DNA of 64,000 nt from an uncultured Lachnospiraceae bacterium. GTDB taxonomy: Bacteria; Bacillota; Clostridia; Lachnospirales; Lachnospiraceae. The notes below the pieces were generated by a model. The model had not been told where the DNA came from. It was given only the letters and a program-made list of their open reading frames with translations, and ran no database searches. Where the stretch lies: assembly GCA_947173945.1 (NCBI GenBank), contig CAMWGV010000006.1, positions 1 through 64,000 of the forward strand, given 5' to 3'. The translations under genes and the position numbers were made by a program. Shown piece after piece: positions 1-64,000 of this stretch; the stretch's first letter is position 1, and each line of letters starts with the position of its first letter.

Positions 1-40
1 AAAAAAGGGCGCCTTAGAGATATTCTCTAAAGCGCCTTTG
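1..40 (-). terminator. intrinsic terminator after the MotA-like gene
   Basis: The arms GGCGCCTTAGAGA and TCTCTAAAGCGCC pair with one mismatch around a 3-nt loop. On the minus strand the hairpin is followed by a run of T. It lies about 65 bases beyond the stop of the MotA-like gene, so transcription of that gene pair probably ends here. No motB follows on the same transcript. Confidence 0.8.
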
Positions 41-106
41 CTTTTTATACAACGAATTATACACCTAAATTTTTGATTGTCAATCCCTTTTTTAAAAAAA
101 TTAAAA

Positions 107-880
107 TCAATTTTCCTCCTTACCCTCCCGGAAGGCCCTGAGCTTTTCCTTTATAATGGCAGGATTGTCACCTGCCTGAATGGAAAGAACTCCCTCTGTG
201 ACCATCTCCATGATGAGTGCCTCCTGCTCACTGCTTTTCTGAAGCTTTCTCGAAATAGGTATACATACCCAGTTCGCAAGTATCGAGCCATACAATGTTG
301 TAATAAGTGCTAATGCCATACCCGAACCTATCCCGTCAGGATCATCCATATCATGCATCATATTAATCAGTCCCAGCAATGTTCCAACCATTCCCCATGC
401 CGGTGAATAAGCACCCAGATCCTTCCAGAACTGTATTCTTTTCTGATTCCTTTCCTCATAATGAAAACGCTCTGTCTCCATTATATCCTTGACAAGTGTC
501 GGATCCGTTCCATCGACAATAAGATTGATTCCTTTTCTCATCAAATCATTTTCGATTTCCCCTGATTTCTCTTCCAGGGACAAAAGTCCCTCTTTTCTTG
601 ATGTATTTGAAAGCTCAATAATCTGCTCTGATATATCATCTACATCATACTCACTTTTATTAAACGCATAGAAGAAGCATTTTAATCCGTCAATATAATC
701 CTTAAACGAATCTGACGTTATCAATACTGCAAAAAACGCACCACCGAAAGTCATTACAGCCGATGGACCATGTAAATAACGGGACACCGTTCCAATACCG
801 CCATTGCTTACAATTCCGTACACAATCATAGTAAAGCAAAGTAAAAAACCGGTAATAGCAGCAAAATTCTTCTTACTCAC
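107..880 (-). CDS. motA: MotA/ExbB-family proton channel protein (orphan MotA)
   Basis: 257-residue membrane protein with the layout of the flagellar stator subunit MotA. Membrane segments lie near residues 7-25, 38-56, 157-175 and 186-208, with a large cytoplasmic loop between the second and third. The family motif PAWGMVGTLLGLI (160-172) and a second conserved proline (P208) are present, and the loop has the typical RKEGLLSLE stretch (95-103). Translation begins at GTG with a GGAGGAG ribosome site. MotA normally pairs with the plug-and-peptidoglycan-binding MotB to convert ion flow into torque, but the gene is followed by a terminator and no motB is in the window. The gene upstream, 20 bases away, is an XRE regulator with a MotA-like membrane half. 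A flagellar role is possible if motB is elsewhere; a separate ExbB-like or sensing role is also possible. Confidence 0.8.
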   Translation of the reverse strand: MSKKNFAAITGFLLCFTMIVYGIVSNGGIGTVSRYLHGPSAVMTFGGAFFAVLITSDSFKDYIDGLKCFFYAFNKSEYDVDDISEQIIELSNTSRKEGLLSLEEKSGEIENDLMRKGINLIVDGTDPTLVKDIMETERFHYEERNQKRIQFWKDLGAYSPAWGMVGTLLGLINMMHDMDDPDGIGSGMALALITTLYGSILANWVCIPISRKLQKSSEQEALIMEMVTEGVLSIQAGDNPAIIKEKLRAFREGKEEN

Positions 881-900
881 TATGTCTCCTCCCTGTTGTC

Positions 901-1728
901 TTACAAAATATCTGTCTCACTTTCCTCTTCATTTTTTTCTTCTGTATAAGGCATCAGGTTTTCCATTTTATGAGTAAATTTCAGCTCGCTCATCTTAGAT
1001 CTGATACGTGCCCGGATTGGTAAAAGAATTGTTGCAAAGAAAATACCATACAGTATACTTAACATGGCAACAGCAATGTTAGGACCTATTTTGTCCGGAG
1101 TTCCCAAGTCACGCATCACAAAAATCAAGTAAAAGAAAAAAATTAAAACGCCATCAAGTATGGAAACTTTAATGGCAAGATCCATGGCTTGTTCTGCTCT
1201 TTCATATGCATGTTCTTTATTGTACTGCTTGTCTTTGAATGCAAGCACAAAAGCATAGAAAAAATCCTTAAGTAAACCTGCAGCTCCCAAAAATAATATG
1301 AGCATTATGGTTATAAAAAGAAAGGATGGCAAATCCATGTAATAAATAATACTGAATCCCTGCATATATAATGATGCAACAAGCAATGCAGCTACCATAA
1401 TAATAGCAAGCCCATATGTAAGAACATATACAAGCTCTCTCTTCTTCTTATCTCCATTTTCTTCTATCAGGCGTATCATATTTTCTTCTGCTCTCTTAGG
1501 ATAATGATCTTCCGAAAGACGCTTGCCTGATAAAAGCTCATTGACGTTTATTTTAATTTCCTCGCAAAGAGGTATCATAAGCCCCACATCAGGCATACCT
1601 TTACCACATTCCCACTTTGATATGGTTCTGTCACTTATTTCAAGTCTGTCTGCAAGCTGCTTCTGTGTAAGGTTTTGTTCTTTTCTCATCTCCGCTATAA
1701 ATTTACCTATTTTAACCTGATCCATCAT
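901..1728 (-). CDS. XRE-family regulator with a MotA-like membrane domain
   Basis: 275 residues. An XRE helix-turn-helix occupies about residues 7-66, with LTQKQLADRLEISDRTISKW as the recognition part. A charged linker follows, then four predicted membrane segments (about 99-122, 134-153, 190-206, 218-240). The membrane half resembles the neighbouring MotA protein: D207, P211, D212, I214, G215, A219, A221, L226, Y227, G228 and A232 line up without gaps with the corresponding stretch of MotA (177-202), and P237 matches P208 after a one-residue gap. The MotA motif MDLPSFLF (131-138) and the shared string FFYAF (156-160) are also present. The first conserved proline of MotA (P160) is absent. It starts at one of two adjacent ATGs after AAAGGAGGA. 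It likely autoregulates and controls the MotA gene in the same operon. HTH function is well supported; the domain relationship is my alignment by eye. Confidence 0.8.
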   Translation of the reverse strand: MMDQVKIGKFIAEMRKEQNLTQKQLADRLEISDRTISKWECGKGMPDVGLMIPLCEEIKINVNELLSGKRLSEDHYPKRAEENMIRLIEENGDKKKRELVYVLTYGLAIIMVAALLVASLYMQGFSIIYYMDLPSFLFITIMLILFLGAAGLLKDFFYAFVLAFKDKQYNKEHAYERAEQAMDLAIKVSILDGVLIFFFYLIFVMRDLGTPDKIGPNIAVAMLSILYGIFFATILLPIRARIRSKMSELKFTHKMENLMPYTEEKNEEESETDIL

Positions 1729-1754
1729 AAAATCCTCCTTTCAGGTTATAGGAT

Positions 1755-1827
1755 ACAATTTATCTCCCACAAAACACAATTTATGCTCCGTAGAATGTGT
1801 TAAAAATAACTCCACGAATCGTAGAAT
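1755..1827 (-). promoter_or_regulatory. candidate operator repeats upstream of the XRE gene
   Basis: ACAATTTAT occurs at 1755 and 1776, exactly 21 bp apart (two helical turns), each followed by (G)CTCC. CGTAGAAT occurs at 1789 and 1820, 31 bp apart (about three turns). The repeats lie 27-99 bp upstream of the XRE start codon, where an autoregulatory operator would be expected. Binding by the XRE protein is inferred. Confidence 0.4.
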
Positions 1828-1855
1828 TCCTTATTTTATGCCATTTTACCTGGGC

Positions 1856-3250
1856 TTATGCATTACTGTTTACAATATTGTTAAGCCATACACCTTTCTT
1901 CACAAGTATAAATCCCACAAGGCATTTGATTAAATCAATTGCCTGAATGCACACGTAAAGCAAAATCAGTGGCAGTACCGTATACCTGCTTAAGACATAT
2001 GCCACCGGATAAGAAACAGCCCATAAAAATGCACTGTCAAACAAAAATGTTACAATTGTATTGCCTCCTGCCCTTAATGTAAAATATGAGGCATGCATAA
2101 ATGCCCATGCGGGCATAAACATAGCCGAAACCCTCATATAGCTGGTTGCAATCTGCCTGACACCGCCCGTAGTATTATAGAGCATCGGAAACAGAGGTGC
2201 CGCAAGAAACATTATGGTACCTAACCCTACACATAGCACAACGGAAAATGTTATAAGCTTCCTGTCGGTGTCCTTTGCCTCATCATATTTTCCTGCTCCC
2301 AGAAGCTGCCCCACAACTATGGCAATTGCGTCTCCAAATGCCACAAACACCACACTGAACAAATTGGATATTGTAGATGCAATATTGATTGCGGCAACAG
2401 CATCAAGTCCACGCAGGGAATAGCATTGGTTCAGGGAAGCCATACCCGATGACCATAATACTTCATTTATGGTTAAAGGTGTCCCCTTAATTACTATTCT
2501 TTTCACAAGCTCACCCGGAATGTACATTGTTTTATATGCGCCCTTAATAAATGGCATCCTGGCACTGTGCCTGTGTGTCCAGCAGATTACAATAAGCATC
2601 TGGACATATCTTGATATAACGGTGGCAATAGCAGCACCCTTAACACCAAGCTCCGGCATACCCAGATTTCCGAAAATCAGAACCCAGTTTAAAAAAAGGT
2701 TTACAAACACGGCAGCAATTCCCGCTTTCATGGATACGACTGTCTCTCCACATTCACGCAGGGTTCCGCTGTATGCCTGCTCTATGGCAAATGGTGCAAG
2801 ACCAATGAACATTATAAGCATATATTGCTTTCCATATCCAAGAGCATCACCAATAGAAAGTCCATTGCCCTCACCCTTTAAATACATTTGTATAAAATTG
2901 TCTCCGAACAATGATAAAATCGTAATTCCCAGTATTGTGATACCAATACATATAAGCAGCTTGAACCGAAAGGTATATCTCACGCCCTCCTCATCATCAC
3001 TGCCATAAAATTGTGCAGTAAATATACCTGCTCCGGAAATTGCTCCAAAAATTGCGAGGTTAAACACAAGCAGAAGCTGATTTATAATTGCAATACCCGA
3101 CATCTGCTCCGTTCCGATCTGACCTACCATTATGTTATCTAAGAGGCCGACAAAATTCGTTATGCCGTTCTGTATCATAATTGGCACTGCTACGCCAAGT
3201 GTCATTTTATAAAATTGTCTATTACCAAAATATTTTTTAAGTGTGCTCAC
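1856..3250 (-). CDS. MATE-family multidrug/cation efflux transporter
   Basis: About 464 residues with twelve hydrophobic segments in two homologous halves, as in MATE (NorM/DinF type) antiporters. These export drugs or metabolites in exchange for Na+ or H+. Typical features are the start TLGVAVPIMIQNGITNF, IMVGQIG near the end of the first helix, and the NTIVTFLFDSAFLWAVSYPVAY stretch in part near the C-terminus. I prefer the GTG at 3250 because AGGTGG lies eight bases before it. A GTG at 3262, directly after the stop of the upstream gene, adds four residues but has a poor ribosome site. The gene is probably cotranscribed with the sce7726-like gene. Substrate cannot be told. Confidence 0.85.
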   Translation of the reverse strand: MSTLKKYFGNRQFYKMTLGVAVPIMIQNGITNFVGLLDNIMVGQIGTEQMSGIAIINQLLLVFNLAIFGAISGAGIFTAQFYGSDDEEGVRYTFRFKLLICIGITILGITILSLFGDNFIQMYLKGEGNGLSIGDALGYGKQYMLIMFIGLAPFAIEQAYSGTLRECGETVVSMKAGIAAVFVNLFLNWVLIFGNLGMPELGVKGAAIATVISRYVQMLIVICWTHRHSARMPFIKGAYKTMYIPGELVKRIVIKGTPLTINEVLWSSGMASLNQCYSLRGLDAVAAINIASTISNLFSVVFVAFGDAIAIVVGQLLGAGKYDEAKDTDRKLITFSVVLCVGLGTIMFLAAPLFPMLYNTTGGVRQIATSYMRVSAMFMPAWAFMHASYFTLRAGGNTIVTFLFDSAFLWAVSYPVAYVLSRYTVLPLILLYVCIQAIDLIKCLVGFILVKKGVWLNNIVNSNA

Positions 3251-3262
3251 TTCTATGTCCAC

Positions 3263-3889
3263 CTATCTTCTTTTCCATTTTTTCCGCCTGCGTCTTGCCT
3301 TTTGTCCATTTTCAATACGATACTGGTTGATACGTTCTGCAATCGAATTGTAGTCACGTTCAAAAAGCTCCTGACACATCTGAGCTTTCAGTATATCCGG
3401 CTCAATCCTGTCATATATCTTATCTATTACAAACAGTTTACTTTTTTCCTTGTATTTGGGCATATCGTTAAGCTCCTGAATATGGGCAAGCTCCGGTCTC
3501 CACATAAAGGTAAGCTGCCTTTTCAAATCAACCTTCGGTGCCGGCTGCATTTTTCTTAACATATAAAAGTCCGCTCCATGCTCCACCTCATCTATGGTTA
3601 TGATTCCCCACCATTCGGGAACGTGCTCCATAATATGATGGGCATGGGTTGAGCCCACTGCAACAATATTATAATCAAAAAATGTATCGTAATCCCTGAC
3701 CTGCCTGTCCAGTCTTGAATATGTATCCGCATCACTTTTTATCTCAATGCCCACAAACGCATCCTCTGTAATCATTACAACATCTGCCCTGGACCTTCCC
3801 ATATTCTTTTCTTCCAGTATACGAACCCTACCAAAGCTCTCCTCCAAATACTCAAACAAAGGTTCACGTATATCCTTATCGTAAAGCAT
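3263..3889 (-). CDS. sce7726-like protein (possible PD-(D/E)XK nuclease fold)
   Basis: 208 residues, soluble, with a very basic C-terminus (RRRRKKWKRR). The central part has SRADVVMI, then FVGIEIKSDADTYSRL, RQVRDYDTFFDY, a VVAVGS-type strand and EWWGIITID. This pattern matches what I remember of the sce7726 family, whose D...E-x-K core resembles PD-(D/E)XK nucleases; here the candidates are D in SRADVV, E and K in GIEIKSD. A longer reading frame starts at 4030, but that part runs through the upstream terminator; the ATG at 3889 is preceded by AAAGGG. Biochemical function is unknown. The stop codon directly touches the next gene (MATE transporter). Confidence 0.6.
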   Translation of the reverse strand: MLYDKDIREPLFEYLEESFGRVRILEEKNMGRSRADVVMITEDAFVGIEIKSDADTYSRLDRQVRDYDTFFDYNIVAVGSTHAHHIMEHVPEWWGIITIDEVEHGADFYMLRKMQPAPKVDLKRQLTFMWRPELAHIQELNDMPKYKEKSKLFVIDKIYDRIEPDILKAQMCQELFERDYNSIAERINQYRIENGQKARRRRKKWKRR

Positions 3890-3955
3890 TTTCTTTTCCC
3901 TTTCTAACACCCGGACTTCTTTTGCAACACATGTTTCCCGAATAAATAAATAAAT

Positions 3956-4006
3956 AAAAAGGAGGCTCTCTAAATGTTCAACATTTATATAACGAGTCTC
4001 CTTTTT
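3956..4006 (-). terminator. terminator after split transketolase
   Basis: The outer arms GGAGGCTC and GAGTCTCC (one mismatch) enclose an inner AAATGT/ACATTT hairpin. On the minus strand the structure ends in CTCCTTTTT. It lies just downstream of the transketolase C-terminal subunit gene. Confidence 0.75.
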
Positions 4007-4030
4007 ATAAAATATCCATATATCTATCAA

Positions 4031-4966
4031 TTACAGTTCTGCTTTAATCTGCCTGTAAATGCCTTCTGCATCAAGCTCGTACTTATGAAGAAGCTCCAGT
4101 GCAGGACCTGACTCTCCAAACGTGTCCTTTACTCCAAGTCTTGTAAGTCTTGTCGGACACTTCTCGGAAAGTACCTCGGCAACTGCGCTTCCAAGTCCGC
4201 CTATTATGGAATGCTCTTCTACGGTAAATACACGTCCCGTAGCCTTTGCCGCTTCCACAACAAGTGCTTCATCTATAGGCTTTATCGTATGAATATTTAT
4301 AACCTGAGCATCAATTCCATCGGAAGCAAGCTTATTTGCCGCCTCCAATGACTCAGATACACAAAGTCCCGTCGCAATAATCGTTATATCCTTACCTTTT
4401 CTTAACTCTACACCCTTTCCAATTTCAAACTTATAGGAAGCTTCATCATTTATAACCGGAACAGCAAGTCTGCCAAATCTCAGATAACATGGTCCCTCGT
4501 ACTCATATGCCGCTCTGACTGCTGCACGAGCCTCAACGTCATCGCATGGATTTATAACAACCATTCCCGGAATTGTTCTCATAAGAGAAATATCCTCATT
4601 ACACTGATGCGTTGCTCCATCCTCACCTACAGAAATACCTGCGTGAGTTGCTCCTATCTTAACATTAAGATGCGGATAGCAGATTGAATTTCTAACCTGC
4701 TCAAATGCTCTTCCTGCTGCAAACATTGCAAACGAGCTCATAAATGGAACATATCCACAGGTTGACATACCTGCTGCTATTCCTGCCATGTTTGCCTCTG
4801 CAATTCCACAATCAATATGCCTATCCGGAAATTCCTTTTTAAATATTCCGGTCTTAGTTGCTGCTGCAAGGTCAGCATCCAAAACAACCAGATTATCATG
4901 TTCTTTTCCAAGCTCAACTAACGCATTACCGTAGCTGTCTCTTGTTGCTATTTTATCTCCTAACAT
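4031..4966 (-). CDS. transketolase, C-terminal subunit (pyrimidine-binding and C-terminal domains)
   Basis: 311 residues, equal to the second half of a standard transketolase. It carries the pyrimidine-binding domain with DCGIAEANMAGIAAG, whose Glu activates the thiamine diphosphate cofactor, then SSFAMFAAGRAFEQVR and GATHAGISVGEDGATHQC, and a C-terminal transketolase domain (ITIIATGLCVSESL, EHSIIGGLGSAV). With the N-terminal subunit it transfers two-carbon ketol units in the non-oxidative pentose phosphate pathway. Its start overlaps the end of the N-terminal subunit gene by 7 bp, pointing to translational coupling. Split two-gene transketolases are common in Clostridia. Some such pairs are DXPS-like or belong to other sugar pathways, but the HPGGS motif in the partner favours transketolase. 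Confidence 0.88.
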   Translation of the reverse strand: MLGDKIATRDSYGNALVELGKEHDNLVVLDADLAAATKTGIFKKEFPDRHIDCGIAEANMAGIAAGMSTCGYVPFMSSFAMFAAGRAFEQVRNSICYPHLNVKIGATHAGISVGEDGATHQCNEDISLMRTIPGMVVINPCDDVEARAAVRAAYEYEGPCYLRFGRLAVPVINDEASYKFEIGKGVELRKGKDITIIATGLCVSESLEAANKLASDGIDAQVINIHTIKPIDEALVVEAAKATGRVFTVEEHSIIGGLGSAVAEVLSEKCPTRLTRLGVKDTFGESGPALELLHKYELDAEGIYRQIKAEL

Positions 4967-5790
4967 AATGCGTCACCTGCCTTTCCAAGCTCCTCCATAG
5001 CCAAAGTGTACTCATCCTCGTTTGTTGCCTTACCATGCCAGCCTGCCTGATTTTCCATAAACGATACACCTTTTCCTTTTATTGTGTTTGCTATAATTGC
5101 AGTTGGCATACCCTTTGTCTCTCTTGCCTCTTTAAATGCTCTATCAATCTCATTAAAATCATTACCGTTTATTGTTATCACATGGAAATTGAAGGCCTTA
5201 AACTTTTCATCAAGAGGGTATGGCGAGCATACATCCTCAACGGTTCCATCTATCTGAAGATTATTGTTATCAACTATTACAAGAAGATTGTCTAATTTTC
5301 TATGTCCGGCAAACATTGCTGCCTCCCATATCTGTCCTTCCTGTATCTCGCCATCACCACAAAGACAATATGTTCTGTATGTCTTATTTGCCATTTTAGC
5401 GGCCAGTGCCATACCTACAGCGGTAGAAAGCCCCTGTCCTAACGAGCCGGATGACATATCCACGCCCGGAATATGCTTCATGTCAGGATGTCCCTGAAGA
5501 ATCGAGCCAACATGTCTTAAGCTTTTAAGCTCCTCCTTAGGGAAATATCCCTTAAGTGCAAGTGCCGAATAATATCCCGGAGCTGTATGTCCCTTTGAGA
5601 GTACAAATCTGTCTCTATTCTCATCCTTTGGATTTGATGGATCAACATTCATCTCCTCAAAATATAAATAAGTAAAAATCTCTGCCGCTGAAAGCGAGCC
5701 ACCCGGATGTCCGGATTTTGCACTGTGTACGGAGGTAACGATTCCCTTTCGGATTTCGTTTGCAGTTTTCGTAAGGCTAAGCATGTCCAT
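4960..5790 (-). CDS. transketolase, N-terminal subunit (TPP-binding)
   Basis: 276 residues, matching the N-terminal pyrophosphate-binding half of transketolase. It contains SGHPGGSLSAAEIFTYLYF, SKGHTAPGYYSAL, SGSLGQGLSTAVGMALAAK and the thiamine diphosphate/Mg2+ motif that begins GDGEIQEGQIWEAAMFAG and ends in the double Asn of VDNNNLQ. These residues hold the diphosphate in the active enzyme made with the following gene. A clear AAAGGAAAG ribosome site precedes the ATG. This is the first gene of a two-gene unit that ends at the terminator at 3956-4006; the 104-bp gap upstream probably contains its promoter. Confidence 0.88.
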   Translation of the reverse strand: MDMLSLTKTANEIRKGIVTSVHSAKSGHPGGSLSAAEIFTYLYFEEMNVDPSNPKDENRDRFVLSKGHTAPGYYSALALKGYFPKEELKSLRHVGSILQGHPDMKHIPGVDMSSGSLGQGLSTAVGMALAAKMANKTYRTYCLCGDGEIQEGQIWEAAMFAGHRKLDNLLVIVDNNNLQIDGTVEDVCSPYPLDEKFKAFNFHVITINGNDFNEIDRAFKEARETKGMPTAIIANTIKGKGVSFMENQAGWHGKATNEDEYTLAMEELGKAGDALC

Positions 5791-5894
5791 TTTAAAATCT
5801 TTCCTTTCATAGTGAACTTTATAGTTTATAAGCTCTGATTCATAATTAATTTTCTTTCCAAAAGCATTATACTACACCTTGTCAACCATTAACA

Positions 5895-6821
5895 TTATTT
5901 TGTGCATAAAAGAACACAAAAAACTGCAAGGGTTATAATTATGTACAGCGACAAGACACATGAAATAACGTTCTGACTTTTTTCTCCCTTGACATAAACA
6001 GAAAGAAGAAAGCTTGGAGGCAGGGTAAAATACAAAATCATGGATAACGTCAGCTCCCTTGTAAATGTAACAAATCTTCCAAAAACAAGAAATGCCGCCA
6101 AAAATGTTACTCCGACTACAATAATTCTTTGTATAATTATCGCAATTGCATCTTTTATATTTTCTCCCGATATATTCATTCCGTAGCCTAAGCTTATAAG
6201 TATAATGGGGGTCAGTGGTGCAGAAAACATATCAACAATACTGTTATATACATCTCCTGCCTGTGAATTCACAAGCATATTTCCCATTCCTGACAAGCCA
6301 CATATTAAACCGGCAATTGCAGCTATAAGCGTCGGTGTTGTAAGCATACTTTTTATGAGACTTTTTCTTTTTACACCCTCAGTTGTTCTGCCCTGAAGAC
6401 GCTCAATCATTGTAATCCAAAGGGTAAATGAAAATACCGCACCTGCCAGGTCAATTGTTGCAATATGATACAGTCCGTCTTTACCAAAAAGCACCTCTGC
6501 AAGTGCATATCCAAGCATACCACCCTCAAAGGTTACCGTTACAAATGGTATGTAATCAACATATTCCTTATTATAAAGCTTTTTCGTTCCAAAGCCAATA
6601 CCGAAACCTGCAAGGAGTACAAACATTGTTATACAGAAAATAAATATTGTATCCCTGCTAAAGCTAGCGGTTGCAAGTGCATTAAAAATAACGACAGGCA
6701 AAAACACATTGGAAGCTATGCTTTTCATCCCAGCTATCGTATCCTTTGATGCAAAACGTATTTTATTTATCAGTACACCGACAAAAATCAGTGCAAGTAT
6801 TGGTATAAGTGCCTTCGCCAT
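5895..6821 (-). CDS. AEC-family (auxin efflux carrier type) transporter
   Basis: 308 residues with about ten hydrophobic helices arranged in two halves, the fold of AEC permeases. The start ALIPILALIFVGVLINKIRF, the FLPVVIFNALATASF stretch of helix 2 and the SLGYGMNISGENIKDAI stretch after the mid-protein loop are typical. Bacterial members move organic acids such as malate or other small anions; substrate cannot be predicted. The ATG follows AAGGGGA. It lies between endonuclease IV and transketolase genes with no obvious functional link. Confidence 0.82.
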   Translation of the reverse strand: MAKALIPILALIFVGVLINKIRFASKDTIAGMKSIASNVFLPVVIFNALATASFSRDTIFIFCITMFVLLAGFGIGFGTKKLYNKEYVDYIPFVTVTFEGGMLGYALAEVLFGKDGLYHIATIDLAGAVFSFTLWITMIERLQGRTTEGVKRKSLIKSMLTTPTLIAAIAGLICGLSGMGNMLVNSQAGDVYNSIVDMFSAPLTPIILISLGYGMNISGENIKDAIAIIIQRIIVVGVTFLAAFLVFGRFVTFTRELTLSMILYFTLPPSFLLSVYVKGEKSQNVISCVLSLYIIITLAVFCVLLCTK

Positions 6822-6886
6822 ATACTATCCCCTTTTCTGCCGTATTTTTACAAACATCTGATGCTATATAGTGAACTTACTGCATC

Positions 6887-7792
6887 TTATGAATATGCTT
6901 TCAATATCTCATTTATAAGTTCAGGATTAAATACGCCATTTCGAATCATTTCAATCTCATGTTTATATGGCGGATATGGCTTTTTTGCATCTGATGGGTC
7001 TTTCACATATGGTGTCTCAAGTATTTTAGGAATCTCCTCAAAATCCTTGTGCATAATAATATTCATCAGGGCATCAAAGCCGATATTTCCAAAGCCGATA
7101 TTTTCATGTCTGTCCTTTGCTGCCCCCGGAGCATTTTTGCTGTCATTGATATGAAAAACGGCAATCTGATTTTTTCCAATTAACTGGTCGAACTGATTCA
7201 TTACGCCGTCAAAATCATTTATAATGTCATACCCTGCATCACTTGTATGACAGGTGTCAAAGCAAACCCTGAGCTTGTCATTATATTTTACACCATCATA
7301 AATCATTGCAAGCTCCTCGAAGCTTCTTCCAAGCTCGCTTCCCTTTCCCGCCATTGTCTCAAGGGCAACATATACATCCGTATCCTGGCTTAGAACTTCA
7401 TTTAAGCCCTTAACGACCTGTGCAATCCCTGTCTCAACACCCTCTCCGACGTGAGAGCCCGGATGCAGAACCAGAACATTTGACCCCATTGCCTTCGTTC
7501 TCTCAAGCTCCAACGCAAGAAACTCAACAGCAATCTTATATGTCTCGGCCTTAACCGCATTGGCAAGGTTAATTATATAAGGAGCATGTACAATAAACTC
7601 CTCAATGCCATTTGCCCTCATAAGCTCCAATGCCTCGTCAACCTTAAGCTCAGACACATCCTTTCGCCTTGTGTTTTGAGGTGCACCTGTATAAAGCATA
7701 AATGTGTTTGCTCCATAGCTAAGGGCCTCCTTAACAGAGCCGAGCATCATATCCTTTCCACCCATACTCACATGACTTCCAATTTTAAGCAT
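6887..7792 (-). CDS. nfo: deoxyribonuclease IV (AP endonuclease)
   Basis: 301 residues, a TIM-barrel AP endonuclease of the Nfo family. It cuts DNA 5' of abasic sites during base excision repair, using three zinc ions. Metal-binding motifs occur in order: [71 protein letters not shown] and the final ILETPY. Length and order match the family. The next gene upstream encodes a MATE transporter with a 28-bp gap. Confidence 0.95.
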
Positions 7793-7820
7793 TTATATCA
7801 ATCTCCTTTACGTATTTTCA

Positions 7821-9185
7821 TCACTCACTCTTCCCAAGCTTACGGATATAGGAAAGCCCCAGCGGCATTGTCAGCAAAAATGTTAATACATCTGCAACCG
7901 GCTGGGCAATTTGTATTCCAAACAAATCAAATGCATAGCTGAATACAACAAGAATCGGTATGAAGCACACCCCACTCCTGAGCATTGACACCAAAGATGC
8001 TTTTTTATTTTCACCTACACTTTGAAAAAGCATTGAGGTACATATGGATACCGGCTGTACAAACAGTGCCAGCAGCTGATATCGGAGTGCCACTGTGCCT
8101 ATTTCTATAACCATCGCATCATCCCTGAAAATACCCACAAGCCTGCCTGACAAAATTATTCCGACAATAGCCAGAATACCCAGCATCACCTCCGATGCGA
8201 ACCATGTAAAATAAAAGGATTTTTTTACTCTGTCATATTTCCCTGCACCATAGTTAAATGCCGAAACCGGCTGAAAGCCCTGTCCAATTCCAAGACCAAC
8301 TGCAAATATAAAGAAGCATATTCTGTTTACAATAGACATAGCGGCCACTGCCTCATCACCGTAATTGCCTGCCGTACTATTTAAAACCATTGTTGACACA
8401 CTTGTAAGTCCCTGTCTTAACAGGCTCGGAAATCCGGTTTTCATAACAAGCACAATCATTCCAACATTCGCACATGCTGTTGTAAAACTAATCTTACTTT
8501 GTGTTTTCCCTCTCAGAAACATGCTTAAAAGTATCAGAAAGCTGACACACTGTGATACCGCTGTAGATATGCCTGCTCCTGCAATTCCAAGATCAAATAC
8601 AAATATACATATAGGGTCAAGTGCAATATTTATGATTCCACCTAGCGTCAATCCTATCATAGAAAGATATGCTTTCCCTTCATATCTCAAAATATTGTTT
8701 AACACAAAGCTTCCCATGAACACAGGTGCCGCCATCAGAATAAATTTTCCATAATCCTTTGCATATGGAAGTATTGTATCCGTGCTTCCTAGAACCTTCA
8801 TAAGCGGTGATATAAAGCAAAGCCCCAAGACAGTAACAGCAACACCTATTATAATTGCAGAAAAAAAGCTGACAGATGCATATCTTGTTGCATTATCAGA
8901 ATCTTTATCACCCAATCGTCTTGCCACAATACTTCCTGCACCATGGCCAAACATAAAACCAAGTGCCTGATTGATTGCCATAAGACCAAACACTACACCT
9001 ACAGCTCCACTTGCGCTGTTGCCAAGCTTACCTACAAAATATGTGTCAGCCATACTGTAAATGGTTGTAACCATCATGCTGATAATGGTTGGTATGGCAA
9101 GTCTTGTAACAAGCTTTGCTACCGGTGTATTTACCATTTTATCATAATGAGCGGCACTCGCCGCCGCTTTATCATCCTTATTCAT
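7821..9185 (-). CDS. MATE-family efflux transporter (second copy, distinct subfamily)
   Basis: 454 residues with twelve predicted membrane helices. The N-terminal part KLVTRLAIPTIISMMVTTIY followed by ADTYFVGKLG and SGAVGVVFGLMAINQALGFM is typical of the DinF/MepA-like branch of MATE antiporters. A GIGQGFQPVSAFNYGA motif lies at the start of the second half. It exports a cationic drug or metabolite by ion exchange; the substrate is unknown. It is not a duplicate of the other MATE gene in this window, since the two differ throughout. The ribosome site is weak. Confidence 0.87.
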   Translation of the reverse strand: MNKDDKAAASAAHYDKMVNTPVAKLVTRLAIPTIISMMVTTIYSMADTYFVGKLGNSASGAVGVVFGLMAINQALGFMFGHGAGSIVARRLGDKDSDNATRYASVSFFSAIIIGVAVTVLGLCFISPLMKVLGSTDTILPYAKDYGKFILMAAPVFMGSFVLNNILRYEGKAYLSMIGLTLGGIINIALDPICIFVFDLGIAGAGISTAVSQCVSFLILLSMFLRGKTQSKISFTTACANVGMIVLVMKTGFPSLLRQGLTSVSTMVLNSTAGNYGDEAVAAMSIVNRICFFIFAVGLGIGQGFQPVSAFNYGAGKYDRVKKSFYFTWFASEVMLGILAIVGIILSGRLVGIFRDDAMVIEIGTVALRYQLLALFVQPVSICTSMLFQSVGENKKASLVSMLRSGVCFIPILVVFSYAFDLFGIQIAQPVADVLTFLLTMPLGLSYIRKLGKSE

Positions 9186-9263
9186 ATCTCTACCGCCAAT
9201 ATAATTAAGTATAAATTCATCTTGTCAAAAATCATCGTATTAAAATGCTGATATCCTGCTATT

Positions 9264-9566
9264 TCACACCTCATAATCCATACATAGTCTTATCTCTGTA
9301 AACGGTCTGACATAAGTATTTGCAACGTTTACATGCTCAGGATGACTCTGATATCCTGCAAGTGCTTCCTTGTCAGAAAGAACACTGTCAAGCATCACGT
9401 CAGCATTGGATGAACCTAATGGATTAATAATTATATTTATATCCTCTAATCCCGAAATCTTTCCCTTTAAGCCCTCCAAGTTCCTTTTCATGTCTTCAAG
9501 TATCTTTTTCTTTTCATCCTCCCCTAAGGTTTCCTTAAGCTTCCATAAAATAACATGCTTTACCAT
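9264..9566 (-). CDS. Dabb-family (stress-responsive alpha/beta barrel) protein
   Basis: 100 residues. The opening VKHVILWKLKE and the ending with the NVANTYVRPFTEIRLCMDYEV strand are the hallmark of Dabb domain proteins, small dimeric ferredoxin-like barrels. Most bacterial members have no assigned function. I choose the ATG at 9566 because GGAGG lies seven bases before it; a longer frame from 9593 lacks a ribosome site. It follows the hydrogenase-like/HD-GYP gene after 27 bp and may be cotranscribed with it. Confidence 0.8.
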   Translation of the reverse strand: MVKHVILWKLKETLGEDEKKKILEDMKRNLEGLKGKISGLEDINIIINPLGSSNADVMLDSVLSDKEALAGYQSHPEHVNVANTYVRPFTEIRLCMDYEV

Positions 9567-9593
9567 TTTATATCCTCCTATATTTGTATCCAT

Positions 9594-11552
9594 TTATTGT
9601 ACCTGAATATCATCCTCAAAAGTGCCCTCTTCAATAAGCTCCAAAAGTATATCCACAATATGGGCATCTAACTGGGTTCCCGAAACCCGTTTCAGCTCAT
9701 CAATAATATGTTCCATTGGCATGCATTTCCTGTACGGACGGGTCGAATGCATAGCATCAAATGTATCTGCAACTGCAATAATTCTGGCAATCTGCGGAAT
9801 TTCCCTTTCCTGCTTTCCGTTCGGATACCCCTTTCCATCTACACGCTCATGATGGTACCCTGCGCCAAGTGCCAGATTCGGAAGGCTGTCAATTTCCTTT
9901 AAAATATCGTAACCATACTGTGCATGCTGCTTAATCATTTCATACTCACCATCTGTAAGCTTTCCCGGCTTATTTAAAATTTCTTCCGGTATTACAACCT
10001 TACCAATATCGTGAAGCAGGGCAATATGATAAATATTTTCAAGCTTTTTATCATTATATCCCATCTTCGTTGCAATCATCCTTGCATACTCTGCCACACG
10101 GAAGGAATGTCCCTTTGTATACTGATCCTTAAGGTCAATACTTTTTGCAAACGCACGTATCATCTGATTAATGAACAGCTCGCCTTCCTTTTCCTCCTTA
10201 ATCACCCGTTTTAATTCCTCATTTTGTTCTTTCATCTTGACAGAAAAAGCATGAAGTTCATCCTTCATATAATGAACACAGTTTTCCGGTATATTACTGC
10301 CATTGTAAATTGCTGCTGCCATTTCCAGACAATTTCCATATCCACATGCTCCACAATTAATATTCCTTTGTGCCCAGCTTTTTTTATTCATGGAAATGAA
10401 TATTTCATCCAATTCCTTGTCACTTGGCTCACGCAAAGAAATACTGGTAGATTTATCAGAATAGCTTCGCATAAAATCCCGAATATCCAATTCGGAAAAC
10501 TGCTTGTTAAACTGCTCTAAACGTTCCGCCGGAGTGAGCTTTTTTGAAAATGGATTTTCTTCATTGTTTTTCTTACAGCATTCTCTGATTTCCTGCAGAT
10601 TATAATAATTATCCTCAGAATAATTCTTTTCCGTTTCAATACCCGTTCCGTAAAGACAGCCTCTGTCACAGTTTAAAATATCAACCATAAACGGTAATCT
10701 CTGCCCTCTTGCCAACCTTTTTCTGTAATCCTCCAAAAAGGCATATGCACGCTTTTCTCCTTCTACCTGTCGTATAAATGCATCTTCACCACAAAACCAG
10801 TACACATTCTCTTTAAGCCCTCCCGGGGTTGGATAAACAGCTCCCAAACCATATTCTATCTCATCGGATGCATCTTTTCCAATGATATGATGCTTTCCTA
10901 CATACTCCATAAAATGGTTGAAGGTCAGATTATATGATACGTATCCATTCGTATTCGGGTCCGTAATCTCAATCTTTTTTGCAATACATGGACTGATAAA
11001 TGCCAGCTTATCCGTAATATGCATATATTTTTTTGCATAAATTGCCGTGCACAGCAAAGGACTATGAATCGGCATCAGCTTCTGTATCAAATCCGGTGCA
11101 TAATGCTCAATGTAATTAACTACTGCCGGACAAGGCTGTGAAATTCCGCCCTGTAGATCATGCTCAGAAATATAGTTGATATATCCCCATGTGGTAATGT
11201 CAGCACCAAAACTGACACTTATAATACGATTGACACCTAAATTTTTCAATCCACCCAATATAGAGGCATATTCCTCTGGATAATTCGCCTGAAATGACGG
11301 AGCCAGCAGCACAGATATCTGCTCGCCACGTTCTAAATCACGGAAAAACTGTTCCGTGTCATCATAATATTCTCTGGCATTATGCTCACAAACATCAAAG
11401 CATGCACCGCAACCGACACAATTTTCGCTATGTACCTCAATCCGCTGTCCAGCTTCTGCACGAACAGAATAATTTGCAGTAAGCACCGGACATACTGAAA
11501 TGCAACGATTACACCCCTGACATTTTTCATTTGTATAAACCAGCTGGCTCAT
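9594..11552 (-). CDS. [FeFe]-hydrogenase-like sensor fused to an HD-GYP phosphodiesterase
   Basis: 652 residues from the ATG at 11552, seven bases after AGGAGG. Residues 1-60 hold two [4Fe-4S] motifs (C11,14,17,21 and C45,48,51,55). About 76-305 is an [FeFe]-hydrogenase H-domain that keeps the four H-cluster cysteines: C141 in SQPCPAV, C189 in SPCIAKK, and C295 and C299 in NCDRGC. The catalytic proton-transfer Cys next to the first ligand is replaced by P140. A further Fe-S motif follows (C400, C403, C408, C425), then a coiled linker and an HD-GYP domain (about 460-650) with LLHDIGK and HHERVDGKGYP. HD-GYP enzymes hydrolyse cyclic di-GMP. The loss of the proton-relay Cys argues for sensing H2 or redox state and not for turnover, as in sensory hydrogenases. 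Rubredoxin and rubrerythrin genes lie just upstream. Confidence 0.85.
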   Translation of the reverse strand: MSQLVYTNEKCQGCNRCISVCPVLTANYSVRAEAGQRIEVHSENCVGCGACFDVCEHNAREYYDDTEQFFRDLERGEQISVLLAPSFQANYPEEYASILGGLKNLGVNRIISVSFGADITTWGYINYISEHDLQGGISQPCPAVVNYIEHYAPDLIQKLMPIHSPLLCTAIYAKKYMHITDKLAFISPCIAKKIEITDPNTNGYVSYNLTFNHFMEYVGKHHIIGKDASDEIEYGLGAVYPTPGGLKENVYWFCGEDAFIRQVEGEKRAYAFLEDYRKRLARGQRLPFMVDILNCDRGCLYGTGIETEKNYSEDNYYNLQEIRECCKKNNEENPFSKKLTPAERLEQFNKQFSELDIRDFMRSYSDKSTSISLREPSDKELDEIFISMNKKSWAQRNINCGACGYGNCLEMAAAIYNGSNIPENCVHYMKDELHAFSVKMKEQNEELKRVIKEEKEGELFINQMIRAFAKSIDLKDQYTKGHSFRVAEYARMIATKMGYNDKKLENIYHIALLHDIGKVVIPEEILNKPGKLTDGEYEMIKQHAQYGYDILKEIDSLPNLALGAGYHHERVDGKGYPNGKQEREIPQIARIIAVADTFDAMHSTRPYRKCMPMEHIIDELKRVSGTQLDAHIVDILLELIEEGTFEDDIQVQ

Positions 11553-11593
11553 TATGCTCCTCCTTGCTTCGTTGGGTCTCAAGTCTTGGGCCT

Positions 11594-11681
11594 TGCCCTA
11601 AGGAATCCTACTGCTTCGCAGGGCACGGTCCTTCGGCCCTTGCTATGTCCTCCCAACTTCGTTGGGTCTCTCCTTAGGGCA
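11594..11681. repeat. palindromic repeat block TGCCCTAAGGA ... TCCTTAGGGCA
   Basis: A perfect 11-bp inverted repeat (TGCCCTAAGGA at 11594, TCCTTAGGGCA at 11671) encloses CTGCTTCGCAG and GGTCCTTCGGCCC-type hairpins and a CTTCGTTGGGTCT string that also occurs just outside at about 11568. The layout matches the TGTCCTGAGG repeats at 49.6, 53.4 and 56.2 kb. It lies in the leader of the hydrogenase-like/HD-GYP gene. Confidence 0.7.
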
Positions 11682-11772
11682 TATTATACCATATCGTCAA
11701 TCGTAGATTGGCGATGCACTATTTGCGATGTTTTTTCGCAAAGTATAATGTGCGTTTACGCACATTATACCA
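11679..11772. repeat. 94-bp triple-hairpin repeat, copy 1
   Basis: Differs from the copy at 54827-54920 at only three positions. It contains three consecutive hairpins: CGTCAATC with GATTGGCG, TTGCGA with TCGCAA, and the perfect TATAATGTGCG/CGCACATTATA around TTTA. It sits in the gap between the rubredoxin terminator and the hydrogenase-like/HD-GYP gene. The function is not known; it is an interspersed repeat that would fold in RNA or single-stranded DNA. Confidence 0.85.
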
Positions 11773-11795
11773 TGTAAAATATAGAATTGTAAATC

Positions 11796-11833
11796 AAAAA
11801 GGGAACGAACCATTTCTGATTCATTCCCTCTTT
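11796..11833 (-). terminator. terminator after rubredoxin
   Basis: The arms GGGAACGAA and TTCATTCCC form a hairpin that reads into a T run on the minus strand, 11 bases past the rubredoxin stop codon. Confidence 0.7.
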
Positions 11834-11843
11834 CATACATAAT

Positions 11844-12017
11844 TTAGTTGTAGTTGTCAATGCAAGCCTGAAACATATCCTTGCTTATACCGCACATAGG
11901 ACAACACCAATCATCCGGTAAATCCTCGAATGCTGTGCCCGGAGCAATACCGTGTTCAGGGTCACCTTTTTCAGGGTCATAAGTATACCCGCATGGATTA
12001 CAAAAGTATTTTTGCAT
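11844..12017 (-). CDS. rubredoxin
   Basis: A 57-residue gene that I translated by hand. The two iron-binding knuckles are [11 protein letters not shown] near the start and [13 protein letters not shown] near the end, with the family string [17 protein letters not shown] between and around them. It binds one iron through four cysteines and passes single electrons in the cytoplasm, typically to rubrerythrins or oxygen-reducing flavoproteins. An AAGGAG site lies ten bases before the ATG. It is flanked by the rubrerythrin gene upstream and the hydrogenase-like sensor downstream, so it may be the electron donor for the rubrerythrin. Confidence 0.95.
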
Positions 12018-12131
12018 AATTGTGCATCTCCTTTTCTTGTTGTAATTTCATTATTTTTATAGTTAAGTTTATTTACAAGCCTTGCTCCATTCACGCACTC
12101 ACGTGCGTTTCATGGACGGCTGGCGCCGTAT

Positions 12132-12187
12132 AATAAGACAAAAACAGCTCTTTGCAAGTAAACTTGCAGACTGTTTTTGGTCTTATT
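12132..12187 (-). terminator. long stem-loop after reverse rubrerythrin
   Basis: AATAAGAC and GTCTTATT form the base, with AAAACAG/CTGTTTT and TTGCAAGT/ACTTGCA higher in the stem. It starts 15 bases beyond the rubrerythrin stop and probably ends or slows transcription before rubredoxin. Confidence 0.6.
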
Positions 12188-12201
12188 GCATGGCTTGTAG
12201 C

Positions 12202-12741
12202 TTAACCAAAGTATCTCTTAAGAAGTCCTTCAAATGCTTTTCCGTGTCTTGCCTCATCTCTTGCCATCTCATGTACAGTGTCATGGATTGCATCAAGGTT
12301 TGCAGCCTTTGCTCTCTTTGCAAGATCAGTCTTTCCTGCTGTTGCTCCGTTTTCAGCAGCAACTCTGAGCTCAAGGTTCTTCTTTGTGCTGTCTGTTACA
12401 ACCTCTCCAAGAAGCTCAGCAAACTTAGCTGCATGCTCTGCCTCTTCATATGCTGCCTTCTCGTAGTACATACCTACTTCCGGATAACCCTCTCTGTATG
12501 CAACTCTTGCCATAGCAAGATACATACCTACCTCAGAACACTCGCCTTCAAAATTGCTTCTGAGATCTGCAACGATGTCCTCACTTACTCCTTTCGCAAC
12601 ACCTACAACGTGCTCTGCTGCCCATGACAAGTCTCCATCCTGTGCATTAAACTTAGAAGCTGGTGCCTTACATACAGGACAAACCTCCGGTACAGTCTCA
12701 CCCTCATAAACATATCCACATACTCCACATACAAACTTCAT
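12202..12741 (-). CDS. reverse rubrerythrin (NADH peroxidase type)
   Basis: 179 residues from the ATG at 12741, placed after GGAG. The rubredoxin domain is at the N-terminus (C5, C8, C21, C24), the reverse of classical rubrerythrin. It is followed by a ferritin-like di-iron domain with [32 protein letters not shown] and [13 protein letters not shown], supplying the Glu and His ligands. Reverse rubrerythrins of clostridia reduce hydrogen peroxide (and indirectly O2) with electrons from NADH through rubredoxin-type carriers. A rubredoxin gene follows. Control is visible upstream: a strong promoter and a Fur/PerR-type palindrome just after the expected transcription start. Confidence 0.93.
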
Positions 12742-12774
12742 ATTACTTTCTCCTTTCACATACATGTTATATCT

Positions 12775-12795
12775 TAATAATGATAATCATTATTA
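12775..12795 (-). promoter_or_regulatory. Fur/PerR-type operator
   Basis: A perfect palindrome with ten-base arms TAATAATGAT and ATCATTATTA around one central base. It resembles both the Fur box (GATAATGATAATCATTATC type) and PerR boxes. It lies between the promoter (-10 at 12809-12814) and the rubrerythrin start codon, so a bound repressor would block transcription. Given the peroxide-removing product, PerR is the more likely owner; this is inference. Confidence 0.75.
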
Positions 12796-12808
12796 TTTAT
12801 CTTAAATA

Positions 12809-12837
12809 AATATATCACAGTTAAAAAACACTGTCAA
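12809..12837 (-). promoter_or_regulatory. promoter of the rubrerythrin gene
   Basis: On the minus strand TTGACA (12837-12832), a 17-base spacer and TATATT (12814-12809) form a near-consensus sigma-A promoter about 70 bp upstream of the rubrerythrin ATG. Confidence 0.8.
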
Positions 12838-12858
12838 CATTGATTTTTAAATTTTTAA

Positions 12859-14223
12859 TCAGCCTCTCATATTACTGACAATCTCATTTAATTTCATGCC
12901 ATTAGAGCCTTTTATCAGGACAACATCATCCGGCATCATAACTGTCATGAGATAAAGTGCAACTTCTCCATTGTCCTTAAAGGAATAGCATTTTATATCT
13001 GACTCAGAATCCTCCACAGCTTTCCTGATTGACTGAGACAGTTCACCTACAACTACTAACTCATCAATAGGCTTATCTGCAAGAAACCTGCCAACATCAT
13101 AATGATATTTTTCGCTATTTTCTCCAAGCTCAAACATATCACCCAAAACTGCTATTTTTTTACCACTATTATTCATATCCGCAAGAACACTTATGCTTGC
13201 TTTCATTGAATCAGGGCTTGCATTATAGGTATCATCAATTATCGTGTATTTTCCCGGAATTGATATCAGTTTTTGTCGTATTCCTGCAAAACTGTCAAAG
13301 CCCTTTGCCGCATCGGTAAGTGAAAGGCCCATATAATCGGCAATTGCCATACCAACAAGTGAATTACTTACATTATGCTTTCCAAGTGCATTTAACACTA
13401 CCGGAACACGTACATCTCCGTGAACATAATCATACTTTATCTTATAGTCCTCCATACGGACATTTTCTGCACGGTACTCACATTTTTCGGATAATCCATA
13501 ATAATAGGTTTTAACATCTGTCTTACCTTTCAGTTCCTTTAACAGAGGGTCATCACCATTTAAAAATAATACACCATCCCGGTTCATTGACTCTGTAATT
13601 GCAAGCTTTTCCCTTCGAATGTTTTCCTGCGTTTTGAGATGTTCTATGTGTGCAACTCCTATAACAGTAATTACACATATATCCGGTCTGACGATACGGG
13701 AAAGATTGCTCATTTCTCCTACCTCACTCATTCCCATCTCAAGGACAGCCACCTGTGCCGATTTTGTAGTTCTTGTTATTGTTACCGGCACCCCAACCTG
13801 TGAATTATAATTTCCCGATGTCTGATATACATCAATACATCCTGCAAGTGCAGTTGATATCATTTCTCGTGTCGTGGTCTTTCCAACACTGCCCGTAACT
13901 CCAACAATAGGAATATTAAGCCTGTTTCTTATGTATGCTCCTATATCCTGCAATGCCTTAAGTGTGTCTGTAACCTGAATATAAGGCTTATCAGAAATAA
14001 CAACCACGCTGTGGTGCTGTGTAAGTGTTGCTGCACATGTCTCCATTGCACTCTCGATAAATCTGTGGGCATCTATACGTTCCCCTACAATAGGTACGAA
14101 CAAATCCCCCTCTTTTACATCTCTTGAATCTATACAGACATCCTTTATTTCAACATTTTCATCTCCGGCAAGAAGCCTTCCACCAGTTGCCTCCAATATA
14201 TCCTTAACTTTTATATTATACAC
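12859..14223 (-). CDS. murF: UDP-N-acetylmuramoyl-tripeptide--D-alanyl-D-alanine ligase
   Basis: 454 residues, a three-domain Mur ligase. It adds D-Ala-D-Ala to UDP-MurNAc-tripeptide with ATP, the last cytoplasmic step of the peptidoglycan stem peptide. The N-terminal domain carries DSRDVKEGDLFVPIVGER, the central domain has the P-loop GVTGSVGKTTTREMI, then TSGNYNSQVGVP and VLEMGMSEVGEM, and the C-terminal domain has IIDDTYNASPDSMKASI and AVLGDMFELG. The NASPDS string separates MurF from MurE. The start is GTG, six bases after AAGGAG. Confidence 0.95.
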   Translation of the reverse strand: MYNIKVKDILEATGGRLLAGDENVEIKDVCIDSRDVKEGDLFVPIVGERIDAHRFIESAMETCAATLTQHHSVVVISDKPYIQVTDTLKALQDIGAYIRNRLNIPIVGVTGSVGKTTTREMISTALAGCIDVYQTSGNYNSQVGVPVTITRTTKSAQVAVLEMGMSEVGEMSNLSRIVRPDICVITVIGVAHIEHLKTQENIRREKLAITESMNRDGVLFLNGDDPLLKELKGKTDVKTYYYGLSEKCEYRAENVRMEDYKIKYDYVHGDVRVPVVLNALGKHNVSNSLVGMAIADYMGLSLTDAAKGFDSFAGIRQKLISIPGKYTIIDDTYNASPDSMKASISVLADMNNSGKKIAVLGDMFELGENSEKYHYDVGRFLADKPIDELVVVGELSQSIRKAVEDSESDIKCYSFKDNGEVALYLMTVMMPDDVVLIKGSNGMKLNEIVSNMRG

Positions 14224-14242
14224 GTCATACTCCTTATTTCTC

Positions 14243-14797
14243 TTAGCATTTAACTGTATATACTATTTTACTCGCCAATTCTTCTGCTGTGCCTGCCCCC
14301 TTTAAAAGTCCGACAAGGGCAAGTCCGAAATCAATTGCTGTTCCAAGACCTCTGCTTGTAATTATATTTCCGTCAATCACTACCTTGTCCTGAAGCTTAT
14401 TTGCACCTAAAAGTCCATCCTCCATGCCAGGATAACAGGTTGCATTTTTCCCCTCAAGAAGTCCCATCTCTCCATATACAGTAGGTGCTGCACATATTGC
14501 AGCAATATATTTTCCAGCATCATTATGCTTTCTTATCATATCTGCCAGACCCTTGTGTGCTTTTAAATTCGGTGTTCCCGGAACTCCACCCGGAAGAACG
14601 ATTACCTCTGCACCATCGTCCGCATCCTCAAACAGCTTGTCCATTTTTACTGTAACATTATGTGAGCTTGTTACATTTAAATCTCCAGTCACAGAAACCA
14701 TATCTGTCTCAATGCCGGCTCTCCTTAATAAATCAACAACTGTAAGTGCCTCCACTTCTTCATATCCCGTTGCAAAAAAAACATTAACTCTGCTCAT
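14243..14797 (-). CDS. DJ-1/PfpI family protein (ThiJ-like)
   Basis: 184 residues with the class I glutamine-amidotransferase-like fold. The nucleophile elbow is AAICAAPTVYGEMGLL with C102, and the conserved Glu of GYEEVEALTVVDLLRRAG lies near residue 14. VLPGGVPGTPNLKAH and SRGLGTAIDFGLALV are further family strings. Members act as chaperone/deglycase-like or redox-stress proteins; the exact role of this one is open. I start at the ATG at 14797 because GGAGGAG precedes it; the frame continues upstream to 14881 without a ribosome site. MurF follows after 19 bp. Confidence 0.88.
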   Translation of the reverse strand: MSRVNVFFATGYEEVEALTVVDLLRRAGIETDMVSVTGDLNVTSSHNVTVKMDKLFEDADDGAEVIVLPGGVPGTPNLKAHKGLADMIRKHNDAGKYIAAICAAPTVYGEMGLLEGKNATCYPGMEDGLLGANKLQDKVVIDGNIITSRGLGTAIDFGLALVGLLKGAGTAEELASKIVYTVKC

Positions 14798-15022
14798 AGC
14801 GCTCCTCCATCCTATAATTAAAAATATTTTAGGAACAAAGTTTCCTATAAAATAAAAATATGTCTTTATAAGAATTTTCATATTGTATATAATATATCAT
14901 AAACCAATTTCTGTCAAAATCATTTCATGATGTATACCTCTATATAAATGGGTATTTAATTGTACAGCTACAAGTAACTGAATTTCGATTTTTTAATATT
15001 AAATAATAAGGAGCAGCTTTAA

Positions 15023-15550
15023 ATGAACAACATGGAAATAGAAAAAAAATATCTTATAAACCGGCTTCCGGACAAGCTTGATGACTATGTACATCACCAC
15101 ATTGAACAGGGGTATGTGTGCACGCATCCTGTAATCCGCATAAGAAAAAAGCTTACATATAAATCTGGAAGCTTAATCGGTCAAAAACTTATTCTTACAA
15201 TAAAGGGTGATGGTATGCTGTCTCGCCGTGAATTTGAGCTTGAGATTGACGACAGCTCATTCGACTGCCTGTCACAAAAGGTTTCAGGAAATATTATCTC
15301 CAAAAACCGATATGAAATACCTCTTGAAAATAACTTAATGCTTGAGTTAGATATTTTTGACGGATTATTCAAAGGGCTCATTATAGGAGAAATAGAATTT
15401 CCGGATGAAGAAATGGCAAAAAAATATAACCCCCCTGATTACATTGGCAGAGAGGTTACATTTGATGAACGGTTTCATAACAGCATATTAAGCTCAATGT
15501 CGGAATCTGATATATCAGACCTGCTTACCCTGATGAATAATTGCAACTGA
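15023..15550 (+). CDS. CYTH-domain protein (triphosphate tunnel metalloenzyme)
   Basis: 175 residues. The ExExK signature is MEIEKKYLINRLP at the N-terminus, followed by alternating basic and acidic strands (VIRIRKKL, LILTIKGDG, REFELEID, NRYEIPL, LMLELDIF, IIGEIEFPDEE) that form the eight-stranded tunnel. A GREVTFDERFHN segment near the end is typical of the bacterial ygiF/TTM group. Such proteins hydrolyse inorganic tripolyphosphate or related triphosphates with Mg2+ or Mn2+. It is the first plus-strand gene in the window. Its last 36 bases overlap, in opposite orientation, the end of the next membrane-protein gene. Confidence 0.88.
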   Translation: MNNMEIEKKYLINRLPDKLDDYVHHHIEQGYVCTHPVIRIRKKLTYKSGSLIGQKLILTIKGDGMLSRREFELEIDDSSFDCLSQKVSGNIISKNRYEIPLENNLMLELDIFDGLFKGLIIGEIEFPDEEMAKKYNPPDYIGREVTFDERFHNSILSSMSESDISDLLTLMNNCN

Positions 15551-16288
15551 CATCGTTATCATATTGATTGAAATAAAAAAACCTACAAGGCTTACAATGA
15601 TTGCCGGCATAAGTCCGATTGCTGCATTAAAGTTTACAAGTATCATGCCTAATGTCTGTCCATAAAAGCACAGCATAAATACCTGGCCATATGTCAAGCC
15701 AAGCTCCATTCGTTTATTCATGGAATTGATACAAATGCTGAATACAAGTGCAAAAAAGCCATATTTGATAAAAAATCCTATACACGTTGATATAAATATT
15801 ATTACAAGATACATGTATATACCTGGAATATAGCTAACTAACATATTGTTATCCAGGCCATCCGGCAGTAATCCTGTTAACGAAATCGTTTTATAATCTG
15901 AAACCTTCCTGTCGGACACAATTGCCAAACGCATATTTTTTGAACCAATTGCAAAATATGCGCCACTCTTATTCATCTTTTCATCTGTAACAGTTTCCGT
16001 CTCTGTGTCGATAAGAATATGTGCTCCACCTACAATCATTTCAAATGGCTTATCTATAGACAATGCCCCGTCCTGATATTTAATATTACCCATATTTTGG
16101 GTAAACAGCTTTTCGAATCCTCCAAAGCCTGTTATATATGCACCTGTTGGTACTGCAAATGTAACGATTCCAAGTACAAACATCAATACAACGATAAAAA
16201 GGACTGATTTTTTTCTTTTCAGCTTAATCATTTCCTTATATCTTGATGGTTTGAACATTGCGTATACTATTTGTTCTGAAAGTGTCAA
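15515..16288 (-). CDS. DUF1189-like membrane protein
   Basis: 257 residues. It has one N-terminal membrane helix (about 28-48), an extracytoplasmic stretch of about 110 residues, then four C-terminal helices. The opening with YAMFKPSRYKEMIKLKRKKS and the large outer loop ending in several helices are what I associate with DUF1189; function unknown. The start codon is TTG, eight bases after AAGGAG. It begins two bases after the stop of the kinase-like gene and so is surely in its operon. The 3' end overlaps the convergent CYTH gene by 36 bp. Confidence 0.65.
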   Translation of the reverse strand: MTLSEQIVYAMFKPSRYKEMIKLKRKKSVLFIVVLMFVLGIVTFAVPTGAYITGFGGFEKLFTQNMGNIKYQDGALSIDKPFEMIVGGAHILIDTETETVTDEKMNKSGAYFAIGSKNMRLAIVSDRKVSDYKTISLTGLLPDGLDNNMLVSYIPGIYMYLVIIFISTCIGFFIKYGFFALVFSICINSMNKRMELGLTYGQVFMLCFYGQTLGMILVNFNAAIGLMPAIIVSLVGFFISINMITMSVAIIHQGKQV

Positions 16289-16290
16289 TG

Positions 16291-18087
16291 TTAATTCTCC
16301 TTTACAACATAACCCTTTTTAGGAACCTTAACTGTTACTATTGTTCCTTTATCAGGCTTATTTTTTATCTCTACGACAGCGCCACACATACTTTTCAGTC
16401 TTTTCTTAATTGCCTTATATGTGTATTTTCCGTAAAAGCGTTTATCCGGTCCGATTCCCTTACCATTATCGACAATCTGTATGGCAAAGCAATCCAGTCT
16501 CTCATAGCTTCTTACTACAATTCGTCCTCCCAAATCAGATCTTAAGGCACCATTTACAACTGCATTCTCCACCAGTGGCTCCACTGTATTAAATGGAATC
16601 TGAAATTCAACTACCTTATCCTCAACAACGATTTCAAGTGCCTCATTTCGTTTACGCTGCATGCCAAGATATGACTTAATATACTCCATTTCCTCTGAAA
16701 ATGGAACCATTTTTTGTTCTGCGGATGCCATAATGTTATATTTCAAATATACAGATGTGTCATATATAAGTCTGCTGTTTTCCAAATCATGCTCTTTTAA
16801 ATTGTTGACTGCAACGTTTAATGTGCTGTAAACAAACTTTGTATTTATATTTTTTAATGCACGCTTTTTTTCTTTTTCAATGTTGTCATGGGTCAGCTCA
16901 TTTGCATAATTCATTTCCTTAATAATTCCCTTTTCAACGGATATTACAAGAAGAATCATAAATATATATACACCCACCTGAAGTACAACACCATCATACG
17001 GAATATAAAACCGGAAGCATGATAAAAGTGCCTCAATAAGAGTCGCAACCGTAAGCACCATGTTTGCACAAAGGTTACTGTATATTGTTTTGTCTCCGTA
17101 TGTGTCTGCTGCCAGATACATAATTCCCGAAAGAAGCAGCAGTCCTATTACAATAAATATCTTCGTAAAAATTGTATAAGTCGCAAAGTCACATACATGA
17201 AGCATCTGGAACACTACACCGACCAGCATATTTACGGCAAATATATATATTCCAATCTCAAATATTCTTCCGTATCTCCGCTTAATTACAAAGCATCTTT
17301 GGTGCATAATATATAATATAGGCATAATAAGCATAATAACCATGTTAGCCATATATATACCAAAGGTGTTTGATGTTATAAGCTGGAGTATCGGATTTGA
17401 TGTTATACTCCACAATGCAACAGCAAAAATAAACCCGAATCCGTAAAGCGCTCTTCTCTTATTTACGTTGATGTTTTTCATAAAACAAACTGAAATAATG
17501 AGAATAATGCTAACTATAAGCAACAATGTGGCAAATATAAAGCTTACCCCATTTTTTTTCGCAATATCCGCAACAACATCACCCTTTGTTCCAATGCTTA
17601 TGTTTCCGATTTCTCCACTATATTTATCATATGCAGATACAAGATATATCGTAATAAGAGCCCCCGGATAAGCGCTGCCTATATCAATCATGTTGATACA
17701 TGGAACCGCATTCTGTAAAAGCTTCTGGTCATTCAATACACCGTTGGCATACACTTTTTCGTCATTTACGGTCACAAGCACGTTTTGGAATTTTGTATTC
17801 AATACTAAAACACTGTTCTTATTTACATATTCCGGTGCCTCGTGCACAATAACAATTACCTCTTCACCGTCAGCCTTAACCTTTGCAGGCAAATCAATAA
17901 ACTGGTCTGACTGTCCACGATAATTCCTGAGCAGCCATCCGTCGTTAAAATCCTGAAGCGTATCTGTTGATATTTTCTTTTGCTCGCCAGGTCTAAAGAC
18001 AAACATAAACAGCCCAATAAATATTATGCCGACTGCTACTGCCAACATAACCAGTATATTTAATTGTTTTAATTTCCTGTCATTCAT
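16291..18087 (-). CDS. 7TMR-DISM-like receptor with a degenerate histidine-kinase module
   Basis: 598 residues. An N-terminal helix (about 13-31) is followed by an extracytoplasmic beta-rich domain (FNDGWLLR..., to about 180), seven or so membrane helices (about 185-395), then a LytS/YehU-type His_kinase region and an ATPase domain. The ATPase keeps the N box (PLVENAVVNGA, from 504), the G1 box (VDNGKGIG, about 539-546) and a final GT motif (DKGTIVTVKVP). The usual PHFLFNTLN sequence of this family reads TKFVYSTLN: the phosphoacceptor His is Lys417. It cannot autophosphorylate in the standard way and may signal by ATP binding or act with another partner. No response-regulator gene is adjacent; a DUF1189-like membrane protein follows directly. 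Confidence 0.75.
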   Translation of the reverse strand: MNDRKLKQLNILVMLAVAVGIIFIGLFMFVFRPGEQKKISTDTLQDFNDGWLLRNYRGQSDQFIDLPAKVKADGEEVIVIVHEAPEYVNKNSVLVLNTKFQNVLVTVNDEKVYANGVLNDQKLLQNAVPCINMIDIGSAYPGALITIYLVSAYDKYSGEIGNISIGTKGDVVADIAKKNGVSFIFATLLLIVSIILIISVCFMKNINVNKRRALYGFGFIFAVALWSITSNPILQLITSNTFGIYMANMVIMLIMPILYIMHQRCFVIKRRYGRIFEIGIYIFAVNMLVGVVFQMLHVCDFATYTIFTKIFIVIGLLLLSGIMYLAADTYGDKTIYSNLCANMVLTVATLIEALLSCFRFYIPYDGVVLQVGVYIFMILLVISVEKGIIKEMNYANELTHDNIEKEKKRALKNINTKFVYSTLNVAVNNLKEHDLENSRLIYDTSVYLKYNIMASAEQKMVPFSEEMEYIKSYLGMQRKRNEALEIVVEDKVVEFQIPFNTVEPLVENAVVNGALRSDLGGRIVVRSYERLDCFAIQIVDNGKGIGPDKRFYGKYTYKAIKKRLKSMCGAVVEIKNKPDKGTIVTVKVPKKGYVVKEN

Positions 18088-18132
18088 AAGCCGCCCCTTT
18101 TATCCTTTTATCAGATAACTTTTGTTTCCAAA

Positions 18133-18594
18133 TTACATCTGTTTCATCAGATTAATCATTTCAAGAGCTGACAATGCACAGTCGTAGCCCTTGTTTCCTG
18201 CCTTTGTGCCCGCACGTTCAATTGCCTGCTCTATATTTTCAGTTGTAACAACTCCAAACAGTACAGGAACACCGGTTGACAATGACACAGAAGCAACTCC
18301 CTTAGATACCTCGTTACATACATAGTCATAATGTGTTGTAGCTCCCCTTATTACCGTTCCAAGACATATGACTGCATCATAATTTCCTGACTCAGCCATT
18401 TTCTTTGCAGCAACAGGTATCTCAAATGCTCCCGGAACCCATGCAAGCGTTATATCATCCTCATTTACATCATGTCTTACAAGACCATCCACTGCACCTC
18501 CGATAAGCTTTGAAACAATAAACTCATTAAATCTTGCTGCAACAATTCCTATTCTGGCTCCATTTGCAACTAACTTTCCCTCTAATGTCTTCAT
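18133..18594 (-). CDS. ribH: 6,7-dimethyl-8-ribityllumazine synthase
   Basis: 153 residues, the standard lumazine synthase length. It joins 5-amino-6-ribitylamino-uracil with 3,4-dihydroxy-2-butanone 4-phosphate. Family strings are [55 protein letters not shown] and [19 protein letters not shown]; the His of THYDYV is the catalytic base. It is the last gene of the ribD-ribE-ribBA-ribH operon. A strong AGGAGG site precedes it. Confidence 0.96.
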
Positions 18595-18660
18595 ATTATA
18601 TCCTCCTATTTTGTAACCATTTTTGCGATGTGCAAAATACGGTTATTATTTTTTGTGTGT

Positions 18661-19857
18661 TTATATGTCAAGAATATGACCCATTTTTTCTTTCTTTGTT
18701 TTGAGATAAAACATGTCATATTCGCCCGGTTCCATTTGAATCGGAACCCGCTCCACAATCTCTAAATTATATCCGGCAAGTCCGTAAACCTTAAGTGGGT
18801 TATTTGTCATAAGGCGAAGTTTCTTTATTCCAAGATCAACAAGTATCTGTGTTCCTATCGTGTAATCTCTTGCATCCTCTGGAAATCCAAGCTCAATATT
18901 TGCCTCCACCGTATCTCTGCCCTTATCCTGAAGCTCATAGGCACGTATTTTATTGATCAGCCCTATTCCTCTGCCCTCCTGCCTCATATAAAGAAGTACA
19001 CCTCTGCCTTCCTTGGCAATCATTTTCATTGCCGCATCATACTGCTGTCCACAGTCACATCGTGCAGACCCCAGTGCGTCACCGGTCAGACACTCTGAAT
19101 GGACACGGCATAAGACAGGAGCACCGTCCGTTATATCTCCTTTGACAAGCGCAACATGATGCTCTCCATTCAGTTTGTTTACGTATCCATGTATCGTAAA
19201 TTCTCCATAACGCGTAGGCATCTTTGCCTTGGCAACACATTCAACAAACACCTCATGCTCTTTTCTATACTGTATAAGTTTTTCAACCGTAGATATTTTA
19301 AGGTTATGACGTTTTGCAAATTCCGTCAAATCTTCCAGTCTTGCCATATTTCCATCGTCCCGCATAATCTCACAGCAAAGACCTACCGGCTTTAATCCTG
19401 CAAGCTTCATAAGGTCAACCGTGGCCTCCGTATGTCCCTGACGTTCTATTACTCCTCCCGGCCTTGACTCTAACGGAAACATGTGCCCCGGACGTCTGAA
19501 ATCTTCAGGTTTTGCATCATCCTCAACAAATTTTCTCGCTGTATAGCCCCTCTCATATGCAGAGATACCTGTTGTTGTATCTACATGATCCACGGAGACG
19601 GAAAATGCCGTACAGTGGTTATCTGTATTCGTTATACACATCTGTGGAAGATGCAGCTTATCTGTATACTCCGGTGCCATTGGCATGCATATAAGTCCCT
19701 TCGCATATGATGCCATAAAGTTTACATTTTCAGTTGTTGCAAACTGGGCAGCACAGATGACATCACCTTCATTTTCCCTGTTTTCATCATCCAGTATAAC
19801 AACAATTTTCCCCTGTCTCAAATCCTCAAGAATTTCCTCAATTGAGTTGAATTCCAT
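18661..19857 (-). CDS. ribBA: bifunctional DHBP synthase / GTP cyclohydrolase II
   Basis: 398 residues in two enzyme domains. Residues 1 to about 200 form 3,4-dihydroxy-2-butanone-4-phosphate synthase ([54 protein letters not shown]). The remainder is GTP cyclohydrolase II with the zinc site [20 protein letters not shown] and [20 protein letters not shown]. The two activities make both riboflavin precursors, from ribulose 5-phosphate and from GTP. All key motifs are intact, so both halves should work. AGGAGG lies before the ATG. Third gene of the riboflavin operon. Confidence 0.97.
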
Positions 19858-19899
19858 ACTATATTCCTCCTATTCCACTATGAACAGCCATAGCACATC

Positions 19900-20559
19900 C
19901 TACATAAACCCATGTTCAATAAGAAATGCTTCATTCAAACCGGCAGTTTTTTGTTTATTTTCATTGGACTTACCATATGACATAAGCTTTTCTACATATT
20001 TTCCAATTACATCGTTTTCAAGATTTACAATATCCCCTGCTTTTTTTGAAAGAAGTGTCGTCTCCGCCGCAGTGTGTGGAATAATTGAAACCTTAAAGCA
20101 GCTGCTATCCACATATGCCACCGTAAGGCTTATGCCATCAATGGCTATAGACCCTTTTTCTATTATATATTTTAGTATAGCTTCCGTTGTATTAACGGTA
20201 ACCCACACCGCATTATCCTCTCTTTCAAGCCTGCTTACTGTACCTGTTCCATCAATATGCCCCGAAACAATATGTCCACCAAATCTTCCGTTTAATGTCA
20301 TAGCTCTCTCAAGATTTACTTTGCTCCCAGGGGCAAGCCCTCCCAATGACGTTCTCCTCATTGTCTCTGCCATAACATCTGCGGTAAAACAATTTCCCTT
20401 TATTGACGTTACAGTAAGGCAAATACCATTTACAGCTATACTATCTCCTATATGTGAATCTTTTGTGACAACTTCTCCACAGATGGTAAGCCTTGCAGAT
20501 TTTGCCCCTTTATCGATAGATTTGATAATACCCATTTCCTCAACAATTCCGGTAAACAT
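19900..20559 (-). CDS. ribE: riboflavin synthase, alpha chain
   Basis: 219 residues made of two similar lumazine-binding repeats. The first begins MFTGIVEEMGIIKSI and includes GDSIAVNGICLTV; the second includes KGSIAIDGISLTVAYVD. VSGHIDGTGTV links them. The enzyme dismutates two dimethylribityllumazine molecules into riboflavin and the pyrimidine precursor that RibH reuses. Length and the MFTGI start are standard for the family. Second gene of the operon, 46 bp after ribD, with a GAGGA ribosome site. Confidence 0.96.
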   Translation of the reverse strand: MFTGIVEEMGIIKSIDKGAKSARLTICGEVVTKDSHIGDSIAVNGICLTVTSIKGNCFTADVMAETMRRTSLGGLAPGSKVNLERAMTLNGRFGGHIVSGHIDGTGTVSRLEREDNAVWVTVNTTEAILKYIIEKGSIAIDGISLTVAYVDSSCFKVSIIPHTAAETTLLSKKAGDIVNLENDVIGKYVEKLMSYGKSNENKQKTAGLNEAFLIEHGFM

Positions 20560-20605
20560 TTTATTTCCTCTTTTCTAAAATAAATATTTAACAACAGGTA
20601 GCCTT

Positions 20606-21706
20606 TTATCTTCTGTACGTTAGAAGTATATCCTCTTCTATCTGTTCCACTCTCTTTAAATGAAATATTTTTGCAAGTTTCGGTTCCTCCACTCCCTGTC
20701 CCTCCACAGGACTTGGTGCCTCACCTCCACCAAATATTTTTGGTGCAATATAAGCCTGTATTTCATTTACAATATTTTCACGAATGGCACTATAATTCAA
20801 TGTACCTCCACCCTCAAGCAAAATTCCGTCTATACCCTTTTCTCCCAGCAGCTTCATAAGCAAATTCAGGTCAATCCTTTTATCGGTCCCGCCTGCTTCC
20901 AATATTTCAACACCCTTATCCTGAAGCAGCTTACATTTGGCTTTTATTCCTTCATCCTTATTATCAAGATCACATACTGCAACTATGGTCTTTACATCCC
21001 TTGCAGTATTTACAATATTGCAATCAATGGGAATCATCAAATTACTGTCACAAACGATTCTAATTGGATTCCGTCCACCCTCTACCTTACATGTAAGCAT
21101 TGGATTATCTGCAAGAACCGTTCCGATTCCCACCATGATTCCCATATACTCATTCCTGCTTTCGGCAACACGTTTTCTTGATTCTTCACATGTAATCCAT
21201 TTGCTTTTTTTATTGTAGGTTGCAATTTTTCCATCCATGGTCATTGCATATTTCATGACTACATATGGTCTTTTTGTCGTAATGTAGTGAAAGAACACTG
21301 GATTTAACTCATCACACTTTTCTTTCAGCATATGGGTATCAACGTCTATACCATGCTCACGCAGATATTTTATTCCGTTTCCTGCAACCTTTTCATTTGG
21401 ATCATCAGAGCCAACGTAAACATGTCCTATTTTATGCTCCACAATTGCATTTACACAAGGTGGCTGTTTCCCAAAATGGCAACATGGCTCCAATGTGACA
21501 TACATTTCTGCTCCTTCTGCATCCTCTGTAAGGTTTGAAAATGCATCTCTCTCTGCATGAAGCCCGCCATATCTGGCATGATATCCCTGCCCTATTATTT
21601 TTCCGTTTTTTACTATAACCGCACCTACAAGTGGATTCGGATTTACGGCTCCTTTTCCTTTTTTGGCAAGCTCTATGGCAAGTAACATATATTTCTCTTC
21701 AAACAT
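20606..21706 (-). CDS. ribD: riboflavin-specific deaminase / reductase
   Basis: 366 residues. The N-terminal cytidine-deaminase-like domain has the zinc motif GGLHAERDA and TLEPCCHFGKQPPCVNAI; the C-terminal reductase domain has RPYVVMKYAMTMDGKIAT, GIGTVLADNPMLTC and ILLEGGGTLNYSAI. The enzyme deaminates and then reduces the first pyrimidine intermediate made from GTP. It is the first gene of the riboflavin operon, lying 66 bp after the terminator hairpin of the FMN riboswitch, so its expression should fall when FMN is abundant. AAGGAG precedes the ATG. Confidence 0.96.
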   Translation of the reverse strand: MFEEKYMLLAIELAKKGKGAVNPNPLVGAVIVKNGKIIGQGYHARYGGLHAERDAFSNLTEDAEGAEMYVTLEPCCHFGKQPPCVNAIVEHKIGHVYVGSDDPNEKVAGNGIKYLREHGIDVDTHMLKEKCDELNPVFFHYITTKRPYVVMKYAMTMDGKIATYNKKSKWITCEESRKRVAESRNEYMGIMVGIGTVLADNPMLTCKVEGGRNPIRIVCDSNLMIPIDCNIVNTARDVKTIVAVCDLDNKDEGIKAKCKLLQDKGVEILEAGGTDKRIDLNLLMKLLGEKGIDGILLEGGGTLNYSAIRENIVNEIQAYIAPKIFGGGEAPSPVEGQGVEEPKLAKIFHLKRVEQIEEDILLTYRR

Positions 21707-21771
21707 CGCACTGCTCCTTGTTCAAACCTTCTATAGTTCTTTCGTTTTTATAATTCCCTTATATAGCAAAT

Positions 21772-21803
21772 GAAAACAGCCCCAAAATGTCGGAGCTGTT
21801 TTC
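21772..21803 (-). terminator. riboswitch-controlled terminator before ribD
   Basis: GAAAACAGCTCC and GGGGCTGTTTTC pair around an 8-base loop and are followed by TTTTCATTTG on the minus strand. It lies between the FMN aptamer and ribD, the usual place for the expression-platform terminator. Confidence 0.75.
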
Positions 21804-21849
21804 AAAAAGATAGTTATTGCATACATATAAAATATACATAATACTATAT

Positions 21850-21975
21850 CAACGATTCTTCTTCCATCCAGACTTTACTGTCGGCTCCGGAATCACACCG
21901 GATCTGCCATCAGGCTCGCGGGCTCGTGCAAAAACACATACCGCCGGTCGGGAATTTCACCCTGCCCCGAAGTAT
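21850..21975 (-). ncRNA. FMN riboswitch (RFN element)
   Basis: On the minus strand the segment starts with CTTCGGGGCAGGGTGAAATT, then CCCGACCGGCGGTA, a variable arm, GAGCCCGCGAGC, CTGATGGCAGATCCGGTG and TCCGGAGCCGACAGT, and closes with GGATGGAAGAAG. This is the conserved six-helix FMN aptamer. It heads the riboflavin operon and should switch the downstream terminator on when FMN binds. Its 5' end is only about 12 bp from the stop of the preceding Sel1 gene, so its promoter must lie within the end of that gene. Confidence 0.97.
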
Positions 21976-21987
21976 ATTAATTTGTAT

Positions 21988-24708
21988 TTAGTCCATTTTT
22001 CCAATGGATAAGAAACCACTCTCGTTCGAGCGAAGCAGGAATGAAAGTCCAATGTTTTTCTTTGTGCCCTCAGTAGCTATATAAATTTCACCTGTTTCAA
22101 CAAGTGACTTAGCTATCAGTTGAACTTTATCCTTAAACTGCATCATTTCACGTCTGTCTCTTGAACTCAGCTTAAATAAATACTGATTCTTTGAGCTTAT
22201 AAGAAGAATGCTGTATGTGTGTACATTATTCTTTGTATCTCTCATACCGGAACCAATCATACGTGAGTTGGCAATTATAATCTCTGCATTCTCATCCGGT
22301 AAGTATTCAGAAAGGATAAGCTTGTAAATTTTAAGGTAGCTTTCCTCATCCTCAGCAGCTACCGGCAACTCAGCCACAGCAAACTCTACAACTGAATCTG
22401 CAAACTTTATTGTACCGCCCTCATCGTTAATAACAGCTGTACATTCCTTCGGAACACAAAGTCTGAAAAACTTGTTATCTATAATCTTTTCGCCCTCATC
22501 AGGCTGTTTTATAACAAGGTCATTATACTTTTTCTCCAGCTTATTCATACAAATAATTGCCGAATCATCACCGGTCTCTGCGATTTCAATAAGCTCGGAA
22601 TAAAGATTTTTTATATCTTGTGTTGTATACGGCACAAGCTCTGTTAAAATATCTATGGCAGGAACATAACCCATTCTTGCACTCTGGAGATAAAGCTGTA
22701 TTTTTTCAGCATCACTCTCAGCCTTCTCTGACTTATATTCTATTATCTTGAAAAGGTTATCTTTGTCAAATCCATCGTAGCCATTGTCATATGCCCTTTC
22801 AAAATATTTAAGACTCCTAATCTCGCCTCTATAGTTCTCGTCATTTTCCTGGGCTTGATAAATTTTTCCAAGTTCATAAGCTGCCTGATAACTTCCAAGT
22901 CCAAGTGCTTCATTAAATGCCTTTTCAATCTCATAGGAATTCGCTATATAAAATACCTGACTCTGCTTATAAAGTGCTATTTTGAGTGCCGTTGCACCAC
23001 TACCTGCCTCAACAGCTCTCTCCCACTTCTCAACACTGCTTTGTAAATCTTCTCCTTTTAACTCCTCTATGTCCTTAATATAAGCCTCAGCCTCAAGTAT
23101 ACCATTGGCTGCTGCTTCCTTGAAATATTCAAGTGCCTTGACACCATCTCTCTTTGTTCTAAGCACGCCATAGTAATAAAATCTTCCAAGATAAAATGCA
23201 ACCCTCTTATGCCCAAGCCTGTGAGCATGCTCATACCAGTTCAGTGCTTTCATGTAATCCTTAAGCTGCTGGTCGTGTATGTTTCCAAGAAGGAATGCCA
23301 AATCCGGATCCTTTGTTGCATCAAACAGCTGTTTTGCATAGCTTATCGTCTTTTCAATATCCTTGTAAGGCGAATCCTCATCAAAGTACAGCTCAATCAA
23401 AAGATAACTTGCCTTTATACTTCCCAGCTTAAGTGCCTGCTTAGCTGCTGCCATGGCGCCCTCATAATCTTCAAGATAATAACAGTAAACAGCCTCACTG
23501 TAATACTGATTTTCCTTTCTGTTAAGACTCTGTTCACTGGCAAGTGTCGGGTCAACAAACGCAAAGGAGTTTGCCGTCTCAAAAATAATTTCCTCGTACT
23601 GCTCAATTATTTCCATTGTTGCACATACAAACTTCATGCAGGCAAGTCTTTTTCCCTGATAAAATGCAAATGTAACAATTCCTTTTTCCATCTCTTTATG
23701 ATAGAACGTAGTGCATACACCATCTGCATAATCTGTTATATATGCCTTGAGCTGAAGTTCTTCATCAAATGCATCATTACAGTATCTCAGATAATTTTCA
23801 AGTGTTTTTTTAGAGTCCCTCGGTATACTGTCATAGGACACATACATTGCGAAATCCTTATATGTAAGACTAGGTGCATAATATTCCTCATCTGTCTCCT
23901 CATTGATTGTCTTCACCCAATCCTTCGGAAGCTTATGAATATATCCATCCACCTGATTGTGTACATATGTGTATTGATACTGGAGTCTTGATGCCTCAAT
24001 AGCCTTGTAGCGGGGTTCCTTACCTTTTGCACGTCTTGCCTCAGCTATCTCCGTATACAGCTTATCCTTTTCCTCAAACTCCAGACTATCCGTGTGCTGG
24101 CTGGCATACTCCACTCTGTCATATGCCGACATAGCCTTTGTGTCACCCATATCTGCAAGTCTTTTGTACCACATCATCGCCTTGTCATAATCAACCGGTA
24201 CAACAAAGTCACTTTTATTTCCATACTGGTCTATTCTGTTTAAACCATGCTCGTATATACTTCCTAAATTCATGTAGGCAGCTTTAATTCCACAATCTGT
24301 AGCTTTCTCAAAAAAAGTAATTGCCTTTGAAAAGTTTTGTATGTCAAGAAGCATCTTTGCAAGCTTATAAATCATTTCGCCATCCTTGTTAAGCTTGGTA
24401 TACTTCTCGTAGTACAGGCATGCCTTGTTTATGTCCACGTCCACCAGACAGTTGCTGTACCTTCCTGTTTCATATAGCTCCCCCATTATCTTTAACGCAT
24501 CAACACCAAAAGACTTATACTGACCATCCACAATAGCTATGTCAACTATTTTTTCGAATATCTCAACAGCCTCCTCGTGGTTACCGTTCTCCATCAGATT
24601 TATAGCCTTATCGTACTGAAGCTCAACGTTACTCTTATTCGATTTTTTCTTTCCTCCTATTCCAGAAAGGAATGGAATCTTACCAAAAAAATTGCTAAGC
24701 TTTCCCAT
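21988..24708 (-). CDS. large Sel1/TPR-repeat protein
   Basis: 906 residues, soluble, with no signal peptide. Many Sel1/TPR-like helical repeats cover about residues 30-230 and 390-680, for example AAYMNLGSIYEHGLNRIDQ, AMMWYKRLADMGDTKAM, KVAFYLGRFYYYGVLRT and QAAYELGKIYQAQENDE. A mixed domain between the repeat blocks (about 250-380) and the last 180 residues have alternating strands (FFRLCVPKECTAVINDE, VVEFAVAELPVAAEDEE, YSILLISSKNQYLFKLSSRD). Those two parts resemble each other in layout, as if a small alpha/beta module occurs twice. Sel1 repeats usually mediate protein contacts. I do not recognise a specific function. It starts after GGAGG and lies upstream of the FMN riboswitch. Confidence 0.7.
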   Translation of the reverse strand: MGKLSNFFGKIPFLSGIGGKKKSNKSNVELQYDKAINLMENGNHEEAVEIFEKIVDIAIVDGQYKSFGVDALKIMGELYETGRYSNCLVDVDINKACLYYEKYTKLNKDGEMIYKLAKMLLDIQNFSKAITFFEKATDCGIKAAYMNLGSIYEHGLNRIDQYGNKSDFVVPVDYDKAMMWYKRLADMGDTKAMSAYDRVEYASQHTDSLEFEEKDKLYTEIAEARRAKGKEPRYKAIEASRLQYQYTYVHNQVDGYIHKLPKDWVKTINEETDEEYYAPSLTYKDFAMYVSYDSIPRDSKKTLENYLRYCNDAFDEELQLKAYITDYADGVCTTFYHKEMEKGIVTFAFYQGKRLACMKFVCATMEIIEQYEEIIFETANSFAFVDPTLASEQSLNRKENQYYSEAVYCYYLEDYEGAMAAAKQALKLGSIKASYLLIELYFDEDSPYKDIEKTISYAKQLFDATKDPDLAFLLGNIHDQQLKDYMKALNWYEHAHRLGHKRVAFYLGRFYYYGVLRTKRDGVKALEYFKEAAANGILEAEAYIKDIEELKGEDLQSSVEKWERAVEAGSGATALKIALYKQSQVFYIANSYEIEKAFNEALGLGSYQAAYELGKIYQAQENDENYRGEIRSLKYFERAYDNGYDGFDKDNLFKIIEYKSEKAESDAEKIQLYLQSARMGYVPAIDILTELVPYTTQDIKNLYSELIEIAETGDDSAIICMNKLEKKYNDLVIKQPDEGEKIIDNKFFRLCVPKECTAVINDEGGTIKFADSVVEFAVAELPVAAEDEESYLKIYKLILSEYLPDENAEIIIANSRMIGSGMRDTKNNVHTYSILLISSKNQYLFKLSSRDRREMMQFKDKVQLIAKSLVETGEIYIATEGTKKNIGLSFLLRSNESGFLSIGKMD

Positions 24709-24770
24709 TTGCTATCCTCCTTCGTAGCAACAATAAATACCTAAAATGTATTTTACCACAAAGGTTTTTC

Positions 24771-25034
24771 TTATGCAAGGTTACCTGACTCAATATAATT
24801 TACAATTGTTTCAATTGCCTTTTCTTCGTCTGCACCTTCAGCCTCAATTAAAAGCTCTTCTCCTTTGCCAAATCCCATGCTCATCATTCCCATAATGCTT
24901 TTTGCATTTATCTTTTTCGCCTTTTCAACAATAAATATTTTGCTCTCAAACTGACTTGCAATCTGAACCAGCATAGCAACCGGTCTCGCTTCTGCGTCCG
25001 CAGAAAAGTTTACCTTTACGGTCTTGTTAATCAT
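24771..25034 (-). CDS. HPr-like (Crh-type) regulatory protein with Glu15
   Basis: 87 residues with the HPr fold. The regulatory serine is intact at the standard position (S46 in KSIMGMMS), so HprK could phosphorylate it. The catalytic histidine of HPr (position 15, in GLHARPA) is replaced by Glu: the sequence reads DAEARPVAMLVQIAS. It therefore cannot pass phosphate to PTS sugars. Bacillus Crh has Gln here and works only in catabolite repression, and its gene also follows whiA. Here the ribosome site AGGAGG is formed by the last two Arg codons of whiA. The protein is best read as a Crh-like regulator, with HprK encoded 4 kb away. Confidence 0.85.
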   Translation of the reverse strand: MINKTVKVNFSADAEARPVAMLVQIASQFESKIFIVEKAKKINAKSIMGMMSMGFGKGEELLIEAEGADEEKAIETIVNYIESGNLA

Positions 25035-25035
25035 A

Positions 25036-25875
25036 TCATTTCCTCCTTAGCTCATTGGCTATCTCACTTATTTTTCTTAATCTATGATTCACACCTGACT
25101 TGCCTATAGGTGGATTTAACATTTCTCCAAGCTCCTTTAATGTAATCTCCGGTTCTTCAAGCCTTAACTCAGCTATTTTTCTAAGATTATCAGGTAAAAA
25201 TTTAAGTCCCTTTGTCTCCTCAATAAACTGGATATCCTCAATTTGTTTTACAGCTGCATTGACAGTTTTATTTATATTTGCAGTCTCACAGTTCACCCTT
25301 CTGTTGACCGAATTCCTCATATCCTTAAGTATCCTGACATTTTCCATATTCATAAGCGCATTGTGGGCACCTATAATATTGAGAAAATCAACAATCATCG
25401 AGCCATCCTTAATATATACTACTCTGTATTTTTTTCTTGTAACCTGTTTCGGTTCAAGGTCAAAACCATCCATAATATATGCGACAAGCTCAGCACACAG
25501 CTCATTTTCACATACTATTTCAAGATGATACCCCTTGTTGGGGTCGGTAACCGAACCTGACGAAAGAAATGCACCTCTCATAAATGCTTGTTTGCAACAG
25601 CTTCGCTCAATAAGCATATGATCAGCCACGAGAAAGCCATCCGACTCTTTCAGCTTAAGTGCCTTCCTTCCTTCCTCTGAATATGCATCAAGATCTAGCA
25701 GTTTTTCAAGTTTTTTTATTTTATTAAATAAATGAATACTCTCTCCATAACTGTTTTTTTCTTCATTCCTTCTGTCAGACATTGTTACAAGCGCTCCAAG
25801 CTCTGCCAGACGGCAATGACGTGAGCTGCTTATATGCTGGTAAAGTTCTGCCTTCACTTGTGATGAAAAAGACAT
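25036..25875 (-). CDS. whiA: WhiA, DNA-binding cell division/sporulation regulator
   Basis: 279 residues. The N-terminal two thirds have the degenerate LAGLIDADG homing-endonuclease fold ([55 protein letters not shown]), and the C-terminus has a helix-turn-helix ([20 protein letters not shown]). In Bacillus it binds DNA and influences division and chromosome segregation; in Streptomyces it controls sporulation. It follows rapZ by four bases and precedes the Crh-like gene by one base, the same order as the Bacillus yvc cluster except that yvcK is not between. Confidence 0.95.
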
Positions 25876-25879
25876 GGCA

Positions 25880-26755
25880 CTATTCCCCTTTTACAATTCT
25901 ATCCTTTGTAATATCCCTGTGATATATTCTAACGGTATCCGGCAAATCACTAAGCCTTGCATAAAGCTCGTTTGCCACTGTCACTGACCTATGCTTGCCA
26001 CCTGTGCATCCCAATGAAACAACAAGCTGGTGCTTTCCCTCTTTTTTGTAATGGGGCAGCAGATATGTGACCATGTCATAAAGCTTATCCATAAATGGTT
26101 TGTATTCTTCGCAGTTGCTTACCATCTCCACTACTTTTGCATCATTTCCTGTCAATGGTCTCAAATCCAGGTTATAATACGGATTCGGCAGAAATCTGGC
26201 ATCAAAAACCAAATCCGAATCTCTCGGTATACCGTACTTAAAGCCAAAGGACATAATTGTTACGATAATACTATTGTATGCCTCGCCTCTGACAAATATT
26301 TTTTCCATTTCAGCCTTGAGCTCTCTTGTTAAAAGCGACGTTGTATCTATAACATAATCTGCCGTATGCTTCAAAAATTCTATCTTTTTCCGCTCTCTTA
26401 TAATGCCCTCATTTATTCTTCCACCATTTGAAAGAGGATGTGCTCTCCTTGTCTCCTTATACCGCTTCACGAGTGTTTCCTCGGCAGCATCCAAAAACAA
26501 TATTTCATAATTGTAGCCGTGGCGTTTAAGCTCCTCCAGACAAAGTGATAATTGGCCAAGTGCCTCGCCACTTCGTATGTCTATGCCAATTGCAACATTG
26601 TCGACTTCAAGCTTATCATCATGTGCTATATCTGCAAATTTTTCAATAAGCATAACAGGAAGATTATCCACACAGAAAAAACCCGCATCCTCAAGCGTCT
26701 TTAGTGCCGTTGACTTACCTGCTCCGCTCATACCCGTAACTATAACAAATCTCAT
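25880..26755 (-). CDS. rapZ: RapZ, RNase adapter / nucleotide-binding protein
   Basis: 291 residues. Walker A is [16 protein letters not shown] at the extreme N-terminus, with CVDNLP next, [12 protein letters not shown] in the middle and the signature [18 protein letters not shown] near the C-terminus. In E. coli RapZ binds glucosamine-6-phosphate and the GlmZ RNA; in Gram-positive bacteria the role (YvcJ) is less clear but links to wall precursor supply and competence. The start codon overlaps the murB stop by four bases. Confidence 0.95.
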
Positions 26756-27633
26756 CTTACTATTTTTACCTCCGGCTCCAACCGTACCCCAAATTTTTCG
26801 AAAACAGTATCGCTCACATCATTTATCACATTAAGAACGTCATCGCTTCCTGCCCCACCACAATTTATTACAAAACCGCAATGTTTTTCGGATACCATTG
26901 CATTTCCTACGCGATATCCTTTGAGCCCTGCATCCTCAATAAGCTTTCCTGCAAAATATCCCTCCGGCCGCTTAAACGTTGACCCTGCACTCGGATACTC
27001 CAACGGCTGTTTTGACACCCTTGCATTTTTAAGTTCTTCCATTCTTGCTGATATAGACTGCTTATCACCATATTCAAGCTTTAACATTGCCCCGACAACT
27101 ATCTTTCCGTCATTGACGATACTGGTTCTATATCCAAATTTCATATCCTCACATGAGTATTTGTTAATATGCCCATCCTGCTCCATAATATCAACATACT
27201 CAACAATATCTTTCATTTCACCACCATAGGCTCCGGCATTCATAACGATTCCGCCTCCGAGAGTCCCCGGAATTCCTGAAGCAAATTCCATTCCTTTGAG
27301 ACCTCTGTCTCTTGCTGCTGCAGCAAGTTTTGACAAAAGAACGCCTGCGCCTGCATAAATTGTATCATTTTCTATTTTCGTTTCACTCATATTATTGAAT
27401 ATCTCAACAATAACACCATCAAAGCCATCATCCGAAAACAGTACATTGCTTCCGTTTCCCAATACATAATATCTTATGTTTTTATCCATACAATATGTAA
27501 TTATGTCATATATTTCCTCAGGATTTTTGGGTTTAAAATAATATCTGGCATCCCCACCAATACGAAATGTAGTGTGCTTTGAAAGGGGTTCATTTTCTAT
27601 ATGATCAATATAACTAAATATACTGCTATGCAT
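26752..27633 (-). CDS. murB: UDP-N-acetylenolpyruvoylglucosamine reductase
   Basis: About 293 residues. It is an FAD enzyme that reduces enolpyruvyl-UDP-GlcNAc to UDP-MurNAc. FAD-binding and catalytic strings are LSKHTTFRIGGDARYYF, VLGNGSNVLFSDDGF, GIPGTLGGGIVMNAGAYGGE, SAGSTFKRP and VSEKHCGFVINCGGA. I choose the ATG at 27633 because GGAG lies seven bases before it; an ATG six codons upstream lacks a site. First gene of murB-rapZ-whiA-crh-like, tightly packed (4-bp overlap, 4-bp and 1-bp gaps). Confidence 0.93.
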   Translation of the reverse strand: MHSSIFSYIDHIENEPLSKHTTFRIGGDARYYFKPKNPEEIYDIITYCMDKNIRYYVLGNGSNVLFSDDGFDGVIVEIFNNMSETKIENDTIYAGAGVLLSKLAAAARDRGLKGMEFASGIPGTLGGGIVMNAGAYGGEMKDIVEYVDIMEQDGHINKYSCEDMKFGYRTSIVNDGKIVVGAMLKLEYGDKQSISARMEELKNARVSKQPLEYPSAGSTFKRPEGYFAGKLIEDAGLKGYRVGNAMVSEKHCGFVINCGGAGSDDVLNVINDVSDTVFEKFGVRLEPEVKIVR

Positions 27634-27679
27634 CAGCTTACTCCAACTCATTTATATAATATATATTTGCGGATAAAAC

Positions 27680-27736
27680 AAAAGAACCAATAATGTCCTC
27701 AGCAATCCTCTACTATCATACATTATAGGTTCTTTT
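27680..27736 (-). terminator. terminator after glucokinase
   Basis: AAAGAACC.ATAATG and CATTAT.GGTTCTTT pair around a 25-base loop and end in a T-rich run on the minus strand. It separates glcK from murB. Confidence 0.7.
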
Positions 27737-27804
27737 AATTCAATGTGACAAAATGTAGAATTTTACGTACTTTACAGCCTGTGCTTCGTTTATTTTAACC
27801 ATTA

Positions 27805-28746
27805 TCAGCCAAGTATTGCACATGCGCCTCCATACATTCCTGCATCATTTCCCAGTGTCGCCAATGTAAACTGGGTCTTTTTGCATGCATGGAATGCGTA
27901 TTCCTGGAAATATTTTTCAACCGTATCCGTTATTATAGTACCTGCTTTTGAAACGCCTCCGCCTATAACGAATACTTCAGGGTCAACAACACATGCAATC
28001 TGTGCCAAAGCCTTTCCAAGACATTTACCATGATTTTCTACGAGCTGTGCAGCAAGCTCATCACCATTTTGGGCAGCATCAAAAATTTCTTTGGATGATA
28101 CATACTGAAGATTTCTCAGACTTGATGGTCTGTCTGTGTTGTTTAATGCAATATTTGCAGACCTTACTATACCTGTCGCAGATGTATACTGCTCAAGGCA
28201 TCCCTTGCGTCCACAGCCACATACCTCTGATTCATCCTCATTGACCTGAATGTGTCCTATCTCGCCACCTGCACCATTTACGCCTGAGAGCATCTTTCCG
28301 TTTATGATAATACCGCCACCGACGCCTGTTCCAAGTGTAACCATGACAATATTGGTGTAACCTTTTCCACCACCCTGCCACATCTCACCAAGAGCAGCCA
28401 TATTTGCATCATTTCCTGCTTTAACTGGAAGTCCTATAAGATTTGAAAGTTCCTCAGCCACATTGAAGATGCCCCAGCCAAGGTTTACACACTTTAATAC
28501 GGTTCCGTCCTCCTTAACAGGTCCCGGAACGCCCATTCCGATTCCTGCAACATCAGCCTTTGATATATCTTTCTCTGCAAGCTTGTCCTCTATGGATGTT
28601 GCAATGTCTCCCAGAATGTATTTTCCACCCTCGTCAACCCTTGTACTAATCTCCCATTTGTCAGTCAGAACACCATCAACAGTAAACAATCCAATCTTTA
28701 CCGTTGTTCCACCAATGTCTACGCCAAATACATAGTTTGCCATCAT
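27805..28746 (-). CDS. glcK: ROK-family glucokinase
   Basis: 313 residues. The ATP-binding start is VFGVDIGGTTVKIGLF, followed by GMGVPGPV, the sugar-binding GNDANMAALGE, TLGTGVGGGIIINGK and EIGHIQV. The ROK zinc motif is CGCGRKGCLEQYTSATG. It phosphorylates glucose with ATP to glucose-6-phosphate in the cytoplasm. Genes for HPr kinase (16 bp upstream) and glycogen synthesis enzymes nearby point to a carbon-storage and catabolite-control neighbourhood. ATG after AGGAGG; a second in-frame ATG follows directly and could equally be used. Confidence 0.92.
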   Translation of the reverse strand: MMANYVFGVDIGGTTVKIGLFTVDGVLTDKWEISTRVDEGGKYILGDIATSIEDKLAEKDISKADVAGIGMGVPGPVKEDGTVLKCVNLGWGIFNVAEELSNLIGLPVKAGNDANMAALGEMWQGGGKGYTNIVMVTLGTGVGGGIIINGKMLSGVNGAGGEIGHIQVNEDESEVCGCGRKGCLEQYTSATGIVRSANIALNNTDRPSSLRNLQYVSSKEIFDAAQNGDELAAQLVENHGKCLGKALAQIACVVDPEVFVIGGGVSKAGTIITDTVEKYFQEYAFHACKKTQFTLATLGNDAGMYGGACAILG

Positions 28747-28762
28747 GTAATCCTCCTAAATG

Positions 28763-29707
28763 TTATTTTGAATTCTTAGCTATATTTTGTGTTACCCTGT
28801 TATAAAGTTCCTGTGCAGCATTGTAGCCCATCTTTTTCTGTCTATGGTTTACAGCCGCAGACTCAACTATAACAGCAATATTTCTTCCCGGCCTTATCGG
28901 TATGGAATGGCTTACAACCTTGTTACCCAAAAACTCCGTATACTGATCTTCAAGCCCAAGTCTGTCGTAATTTGCCTCCTTATCCCATTCCTCCAAATTG
29001 ATAACAAGATCAATATTCTGGGTATTTTTTACACACTCAACACCAAACATTGTCTTAACATCTATGATTCCTATTCCTCTTAACTCAATAAAGTGTCTCG
29101 TTATATCCGGTGCCGACCCTACAAGTGTCTCGTCACTTACCTTCTTAATTTCAACAACATCATCAGACACAAGACGGTGTCCCCTTCGTATCAGTTCCAG
29201 TGCTGCCTCACTTTTTCCGATACCACTGTCGCCCATGATAAGTACACCCTCACCGTATACATCTACAAGAACTGCATGAATTGAAATTCTTGGTGCAAGC
29301 TTAACATGAAGCCATCTTACCACCTCATGTACAAACTCCGATGTAGTTTCACATCGATCCGTCAAAATCGGTATTCCATGCTTATTTCCTGCTTCTATAA
29401 TAAAATCATAGGGTTTTATACCTCTGCAAAATATGAGACATGGAATTTTGTAAGCAAAAAGCTTATCAAATATATCCCTGTTTTCTTCCTCGGTATGCAT
29501 ATTTGCAATATATGCATATTCAACATTTCCACAGATTTGAATTCGTGCTGCATCAAAATGCTCAAAAAATCCTGCAAGCTGAACTGCCGGACGATTCATG
29601 TTAGGATCCTTTATAAGTATTTTATCTGTATCAATTTCCGGTGTATGGTTAATCAGCTTCATTTTATCTATAAGCTCTGTCACCGTTACGCTGTACTCTT
29701 CCTCCAT
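28763..29707 (-). CDS. hprK: HPr kinase/phosphorylase
   Basis: 314 residues. The N-terminal domain binds HPr-like partners, and the C-terminal kinase has the P-loop MGDSGIGKSEAALELIRRGH and the signature ELRGIGIIDVKTMFG. The enzyme phosphorylates HPr and Crh on Ser46 in response to fructose-1,6-bisphosphate and ATP, and dephosphorylates them with phosphate. This drives CcpA-type catabolite repression. The Crh-like protein encoded at 24771-25034 is an obvious substrate candidate. GGAGG lies seven bases before the ATG; glcK follows after 16 bp. Confidence 0.95.
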   Translation of the reverse strand: MEEEYSVTVTELIDKMKLINHTPEIDTDKILIKDPNMNRPAVQLAGFFEHFDAARIQICGNVEYAYIANMHTEEENRDIFDKLFAYKIPCLIFCRGIKPYDFIIEAGNKHGIPILTDRCETTSEFVHEVVRWLHVKLAPRISIHAVLVDVYGEGVLIMGDSGIGKSEAALELIRRGHRLVSDDVVEIKKVSDETLVGSAPDITRHFIELRGIGIIDVKTMFGVECVKNTQNIDLVINLEEWDKEANYDRLGLEDQYTEFLGNKVVSHSIPIRPGRNIAVIVESAAVNHRQKKMGYNAAQELYNRVTQNIAKNSK

Positions 29708-29745
29708 AATTATGCCTCCAAAAAATGTCCTCTTTTAAATAAGTC

Positions 29746-29816
29746 AAAAGGGTCGTCACACAATTTGGCAGTCACATCACGTAGTGTGACTACCAAATTG
29801 TGCGACAACCCTTTTT
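29746..29816 (-). terminator. long perfect-stem terminator after spoVG
   Basis: AAAAGGGT, CACAATTTGG and AGTCACA pair with TGTGACT, CCAAATTGTG and ACCCTTTT, giving a stem of about 30 bp with only scattered mismatches. On the minus strand it ends CCCTTTTGACTTATTT. It starts five bases past the spoVG stop and reaches to about 40 bp before hprK. Confidence 0.8.
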
Positions 29817-29820
29817 AGTA

Positions 29821-30093
29821 CTATTGCTCTTCTGACTCAGAAGCAGATTCCTCATATTTCTCTAATATGAGTGACTGTATCTTCTCCCTTGTCTCTGAAT
29901 TGATGGGATGAGCGATATCTCTATACTCCCCATCCGAAGCCTTTCTGCTAGGCATGGCAATAAATAACCCTTTTTCGCCCTCAATTACCTTGATATCATG
30001 AACAACAAACTCGTCATCAATCGTAATTGAAACAACAGCCCGCATCTTGCCTTCCTTCGTAACCTTCCTGACCCTTACATCAGTTATTTGCAT
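29821..30093 (-). CDS. spoVG: SpoVG-family RNA/DNA-binding regulator
   Basis: 90 residues. The start [39 protein letters not shown] and [18 protein letters not shown] are diagnostic. SpoVG is a small site-specific nucleic-acid-binding protein that, in Gram-positive bacteria, affects division, sporulation and virulence or capsule genes. The last 14 residues are acidic. It follows glgD after 36 bp and may share its transcript; it does not prove that the host sporulates. Confidence 0.95.
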
Positions 30094-30129
30094 GCTTAAA
30101 ACCCCCCTTTAATGTTAAATAGACAGCCC

Positions 30130-31254
30130 CTACAGGGAATATCTAAAGTTCTTCTCTACAATTACTTTAATGTCATCAGGCTCGCCTGTTCTAACAGTAT
30201 TTGCACGGAGCGTATCCCTGCTCTCAACTATGCAATTTTCAATATAACAGTTATCACCTATATGAACATCATTAAGTATGATAGAGTTTTTAATTACACA
30301 GTTATTACCCACATAAACCTTCTTAAACAGTATGGAATCTTCAACCGTTCCATTTACGATACATCCGCTCGCTACAAGGCTGTTATTCACCACTGCATCC
30401 CCATTATACTTTGCAGGCGGCAAATCCTCTACCTTTGAATAAACCTCCGGATATTCCCTGAAGAAATAGTCTCTTATATCCTTTTTCAGGAAATCCATAT
30501 TGGTTTTAAAATATGAATCAACACTTCCAATGTTTCTCCAATATGACTGAAGCTTGTACGCATATATCTTTTTAACGCTCTTATACCTTACAAGAACATC
30601 ATTAACTAAATCACTTCTACCCTCTGCGGCACATGCCTCCAAAAGCTCAATAAGCTGTCTTCTCCTTACAACATATACCCCGATAAATGCTGTATTTGTC
30701 TCTGCAACAAGAGGCTTTTCCTCAAAGCCTATAACCCTGTTATCGTTGTCAAGCTTTACAACACCAAATCTGCTTATGTCATCCTCACCCGGTTCGATAT
30801 CCTTACATACAATAGTTATATCTGCGCCGGTAGCAATGTGCTCCTCAAGTACCTTATTGTAATCCATCTTGTATATTCCATCACCAGATGCTATAACAAC
30901 GTATGGCTCATGGGCTGACTTAAGGAAATTAATGTTCTGATAAAGGGCATCTGCCGTACCTCTGTACCAATAACTGTTTGTTGCAGTTATTGTCGGAGTG
31001 AATACATACAGACCTCCCTGCTTTCTACCAAAGTCCCACCACTTTGATGAATTCAGATGTTCATTCAATGAGCGGGAATTGTACTGTGTATATACCGCAA
31101 CCTTCTGAATGTGTGAATTTGTCATGTTGGACAATGTAAAATCTATAGCTCTGTAGCTTCCAACTATAGGCATTGCAGCAACAGCTCTCTTCGCTGATAA
31201 GTCCCCCATCTTGTTACTGCCACCGCCTGCTAAAATTATACCAATTGCTCTCAT
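30130..31254 (-). CDS. glgD: glucose-1-phosphate adenylyltransferase, GlgD subunit
   Basis: 374 residues, shorter and more divergent than GlgC. The nucleotidyltransferase domain begins GIILAGGGSNKMGDLS rather than the standard GGxGxRL motif, so the pyrophosphorylase signature is altered, as in other GlgD proteins. GSYRAIDFTLSNMTNS and WYRGTADALYQNINFL are kept, and the C-terminus has left-handed beta-helix repeats. GlgD alone has little activity; with GlgC it forms a heterotetramer that makes ADP-glucose for glycogen. It starts 2 bp after the glgC stop, with AGGTGAG as ribosome site. Confidence 0.93.
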   Translation of the reverse strand: MRAIGIILAGGGSNKMGDLSAKRAVAAMPIVGSYRAIDFTLSNMTNSHIQKVAVYTQYNSRSLNEHLNSSKWWDFGRKQGGLYVFTPTITATNSYWYRGTADALYQNINFLKSAHEPYVVIASGDGIYKMDYNKVLEEHIATGADITIVCKDIEPGEDDISRFGVVKLDNDNRVIGFEEKPLVAETNTAFIGVYVVRRRQLIELLEACAAEGRSDLVNDVLVRYKSVKKIYAYKLQSYWRNIGSVDSYFKTNMDFLKKDIRDYFFREYPEVYSKVEDLPPAKYNGDAVVNNSLVASGCIVNGTVEDSILFKKVYVGNNCVIKNSIILNDVHIGDNCYIENCIVESRDTLRANTVRTGEPDDIKVIVEKNFRYSL

Positions 31255-31256
31255 CT

Positions 31257-32525
31257 TTACTCACCTGCCTTTATTATACTTGAACCGCTCTTGAGTAATC
31301 CGTCAGGATACTCATCTATCGTTGTCTCGCCAAAGATTGCAACATTTTTGCCAATCTTTACTCCGGCAGGTATAGTGGAATTTTCACCTATTGTCACTAA
31401 CCCGTATGCATAAATATGCGGTGCCAGCTCATTTGGTGCCTCTGCACCAACACCAAGCTCAGCGTTGTCTCCTACGACTACTCCCTCGGCGATAATAGCC
31501 TTGTCTATAACAGCTCCATCACCTATGGTAACACCATTCATAATAATAGAATTTCTGATAACTGCGCCCTTACCGATAGATACGCCGGAACCAATAACGG
31601 AATTATCAACTTCGCCAAAGACTTCTGTTCCTTCACCTACGATACTTTTCGTTACAGAGCCTTCAGGCGCAACATACTGTGGTGGAAGTATATCACTCTT
31701 GGTATAGATTCTCCAAAACTCCTCATAGAGATTGAACTCAGGAATTATGTCAACCAATTCCATATTTGCTTCCCAATAAGAGCCAAGAGTTCCTACATCC
31801 TTCCAGTATCCCTTGTAATCATAAGCACAAATCTTGCTGCCCTTCTCATGGCAGTAAGGTATAATATGTTTACCAAAGTCGCATCCCTTCTGGTCTTTCA
31901 TTACAACAAGTGCTTCTCTTAAAAGCTTCCAGTTGAAAATGTAGATACCCATGGAAGCTTTGTTGCTTCTAGGATTTTCCGGTTTTTCCTCAAATTCCTT
32001 TATACAGCCTGTCTCATCTGTAATAACAACACCAAAGCGGCTTGCTTCCTCCATAGGAACCTGATATGTTGCAAGTGTTATATCCGCCTTGCTGGATTTG
32101 TGGAAGTCCAACATATTTTCGTAATCCATTTTGTAGATATGGTCTCCTGACAGTATAAGCACATAATCCGGATTATAGTAATCAATATATTCCAAATTCT
32201 GGTATATGGCATTTGCCGTACCCGTGTACCACTGGCTGTTTGTACTCTTCTCATAAGGTGGAAGAACAGTCACACCGCCCACACTTCTATCCAAATCCCA
32301 CGGAATACCTATACCGATATGCTGATTAAGTCTAAGAGGCCTGTACTGTGTAAGAACTCCTACAGTATCCACTCCGGAATTAATACAATTACTGAGTGGG
32401 AAATCAATAATTTTGTATTTTCCCCCAAAAGCTACCGCTGGTTTAGCCAGTTTAGAAGTCAAAACGCCCAGACGACTTCCTTGTCCACCCGCTAAAAGCA
32501 TAGCTATCATTTCCTTTTTAATCAT
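31257..32525 (-). CDS. glgC: glucose-1-phosphate adenylyltransferase, catalytic subunit
   Basis: 422 residues. The catalytic signature is [20 protein letters not shown], followed by [27 protein letters not shown] and [11 protein letters not shown]. The C-terminal hexapeptide-repeat helix ([19 protein letters not shown]) is intact. It makes ADP-glucose from glucose-1-phosphate and ATP, the committed step of glycogen synthesis. The operon is glgC-glgD, probably continuing into spoVG. The start follows AAGGGGTGA. Confidence 0.95.
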
Positions 32526-32608
32526 AATGTCACCCCTTTTAGCATAATTTAGCTATATTATAGCATTAATAGTAAAAAAATTAAATACTTTTTGTACATT
32601 TTTTATAT

Positions 32609-32974
32609 TTATTGTACAACATTATTGCCAGATTTTTTCATTGCTTCCAAAAATGGCAAAAAATCCACTTCAAGACACGCTGCTATCTTGATATCATCCT
32701 TCTCCTGCAATACAATACCAAGTCTTTCTACCGCTGAAGCCATTTTGCTTTTATCAACATAGACATGGTCTTTATTTATCAGCTGTTCACAGTTGTTAAA
32801 TACTTCTATTTCCCAGTTAATCCCCTGAATAACAAGATTAAACAGTTCCTCCGTGTCCTCTTTTTCAGAACCCCGCAGTTCACTTATAACCTGCCTTGCT
32901 GCTTCAATAATGTTATCGCTGTAATCTATAAGCTGCCTTAATACTTCATTTTGCAACTCAAGCTTATTTCTCAT
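32609..32974 (-). CDS. uncharacterised small helical protein
   Basis: 121 residues, acidic, predicted almost entirely helical, without membrane segments or cysteine motifs. The start NKLELQNEVLRQLIDYSDNI and a later LEVDFLPFLEAMKK are its most recognisable parts; I know no family. It has a good GGAGGT ribosome site and lies 11 bp after the small membrane protein gene, so it is probably the last gene of the nfeD-slipin unit. Confidence 0.6.
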   Translation of the reverse strand: MRNKLELQNEVLRQLIDYSDNIIEAARQVISELRGSEKEDTEELFNLVIQGINWEIEVFNNCEQLINKDHVYVDKSKMASAVERLGIVLQEKDDIKIAACLEVDFLPFLEAMKKSGNNVVQ

Positions 32975-32985
32975 AAGTACCTCCG

Positions 32986-33351
32986 CTACTCAATTTCATC
33001 CTTAGCATGAACTATACCCTTTAGTGTTAATCCTATCCCGCCAAAAAATGTAAGCAAAATAATAAAAATTTCAAGGGCTGACATGTACATTATATGGAAC
33101 TTCATGCTCATAATAATTGATACAACAAACAACAGGAAAAGTAACCCCAATATTAATCCTGTAAGTATATTGGGATATACAATATAAACTACAAAAAATA
33201 TGCACATTAAAAGCATAATTATAGCTGTGACATTGACATCGTTGTACCTATAAAAAAAGCTAAACGTTGTCACCTTTATATTTGACAAAAACAGTACTGC
33301 TCCAACGATTGTCAGTACAATACCAAGCAGGAAATTCATCAGACTTTTCAT
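32986..33351 (-). CDS. small four-helix membrane protein
   Basis: 121 residues with hydrophobic helices near 4-24, 38-58, 60-80 and 88-110, and a short charged end (HAKDEIE). No conserved motif that I recognise. GGAGG lies seven bases before the ATG. It follows the slipin gene after 27 bp, which fits a membrane-organising or accessory role, but that is only positional inference. Confidence 0.6.
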   Translation of the reverse strand: MKSLMNFLLGIVLTIVGAVLFLSNIKVTTFSFFYRYNDVNVTAIIMLLMCIFFVVYIVYPNILTGLILGLLFLLFVVSIIMSMKFHIMYMSALEIFIILLTFFGGIGLTLKGIVHAKDEIE

Positions 33352-33378
33352 ATGTCCTCCTTATCGACCACGGCACGC

Positions 33379-34338
33379 TTATGCCTTTGGTTCTTTATTA
33401 TCAACTGCAATTTCAGTAAGTGACGAAGCAAGACCTGCGATACTTGCAATCTCTGATGGTATAATCAGCTTTGTTGCCTTACCATCAGCTGCCTTTGCAA
33501 ATGCCTCAAGACTCTTAAGTGTAAGCACCGCTGTTGCTGGTGCTGCTTCATTTAAGAATTTAATACCGTCTGCATTTGCTTTTTGAACGGTAAGTATAGC
33601 TTCTGCCTCACCTTCTGCTCGTCTGATTGTTGCCTCCTTCGTAGCCTCTGCCCTGAGGATTGCGGACTGTTTTTCTGCCTCTGCTGAGAGAATAAGTGAC
33701 TCTTTCTGACCCTCTGCCCTGAGGATTGCGGATTTCTTTTCACCCTCTGCAATAAGAATCTGTTCACGTCTCTCACGCTCTGCCTTCATCTGCTTCTCCA
33801 TAGCATCCTGAATCGCTGCCGGAGGAATAATGTTCTTAAGCTCAACTCGATTGACCTTGATACCCCAAGGATCTGTAGCTACATCAAGTGTAGCTCTCAT
33901 TTTTGTGTTGATTGTTTCTCTTGATGTCAGTGTCTGGTCAAGCTCCAAATCACCGATTATATTTCTAAGTGTTGTTGCCGTAAGATTTTCGATAGCCATG
34001 ATTGGCTTTTCAACTCCATAGGCAAACAGCTTAGGATCTGTTATTTGGAAAAATACGACTGTATCTATTCTCATTGTAACATTATCCTTCGTAATAACCG
34101 GCTGAGGTGCAAAATCCACAACCTGCTCCTTTAAGGATATTCTCTCTGCAACCTTGTCAATAATAGGCCATTTCATGTGGAAGCCTACCGACCATGTTGC
34201 CTGATAAGTTCCAAGACGCTCAATAACATATGCGTGTGCCTGTGGCACGATTCTAATACAGCTTGCTGCTACTATAACAGCCAAGAAAACTAAAAACAGT
34301 ATGAACACCTGTCCTCCTGACACATCTGATAAAATCAT
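33379..34338 (-). CDS. SPFH/band 7 (slipin/paraslipin) membrane protein
   Basis: 319 residues. One N-terminal membrane helix (about 10-27) is followed by the SPFH domain (VPQAHAYVIERLGTYQATWS, VDFAPQPVITKDNVTMRIDT, ATTLRNIIGDLELDQTLTSR) to about residue 190. A coiled coil of repeated AEG/AEA units follows (AEGEKKSAILRAEGQKES, AEAEKQSAILRAEATKEA). Such proteins oligomerise on the inner face of the membrane as scaffolds for microdomains and often work with an NfeD partner. The nfeD gene lies 13 bp upstream, the usual pairing. Confidence 0.92.
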   Translation of the reverse strand: MILSDVSGGQVFILFLVFLAVIVAASCIRIVPQAHAYVIERLGTYQATWSVGFHMKWPIIDKVAERISLKEQVVDFAPQPVITKDNVTMRIDTVVFFQITDPKLFAYGVEKPIMAIENLTATTLRNIIGDLELDQTLTSRETINTKMRATLDVATDPWGIKVNRVELKNIIPPAAIQDAMEKQMKAERERREQILIAEGEKKSAILRAEGQKESLILSAEAEKQSAILRAEATKEATIRRAEGEAEAILTVQKANADGIKFLNEAAPATAVLTLKSLEAFAKAADGKATKLIIPSEIASIAGLASSLTEIAVDNKEPKA

Positions 34339-34351
34339 TAAATTTTCCTCC

Positions 34352-34780
34352 TTATTCCTCTATTTTTTTTACAATAAGCTTTACTCCGCTAATCGACCTG
34401 ACCTCAACCCGGCACTCAGGTTCTATTACTTCCTCGTTTTCAGAACGTGCTGACCATTCAATTCCATTCAGCATAACTATACCCTCTGCCCTTAGATTAT
34501 CAATTGTGCTTTTTACCACTCCTATCTTACCTACAAGTCCCTCAACATTTGTTTTTTCCGTTTCCTTCATGAGATGTTTCCTTGCAAACGGTCCCATAAG
34601 CACAAGTAATACAAGAGATACAACCGCAAAAATAATGAGCTGAATGCTAAAGCCTGCACCCAAAAATGCAGCCAATGCCGAAGCTAATGCACCTATTGCA
34701 AACCACACGGTTGTAAGCCCAAGTGATATTATTTCGGCTACAATCAGTACCGCTGATAAAACCAACCATATTGTCACCAT
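34352..34780 (-). CDS. NfeD-family membrane protein
   Basis: 142 residues: three or four N-terminal hydrophobic helices to about residue 75, then a soluble OB-fold of about 65 residues (NVEGLVGKIGVVKSTIDNLR, GIVMLNGIEWSARSENEE, CRVEVRSISGVKLIVK). This is the short NfeD form without the ClpP-like protease domain. NfeD partners of slipins assemble membrane microdomains. The ATG follows GGAGG. It is the first gene of a four-gene unit, 45 bp after the terminator of the hydratase gene. Confidence 0.9.
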   Translation of the reverse strand: MVTIWLVLSAVLIVAEIISLGLTTVWFAIGALASALAAFLGAGFSIQLIIFAVVSLVLLVLMGPFARKHLMKETEKTNVEGLVGKIGVVKSTIDNLRAEGIVMLNGIEWSARSENEEVIEPECRVEVRSISGVKLIVKKIEE

Positions 34781-34825
34781 GCGAAAACCTCCTTTCCCGT
34801 CAAAGTTACGTTTTCAATCAATCAA

Positions 34826-34857
34826 GAAAAGTATACCACAAACAGGTATACTTTTTC
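34826..34857 (-). terminator. terminator after the hydratase gene
   Basis: AAAAGTATACC and GGTATACTTTT form a perfect 11-bp stem flanked by A and T runs, so it can work in both directions. It lies 19 bases past the hydratase stop. Confidence 0.85.
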
Positions 34858-34875
34858 CATATGATAATAACGATT

Positions 34876-37158
34876 TTAACTTTCTTTATAATAGTTTATG
34901 AGGCAGCCTGCCAATATGATATCTCTTTCATCATCAGTCAGATCACCAAGTTTAAGCGATATCTCCCTCATATCATTATTGACGATAAATGCCTTAATTA
35001 TCTCTGTTTTATTTTTTATTGCATCGGCTATTCCCGGAATGAAAACATAATCATCAACCGCAAACTGATAATCCTCATCCATAACAAATGGAAGCATACC
35101 CCAGTTTATAAGATTAGACCTATATCTTTTTGTAGCATATTCCTTCGCAATATTTGCCCATCCACCAAGAACCTTCTGACAGGATGCTGCCTGTTCTCTC
35201 GCTGAACCATCGCCCGGCTTAACAGCAAATATTGTACTTCCATAACCAAGATTTTTTCCTTTTATCTCAGGATATTTTTCTTTTATTGTATGAACAGTGC
35301 TGTGCATTTCATCACTGGTCTTGCACAGGCAATTACCTGCTTCTCTTTCTCTTTCAATTGCCTGTATTGCCTTTGCACGTCCAACATATTCCGGATCCTT
35401 TCTTGACAGAGTAAACTCAGCAAGTCCGAGCGGATTTGACCTGTAGGAAGATGTCTCACCTGATGGAATAAGCTCATCCGTCGTTGTAACAGGGTCATTG
35501 ATAACAGATGCAACCTTAAGAAGAAGATTGTCTGTGAGCGGTATCATTTCCGGCCAATCCTTGATATTAGGTCCAAACTTTATTTCTACAGATGCATCAG
35601 CCTTTCCAACACCATCATATACTCTGTTATCATATATACTCTTATCAAAGAAATACTTTGGTGAAGTATACTCAACATCAATATCCGTTGCCGCCGTGAG
35701 GTATCCCTTATTGACAGCAGTCGCTGCTATGGAACGTGCGTCCATAAGTGCGACGGATGATATTTGTCCACTCTGAACCTTTGAACCTTCTCTGTTCGGG
35801 AAGTTTCTTGTTGAATGTCTTATACTGAAAGCATTATTTGCCGGCGTATCTCCTGCACCAAAGCAAGGACCGCAGAAGGCTGTTTTTACAATAGCGCCGG
35901 TTCCTATAATGTCTGCAAGTCTTCCATTCTTTGCAAGTTCCATATAAATTGGTGTACTTGCAGGATAAACGCTTAAAGTAAATTCATCAGAACCGATAAA
36001 ATGTCCCCTTAAAATATCTGCAGCATCAACAATATTCTCATAGCCACCACCTGCACAGCCTGCAATAATACCCTGATCCACATAAAGCTTTCCATCCCTG
36101 ACCTTATTTTTCAGTGTAAAGTCAACCTTTCCATCCAACGATATAAGTGCCTTCTTCTCCACATCCTCAAGAATATCCATAAGATTTTTATTTAAATCTT
36201 CGATTGTGTAAACATTACTTGGATGGAACGGCATTGCTATCATAGGCTTGATTTCTGACAGATTTACATATACCACGCCATCGTAATACGCAACGTCTCC
36301 CGGATTCATCTCCTTATATGCTTCCGGTCTCTTGTGTATCTCATACCAGTTCTTAATCTCATCATCTGTCTTCCAGATAGAGGACAGACATGTTGTCTCT
36401 GTGGTCATTACGTCTATGCCTATTCTGAAATCAGCCGAAAGCTTATCAACGCCCGGTCCTACGAATTCCATCACCTTATTTTTTACATATCCGCAATCAA
36501 ATGTTGCTCCTATAATGGCAAGTGCCACGTCCTGTGGGCCTACTCCCTTTGTAACCTCACCATCCAGATAAATTGCTATAACACCAGGCTTTGAAACATC
36601 ATAGGTTCTCTTTAACAGCTGCTTTGCAAGCTCTCCGCCGCCCTCGCCTATTGCCATTGTACCAAGCGCACCGTATCTGGTATGGCTGTCTGAGCCAAGT
36701 ATCATCGCTCCACATTCTGCAAGCATTTCTCTTGCATACTGATGTATAACTGCCTGATGAGGCGGAACATATACTCCACCATATCTTTTCGCACATGAAA
36801 GACCAAACATATGGTCATCCTCATTTATTGTTCCACCGACTGCACAAAGTGAATTGTGGCAGTTTGTGAGTACATACGGAATAGGAAATTCCGTAAGTCC
36901 AGATGCTCTTGCAGTCTGTATAATTCCTACAAAAGTAATATCATGGGATGTCATTTTATCAAACTTAATCTTAAGCTTTTCCATATTCCCTGATGTGTTG
37001 TGCTGCTCCAAAATACCATATGCCATTGTATTTTTTGCCGCATCATCTTTTGATATGTTTATACCCTTGCTGCCAAGCACTGCCTTTGCATCACCGTTAT
37101 CTTCAACAAGTTCTGTTCCATTTAACAGGTAGGCTCCTGTTTCATATAATTTAATCAT
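34876..37158 (-). CDS. aconitase-family hydratase
   Basis: 760 residues with the aconitase domains in order. Likely [4Fe-4S] ligands are C368 ([14 protein letters not shown]) and the pair C429/C432 ([12 protein letters not shown]). Other conserved strings are [13 protein letters not shown] (154-166) and [14 protein letters not shown] (445-458); a swivel-domain region follows, with [19 protein letters not shown]. The enzyme should isomerise citrate to isocitrate or a similar tricarboxylic acid. The usual first-ligand context GSCTN reads AGCAG here, so the exact substrate is less certain than the family. A GGAGGT site precedes the ATG, and the terminator at 34826 follows the gene. No other citric-acid-cycle gene is adjacent. 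Confidence 0.8.
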
Positions 37159-37187
37159 GTTCTGACCTCCATTAAATTGTTAATCTA

Positions 37188-38660
37188 TTAATATGCCATA
37201 ATGTGCTTTTCAGCGTCGGCAATACTGTCATACTTTGAGTTACTGATTGACAACTCACTTTCATGTTGTAAAATAGATGTTCTCTGTGACATATATGTAA
37301 GCTCATCTGCCTCAGTACCATTAACATAATATGTTCCACCCATATCCTGACAGCTTGAAACCTCATATAATGAAACACCGTCAAATTGTGTAAGACTATA
37401 CTCAGTTCCATCACTTCTTCCAAAAGAAATAGGGAATGTTAAAAGGTAACTGTCATTGCAGAAGCTCCTTATATTGACAAAGCCCGCATATACGGTCTTG
37501 CTTCCGTCATAGGTATATACGTAGCATCCCACATAATCATTTCCTACAAATGCAGAGTTAAATAAAAACATCTCCGCTATTCCATCATCATTTATATCGT
37601 GAAGCAAAATTGAATCCGGCTTGAGCTGTTCAAATTTGTTTTCAAGAATATAATTCCCTGTATCTGAGTTTGCTAAATCTGATTTGAGTCTTCCCTCAAT
37701 ATCCTCTGTAAAGTCAAGATATGCAAGCTGCCAGTCATTGAGCATTGAGCGTTTTACTGACTCCAAGTCAAAGCTATCGCCATAAACCTTTGCGATTTCA
37801 TTCATCAATTCGGAAGCTTCCTCTTTCTTATCGTTAGAGACCAAAGAGGAAAGCATATCCTCATAATAAGGTATCCCCAGCTTATATGCGTCATCATATA
37901 ATGCCTTATATTTATTTTGATAATTCGTATCTGTCGGGTCAATCAACTCCAGATTGCATGCTCTCATAACCTGCAGGTATTTTTTATTGTCCCTGAGTTT
38001 TACAAGTTCCTCATAATGGTTTCTATATATATTTACGCACATTGCATTGTTAAGTATTACTCCCGAATACTCATATGCATCATAGTACGACGAGTTTGTT
38101 ACAAGCACACTCATTGAAACTATAGCGTCATACGATATTTTTTCATCGAGAAAATCCTGATATTTTTCGTTAAGAAGCTCTATCATATACTGTTCCTTAT
38201 CAACCGTTTTCATTCGCTTCTGAACATTCATGGAACGGGTATTTGTATCATGGGCTGTCTCAATATCATAGTTTAACACAGCCTGCCAATACTCTGTCAT
38301 AATTTTCTTTAACTCATTATGGTCCAAATCCCTGCTGTATTTATCAAATATGACTCCTGTCTTTTCTATGCTTTTAATCGCATCAAGCCCCGCTGCTGCT
38401 TCCTCATAGCTCTTATGTCCATCTATGTAGCTTTGACATATAGATGCCGCATATGAATCAAGATAGGACATAACTTCCTCTTTCTGGTTATCACTTAGTT
38501 TTTCATAACATTCAAGTGCCGTAGGCCACTGTCCTGCATCGATATTGTCAAACACCCGGCGTACCTTGTAATATGGACTTAAGAAAATAATACTTCCAAC
38601 CAGCTCCAATGTAATAAGGATGAATGAAATAATAATACATTTTCTCCATTTCTGTCTCAT
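37188..38660 (-). CDS. membrane-anchored protein with a C-terminal VCBS/FG-GAP-like segment
   Basis: 490 residues. One N-terminal membrane helix (about 9-29) anchors a large outer part made mostly of helices (about 35-330). Near residue 360 comes LLHDINDDGIAEMFLFN, a Ca-binding-like DxNxDG motif of the VCBS/FG-GAP kind, followed by beta-strand sequence. Family not recognised. The ATG overlaps the stop of the upstream zinc-ribbon gene (TAATG), so the two are translated together and probably cooperate. The similar N-terminal wording SPYYKV/SPYYDK in the two proteins after the membrane helix suggests related membrane-proximal parts. Confidence 0.6.
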   Translation of the reverse strand: MRQKWRKCIIISFILITLELVGSIIFLSPYYKVRRVFDNIDAGQWPTALECYEKLSDNQKEEVMSYLDSYAASICQSYIDGHKSYEEAAAGLDAIKSIEKTGVIFDKYSRDLDHNELKKIMTEYWQAVLNYDIETAHDTNTRSMNVQKRMKTVDKEQYMIELLNEKYQDFLDEKISYDAIVSMSVLVTNSSYYDAYEYSGVILNNAMCVNIYRNHYEELVKLRDNKKYLQVMRACNLELIDPTDTNYQNKYKALYDDAYKLGIPYYEDMLSSLVSNDKKEEASELMNEIAKVYGDSFDLESVKRSMLNDWQLAYLDFTEDIEGRLKSDLANSDTGNYILENKFEQLKPDSILLHDINDDGIAEMFLFNSAFVGNDYVGCYVYTYDGSKTVYAGFVNIRSFCNDSYLLTFPISFGRSDGTEYSLTQFDGVSLYEVSSCQDMGGTYYVNGTEADELTYMSQRTSILQHESELSISNSKYDSIADAEKHIMAY

Positions 38661-39148
38661 TATTCCACCTCCTGTTCTTCCGCATAAGCATCTGAAATTG
38701 TAGCATCCGACGGTGTAGCCATTATCTCAAGTTTTTCCCTGATTTTATCCACATCAGTCTGAGATGCAAGCTCGGGGTAATTCAAATCAAAGCGTTTATC
38801 ATTTTTATCATAATAAGGCGAAATAACCATAAAATATATGAAAGCTCCAACCAAAACGAGACCCACAATAGCTAGACTTAAAAACGTTACTCCTGCTATT
38901 TTTAATCCCTTTGAAGCTTTTACCTCCGTTATTGGAATACTTTTTACTTCTTCAAGCGCTTTTTCAACCTCTTCATCATCAAATATAGCTTCCTCTTTTT
39001 CTTTTTCCTCCAATATATCCTGTTCTGCCATTGCTATAAGAATATCTTCTTCATCCTCCGACACTGAATCCTGTGCAATTGGAAGTCCACATATTTCACA
39101 AATCTCCGCATCATCCGGATAACTTTTTCCACAACATTTCTTACTCAT
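38660..39148 (-). CDS. zinc-ribbon membrane protein
   Basis: 162 residues. The start KKCCGKSYPDDAEICEICGLP is a zinc ribbon (two CxxC-like pairs); a long acidic linker follows, then one membrane helix (about 88-112, IAGVTFLSLAIVGLVLVGA) and a short outer tail. Bacterial proteins with this layout often sense or assemble membrane complexes; the exact role is unknown. First gene of a two-gene unit with the DxNxDG protein. The divergent por operon starts 220 bp away. Confidence 0.65.
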   Translation of the reverse strand: MSKKCCGKSYPDDAEICEICGLPIAQDSVSEDEEDILIAMAEQDILEEKEKEEAIFDDEEVEKALEEVKSIPITEVKASKGLKIAGVTFLSLAIVGLVLVGAFIYFMVISPYYDKNDKRFDLNYPELASQTDVDKIREKLEIMATPSDATISDAYAEEQEVE

Positions 39149-39271
39149 CTCTAACTCCCATTAATTGTTTCATTTCAAATACAAAATCCATATTATTATA
39201 CCAACTTCAAAAAGTATATTCAAGAAATATGTATAAATATGTATAAATAAGTGTTTTTTTGTTTGACGGTA

Positions 39272-39299
39272 TTTACTTTTTTCGTCGTAATGATATAAT
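39272..39299 (+). promoter_or_regulatory. probable por operon promoter (extended -10)
   Basis: TATAAT at 39294-39299 is preceded by TG at the extended -10 position, with TTTACT 16 bases upstream as a weak -35. It lies 70 bp before the porC start codon in the divergent gap. Confidence 0.55.
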
Positions 39300-39368
39300 A
39301 GTTTAGGTTTTTAAGGATTATTTACATCATATATTTTTATGTGATTGTTTTCACAAGGGAGTAATATT

Positions 39369-39941
39369 ATGAAGAAAAACATTGAAATCAGATGGCATGG
39401 CCGAGGTGGACAGGGTGCAAAAACAGCTGCCTTGTTATTGGCTGATGTTGCATTTAGTACAGGCATGCATGTTCAGGGCTTTCCTGAATACGGACCTGAG
39501 CGAATGGGGGCGCCTATAACTGCATACAACAGAATTGGCGAGTCTCCTATACGGGTACACTCAAATATTTATGAGCCGGATTATGTAGTTGTTGTTGACG
39601 AAACACTGCTTCATTCCGTAGATGTGACAAAAGGGCTCAGCAAAAGCGGCGGCATTATAATTAACACAACAAAAAGCAAAGAGGAAATTCTTCCTTTGCT
39701 CAACGGATACGAGGGAAATGTTTATACGATTGATGCACATTATGTATCTATGCAGACACTTGGCAGATATTTCCCAAATTCTCCTATGCTTGCTGCTATC
39801 GTCAAGGTTGCAGATATTATGGACCAGGAAGTTTTCCTCTCACACATGGAAGCATCCTACCAACATAAATTTGCTAAGAAACCGGAAGTTATCGAGGGCA
39901 ACATGAATGCCCTGAAAATGGCATTTCAGGAGGTGAAATAA
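39369..39941 (+). CDS. porC: 2-oxoacid:ferredoxin oxidoreductase, gamma subunit
   Basis: 190 residues. The start IEIRWHGRGGQGAKTAALLL and the FPEYGPERMGAPITAYNRI string define the gamma subunit of pyruvate/2-oxoacid:ferredoxin oxidoreductases. It completes the active centre built with alpha and beta subunits. The four-gene order gamma-delta-alpha-beta (porC, porD, porA, porB) is the archaeal/clostridial form that makes acetyl-CoA and reduced ferredoxin from pyruvate; a branched-chain oxoacid substrate is possible. I start at the ATG at 39369, eight bases after AAGGGAG. The stop overlaps the porD start. Confidence 0.92.
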   Translation: MKKNIEIRWHGRGGQGAKTAALLLADVAFSTGMHVQGFPEYGPERMGAPITAYNRIGESPIRVHSNIYEPDYVVVVDETLLHSVDVTKGLSKSGGIIINTTKSKEEILPLLNGYEGNVYTIDAHYVSMQTLGRYFPNSPMLAAIVKVADIMDQEVFLSHMEASYQHKFAKKPEVIEGNMNALKMAFQEVK

Positions 39942-40249
39942 TGTCACAGGCAACAGATATAACAAAGATAAATGAACAAAGTCCTTATTATGACATTACA
40001 CCGGGAAACCAGATTTATGGCGGTGGAGGTTCCCGAAGATTTAACACAGGTGAATGGCGTACCCAGACCCCTGTCATAGACTGGGACAAGTGTACTCAAT
40101 GCCTATTGTGCACCCCTGTATGTCCTGACAGTTCAATACCTGTGTCAAACGGACGACGCGAGGATTTTGACTACGACCACTGCAAAGGTTGCGGAATATG
40201 TGAAAAGGTTTGCAGCTTTGGCGCAATAACTATGAAGGAGGGTATGTAA
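39941..40249 (+). CDS. porD: 2-oxoacid:ferredoxin oxidoreductase, delta (ferredoxin) subunit
   Basis: 102 residues with two [4Fe-4S] motifs, CTQCLLCTPVCPDSS and CKGCGICEKVCSFGA. They carry electrons from the thiamine centre of the enzyme to external ferredoxin. The first 50 residues hold the conserved GGGSRRFNTGEWRTQTP that docks the subunit. It overlaps porC by one base and is followed by porA after one base. Confidence 0.95.
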   Translation: MSQATDITKINEQSPYYDITPGNQIYGGGGSRRFNTGEWRTQTPVIDWDKCTQCLLCTPVCPDSSIPVSNGRREDFDYDHCKGCGICEKVCSFGAITMKEGM

Positions 40250-40250
40250 T

Positions 40251-41432
40251 ATGTCTATTCGTGAAAGAATGTCAGGAAATGAAGCTGTAGCTCACGCAAT
40301 CAAACAGATTAACCCTGATGTTATGCCGGCATTTCCTATTACCCCTTCAACGGAAATACCACAGATGGTATCATCATTTATCGCAAATGGTGAAATAGAT
40401 ACTGAATTTATCCCTGTAGAATCTGAGCACAGCTCCATGAGTGCAACAATGGGTGCAAATGCTGCCGGTGCAAGAGCACTTACAGCTACATCCTCCTGTG
40501 GTCTTGCATACATGTGGGAGCTTCTTTATGTAGCTGCATCAGACAGACTTCCTGTTGTACTTGCTCTTGTAAACAGAGCACTTACAGGACCTATCAATAT
40601 TAACTGTGACCACTCTGACAGTATGGGTGCAAGAGATGCAGGCTGGATTCAGATTTATGCCGAAAATAATCAGGAGGCATATGATAATTTTATTCAGGCA
40701 TTCCGAATTGCTGAGCATCCTGACGTAAGGCTTCCTCTTATGGCATGTCAGGACGGATTCATAACAAGCCATGCAGTTGAAAATATTGAACTTATAGAGG
40801 ATGATAAGGTTAAAGAATTTGTTGGTGAATATAAACCTGAAAATTATCTTTTAAATCCGGATATGCCTATGGCTGTAGGTCCTTATGCCAACTCTCCGTT
40901 TTATATGGAAACGAAAATGAACCAGCGACTGGCAATGGAAAACGCAAAGAAGGTTATACTTGAGGTTGCAGAGGAATTTGAAAAAATGTCTGGCAGAAAA
41001 TATGGCTTCTTTGAAGAATATAAGCTTGACGATGCTGATTATGCCATAGTTATTATCGGTTCAGCAGCAGGAACAACAAAGGATGCTGTTGACGAGCTTA
41101 GAGAGCAGGGAATAAAAGCAGGACTTCTTAAAATAAGAGTTTTCAGGCCATTTCCAGGTGAAGCAATTGCAAATGCATTAAAAAATGTCAAAGCAATTGC
41201 AATTATGGACAGAGCAGAAAGCTTTTCAGCATGCGGAGGTCCTATAGGCTCTGAGCTTAAGGCTGCTCTATTTGATTTAAGAATAACATCTACTGTAGTT
41301 AATTATTTCTACGGAATAGGTGGACGTGATTACACAGTTGCCGAAGCAAAAGCAGTATATCAGGATCTTATAAATTATGTTTCCGGTACTGCTGACGTTG
41401 AAAATTTCAAATATATCGGTCTTAGAAAGTAA
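40251..41432 (+). CDS. porA: 2-oxoacid:ferredoxin oxidoreductase, alpha subunit
   Basis: 393 residues. It begins with RMSGNEAVAHAIKQINPDVM and AFPITPSTEIPQMVSSF, the pyrimidine-binding domain that positions thiamine diphosphate, with EHSSMSATMGANAAGARALT next. The C-terminal half has the transketolase-like domain with VFRPFPGEAIANALKNVKAI and the SCGGPIGSELKAA-type loop (here ACGGPIGSELKAAL). Together with porB it cleaves pyruvate to acetyl-CoA and CO2. Ribosome site AAGGAGGG. Confidence 0.94.
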   Translation: MSIRERMSGNEAVAHAIKQINPDVMPAFPITPSTEIPQMVSSFIANGEIDTEFIPVESEHSSMSATMGANAAGARALTATSSCGLAYMWELLYVAASDRLPVVLALVNRALTGPININCDHSDSMGARDAGWIQIYAENNQEAYDNFIQAFRIAEHPDVRLPLMACQDGFITSHAVENIELIEDDKVKEFVGEYKPENYLLNPDMPMAVGPYANSPFYMETKMNQRLAMENAKKVILEVAEEFEKMSGRKYGFFEEYKLDDADYAIVIIGSAAGTTKDAVDELREQGIKAGLLKIRVFRPFPGEAIANALKNVKAIAIMDRAESFSACGGPIGSELKAALFDLRITSTVVNYFYGIGGRDYTVAEAKAVYQDLINYVSGTADVENFKYIGLRK

Positions 41433-41447
41433 ACGGAGGAAAAGGAT

Positions 41448-42380
41448 ATGGCTTTTAATTTTAAAGAAGTAATGAATAAACCGGAACGTCTTGCTCCAGG
41501 GCATAGAATGTGTGCCGGCTGCGGTGCCACCATTGCTGTAAGAACAGTTCTTCGTGCCCTAAAGCCTGAGGACAAGGCTGTTATAGGCAATGCTACCGGA
41601 TGTCTTGAAGTATCATCCTTCATGTATCCTTATACTGCATGGGAGGACAGCTATATACACAATACCTTTGAAAATGCAGGTGCTACACTCTCCGGAGTTG
41701 AAACGGCATATCATGCCCTTAAGAAAAGAGGCAGACTATCTGAAAATTATAAATTTATAACATTTGGTGGTGATGGTGGAACATATGACATCGGACTCCA
41801 GTCCCTCTCAGGAGCAATGGAGCGAAACCACGATTTAGTTTATGTCTGCTACGATAACGAGGCCTATATGAACACAGGTATACAACGTTCGTCTGCAACT
41901 CCTATGTATGCAGATACAACCACAACACCTGTAGGCTCACACTCCAATGGTAAAATGCAAAACCGTAAGGATCTTGCTGCAATCATTGCAAACCATAATA
42001 TTCCATACGTTGCCCAGTCAACACTGATTGGAACCATGAAGGATTTATATGAAAAATCCGAAAAGGCTATATATACTCCGGGTGCAGCCTTCTTAAATGT
42101 AATGGCGCCATGCCCAAGAGGCTGGAGATACGACACTCCGGATATTATGAATATATGTAAGCTTGCAGTAGAAACATGCTACTGGCCTTTGTTTGAGGTA
42201 GTTGAAGGCAAGTGGATTCTTAACTACGAGCCAAAGAAAAAGCTCCCAATTGAGGATTTCCTCAAAACACAGGGGCGTTTCAAGCATCTTTTCAAGCCTG
42301 AGAACGAACAGCTTCTTGTCCAGTATCAGGAAGAAGTTGACCGCCGCTGGGAGGAACTTTTATTTAAGTGTTCACGTTAA
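41448..42380 (+). CDS. porB: 2-oxoacid:ferredoxin oxidoreductase, beta subunit (TPP-binding)
   Basis: 310 residues. Conserved parts are PGHRMCAGCGATIAVRTVL (Cys ligands of the cluster near the active site), ATGCLEVSSFMYP, the thiamine diphosphate motif FGGDGGTYDIGLQSLSGAME ending in CYDNEAYMNTGIQRSSATPM, and APCPRGWRYDTPD near the C-terminus. It holds the cofactor and one [4Fe-4S] cluster. Last gene of the por operon; the giant palindrome starts five bases after its stop and probably acts as terminator. Confidence 0.95.
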   Translation: MAFNFKEVMNKPERLAPGHRMCAGCGATIAVRTVLRALKPEDKAVIGNATGCLEVSSFMYPYTAWEDSYIHNTFENAGATLSGVETAYHALKKRGRLSENYKFITFGGDGGTYDIGLQSLSGAMERNHDLVYVCYDNEAYMNTGIQRSSATPMYADTTTTPVGSHSNGKMQNRKDLAAIIANHNIPYVAQSTLIGTMKDLYEKSEKAIYTPGAAFLNVMAPCPRGWRYDTPDIMNICKLAVETCYWPLFEVVEGKWILNYEPKKKLPIEDFLKTQGRFKHLFKPENEQLLVQYQEEVDRRWEELLFKCSR

Positions 42381-42384
42381 CGCA

Positions 42385-42721
42385 AATAAAAGACTGCCAC
42401 GCAATACAGCTTATACTATAACATAAAACCGTTATGAAGACGTCGGTACTTGAGTTGGGTTCAGGAACATATACAGATAGCATAGAAAAACACGCTTTCG
42501 CTCGATTACGACGTAACGGTACTAAAAATTGCCGGTTTAAGACTTTCCCATATAAAGGAATCTTAGACCGGCAATTTAAGTACCGACGTCTCCAGACGGT
42601 TTTTCTATGCTATCTGTATATGTTCCTGAACCTCAACTCTTAGTACCACTACGTCTGAATCGAGCGAAAGCGTGTTTTATGTTACAGTATAAGCTGTATT
42701 GCGTGACAGTCTCTCTTATTT
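42385..42721. repeat. giant imperfect palindrome with swapped blocks
   Basis: This 335-bp gap between the convergent porB and yqeG genes is almost wholly self-complementary. Outer arms 42391-42429 and 42674-42712 match at 37 of 39 bases. Middle arms 42452-42490 and 42600-42639 match apart from one inserted base, and the top hairpin is AAATTGCCGGT/ACCGGCAATTT (42526 and 42567). Two further complementary pairs exist, 42439-42451 with 42578-42590 and 42491-42525 with 42640-42674, but they cross the middle arms: between the arms the blocks have changed places. As RNA it would form a stem of about 90 bp with internal loops, or alternative folds. No ORF here looks real. It may end transcription on both strands. 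Confidence 0.9.
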
Positions 42722-43228
42722 TCTGCTTTTGATTTTGTGCTTTCTTAAATAAAAGAACAGCACCAGCTTTTCCGGTATTCTTTTCAGGATTATTTGTATT
42801 TCCTCATGCTTTGCTATAGGTTTTACTAAAATACTATGGAGTTTTGCGTTATTTGCGCCCCATATATCCGTAAAAAGCTGATCTCCTACAAATAAAGTTG
42901 TTTCCTTATCTGTACCCATTTTTTCCATCGCCTTCAAATACCCACCGGCAAGCGGTTTTCCTGCTTTATATATATAGCTGGCGCCAAGCTCCCTGTTAAA
43001 GTCCGAAACACGCTGTTCACCATTGTTTGATAAAAAACAAACAGAGTATCCGAGACTCATAAGCTTTTGAATAAGCTTTTTTGCCTTTTCATTCAAAGGT
43101 GCATCATGCTCTACCAATGTATTGTCTATGTCAAATATTACTCCCTTATAGCCCTTTCTGTAATATTTACTAAAATCAATTGAATAAGCAGAGTCATAGT
43201 ATTCACTTGGATAAAATATTTTGAACAT
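42716..43228 (-). CDS. yqeG: YqeG-family HAD phosphatase
   Basis: 170 residues. The HAD motif I is KGVIFDIDNTLVEHDAP, motif II SVCFLSNNGEQRVSDF, motif III with KPLAGGYLKAMEK and motif IV VGDQLFTDIWGANNAK. It is a subfamily IIIA phosphatase; in Bacillus relatives it is linked to ribosome or nucleotide metabolism but the substrate is not established. The 3' end abuts the giant palindrome. UvrC lies 38 bp upstream. Start ATG after GAGG. Confidence 0.93.
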   Translation of the reverse strand: MFKIFYPSEYYDSAYSIDFSKYYRKGYKGVIFDIDNTLVEHDAPLNEKAKKLIQKLMSLGYSVCFLSNNGEQRVSDFNRELGASYIYKAGKPLAGGYLKAMEKMGTDKETTLFVGDQLFTDIWGANNAKLHSILVKPIAKHEEIQIILKRIPEKLVLFFYLRKHKIKSRK

Positions 43229-43266
43229 TAATATATCCTCACTTTATTTGAGTTTATTTTATATTA

Positions 43267-45096
43267 CTACGAATGAAAAAAATTGTATATATTTTTTGCA
43301 ACACTTTCGGGCATTCCGGGAAGCTCCGCAAGTTCCTCAAAGGATGCCTTTTTAATGTTTTCCACATCCTTAAAATGCTTCATCAGCTGCTTTCTTCTGG
43401 CGTCGCCAACTCCCGGGATGTCATCCAAAACAGATTTGACCTGATTTTTGCTTCTAAGCTGTCTATGATATTCAATCGCAAATCTGTGTGCCTCATCCTG
43501 AAGTGATGTAACCATAAGCATAGCCTGGCTTCCCTTTGGAAACCGAATTTCCTCATTGTTATAATAAAGCGCTCTTGTTCTATGTTTGTCATCCTTAACC
43601 ATGCCACACACAGGTATGTCAAGTCCTAGACTATCCAAAACCATAAGTGCTATATTTACCTGTCCCTTACCCCCATCCATCATAATAACATCCGGCATAA
43701 CGTCAAGCTTATCATCGGTAAATCGTCTGCTGAGTACTTCTTTCATGGATGCATAGTCATCAGGTCCGCTGACAGTTCTCAGTCTGAACTTTCTATATCC
43801 GTTTTTCTTAGGCTTTCCCTTATCGAACACGACCATTGATGCCACAGACAATGTACCTGATATATTTGAAATATCGAATGCTTCCATTCTATCCGCTGAT
43901 GGAATACCAAGTGCCTCCGCTATCTCTTTTGCCGCACCTATCGTACGTTTTTCCTGCCTCTTTATACGTTCCATATCCTGCTTTAAAACAAGTTCCGCAT
44001 TATCCCTTGCAAGGGAAACCATTTTACTTTTATCTCCCTTTTGAGGCACATTTATTTTTACATTACTACCCTTTCTCTTTGTAAGAAATTCCTCTATCAG
44101 GCAGACATCATCAATATCTGTCTGAACAACAATCTCCTTTGGTAAATATGGTGTCCCGGAATAAAACTGTTTAATAAATGAGCCAAGTATTTCCCCCGGT
44201 GCATCCTCGGCATTTCCATTCATATGATGGTTTTCCCTGCCGAGTAATTTACCGTCGCGCACAAAAAATATTGTCACAACAATATCATTTTCTCCTGCGG
44301 CATAAGCAATAATATCTCTGTCATCGCCACCAAGCGAATTTACCTTTTGTTTATCCGTTATAAATTTAATACTTTCCAACAAATCGCGGCACTCGGCAGC
44401 TTTTTCAAATTCAAGCTGTTTTGCATATTCTTTCATATCCGCACTTATTTTATTTACAATATCCTTATGATTGCCATTTAAAAAAGATATAACATTATCT
44501 ACCTGCTTTTTGTATTCCTCCGGCGAAATATAACTGTTACATGGTGCCTTGCACTGTCCAATCTGATAATAGAGGCAAGGCCTGTCCTTTCCTATTTCCT
44601 GTGGCAGTCTTTTATTGCAGGTTCTTAAATTATATACCTTGTTTAATAGCTCTATCGTATCCTTAACTGCCTTTCCGCTTGTAAATGGTCCAAAATATTT
44701 GGATTTATCCCTTTTCATTGTATGGCTGTAAATAAGCCTTGGGTACTGTTCCTCAACTGTCAGCCTTATATAAGGATAACCCTTATCATCTGTCATCATT
44801 GTATTATATTTAGGTCTGTATTCCTTAATAAGGTTACATTCCAGTATAAGTGCTTCTACCTCTGAGGAGGTTACAATATACTCAAAATAAGCTACCTGCT
44901 CTACCATTTTAATAATTTTAGGTGAATTATTATGTCCATGACCATTTCTAAAATACTGTCTTACTCTGTTGTGAAGATTAACCGCTTTCCCAACATACAG
45001 TATTTCATCCCGACTATCATGCATAATATACACACCCGGAGAATTCGGTAACTTTTTAAGCTCTGTCTCTATATCAAAGCTGTTTTTTTCTTCCAT
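43267..45096 (-). CDS. uvrC: UvrC, excinuclease ABC subunit C
   Basis: 609 residues. The N-terminal GIY-YIG nuclease is NSPGVYIMHDSRDEILYVGK with AVNLHNRVRQYF, then a Cys-rich segment (DRPCLYYQIGQCKAPCNSY), the UVR helix-hairpin around DMKEYAKQLEFEKAAECRDL, an RNase-H-like C-terminal nuclease (AFDISNISGTLSVASMVVFD, DVIMMDGGKGQVNIAL) and a final double helix-hairpin-helix (IPGVGDARRKQLMKHF). It makes both cuts in nucleotide excision repair after UvrAB find the lesion. I start at the ATG at 45096 because GGTGG precedes it; an ATG six codons upstream has no clear site. Confidence 0.96.
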   Translation of the reverse strand: MEEKNSFDIETELKKLPNSPGVYIMHDSRDEILYVGKAVNLHNRVRQYFRNGHGHNNSPKIIKMVEQVAYFEYIVTSSEVEALILECNLIKEYRPKYNTMMTDDKGYPYIRLTVEEQYPRLIYSHTMKRDKSKYFGPFTSGKAVKDTIELLNKVYNLRTCNKRLPQEIGKDRPCLYYQIGQCKAPCNSYISPEEYKKQVDNVISFLNGNHKDIVNKISADMKEYAKQLEFEKAAECRDLLESIKFITDKQKVNSLGGDDRDIIAYAAGENDIVVTIFFVRDGKLLGRENHHMNGNAEDAPGEILGSFIKQFYSGTPYLPKEIVVQTDIDDVCLIEEFLTKRKGSNVKINVPQKGDKSKMVSLARDNAELVLKQDMERIKRQEKRTIGAAKEIAEALGIPSADRMEAFDISNISGTLSVASMVVFDKGKPKKNGYRKFRLRTVSGPDDYASMKEVLSRRFTDDKLDVMPDVIMMDGGKGQVNIALMVLDSLGLDIPVCGMVKDDKHRTRALYYNNEEIRFPKGSQAMLMVTSLQDEAHRFAIEYHRQLRSKNQVKSVLDDIPGVGDARRKQLMKHFKDVENIKKASFEELAELPGMPESVAKNIYNFFHS

Positions 45097-45177
45097 ATGC
45101 AATCCACCATCCAAATTAAAAGTATACTATTTAAGAACCAAGCATCTCCGACGCTGTCGTTCACTTCCTATCAAACA

Positions 45178-45212
45178 AAGAAAGGAGGCATCTTTTAAAG
45201 ATACCTCCAATT
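45178..45212 (-). terminator. terminator after the 694-residue gene
   Basis: GGAGGCATCTTT and AAAGATACCTCC form a stem with one mismatch, followed by TTTCTTTG on the minus strand. It lies just beyond the stop of the gene at 45237-47321. Confidence 0.75.
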
Positions 45213-45236
45213 ATGATAAAGGTTTTTTTGTGGCTA

Positions 45237-47321
45237 TTATAATAAGTCTGCTCTCAGCTTTTTGATAACCTGAAGTGTCTTTGTTCTAAGCTCCTCAGCC
45301 TCGAACAATGAGAGCATTGTACTTCTGTCAAGCTTTACTCCAACTATCATCTCAAGCCAATCATTTACATATGATTTTACATATGCAACATTTTCATCTG
45401 ACTTGTTCTTAAGAGCAACAATAATATTTTCAATGCTCTCAATAATTGAAGGTGATGCTATTGTGTTTGACACAGGTGCTTGACTTCCCTCGTCAGAAAG
45501 CTCAATAACCTTACCTGTCTTAGTAATGATAACCTTCTTGTTAGGAGCTGACGGTGCACTTGATGAACCTGACGCCTTCTTGTCAAGCAGCTTCTCAACA
45601 ACCTTTATGAGGCAAACCGCACTGTATGTGCTCTCCTCCGGTGTCTGCGCATCAGCACCCTTATCCTCATACTGGTGCCACAGCCATTCTGATTTGAGAA
45701 GCATTTCCTCAATTTTGGTATCAGAAAGAAGTCTCTTAAGATCTGAATCCATAGCCGGTGCAGAATTCTTTCCAAACAGCTTTCCGCCGGTCTGAACCTC
45801 AGCCTTTTTGTACTTTGCAGGTACCTGAATATCTGCATAAGTCTTAATAAGATATCTCTCAGCCTTCTTAGGGTCATAGCTGTTATTGATGATATTAACC
45901 CTGCCACTGTTGAGACCATTTACAATCATATCCTCAGCAGCCATAAATACAAGTGCTTTCTGCCTGTCATCAATCAGCTTCTTTATCTCATAGTTTGTCT
46001 TTGACTTTTCAAGGATAGAATTTTTTCTTACCTTGAATGCCTTAATCTTCTCCTTAACGCTGAAGAACAGCTTAAGAAGTGTAGGATTTGCATTTACATA
46101 ATTACCAATCCATGTAAGTTCAACATACTGATGCTCTATCTTGTTTGAAATTTCATATACGTTGTAGCCGTCAAATATAACATTCAATGTTGTATAAAGA
46201 AGTTCAAGTATCTCATACTTTTCCTCCCATGACCGACTGCTCATATCCTGATTCACAAGCTCTTTTATGCCACACTCATAAAAAACAAGATTGTACTCAT
46301 AAAGTCCTTCAAAAATATTTGCCTTATCCTTGAGTGATGCACCTGCTCCTAGAATCTGAAGGTTTTTCTTCATGTCAGGCTCATTTTCAACATACTGATA
46401 AACCTTCTTTACAAATGATGAAACTTCACCTATAAGTGAATCGATTCTCTTGTTGTATATTTCCTGCTTTGATATTGCATTTACAACACTTCTACTCAAA
46501 ACAGTTGTGTTTTGTGGTGAATTCGTGTTTCTAATAAGTTCCTTAAAGCTCTCATAAACAGCCATGTTATCGATTGGAATATACTCAGCATTGAGTCCAT
46601 AAAATTCAAATGCCTTATTGTAATCCTTATTGTTTATGTAGGTGTTGAATAATCCAATACTGAGCTGTATCTTGTAATCATTTCCAACATGCGGATCTTC
46701 AACTACATAGTCAAACAATACTTCAAGATTGTTCATATAAGCATCTGCATTTGGTCCCTCAGCAGGAATTCCCATCTCCATGATTACATTTATAAGATCA
46801 AGATATCCCATAACTGCCTTATCATAATTCTTAGGTCTGTCATCATCCTCAAGAATCTGATAGCTGACATTTATGAGCAATGGAGCTATCCTTTCTCCGA
46901 TAAGCCTCATAGCGTCTGCGAATGCTTCTCTCTGATATAAATATATAAGCCAGATACTATAGCGATACAAGCCTGTCGTACTGATAGGTGAATCAATATC
47001 AGATGGTGCAATATCACCATATACAAACCTAAACAATGGTTCAATCCATTCCTCTATCTCGTACCTGCCTGTTGCTTTGATATTTTGGTCAACAAACTCT
47101 CCCAGCTCATACAACTTTGTACATTGAGCTTTTACATCTTCGTCAACCATCATACTTGATAAATCGAAATTGCTGTCCTTTAAATAATCAATAACCAGTG
47201 CGTAAAAACCATCCTCAACCTGCTCGTTCAAGAATCTTATCAACAGTCCTTTATTGTTAGAAGCGGCTATTGACAATACATTGTTATCTGAACCAGTAGT
47301 AATATTTGCTGGTAATGCCAT
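45237..47321 (-). CDS. uncharacterised 694-residue helical protein
   Basis: Soluble, acidic, nearly all helix, with no signal peptide, membrane segment or enzyme motif that I can see. A GSSSAPSAPNKK linker and a following KVIELSDEGSQAPVSN stretch (about residues 590-630) separate the main body from a C-terminal helical domain of about 70 residues. The helical body has several repeats of alternating 30-40-residue blocks, which may be TPR-like solenoid helices. I do not recognise the family. It is a single-gene unit ended by the terminator at 45178, and lies between UvrC and the MutS-like ATPase. Confidence 0.55.
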   Translation of the reverse strand: MALPANITTGSDNNVLSIAASNNKGLLIRFLNEQVEDGFYALVIDYLKDSNFDLSSMMVDEDVKAQCTKLYELGEFVDQNIKATGRYEIEEWIEPLFRFVYGDIAPSDIDSPISTTGLYRYSIWLIYLYQREAFADAMRLIGERIAPLLINVSYQILEDDDRPKNYDKAVMGYLDLINVIMEMGIPAEGPNADAYMNNLEVLFDYVVEDPHVGNDYKIQLSIGLFNTYINNKDYNKAFEFYGLNAEYIPIDNMAVYESFKELIRNTNSPQNTTVLSRSVVNAISKQEIYNKRIDSLIGEVSSFVKKVYQYVENEPDMKKNLQILGAGASLKDKANIFEGLYEYNLVFYECGIKELVNQDMSSRSWEEKYEILELLYTTLNVIFDGYNVYEISNKIEHQYVELTWIGNYVNANPTLLKLFFSVKEKIKAFKVRKNSILEKSKTNYEIKKLIDDRQKALVFMAAEDMIVNGLNSGRVNIINNSYDPKKAERYLIKTYADIQVPAKYKKAEVQTGGKLFGKNSAPAMDSDLKRLLSDTKIEEMLLKSEWLWHQYEDKGADAQTPEESTYSAVCLIKVVEKLLDKKASGSSSAPSAPNKKVIITKTGKVIELSDEGSQAPVSNTIASPSIIESIENIIVALKNKSDENVAYVKSYVNDWLEMIVGVKLDRSTMLSLFEAEELRTKTLQVIKKLRADLL

Positions 47322-47417
47322 AGGTCACTTACCCCCTTATCATATAATTCACCTCCTTTATTTTAAACCAAAACCATTTTCAAAGTCAACTAACTTTTTA
47401 GTTATTTCACATAATTA

Positions 47418-47433
47418 GCATTATGCATAATGC
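47418..47433. promoter_or_regulatory. perfect 16-bp palindrome
   Basis: GCATTATGCATAATGC lies in the 148-bp gap between the MutS-like gene and the start of the 694-residue gene. It is self-complementary, so it could be an operator or the base of a stem-loop. Function unknown. Confidence 0.4.
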
Positions 47434-47469
47434 ACAATGCTATTTTCACAAGTTTTTTATTTTTTTTTG

Positions 47470-49284
47470 TTAACTTTTCACATCAAAGCCTGCCATCCTT
47501 AAAATTGCTCTAGCATTGGTCGTCGTACATCTTCCATTTTTAATTTTGTAGTCAAACTTTAATGTGTCTTCATCATAATATTCCTCAAAATGATAATTTA
47601 CCGCCTCTTTACCTGATTTGTCCTTTATGGTACAAAGTTCAAAATCATGTGTAGAAACAATTGTCATACAATTATCTGAGCCAAGCTGCCGGATAACCTC
47701 TGATGCCCCAACAATCCTGTCAGCAGAATTTGTTCCCTTAAATATTTCATCAACAAGACATATCATTGGCATATTATTTTTTCTATACTCTGCCATTGCT
47801 TTTATACGAAGTATTTCCGCATAAAAGGTTGAAATTCCCCCGGCCACATCATCCGTAACTCTCATAGACGTGAACAGCTTCATATAATTTGTGCTGAATT
47901 TTTCTCCGCAAACCGGAGCTCCTATATATGCAAGTGCAAGATTTATTGCAATCGTTCTTAAAAACGTTGTTTTTCCGGACATATTGGAACCGGTTATTAT
48001 CGTTACTCCTCCATTTAACAAAGCAGAATTAGCAACAACTGTCTCTGGTTTTATAAGCGGGTGATAAATATTAACACCGCAAAATTCTACTGTACCTTCC
48101 GTACATTCTTCCACATGAGCTTCACATGTATTTCTGACCTTTCCCATAACAGACAGGCTTAGCAACAGCTCCATTTGGGCTATGGCATCAAAGCAGCCAC
48201 AGGCATTTTCGCCATACAGTCCTTTCCATTCAGAAATAAGCGTTGCAAGCTGATAGTCCCAGAGAATTAATCCACTCAGTATTTGATGCACAAGAGGATT
48301 ATAGGACACATTATATGCCTGCATAATTTTTCCCAGTCTCTTAAATCCCTGCAATGCCCCATTCTGACTGCATACACTATCCCTGAGCATTTTTAAAAGA
48401 GGGGCATCAAAGTTCTGCTTCCCCAATATATCAAGCATTTTTATATATCCGTCAATCGAATTATTGAGCTGATAAAATGGTGACATAATCCTATCAGTCA
48501 CCGTTTTGGTAAGCCATGTAAATGCAAGATTTATCATAAATCCCACAAGAGGATATCCATAATGAATCACTCCACATAGAAAAAGTATCAGCAAAACAAA
48601 TTCCAGTAACGGCAGGAATACGCTCAATATCCTCGCCCATTTTGGTACAATCCCTGCGTTCTTATCCTTGCAATACTCTGAAAAAATCACTGCGTCAAAG
48701 TAGCTTTTACTCTCCTTTTGCTGCATTCCTGCTGCTTCAAAGTCAATAGCAAAATCCTGCATATTAACAAGCTCACGTACAGCCTGCCGACGAGCATCAA
48801 TATTATCTGTTACATCCCGCTTCAGCTTTAATTCATCAGCAAGCAATTCCCTTCCCATATCAGTATGGCAAACACTGATTAACTGATATAAAGAATTCGC
48901 ACCAAGCAGGTCAACATCACGTGCAACAACGTCTTCCTTATGGAGAAAAGCTTCTCCATTGTCACTATAGCTCCTCCAGTCTTCATTAAACCTGCCTATA
49001 TAACGTTCCACTGACCCCAGCCTGTTTTTTGTCCACTGTTCCTCCCTATATACAATTCCATGCTTAAACACAAGCACAAAAAATAAAACTATAAACAGCA
49101 CCCCTATCACCAAAGCCACGCTTTTATGGTCAGACACCCCCACTATTGTAAGTGCGACTCCTATGACAAAGCTTATTATTCTCATAGTTGAAATAGAAGA
49201 AAAGCTCCTCTCAAGTTTCTCCTTATCCTCCTCAAGACGAGCTTTTATACTTTTATAGTTATTTAACTCCTGTTCCATATACAT
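47470..49284 (-). CDS. membrane-anchored MutS-family ATPase
   Basis: 604 residues. The N-terminal third has two membrane helices (about 34-51 and 56-74) and a second pair near 230-270. The C-terminal half is a MutS-type ABC ATPase with P-loop GGVTIITGSNMSGKTTFLRT, then ISTFYAEILRIKAMAEY, Walker B and following residues MICLVDEIFKGTNSADRI, and IVSTHDFEL. Classical MutS mismatch-binding domain I is not visible. Such membrane MutS-like proteins are found in several Firmicutes with no firm role; DNA repair or stress functions are only guesses. Start codon at 49284 or the second Met two codons later. It follows the 88-residue membrane protein after five bases. Confidence 0.8.
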   Translation of the reverse strand: MYMEQELNNYKSIKARLEEDKEKLERSFSSISTMRIISFVIGVALTIVGVSDHKSVALVIGVLFIVLFFVLVFKHGIVYREEQWTKNRLGSVERYIGRFNEDWRSYSDNGEAFLHKEDVVARDVDLLGANSLYQLISVCHTDMGRELLADELKLKRDVTDNIDARRQAVRELVNMQDFAIDFEAAGMQQKESKSYFDAVIFSEYCKDKNAGIVPKWARILSVFLPLLEFVLLILFLCGVIHYGYPLVGFMINLAFTWLTKTVTDRIMSPFYQLNNSIDGYIKMLDILGKQNFDAPLLKMLRDSVCSQNGALQGFKRLGKIMQAYNVSYNPLVHQILSGLILWDYQLATLISEWKGLYGENACGCFDAIAQMELLLSLSVMGKVRNTCEAHVEECTEGTVEFCGVNIYHPLIKPETVVANSALLNGGVTIITGSNMSGKTTFLRTIAINLALAYIGAPVCGEKFSTNYMKLFTSMRVTDDVAGGISTFYAEILRIKAMAEYRKNNMPMICLVDEIFKGTNSADRIVGASEVIRQLGSDNCMTIVSTHDFELCTIKDKSGKEAVNYHFEEYYDEDTLKFDYKIKNGRCTTTNARAILRMAGFDVKS

Positions 49285-49289
49285 ATCTG

Positions 49290-49556
49290 CTATTTTTCAT
49301 CCTCCTCAGAGCTGTCATTGCTGGATTTTGTGTCTTTTTCTTCTTCCTTATCCGTCTTTTCCTCGTCATAGGTATACACAAAACCATTACCCGATGCTAT
49401 TATACCTACTGCACCGGCAAAAAATAATACACCGAAAACAATGCAGCCTGCACCAAATGAAGATTTCCCAATAATCAAAAGTGATATACCCACAATAACC
49501 ATGAGTGCACCACAAACAATATAATTCTTTGCTGCCGCCGATAAGTGTTTATTCAT
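49290..49556 (-). CDS. small two-helix membrane protein
   Basis: 88 residues: hydrophobic helices about 11-27 and 35-54, then a highly charged tail rich in Lys and Glu (TDKEEEKDTKSSNDSSEEDE). AGGAGG precedes the ATG. It is coupled to the MutS-like gene by a five-base gap, so a joint membrane role is likely but undefined. Confidence 0.65.
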   Translation of the reverse strand: MNKHLSAAAKNYIVCGALMVIVGISLLIIGKSSFGAGCIVFGVLFFAGAVGIIASGNGFVYTYDEEKTDKEEEKDTKSSNDSSEEDEK

Positions 49557-49580
49557 TTTATGCCTCCTGATTTTGGTAGG

Positions 49581-49619
49581 GTCTTAAGGACTCCGTCTGC
49601 TTCGCAGACACCTTTTTCC
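49581..49619. repeat. TGTCCTGAGG-type palindromic repeat, degenerate copy
   Basis: Starts GTCTTAAGGACTCCG and includes the hairpin TCTGCTTCGCAGA. It lies in tandem with the fuller copy at 49623-49663 in the gap upstream of the 88-residue gene. Confidence 0.7.
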
Positions 49620-49622
49620 TTT

Positions 49623-49663
49623 TGTCCTGAGGGCTCCGTCTGCTTCGCAGACACCTCAGGACA
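49623..49663. repeat. TGTCCTGAGG palindromic repeat
   Basis: TGTCCTGAGG and CCTCAGGACA form a perfect 10-bp outer stem around GTCTGC-TTC-GCAGAC. Same unit as at 53374-53412 and, in the opposite orientation, 56221-56261. Confidence 0.8.
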
Positions 49664-49784
49664 TAGTATACCACACTTTTGTTTTTATAACAATTATCCA
49701 TTTAAACAACATTATAATCAAATTATCTATCCATTCGATATCCCTTTCGTTATAGCAGCATAGTCTTTTACCCATGTTCACAGT

Positions 49785-51188
49785 TTAAAAATACTCAATA
49801 AGCATCCTGTGAATGTTAGTAAAGTTTGCTTTGTCATTTCCATCATAAATTATTGCACCGTCCAAAGCACCGATTGTTAAGCATGCACATCTATTCTGTT
49901 CATTTCTGTCACCAGCAGCAGAATAATAACGCCATACCGGCACTATTGCATACGAAAGTCCGTCATAAGTAATATAAACATACCCAAACTCTATTGTGTC
50001 TATATTGAAACTTCTACTGTCAGATTCTGTCATACTCCTCTGAAATTCTTCTTTGGCAATCTCATTTACCTGTTCAAAAGAAAGCATATTAGAGTTTTCG
50101 GCCAAAATTTCAGGTTCGCTATAATTTCCCATAATTCTTACTTGGTATATACCATTACTGTTTACTATTACTTCCACATAAGGCTGTGTGGCACTGTAAG
50201 CTGCTTCCTGCCCGGCAGCTACTTCTAATGATCCTTTGGCATACAACAGATGTGCTCCATTTTGTGACATTCCAAATAACATTGTATAACCATCTATCAA
50301 TAAATCATTTCCTTCCTTCCCCAAATAATTTTGAACAATATGAAGCAGCTCCATATCTTGAAATCCAAGCTTTTGTAATAATTCTTTTGCCTTCTTTTCC
50401 GCATCCTCACGGTTACACGTATTATTTAAAAAAGTTTCTCCTATATCATATGTATTCTTTACCTCATACTCATCGTCTATACAACGTGCCTCCAGACAGG
50501 GAATATATTTCTGGTTTTCAGTTTTACCATTTATCGTCTGATTGTTATATCCATCCTTATAATTAAATTTCCATAGTCTTCCATTAACATAGCCTCTGAG
50601 ATTGATTTCATTCAGACTCAGATGTCCTTCATCTCCTCCATCATTTAAATAGTAGTCGAAATCATCGGAGAATAATATTTGATCATCCGGCGACTTTTCA
50701 GGGTTTCCCCCACCCTCTTCAAGCATATATTCTATTTCTAAAATATCCAGCTGACTATTGAAACTGTCTGACTGCCTTTCCTTATAAATTTGAAGCTCTG
50801 CTTCAAGTTCTTCTCTTGTTAATACCGTATATGGCTTAACATTTGTGTATTCTCCATTATCAAACAGTTTTGCCGCATAATTTAAAACTCTCTCTTCTAT
50901 ATCCTCACATTCTTTGACTGTAAAGGTAGGAACATTGCCATAACCATCCGCATATATTCGGGCATCTACCTTTGAAGTCCTTCCTCCCACCTCGACTGTA
51001 TATGAAATATTCTCCGGTATTTCATCTGTTTCATTCTTTTTTTCCGTATCACTGACACTGGCATCCACACCAACATTTTCTCTTAAATCATCTTCAATAT
51101 TGTCCTTTTTTTCTTTTCCGCATGAAGAAAATAAAAACATAGCACTTAAAATGGTAATACCCACATATATCTTTTTTGTGATTTTCAT
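49785..51188 (-). CDS. lipoprotein, tandem paralogue 1
   Basis: 467 residues. A lipoprotein signal peptide ends in the lipobox FLFSSC (Cys23), so it should be anchored outside the membrane. Much of the sequence matches the following gene. Relatives I recall carry the label DUF6034, but I cannot confirm that. Residues 26-140 and 250-467 are almost identical between the two copies; the middle (about 145-245) differs clearly (for example DGGDEGHLSLNEIN here against DGVEGHMSVNEVN there). Function unknown. Ribosome site AGGGGGA. Confidence 0.75.
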   Translation of the reverse strand: MKITKKIYVGITILSAMFLFSSCGKEKKDNIEDDLRENVGVDASVSDTEKKNETDEIPENISYTVEVGGRTSKVDARIYADGYGNVPTFTVKECEDIEERVLNYAAKLFDNGEYTNVKPYTVLTREELEAELQIYKERQSDSFNSQLDILEIEYMLEEGGGNPEKSPDDQILFSDDFDYYLNDGGDEGHLSLNEINLRGYVNGRLWKFNYKDGYNNQTINGKTENQKYIPCLEARCIDDEYEVKNTYDIGETFLNNTCNREDAEKKAKELLQKLGFQDMELLHIVQNYLGKEGNDLLIDGYTMLFGMSQNGAHLLYAKGSLEVAAGQEAAYSATQPYVEVIVNSNGIYQVRIMGNYSEPEILAENSNMLSFEQVNEIAKEEFQRSMTESDSRSFNIDTIEFGYVYITYDGLSYAIVPVWRYYSAAGDRNEQNRCACLTIGALDGAIIYDGNDKANFTNIHRMLIEYF

Positions 51189-51292
51189 TAATCAGTCCCC
51201 CTAAATATTGTCTATAGTATATTCATCCACTTATCTATTCATTCGATATCACTTTCGTTATAGCAGCGTAGTCTTTTACCCACATTCACAGT

Positions 51293-52690
51293 TTAAAAAT
51301 ACCTAATAAGAATCTGGATAATGTTAGCAAAGTTTGCTTTGTCATTTCCATCATAAATTACTGCACCATCCAAAGCACCGATTGTTAAGCATGCACGTCT
51401 ATCCTGTTCATTTCTGTCACCAGCAGCAGAATAATAACGCCATACCGGCACTATTGCATACGAAAGTCCGTCATAAGTAATATAAACATACCCAAACTCT
51501 ATTGTGTCTATATCGAAGCTTTTACTGTCTGATTCTGTCATACTTTTCTGAAATTCTTCTTTGGCAATCTCATTTACCTGCTCAAAAGAAAGCATATTGG
51601 AGCTTTCAGTCAAAATTTCAGGTTCACTATAATTCCCCATAATTTTTACTCCGTATATACCATTGCTGTTTACTATTACTTCCACATAAGGCTGTGTGGC
51701 ACTGTAAGCTGATTCCTGCCCGGCAGCTACTTCTAACGCTCCGCTGGCAAACAACAGATGTGCTCCATTTTGTGACATTCCAAATACCATTGTATAACCA
51801 TCTACCAATAAATCATTTCCTTCCTTGCCCAAATAATTTTGAACAATATGAAGCAGCTCCATATCTTGAAACCCAAGCTTTTGCAATAATTCTTTTGCCT
51901 TCTTTTCCGCATCCTCACGGTTACACATATTATTTAAAAATGCTTCTCCTATATCATATGTATCCCATATATCATACCCCTCGTCTATACAACGCGCTTC
52001 CAGACAGGGAATATATTTCATGTTTTCATCTTTACCATTCTCCGTCCAATTCTGATATCCATCCATATAATTAAATCTCCATAGTCTTCCATTAACATAG
52101 CCTCTGAGATTGACTTCATTCACACTCATATGTCCTTCCACTCCATCATATGAATAGTCGAAATCATTGGAAAATAACACTTCATCATCCGGTGACTTTT
52201 CAGGAGCTCCCCCACCCCCTTCAAGTATATCTTCTATATTTGAAATATCCAGCTGACTTATGACACTGTCTGACTGCCTTTCTTTATAAATTTGAAGCTC
52301 TGCTTCAAGTTCTTCTCTTGTTAATACCGTATATGGTTTAACGTTCGTATATTCTCCATTATCAAACAGTTTTGCTGCATAATTTAAAACTCTCTCTTCT
52401 GTATCCTCACATTCTTTGACTGTAAAGGTAGGAACATTTCCATAACCATCCGCATATATTTTGGCATCTACCTTTGTAGTCCTTCCACCCACCTCAACTG
52501 TATATGAAATATTCTCCGGTATTTCATCTGTTTCATTCGCTTTTTCAGTATCACTGACACTGGCATCCACACCAAAATTTTCTCTTAAATCATCTTCAAT
52601 ATTGTCCTTTTTTGCTTTTCCGCATGAGGAAAATAAAAACATAGCACTTAAAATGGTAATACCCACATATACCTTTTTTGTAATTTTCAT
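51293..52690 (-). CDS. lipoprotein, tandem paralogue 2
   Basis: 465 residues with the same lipobox (FLFSSCGK) and the same overall sequence as the copy at 49785-51188, with differences concentrated in the central 100 residues. The upstream and downstream flanks are also copied: the non-coding bases before and after each gene (such as the CACAGTTTAAAAATAC string near both stop codons) match. The pair is therefore a tandem duplication of about 1.5 kb. Function unknown. A ribosome site like that of the paralogue precedes the ATG. Confidence 0.75.
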   Translation of the reverse strand: MKITKKVYVGITILSAMFLFSSCGKAKKDNIEDDLRENFGVDASVSDTEKANETDEIPENISYTVEVGGRTTKVDAKIYADGYGNVPTFTVKECEDTEERVLNYAAKLFDNGEYTNVKPYTVLTREELEAELQIYKERQSDSVISQLDISNIEDILEGGGGAPEKSPDDEVLFSNDFDYSYDGVEGHMSVNEVNLRGYVNGRLWRFNYMDGYQNWTENGKDENMKYIPCLEARCIDEGYDIWDTYDIGEAFLNNMCNREDAEKKAKELLQKLGFQDMELLHIVQNYLGKEGNDLLVDGYTMVFGMSQNGAHLLFASGALEVAAGQESAYSATQPYVEVIVNSNGIYGVKIMGNYSEPEILTESSNMLSFEQVNEIAKEEFQKSMTESDSKSFDIDTIEFGYVYITYDGLSYAIVPVWRYYSAAGDRNEQDRRACLTIGALDGAVIYDGNDKANFANIIQILIRYF

Positions 52691-52933
52691 TAATCAGTCC
52701 TCCTAAATATTGTCGGGAAAAAATATAAATTACATATAATATATTCATCCACCATAATGTTACTATAAAATATAAATGTATCATTTTTGCATCATTCTTT
52801 CGTTCACAACCATAAAATTGATTAATAATGATATATTATTGAATATTTGACTCAAACTTGATTTTTAGTTTTCTATGTATTAGAATAATAAACAGTTTAC
52901 TTGCGTAAAATATAACTGTAAAGGAGATTTATT

Positions 52934-53314
52934 ATGGGAAAAGTAGTAAAAGGAATGCTCAAATTTACTGTTGCTGCGGCTGCAGTCGGCGGTATCTGCT
53001 ATGCATTCAAAGACAAAATTAAGGAATCAAAGGTATATCAGGAACATAATTTTGATGAAAAAATCAAAAAGGTTACAACAGCTATAAAGGACAAGCTTCC
53101 AATGTCCAATGAGAATGAGGAAGACTTTGTTGAGGAGGACGAAATATTCTTCGAGGATATCACTCCTGCTGAAAGAGATTACGTTTCCATAAATCAGGAT
53201 GAGCAGCCGGCTGCTGAGGTCAAGGAAGCCGATACTCCAAAGGATACGGAAGATACAGAAGCATCCGATGCTGATGACACGGAAGCAGCTGATGTACCTA
53301 CGATAGATGTTTAG
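52934..53314 (+). CDS. small membrane-anchored acidic protein
   Basis: 126 residues. The N-terminal 25 residues (KGMLKFTVAAAAVGGICYAF) form a membrane segment. A basic stretch (KIKKVTTAIKDKLP) and a strongly acidic C-terminal half follow (FVEEDEIFFEDITPAERDYV, ADTPKDTEDTEASDADDTEA). No family recognised. GGAG lies before the ATG. It is transcribed away from the lipoprotein genes; a terminator follows at 53450-53493. Confidence 0.65.
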   Translation: MGKVVKGMLKFTVAAAAVGGICYAFKDKIKESKVYQEHNFDEKIKKVTTAIKDKLPMSNENEEDFVEEDEIFFEDITPAERDYVSINQDEQPAAEVKEADTPKDTEDTEASDADDTEAADVPTIDV

Positions 53315-53373
53315 AACAAAGCGTCATCGACGCTGCAGTTCGTATCTTAGCAGGCTCCGCAAGGAGCGTTATT

Positions 53374-53412
53374 GTCCTCAGGGCTCCGTCTGCTTCGCAG
53401 ACACCTCAGGAC
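53374..53412. repeat. TGTCCTGAGG palindromic repeat
   Basis: TGTCCTCAGG and CCTCAGGACA flank TCTGCTTCGCAGA. A GCTCC-GCAA-GGAGC hairpin (53354-53367) precedes it and ATAGGAAAC-GAA-GTTTCCTAT (53421-53441) follows, so several hairpins lie in a row between the convergent genes. Confidence 0.8.
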
Positions 53413-53449
53413 ATATGCCAATAGGAAACGAAGTTTCCTATTAAAGAAC

Positions 53450-53493
53450 AAAGTGGGATGACGCATTTAATGCATCATCCCACTTATTTTTTT
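53450..53493 (+). terminator. bidirectional terminator between the acidic protein and aroA
   Basis: AAGTGGGATGA.GCAT and ATGC.TCATCCCACTT form a stem of about 14 bp with a T run (ATTTTTTTC) on the plus strand. On the minus strand it serves aroA. Confidence 0.85.
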
Positions 53494-53512
53494 CGTTTCC
53501 CCTATAACAATG

Positions 53513-54793
53513 CTAACCTTCAACTAACCTGTTTAAATCCTCATAAAATTCTGGATACGATATATCCACACACTCAAACCCATCTATATCTGTCTTGCCA
53601 TCAGCATTCATGGCTGCAACTGCAAAGCTCATTGCAATACGGTGGTCAAGCTTACTGTCTATGTATGCCCCATGAAGCTCCCTGCCACCATTTATAATCA
53701 TACCATCCTCTGTTGCCTCTATGTCGGCACCCATTGATTTTAAATTAGACACCATCACATCTATCCGGTTTGACTCTTTTACTTTAAGCTCCTCCGCATC
53801 CTTTATGACAGTTTCTCCATCAGCAAAGCATGCAAGAACTGCTATTGCAGGAATTTCATCAATAAGAGTCGGGATGATATCCCCACCTATGACACAGCCC
53901 TTAAGACCTGATGACCTGACCGTTATATCTGCTGTCGGCTCTCCTGTTTCTGATGTGTTCTCCACAGATATATCTGCTCCCATCATCTGCATAACTCTTA
54001 TTATTCCGTCTCTTGTCGGATTTATTCCCACATTTTTTACAGTTACACAGGAATTTGGCGTAATTGCCGCTGCAACCATAAAATATGTGGCTGAAGATAT
54101 ATCTCCCGGCACATTTATCTTCCTTGCCAGAAGCTCCTTTGCAGGAGATATTGTCACTGTTTTGTCCTCTGTTTTTATATCAACACCAAATTCCTCAAGC
54201 ATGAGTTCCGTATGGTTTCTGCTAAGTGCCGGCTCCGTTACTGATGTCTGCCCCTCAGCATACAGCCCTGCAAAAAGTATAGCCGACTTAACCTGTGCGG
54301 ATGCAACAGGTGATAAATAGCTTATACCCTTTAAATCCATACCCTTTATAATAAGAGGAGCACAATCATTCCCAAGCTCACTTCGTATGTCAGCTCCCAT
54401 CATGGCAAGTGGAGTCATTATCCGTTTCATTGGTCTTTTTTGTATTGATGCATCACCGTTTACTCTTGATTCAAAAGGCTGTGCTGCCAGTATACCTGAC
54501 ATAAGCCTTGTAGTAGTTCCGCTATTTCCGACATCAAGGGTATCTTTCGGTGCCACAAGTCCTCTCATACCCTTTCCGCTGATAGCAACGGTTCCGTCAC
54601 CCCTGTTGCTTATATCCACTCCCATTTTGCGAAAGCATGATATAGTGGAGAGACAGTCCGCCCCCTGTAAAAATCCGGTCACTTCTGTTGTCCCCTTTGC
54701 AAGGGAGCCTAGCATAATACTTCTATGGGATATCGATTTATCTCCAGGAACCGTAAGTTCCCCTTTTATACTCTTTACTCTTTTAAATTCCAT
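53513..54793 (-). CDS. aroA: 3-phosphoshikimate 1-carboxyvinyltransferase (EPSP synthase)
   Basis: 426 residues, two globular domains. It transfers enolpyruvate from PEP to shikimate-3-phosphate in aromatic amino acid synthesis. Key strings are VPGDKSISHRSIMLGSLA, VGNSGTTTRLMSGILAAQPF, GDASIQKRPMKRI, SAQVKSAILFAGLYA, EELKVKESNRIDVM and DHRIAMSFAVAAM. The LMSGIL region (class I has a Gly-Ala pair there) may affect inhibitor sensitivity, but I cannot assign a class by eye. AGGAG precedes the ATG. The 94-bp triple-hairpin repeat lies just upstream. Confidence 0.96.
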   Translation of the reverse strand: MEFKRVKSIKGELTVPGDKSISHRSIMLGSLAKGTTEVTGFLQGADCLSTISCFRKMGVDISNRGDGTVAISGKGMRGLVAPKDTLDVGNSGTTTRLMSGILAAQPFESRVNGDASIQKRPMKRIMTPLAMMGADIRSELGNDCAPLIIKGMDLKGISYLSPVASAQVKSAILFAGLYAEGQTSVTEPALSRNHTELMLEEFGVDIKTEDKTVTISPAKELLARKINVPGDISSATYFMVAAAITPNSCVTVKNVGINPTRDGIIRVMQMMGADISVENTSETGEPTADITVRSSGLKGCVIGGDIIPTLIDEIPAIAVLACFADGETVIKDAEELKVKESNRIDVMVSNLKSMGADIEATEDGMIINGGRELHGAYIDSKLDHRIAMSFAVAAMNADGKTDIDGFECVDISYPEFYEDLNRLVEG

Positions 54794-54826
54794 ATTGCTT
54801 CTCCTGTAATGTATGTTGTTATATAG

Positions 54827-54920
54827 GCATATTATACCATATCGTCAATCGCAGATTGGCGATGCGCTATTTGCGATGTTCTTTCGCAAAGTATAATGTG
54901 CGTTTACGCACATTATACCA
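54827..54920. repeat. 94-bp triple-hairpin repeat, copy 2
   Basis: Matches copy 1 at 11679-11772 except at three positions. Contains the same three hairpins, including the TATAATGTGCG/CGCACATTATA palindrome. It fills most of the gap upstream of aroA. Confidence 0.85.
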
Positions 54921-54967
54921 ACGATACAATACGATTGGCAATGTAAATTTATCGTAAGTCCCGTTTA

Positions 54968-55963
54968 TCAATATGCAAAATCAAAACCCGTCCTTATAAT
55001 ATTGCTATTATTCATATCCTTTAATTGTCCGTTTTCAAATCCAATGCTCAAATACATATCATCAATACTGTTTACATCTACTTTTGTAATTTGATTTACA
55101 TACCCAGCAAAATTATCGTATGCGGCTCCTTTAAATTCTGACGGAATCTTCGACGATTCCTTAATATTTTTCTTGAATATATCTAAAATACTATTTCCAT
55201 TCCCATCTATAAGACCATCTTTCGTTTGCGTAAAATTCCGAATATCCAAGTCAGTGTACTCCCTCAACAGACTTGCCACCCTGTATTTTGCCAACACATT
55301 TTTATTTACATTTATACTTCCAATACTATTTAGAATATGGAAAAATAACTCTTTTGAATTTCTATTCTCATTCAGCAAAGCTTCCATTTTTGACATAATA
55401 GATTGATCAGCATTTCCTTCAACAGTAAGCTGGTATGTATATGGATTGATAGTAAAAGAAAAGCTGCTGTTTTCAAAAGACGTCCGACTAATTCCGTTAT
55501 TTGTAAATATATTATTTATTTGATTGTTCACACATTGGCGGTTATAGCTTTTTTTCTCGCTGTCTGTTTCCCCATGAACCGGTCCGCCCAGTCTGGGATC
55601 ATTCATATTACCGCAATGTCCAAACGCACTCATACTAAGCTCATTTTGATACATTGCGTTGCGTTCAGCAGAGGAATACTTTGAATAATACTCTGCCGAA
55701 CTATATTTTTGAGCTATGGCATTTTGTAATTCCTCATAGCTTGAATATTTTGCACGATTCGCTACTCCCAAATCATAATATATATTCTCTAATTTAACGT
55801 ATGCCTTATATAATTCGCTGTCTTTATTTCTGTTGTTCCCCTCAATTCTGTCCTCAACGCTTTCATAGCTTTCTGCCCATCCTGCTTTTATAGGTTCCGA
55901 TGTCTTATATCTTCCTTTGACATTGTAATAATTATAATAATGTGACCTTAATTCAATATCCAT
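54968..55963 (-). CDS. uncharacterised 331-residue protein
   Basis: No signal peptide or membrane segment. The first 15 residues are rich in Tyr and Asn, and GGPVHGETDSEKKSYN occurs near residue 130. Helical sequence follows (LASLLREYTDL, GIFKKNI-type segments) and a short end DFAY. I associate this layout loosely with DUF4885 proteins from memory, but this is not firm. A GGAG site precedes the ATG. It is upstream of the aroA repeat region and divergent from the SGNH hydrolase gene; its own promoter lies in the 441-bp gap at 55964-56404. Confidence 0.55.
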   Translation of the reverse strand: MDIELRSHYYNYYNVKGRYKTSEPIKAGWAESYESVEDRIEGNNRNKDSELYKAYVKLENIYYDLGVANRAKYSSYEELQNAIAQKYSSAEYYSKYSSAERNAMYQNELSMSAFGHCGNMNDPRLGGPVHGETDSEKKSYNRQCVNNQINNIFTNNGISRTSFENSSFSFTINPYTYQLTVEGNADQSIMSKMEALLNENRNSKELFFHILNSIGSINVNKNVLAKYRVASLLREYTDLDIRNFTQTKDGLIDGNGNSILDIFKKNIKESSKIPSEFKGAAYDNFAGYVNQITKVDVNSIDDMYLSIGFENGQLKDMNNSNIIRTGFDFAY

Positions 55964-56094
55964 TCATACAGCTCCTTTTCATCCAATAATCATTGCATGT
56001 CCGTATATTTTATCGTCTCACCTATCCCCATATATAATGCTTTATCATGTTCCAGTCACGAAAGGATGACTATCTCTTCCCCTCAACTTGTCTC

Positions 56095-56123
56095 TTAACT
56101 TTTAAATATATATATGATATAAT
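56095..56123 (+). promoter_or_regulatory. promoter upstream of palindrome 2 and the SGNH gene
   Basis: TTAACT (56095-56100), 17 bases, TATAAT (56118-56123). Transcription starting a few bases later would place the whole palindrome 2 in a 5' leader of about 270 bases before the SGNH hydrolase. Confidence 0.65.
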
Positions 56124-56128
56124 TAGAT

Positions 56129-56373
56129 AATTGCAAAACTCCTTATTTTCAATATCTAGTTGTACAATATAGACAATATCATAAACAGGTGCTTTGGAGC
56201 CGCCGGTACTTAGCGAGGTATGTCCTGAGGTGTCTGCGAAGCAGACGGTGTCCTGAGGACAAGTCGTTTCCAGCGCAAGGGCACCGTTGCGAGCGACAAG
56301 CAGCGAAAGCGTGCCTGTGTTGATTTGTCTATATTGTACAACGGACGTTCACAAAAACTTAAGTTTTGCAATT
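56129..56373. repeat. giant imperfect palindrome 2 with an inserted TGTCCTGAGG repeat
   Basis: Outer arms AATTGCAAAACT (56129) and AGTTTTGCAATT (56362), middle arms 56159-56176 and 56325-56342 (TTGTCTATATTGTACAAC, perfect over 18 bp), and ACAGG/CCTGT further in. At the top, 56221-56261 is the TGTCCTGAGG/CTGCGAAGCAG repeat in reverse orientation. Inside the arms lie CCGGTACTT on the left and AGCGAAAGCGTG on the right, the same two motifs that follow the arms in palindrome 1. This fills most of a 441-bp gap; I see no gene in it. Confidence 0.85.
56221..56261. repeat. TGTCCTGAGG palindromic repeat (inverted copy) within palindrome 2
   Basis: TGTCCTGAGG, then GTCTGC-GAA-GCAGAC, then TCCTGAGGACA. 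Same unit as at 49623 and 53374, here forming the tip of the giant palindrome. Confidence 0.8.
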
Positions 56374-56404
56374 GCCTAACGTATAACAGATTGGAGCATC
56401 AACT

Positions 56405-57124
56405 ATGAAATCTGATAATATAATATGGATTTTCCTGCTAATTGTTTTTCTTCTACTCGGAACTACAGAAGTTTTACTCTATAAAAGCTATGAGGATAAC
56501 CGCCGTGCAGCAGAAAATACCGAAACAGCACAGGAACCCGATTATAGCAATATAATCTTATCACCAAATGCGGATTTTGACTTTTCAGATAATCTTACAG
56601 GGGAGGATGCGGAAGTGCCTGATAATCATACCTATATATTTGTTGGAGACTCAAGATATGTTGCAATGTCGGAATGCGGTGGTGCATCCGATACATTTTT
56701 CTGCGAGAACGGTGTCGGACTTTATTTTTTAAACAGCAACATGAATGATATACTGGCAAAAGCAGACAGCAACACAAGAATTGTGGTAGGCTTAGGTGTA
56801 AATGATGTCGGAATCGGAAATGATGGCTATGTAAAAGCGCTTACGCAGCTGGACTCAAGCTCTGATGCAGAGGTATATTACATGCTTGTAAATCCTGTGG
56901 ACGATGCAAAATGTGCAAACATTGGATACCCTGTTACAAACGCTGCCGTAGAAAGCTTTAACACACAAATGTTAGAAGGACTGAATGGTTCCGATATAAA
57001 AATAATTGACACGTATACTTTTTTGACCTCTAATGGGTATACTACATATGATGGTCTTCACTATGATGAAAAAACCACACAAGCAATATATGATTTTATA
57101 AAAAGATGTTTAAGAAATCAATAA
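56405..57124 (+). CDS. membrane-anchored SGNH/GDSL-type hydrolase
   Basis: 239 residues. A single N-terminal membrane helix (about 6-25) anchors an outer domain. The nucleophile motif is FVGDSRYVAMSE, GLGVNDVG forms the glycine/asparagine block, and the catalytic DxxH is in YDGLHYDEKTTQA near the C-terminus. Such enzymes act on esters or acetyl groups of envelope polymers. GGAG precedes the ATG. The next gene (M18 aminopeptidase) follows after 19 bp. Confidence 0.82.
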   Translation: MKSDNIIWIFLLIVFLLLGTTEVLLYKSYEDNRRAAENTETAQEPDYSNIILSPNADFDFSDNLTGEDAEVPDNHTYIFVGDSRYVAMSECGGASDTFFCENGVGLYFLNSNMNDILAKADSNTRIVVGLGVNDVGIGNDGYVKALTQLDSSSDAEVYYMLVNPVDDAKCANIGYPVTNAAVESFNTQMLEGLNGSDIKIIDTYTFLTSNGYTTYDGLHYDEKTTQAIYDFIKRCLRNQ

Positions 57125-57143
57125 ATGGAAAAGCAGGTATAAA

Positions 57144-58391
57144 ATGAACGACTTTATTAATCTTCTCGAAAGAGGAAAAACCCAATTTCACGTAGTTAAC
57201 CAATGTAAAAGCATCCTGTCTGAAAATGGATTTGTAAACCTTTGTATGGACGGTGAATTTAATCTTGAGGACGGTGGAAGATATATGCTGTCTCCTTATT
57301 CCTCTATGCTCGTAGCATTTATTTACAACAAGGAAAGTGTCAATACGCGTCTTGCTGTGGCACATACGGATTTTCCTATGCTTAAGCTCAAGCCAAATCC
57401 AATAATAAGAAAAAATGGATATCTTCAGGTAAATGTTGAACCATATGGCGGTTTAATAACCGCAAGCTGGTTTGACAGACCACTTGGATTAGCCGGCAAG
57501 CTTGTACTTCAGGGCGAAAATGTATTTTCACCTGAGGTTCGTTTATTTGACTCAGATAAGCCTGTTTTTATTATACCAAACTTAGCACCACATTTGGCAC
57601 GTGACAAGAAAAATTCAGAAACAGACATGCAAAAAGAACTCATACCAATAGCAGGACTTCTTTCTTCCTTTCCGGATGAAGATTCCTCAAATCCGTTGCT
57701 TAGCTATATTGCAGCCAAAGAAAACATAGACCCAGAAACAATTCTGGATTATGACCTGTACCTCTATGTCTACGGAGCCCCTACGTTTGTAGGCTTAGAG
57801 GATGATTTTCTCACAGCACCCCGTATTGATAACATTTCCTCCGTCAGTGCTCTTTGTCGTGCAATTTGCTCATGCAAAAAACCTACTTGTACTGCTGTCA
57901 CTGCTTTTTTTGACAATGAGGAAATAGGGAGCCGTTCAAAACAAGGTGCAGACTCAATATTATTAAAAGATATTATGGAGAAAATTCATGGCAGAAAGCC
58001 GGATATTTCTAATATGTTTACATTATCTGTTGACGTTGCACATGCAACACATCCAAATTATACGGAAAAGAGCGATGTGACAAACAATGTAATTTTGGGT
58101 GATGGTATTGTTTTAAAAAGCAGTGCTTCACAGCGATATGTTACAGACAGTGAAGCAGGTGCCGTAGTTTCAGCTCTTTGCCAAAGCAATCACATCAAGC
58201 TCCAACGTCAGGCAAACCGTTCAGGAATGGCGGGCGGTCAGACACTTGGTCCTATTTTATCTTCCTATCTGCCTGCTAAAGCAGCAGATATCGGAATCCC
58301 TATGCTTGCAATGCACTCAGCAGGCGAGCTTATACACAAAAACGATTACCTTGCACTTATAAAGCTTATTGAAGCATACTTCACAAACTAA
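57144..58391 (+). CDS. M18-family aminopeptidase
   Basis: 415 residues. The metal-binding pattern of family M18 is present: LAVAHTDFPMLKLKPNP, VNVEPYGGLITASWFDRPLG, DDFLTAPRIDNISSVSAL, FFDNEEIGSRSKQGADSILL, SVDVAHATHPNYTEK and IPMLAMHSAGELI. It removes neutral or acidic N-terminal residues from peptides in the cytoplasm with two metal ions. The stop overlaps the end of the convergent GDPD gene by four bases. Confidence 0.94.
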   Translation: MNDFINLLERGKTQFHVVNQCKSILSENGFVNLCMDGEFNLEDGGRYMLSPYSSMLVAFIYNKESVNTRLAVAHTDFPMLKLKPNPIIRKNGYLQVNVEPYGGLITASWFDRPLGLAGKLVLQGENVFSPEVRLFDSDKPVFIIPNLAPHLARDKKNSETDMQKELIPIAGLLSSFPDEDSSNPLLSYIAAKENIDPETILDYDLYLYVYGAPTFVGLEDDFLTAPRIDNISSVSALCRAICSCKKPTCTAVTAFFDNEEIGSRSKQGADSILLKDIMEKIHGRKPDISNMFTLSVDVAHATHPNYTEKSDVTNNVILGDGIVLKSSASQRYVTDSEAGAVVSALCQSNHIKLQRQANRSGMAGGQTLGPILSSYLPAKAADIGIPMLAMHSAGELIHKNDYLALIKLIEAYFTN

Positions 58392-60217
58392 TACTCCTTT
58401 ATAAGTCTCTGCATCCAGTCCGTAAGCAGACTGTCATTAGCGTTATATATGATATCCTTTGTTTCATATGGTGCATCAGTTATAACGCCATCCACATCCA
58501 TCAAAAGAAGCTTTTTAATACTTTCCTCTGTATTTATCGTCCAACCATACACAAGCTTTCCCTGCTTGTGTATATCACGCACAATTTCATTGCTTATAAA
58601 ATTATGTCTTATACTGAAGGCATCTATATCCTGCATATTACCAAAATTGCCAAATGCCATTTTCATTATATATAATGTCTTGATATCCGGGTTAATTTCT
58701 TTCATTTTTTTCAGTATGTTATACTCCGTAGATGCAACATAGCAATGGTCAGTATAATCATATTTCTCTATGAGCTCCATGACTCCTTCCTCATAATTGT
58801 AGTTGGAATCTGCCGGTTTAAGTTCTATGTTCAAAAAAATATTATTTTCCTGTCCATAAGCAAGCACTTCCTCAAGTGTAGGTATTTTCTCGCCCTTATA
58901 TTCTTCTGAATACCAGCCTCCTGCATCTAACTGTTGTATGAATTCAAAAGTTGCATCCTCAACATTTTTATTCACACCTGTCGTTCTTTCCATACTTGCG
59001 TCATGCATAATAATAAATTGCCCATCTATTGTCTGCCGCACATCTATTTCAATAATATCTGCCTGATTTTCAAATGCAAGGGCAATCGCAGCCATTGTAT
59101 TTTCCGGTGCATGCTCCGAATCACCTCTGTGGGCAGTCACACTGGCTCTCGTTGGATATGCAATCCGAAGCCCTACCCTGTTACTAATACTAAGATAAAG
59201 ATAAAACGCATTCAACCCGATTGCCAGAATAGTCACAAGCGCTACCATCACCTTTTTCTTTTTTCCTTCCATCGGATAATGTCCCTTATATCCTCTTTTT
59301 TCCATAATACGTTCATACTCTTCAAAGCCGACATCACCCTCTATCTCATAAAAGCTATTACAAATATACGCATAGATTAACGGGGTGGAAATAAGCGAAA
59401 ATATAAGATATAAAATTACAAAGCTTATTCTTACAATATTTCGAAACACAAAATAAAGCTCTTTGTATGAAATAATCTTCGTCAACAGCCCTAAAACCGC
59501 AGATGCCAGTGTTCCCTCAAGTAAAAATAACAGTGCCGTTATAACCATATTCCAGAACACGATTCCAAACAAAACCTTGATTCTATGCTTTCTCACTGTC
59601 TTTTTACTCATTCGTACAGCATCCTTATAACTGACCTTATAAAGAGAAAAATAATTCAGCGTAAAGACAAAAAACATGGCACTGAGACAAATAATCAGAT
59701 AAACGGCTCCTATACAGATTATCATGGTTTTATTTTGTATAATAAAACGTTCAAATACCTCTGGAATGTGAATACCTGCAATGGAACCTGAAATAAAAAC
59801 CGTATTTGTAAATGGGAGCACAAAAAGAACATAAAGTATAACCGGCATATTTTTAGGATTTACAATCCTTATAGCATTAAAAACACCCTTTAAAAGCAAT
59901 TCCATCGGGTTTGTTTTATCTTCTCTGTGTGATGCCTCCATAGCATATATAAGTGCCGAAATATCTACAAGAATGTGCATCGCAACAGCCAATAATATTA
60001 AAAATACAATTCCATAGGTGGATGATGCCTTTAAATACAAATTCATATTGTCTGTCGTTAAATATGGTATACCTGCACATTTAACAGAATAATTTAACAG
60101 ATAATAAATCAGTGGCACAAGAAGTGCAAGAGAAAATATTTTATATATCAGTTCAAATAAAATAATTGCAGACAAATTAAACCTGAACATTTTCAAGCTT
60201 CTTCTAATCGATCTCAT
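58388..60217 (-). CDS. membrane glycerophosphodiester phosphodiesterase
   Basis: 609 residues. About eight membrane helices fill residues 15-350; the rest is a GDPD domain outside the membrane. Catalytic strings are SVTAHRGDSEHAPENTMAA, DIIEIDVRQTIDGQFIIMHD and ERTTGVNKNVEDATFEF; HRG, the Glu-Asp pair of EIDVR and HD are the expected metal and catalytic residues. Proteins with this layout (GlpQ2/YqiK-like) act on glycerophosphodiesters or teichoic-acid-like lipids. It has a GGAG site. Its 3' end overlaps the M18 gene by four bases. Confidence 0.85.
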   Translation of the reverse strand: MRSIRRSLKMFRFNLSAIILFELIYKIFSLALLVPLIYYLLNYSVKCAGIPYLTTDNMNLYLKASSTYGIVFLILLAVAMHILVDISALIYAMEASHREDKTNPMELLLKGVFNAIRIVNPKNMPVILYVLFVLPFTNTVFISGSIAGIHIPEVFERFIIQNKTMIICIGAVYLIICLSAMFFVFTLNYFSLYKVSYKDAVRMSKKTVRKHRIKVLFGIVFWNMVITALLFLLEGTLASAVLGLLTKIISYKELYFVFRNIVRISFVILYLIFSLISTPLIYAYICNSFYEIEGDVGFEEYERIMEKRGYKGHYPMEGKKKKVMVALVTILAIGLNAFYLYLSISNRVGLRIAYPTRASVTAHRGDSEHAPENTMAAIALAFENQADIIEIDVRQTIDGQFIIMHDASMERTTGVNKNVEDATFEFIQQLDAGGWYSEEYKGEKIPTLEEVLAYGQENNIFLNIELKPADSNYNYEEGVMELIEKYDYTDHCYVASTEYNILKKMKEINPDIKTLYIMKMAFGNFGNMQDIDAFSIRHNFISNEIVRDIHKQGKLVYGWTINTEESIKKLLLMDVDGVITDAPYETKDIIYNANDSLLTDWMQRLIKEY

Positions 60218-60263
60218 ATGTCTGCTCCTCTCCTAATGTTTATCATGCTTTCCTTAATGGTTA

Positions 60264-61301
60264 CTACAGCAATATCATTGCATCCCCAAAGGAAAAAAAT
60301 CTGTATTTTTCCTGTACCGCCTGCTCATATGCGTAAAGAACCTGTTCCCTGTCATAAAAAGCAGAAACAAGCATAAGCAGTGTTGACTCCGGAAGATGAA
60401 AATTAGTAATTAGTCTGTCCACAGCCTTAAACTTATATCCAGGATATATAAAAATATCGGTCCAGCCACTGCATGGCTTTATATATCCCCTATCATCTGC
60501 CGCTGTTTCCAGAGTTCTTGTACTTGTAGTTCCGACAGCTATTATTTTTCCTCCATTTTTTCTCGTCTCGTTAATGAGTCCTGCTGCCTCATCATCTATT
60601 GTATAGTATTCGCTATGCATATGATGTTCCTTTATATTTTCAACCTTCACAGGTCTGAACGTACCAAGTCCTACATGCAATGTTATTTTTGCTATATGGA
60701 CATTTTTTTTCTCAATTTCCGTTAACAGCTCATTCGTAAAATGAAGTCCTGCTGTAGGTGCTGCAGCTGAACCCGTGTGCTTTGCATACACAGTCTGATA
60801 TCTATCCTTATCCTGCAGCCTGTGTGTTATATAAGGCGGAAGCGGCATTTGTCCAAGCTCGTCCAACACCTCTTCAAATATTCCATCATAGGTAAACTCA
60901 ATGACTCTGTTTCCATCCTCAACAACACTTTTCACCTTACCAATAAGCTTTCCGTCTCCAAAGGATATCACGGCTCCCGGCTTTGCCTTTTTACCCGGTT
61001 TAACAAGAGTCTCCCACGTTTTATCCTCCAGTCTTCTTAAAAGAAGCACCTCAATCGATGCACCGGTTTCTTCCTTCACACCTATCAGCCGTGCAGGAAG
61101 AACCTTTGTATCATTTATTACAAGGCAGTCCCCTTCGTGAAAATAGTCCGTTACATTATGAAAATGTCTATGCTCTATGGAATTTGTCTCCCTGTTTAAG
61201 ACCATTAATCTGGAATCACTTCTCTTTAAAAGTGGATCCTGAGCTATAAGCTCCTGTGGGAGCTCATAATTAAAATCACTCAATTTAAATTCCTGTGTCA
61301 T
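60264..61301 (-). CDS. queA: S-adenosylmethionine:tRNA ribosyltransferase-isomerase
   Basis: 345 residues. [59 protein letters not shown] and [17 protein letters not shown] are diagnostic. It converts preQ1 in tRNA to epoxyqueuosine by transferring the ribosyl group of S-adenosylmethionine. It lies 40 bp after pheT and may be cotranscribed. GGAGG precedes the ATG. Other queuosine genes are not in the window. Confidence 0.96.
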
Positions 61302-61341
61302 AAATATCCTCCAAGAACTGCCTTTCTATTACCATCATAGC

Positions 61342-63768
61342 TTAAGCACGTATCTCAATTCCAAGCTTACCAAGCTCATTTAAAATTTTGTCAATTAGTT
61401 TACTAACCTCAGCATCCTCAAGGGTCCGGTCCTTTGCTCTAAAGGTCATACTGTAAGCAACTGACTTCTTTCCCTCTGCTACCTGCTCACCCTCATATAC
61501 ATCAAAGAGCTTAACTGATTCAAGCAGCTTTCCACCGCATTTTTTTATTACAGCCTCAATCTGTCCAACAAAAATAGCTTTATCCACAACAAGGCTTAAA
61601 TCTCTTGTCATTCCAGGGAACTTGGCAATTCCCTCATACTTCCTGTCAAATGTAGACAGCATTGTAACAATATCCATGTTCAAGACTGCCACATATACCT
61701 CGGTCTTAATATTATAATTGTCAGCAGCCTCAGGATGAAGCTGTCCCATATATCCAATATCAATATTACCTTTCCTTATATCTGCCTGTCTTCCCGGATG
61801 CAGGAATGTATGACTGCTTACCGGCTCAAAGGTTACTTCCTTACCAAATCCAAGCTTATCGAACATTTCCTCAATTACACCCTTCAAATCGAAGAAATCA
61901 CCGGCTCCATACATTGCCATGGCAAGCTTCATTTTTTCATCAGGAAGCTCTGTAAGCGGAAGTGCTTTCGGTATATATACATTTGCAAGCTCATAAAGCC
62001 TTGCCTCCTTATTTCTTCTGTTGTAGTTTGTTGCAATCGATGTAAGAATTCCATTTAAAGGAAGCGTTCTCATGATCTTGAAGTCCTCACCCAAAGGATT
62101 CATTATCTCAATCGCACTTCTCTCCTTTGCATCAGCAGGAAGTAAAAGCTTATCAAATACTTTGGCACTCTCAAATGAATAGCACATTGCTCCCGAAAAT
62201 CCATTGCTTTCACAGATATTCCTAACCTTGTCAGCAATTCTCTCTGAATAAGGCTTTTTACCTGCAGTAGCCTCACCCTTAGGAAGTGTTGTAGGAATGT
62301 TATCATATCCATAAAATCTTCCTACCTCCTCTGCCAAATCTGCCATACACTTCAAATCCTGTCTGAATGTAGGTATCGTCAGCATATTTGTCTTTTCGTC
62401 ATAGCTAAGACCAAGCTTTTCAAAATAACCAAGCATCTGGGCACTTGATACCTCCGTTCCCAGAAGTCTGTTCATTTTTTCAGGTTCAAACGGCAACTTA
62501 ACCTCAGAAACCGGATTCGGATAAACGTCAACTACTCCGTCTACTACCTTACCACAGCCAAGCTCCTCAATAAGCTGACATGCTCTGTTCATTGCAAGAA
62601 TTGCAAGATTAGGATCAAGTCCTTTTACAAACTTGGCAGCAGCATCAGTCGTAAGCCCGATTCTCTTTGTTGACAATCTTATATTTGTTCCATCGAAGCA
62701 TGCCGCCTCAAACAAAAGTGTATTTATACTGTCAGTAACCATGGAGTTCTCTCCACCCATGATTCCGGCAATACCAATTTCCTTATCACCATCACATATC
62801 ATAAGAACATCATGGTCCATCGTTCTTTCCTGTCCATCCAGAGTTGTAAATTTATCTCCATCCTTTGCACGTCTTACTATAATTTTATTTCCTGCAATGG
62901 TATCAAGGTCATATGCATGCATTGGCTGTCCATATTCCTCCATAACATAATTAGTTATGTCAACCAAATTGTTAATGGAACGTATACCCTGTGCGGCAAG
63001 CCTTTCCCTCATCCATTTTGGAGAAGGACCTATTTTAATGTCGGTTACAACCCTTGCAGTGTAGCGTGTACAAAGGTCCGTGTCCTGTACCTCAACCGAT
63101 ACATAGTCATTTACGTCTCCACCGCTACCCTTTACCGTAACAACAGGTGGTATAAATTTCTTGTCAAAGGTTGCTGCAACCTCTCTTGCCATACCTATCA
63201 TTGAGAAGCAGTCAACTCTGTTTGATGTTATCTCATATTCAACCACGGCATCATTCAGTCCGAGTGCTGCAACAGCATCGTCTCCCGGCTTAACATCTGC
63301 ATCCTCAGGAAATACATAAACTCCATTTTCCGGAGCCTCAGGGTACAAATCTCTTGAGGAACCAAGCTCCTCAATACTGCACATCATACCACAGGATTCT
63401 ACTCCTCTGAGCTTTCCCTTTTTTATTTTAATTCCATCCTCAGGAAGAGGGGAACCATCATGTCCGCCTGCTACCTTACCTCCGTCAAGAACAACCGGAG
63501 TAATATCTCCCTCTTTTAAATTTGGCGCTCCTGTCACAATCTGCAAAGTTTCACTTCCAACATTCACCTGACATACAATAAGCTTATCTGCATCCGGATG
63601 CTTCTCAATTTTTTCTATGCGTCCCACAACAATTTTTTCAAGGTTTTTATCCTTTTTTTCATAACCCTCTACATGAGAACCCGAAAGAGTCATGGCGTCA
63701 ACAAATTCATTTATATCTACGTCCAAATCAGGAACGTATGCTTTAATCCACGATATTGGTGTATTCAT
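61342..63768 (-). CDS. pheT: phenylalanyl-tRNA synthetase, beta chain
   Basis: 808 residues. It begins with a B1 lead (ISWIKAYVPDLDVDINEF), an OB-fold tRNA-binding domain (IVVGRIEKIEKHPDADKLIV), the B3/B4 editing domain (EITSNRVDCFSMIGMAREVAA), B5 (VYPNPVSEVKLPFEP), the catalytic-like core and the ferredoxin-fold anticodon-binding domain at the C-terminus (FDRKYEGIAKFPGMTRDLSL). With PheS it charges tRNAPhe. pheS is immediately upstream on the minus strand and runs off the window. Order pheS-pheT is standard. Confidence 0.97.
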   Translation of the reverse strand: MNTPISWIKAYVPDLDVDINEFVDAMTLSGSHVEGYEKKDKNLEKIVVGRIEKIEKHPDADKLIVCQVNVGSETLQIVTGAPNLKEGDITPVVLDGGKVAGGHDGSPLPEDGIKIKKGKLRGVESCGMMCSIEELGSSRDLYPEAPENGVYVFPEDADVKPGDDAVAALGLNDAVVEYEITSNRVDCFSMIGMAREVAATFDKKFIPPVVTVKGSGGDVNDYVSVEVQDTDLCTRYTARVVTDIKIGPSPKWMRERLAAQGIRSINNLVDITNYVMEEYGQPMHAYDLDTIAGNKIIVRRAKDGDKFTTLDGQERTMDHDVLMICDGDKEIGIAGIMGGENSMVTDSINTLLFEAACFDGTNIRLSTKRIGLTTDAAAKFVKGLDPNLAILAMNRACQLIEELGCGKVVDGVVDVYPNPVSEVKLPFEPEKMNRLLGTEVSSAQMLGYFEKLGLSYDEKTNMLTIPTFRQDLKCMADLAEEVGRFYGYDNIPTTLPKGEATAGKKPYSERIADKVRNICESNGFSGAMCYSFESAKVFDKLLLPADAKERSAIEIMNPLGEDFKIMRTLPLNGILTSIATNYNRRNKEARLYELANVYIPKALPLTELPDEKMKLAMAMYGAGDFFDLKGVIEEMFDKLGFGKEVTFEPVSSHTFLHPGRQADIRKGNIDIGYMGQLHPEAADNYNIKTEVYVAVLNMDIVTMLSTFDRKYEGIAKFPGMTRDLSLVVDKAIFVGQIEAVIKKCGGKLLESVKLFDVYEGEQVAEGKKSVAYSMTFRAKDRTLEDAEVSKLIDKILNELGKLGIEIRA

Positions 63769-63793
63769 ATGCTTTTACCTCTACTTTCACTAA

Positions 63794-64000
<207 letters not shown>

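Follow-up and report, generated by a model that had tools for sequence, protein, structure and literature searches.

We found that a 64,000-nucleotide stretch of DNA from an uncultured Lachnospiraceae bacterium (hereafter the window) encodes a protein that joins an [FeFe]-hydrogenase-type sensor to an HD-GYP domain, a combination that an initial annotation had proposed and that is confirmed here by domain matches and by the kept H-cluster and catalytic residues. The best explanation of the protein as a whole, which we hold with slightly better than even confidence, is a H2 or redox sensor driving hydrolysis of cyclic di-GMP (c-di-GMP), a signal molecule for motility and biofilms. Domain content, ligands, catalytic residues, phylogeny and selection are read directly from the sequence.

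In the mechanism that we propose, the protein would be a cytosolic one-component sensor. Two [4Fe-4S] clusters would feed its H domain, which would respond to H2 or to the reduced/oxidised state set by H2. The signal would then pass by way of the C-terminal [4Fe-4S] cluster to a coiled-coil linker, probably in a dimer, and c-di-GMP hydrolysis by the HD-GYP domain would change in response. That H2 is the signal, as opposed to general redox state, we judge to be an even call.

Group C and D [FeFe]-hydrogenases are, in the cited parts of the literature, proposed but not shown to be H2 sensors, with an unknown signalling route (PMC13104023, PMC8163306). A fused enzyme whose activity is simple to read out, as conversion of c-di-GMP to pGpG or GMP, makes the H2-sensing question a bench assay. 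If the proposed reading is true, H2 or redox state would join the signals that act directly on c-di-GMP in these bacteria, whose relatives, to judge by record titles, derive mostly from metagenomes of gut and rumen.

Domain layout, active site and catalytic residues

The gene occupies window positions 9594..11552 on the (-) strand (ATG at 11552, TAA at 9594-9596), as do all the features that follow, and encodes 652 amino acids. An N-terminal ferredoxin-like region (residues 1-60; 11373..11552), recognised by Fer4 family matches, contains two CxxCxxCxxxC motifs (C11/14/17/21 and C45/48/51/55; Fer4 matches and alignment A3), and is followed by the H domain (Fe_hyd_lg_C, residues 79-302; 10647..11318), which is identified by Pfam, alignment and fold match. 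The fold model matched the [FeFe]-hydrogenase H domain, the listed PDB fold matches spanning mainly residues 1-372. All four H-cluster cysteines had been reported as present, and alignment bears this out (C141, C189, C295 and C299 in window numbering), with K192 at the position of CpI K358. Further along are a C-terminal FeS motif, Cx2Cx4Cx16C (PF04060, residues 398-426, C400/403/408/425; 10275..10361), a helical linker delimited by the structure model and homology limits (residues 427-465; 10158..10274) and the HD-GYP domain (residues 468-632; 9657..10151), assigned by Pfam and by alignment to PmGH. No match to MCPsignal or PAS was found in the protein at E <= 0.001; the output is HD-GYP.

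A 41-row alignment (A3) shows no variation at the eight ferredoxin-type cysteines or at the four of the C-terminal cluster. This agrees with an alternative in which the protein senses redox state or O2, the H site carrying only a [4Fe-4S] cluster or a non-turning H-cluster, and FeS oxidation or loss under oxygen being the signal in an anaerobe. Changes at the tested proton-path positions, and the rubredoxin and rubrerythrin genes that adjoin the gene in this one genome, point the same way. However, the four H-cluster cysteines and the equivalent of CpI K358 are likewise invariant in A3, the H domain is strongly constrained by purifying selection and the gene neighbours are not conserved, and we regard a redox or O2 sensor of this kind as unlikely, if worth keeping in view. 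The H-cluster site is probably occupied.

The position of CpI C299 aligns with Pro140 (codon at 11133..11135), from which the initial annotation had concluded that catalysis was unlikely. This conclusion was too strong, because TmHydS and TamHydS, which carry Ala at this position, still interconvert H+ and H2 slowly, and restoring the Cys in TmHydS lowered activity, according to the cited parts of these studies (PMC8163306, PMC10407848, PMC10055695). Nor does Pro140 mark a loss particular to the window protein, as it is a clade-wide trait: Pro occurs at this position in 211 of 221 sensor-like ORFs, including all four HD-GYP and 148 of 149 MCP-linked proteins. Slow turnover and no turnover of the Pro-bearing protein are each possible. 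Among close homologues, we found no PAS domain (L067, L002) and no catalytic Cys at the C299 position (HD-GYP and MCP-linked homologues examined), two features that had been named as grounds for giving up the sensor reading.

Where TamHydS carries Ala137, E252 and E289, the window protein has Pro140, Leu246 and Asp291 (PMC8163306, PMC10407848, PMC13104023, as far as the cited parts go), and the group D signature is absent; Leu and Asp occupy the E252 and E289 positions in all HD-GYP (4/4) and all MCP-linked (149/149) proteins. In TamHydS, E289 replaced by Asp is described as keeping 70% of H2 evolution and at most 3% of H2 oxidation (PMC10407848, in part). As judged from alignment, the residue that begins the group A proton path is missing from this sensor family, as is E252 of the group D path. 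The window protein shares the loss of C299 and the Cx2Cx4Cx16C domain with group C (M2f) as described for TmHydS, and lacks the PAS domain of that description. An Ala/Glu/Glu signature like that of group D was seen in two other ORFs, in L176 and L177, where a short hydrogenase bearing it lies beside an MCP-linked sensor in two genomes.

Because TmHydS and TamHydS still catalyse without C299 in the cited accounts, and the direction of signalling is not fixed by sequence, one may also imagine the reverse flow, with c-di-GMP (or GMP) bound to the HD-GYP domain gating a slow hydrogenase. However, the other partners found joined to this sensor type (MCP, histidine kinase, sigma-54, GGDEF and EAL) are output modules, and the active site has a signature unlike the TSCCP of L001, the catalytic-type paralog of group B1, making this direction very improbable.

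At the output end, the alignment, as we read it with the residue roles given in PMC4159591, equates D183, H189, H221, D222, K225 and H250 of PmGH with D476, H482, H514, D515, K518 and H543 of the window protein, and H276, H277, D305, D308 and R314 with H567, H568, D596, D599 and R605. Seven of the eight PmGH metal ligands and the HHExxDGxGYP motif are kept, the exception being E185, which is Tyr478; a natural subfamily with Y/F at this position is predicted to be bimetallic in the cited part of PMC4159591. The possibility that the HD-GYP residues are inactive, raised at the outset as an objection, is thus not borne out by the alignment to PmGH; the catalytic residues are retained, so activity is expected and the domain is likely to hydrolyse c-di-GMP.

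The best PDB sequence match of the HD-GYP part is a 3'3'-cGAMP phosphodiesterase (5z7c), and although R605 is kept, PmGH K317 corresponds to Arg608. Both observations would suit an HD-GYP domain that acts on another cyclic dinucleotide or serves as a protein-binding platform. We consider this improbable, since 20 GGDEF matches and one PilZ protein of YcgR type occur in the genome, and since neither K317A nor R314A substantially lowered PmGH activity in the portion of PMC4159591 cited.

Exchange of output domains in the sensor family

We classified the outputs of 221 distinct sensor-like ORFs using home-made HMMs; the loci were chosen for their resemblance to the window and in part for the length of the frame, so that the counts are not frequencies. 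We found 149 MCP, 13 histidine-kinase type, nine sigma-54, six EAL+GGDEF, four HD-GYP and two GGDEF outputs, with eight ORFs short or without output and 30 unclassified, 25 of which have a HisKA-like motif. Pfam confirmed MCPsignal in L002, L231, L225, L211, L139 and L046, HisKA in L179, L183, L021 and L216, sigma-54 in L205 and L213, GGDEF+EAL in L117, L120 and L138, and GGDEF in L166. Sensor and sigma-54 activator domains are joined in L205, L213 and seven similar ORFs (nine by HMM), with a PAS domain in L205. At one locus (G048:C39, L025), an MCP-linked [FeFe] sensor (10107-11444) has a separate HD-GYP match (8992-9624) about 0.5 kb upstream of it, both on one strand.

We built a FastTree phylogeny with local support from 177 rows, leaving out 44 rows, each MCP-labelled and either a near-copy or shorter than 300 aa. 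In this tree the sensor half falls together with MCP-linked, HydDB C2-like [FeFe] sensors. The four HD-GYP proteins form a single clade (support 99) nested among MCP-linked proteins, which on this tree makes the fusion one replacement of the MCP output. The proposed origin is that an HD-GYP domain took the place of the MCP signalling domain in a C2-like chemotaxis sensor. Five of the six GGDEF-EAL proteins form one separate clade (support 96), their output having arisen separately in related sensors as far as the tree tells; L202 and the two GGDEF proteins are placed elsewhere on long, unsure branches (long branches of unsure placement: L166, L202, L239). With the HD-GYP and GGDEF-EAL clades apart in the tree, there is good support for chemotaxis output having given way to c-di-GMP output on two separate occasions, and further such moves are possible.

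The GGDEF-EAL clade consists of L117, L120, L131, L138 and L051, all but L051 being MAGs titled Lachnospiraceae or Oscillospiraceae. By eye, the GGDEF motif is degenerate and the examined EAL motifs are kept in L117 and L120, both motifs are kept in L138 and L051, and both look degenerate in L202. In another family of the phylum, the same sensor type is joined to a GGDEF domain with an intact motif (L166:1402-3237).

A search of 37 genomes of the genus gave a full 652-position match in three: the window's own (G000), G036 (95% identical) and G028 (85%). All three genomes carry another sensor in addition, with a match that breaks off at residue 446-472; the one in the window's genome (L002), with MCPsignal confirmed by Pfam, is 59-60% identical to the window protein. 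The initial annotation made no mention of this paralog, of the one exchange of output domain or of the separate GGDEF-EAL and GGDEF outputs in the family. Among 80 named loci one other fusion was found, in the MAG Clostridium sp. NALB_7861_8 (L067), with 72% identity over 651 residues and the same Pfam domains. In an order sample of 392 genomes, with about three candidates scored per genome, the sole full-length match among those listed was the window's own. No additional HD-GYP fusion was found among the order and phylum loci examined, which is not proof of absence.

The MCP-linked kin are homologous up to residues 464-472, and propeller-type (Reg_prop) HD-GYP proteins of the genus from residue 452 onwards (59-61% identity in four), so that the fusion joint is placed by these limits at about residues 452-472, inside the helical linker. 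The modelled linker consists of two helices (426-450 and 455-475) with a low-confidence break at 446-457, and the model contains no one confident continuous helix across it. The linker is exactly seven residues longer in L067 than in the window protein (62 versus 55). Furthermore, in 137 of 146 MCP-linked proteins the distance that separates the hairpin from the last FeS cysteine belongs to class 5 or class 2 modulo 7 (nine lie outside both; three of the 149 ORFs were not measurable), although length classes and tree share ancestry and the 146 rows are not 146 independent events. A continuous coiled coil would require spacing in such heptad steps.

Selection, gene neighbourhood and proposed circuit

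dN/dS was below 0.25 in all eleven stretch comparisons that could be computed, with 0.036 and 0.059 for the H domain, 0.067 and 0.091 for the HD-GYP domain and a maximum of 0.236 for the linker against G036; dS was saturated for residues 306-397 against G028. These values indicate purifying selection on both halves, and on their account we rejected a pseudogene or chance ORF.

The gene lies beside rubredoxin, a Dabb/MatE pair and rubrerythrin here. In G036 its neighbours are patatin-like, acyltransferase and rpsO-like genes, and in G028 it overlaps aroA by 4 bases; in L067, where the contig begins 451 bases before the frame, the downstream side alone could be read and carries polyamine genes (names outside the window were read by eye). 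Window ORFs below 20 kb have in common with the G036, G028 and L067 stretches only the sensor gene and frames within it, and BLAST of G036 against G028 found the sensor gene and one distant 27% match. A redox operon was rejected on these differences, and the support for a redox setting previously drawn from the rubredoxin and rubrerythrin genes falls away, as these neighbours are not conserved. Across the four loci compared, we found no conserved gene neighbour linking the sensor to H2 metabolism.

Just upstream of the gene, at window positions 11553-11780, lies a dispersed, partly palindromic repeat with 13 matches in the genome, self-matches included. A second copy (54826-54920; 95 bases, 97% identical) is beside an aroA homologue, the site at which G028 carries its HD-GYP sensor gene, which hints at movement of the gene. 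No RNA switch was found upstream of the gene at Rfam gathering scores, the sole Rfam match in the window being a FMN riboswitch (21852-21978, (-) strand, 120.1 bits). A c-di-GMP-I riboswitch search of the genome gave no match, in a run in which no control scored either.

The genome contains HydG, so H-cluster maturation is possible. It has three Fe_hyd_lg_C matches, one of which, L001, is a group B1 catalytic-type protein (TIGR04105 score 613.7 bits, cut-off 450); as the genome's catalytic-type protein is L001, we rejected ordinary hydrogenase activity as the main role of the window protein.

Besides the GGDEF matches noted above, there are six CheW-domain matches and one PilZ match, a protein with a YcgR N-terminal domain whose gene sits between FlhA/FlhF/FlhG-like genes and CheB/CheA/CheW. 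From YcgR of other bacteria, lower c-di-GMP is expected to release the YcgR brake. Because the only PilZ match sits in this flagellar/chemotaxis cluster, motility is the likeliest target, and the window protein would act on the flagellum through the YcgR-like PilZ protein; we put forward such control tentatively, at somewhat less than even confidence.

A wider reading, which we find rather doubtful, is that of a plug-in family, in which a H2/redox module was joined separately to HD-GYP, to GGDEF-EAL in MAGs titled Lachnospiraceae/Oscillospiraceae and to GGDEF in another family, with both copies of this species converging on one motor: the MCP copy would set direction via CheA/CheY and the HD-GYP copy speed via c-di-GMP/YcgR. 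If true, hydrogen taxis would go hand in hand with hydrogen kinesis in this cell.

Comparison with known systems

We found no published description of an [FeFe]-hydrogenase-type sensor with HD-GYP in the open-licence papers searched, nor any paper there that mentions HD-GYP, hydrogenase and FeFe together. The one paper there on [FeFe]-hydrogenase along with GGDEF and EAL domains is, by its title, about [NiFe]-hydrogenase. HydDB, in the cited part, links [FeFe] groups C1, C2 and C3 to histidine kinase, chemotactic (putative) and phosphatase functions, and none to c-di-GMP turnover (PMC5037454). In its sensor half, made up of ferredoxin clusters, an H domain and an FeS domain, the window protein resembles group C2, but the output of that group is MCP instead of HD-GYP (PMC5037454). 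TmHydS (group C, Thermotoga maritima), likewise a proposed sensor with C299 lost and an H domain with extra clusters, differs in its PAS domain and in having Ala131, Gly177 and Ser267 where the window protein has Pro140, Ser187 and Leu293 (PMC10055695, in part). TamHydS (group D, Thermoanaerobacter mathranii) shares with the window protein the lack of PAS, the M353 to Ser and M497 to Leu changes and the Cx2Cx4Cx16C motif, whereas it departs at the three positions given above, and no fused output is seen in the cited parts of its descriptions (PMC8163306, PMC10407848, PMC13104023).

Proposed H2 sensing coupled to c-di-GMP has a parallel in [NiFe] group 2c, putatively linked to diguanylate cyclase, although this is an unrelated enzyme and is linked to synthesis rather than hydrolysis (PMC5037454, in part). 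A globin-coupled HD-GYP protein of Vibrio fluvialis similarly unites a gas-sensing metal domain and HD-GYP in one protein, but its sensor is a heme globin, with no FeS or H-cluster in the cited part (PMC10882959). Within the open-licence literature, the kind of sensor is known and the HD-GYP domain as its output is new.
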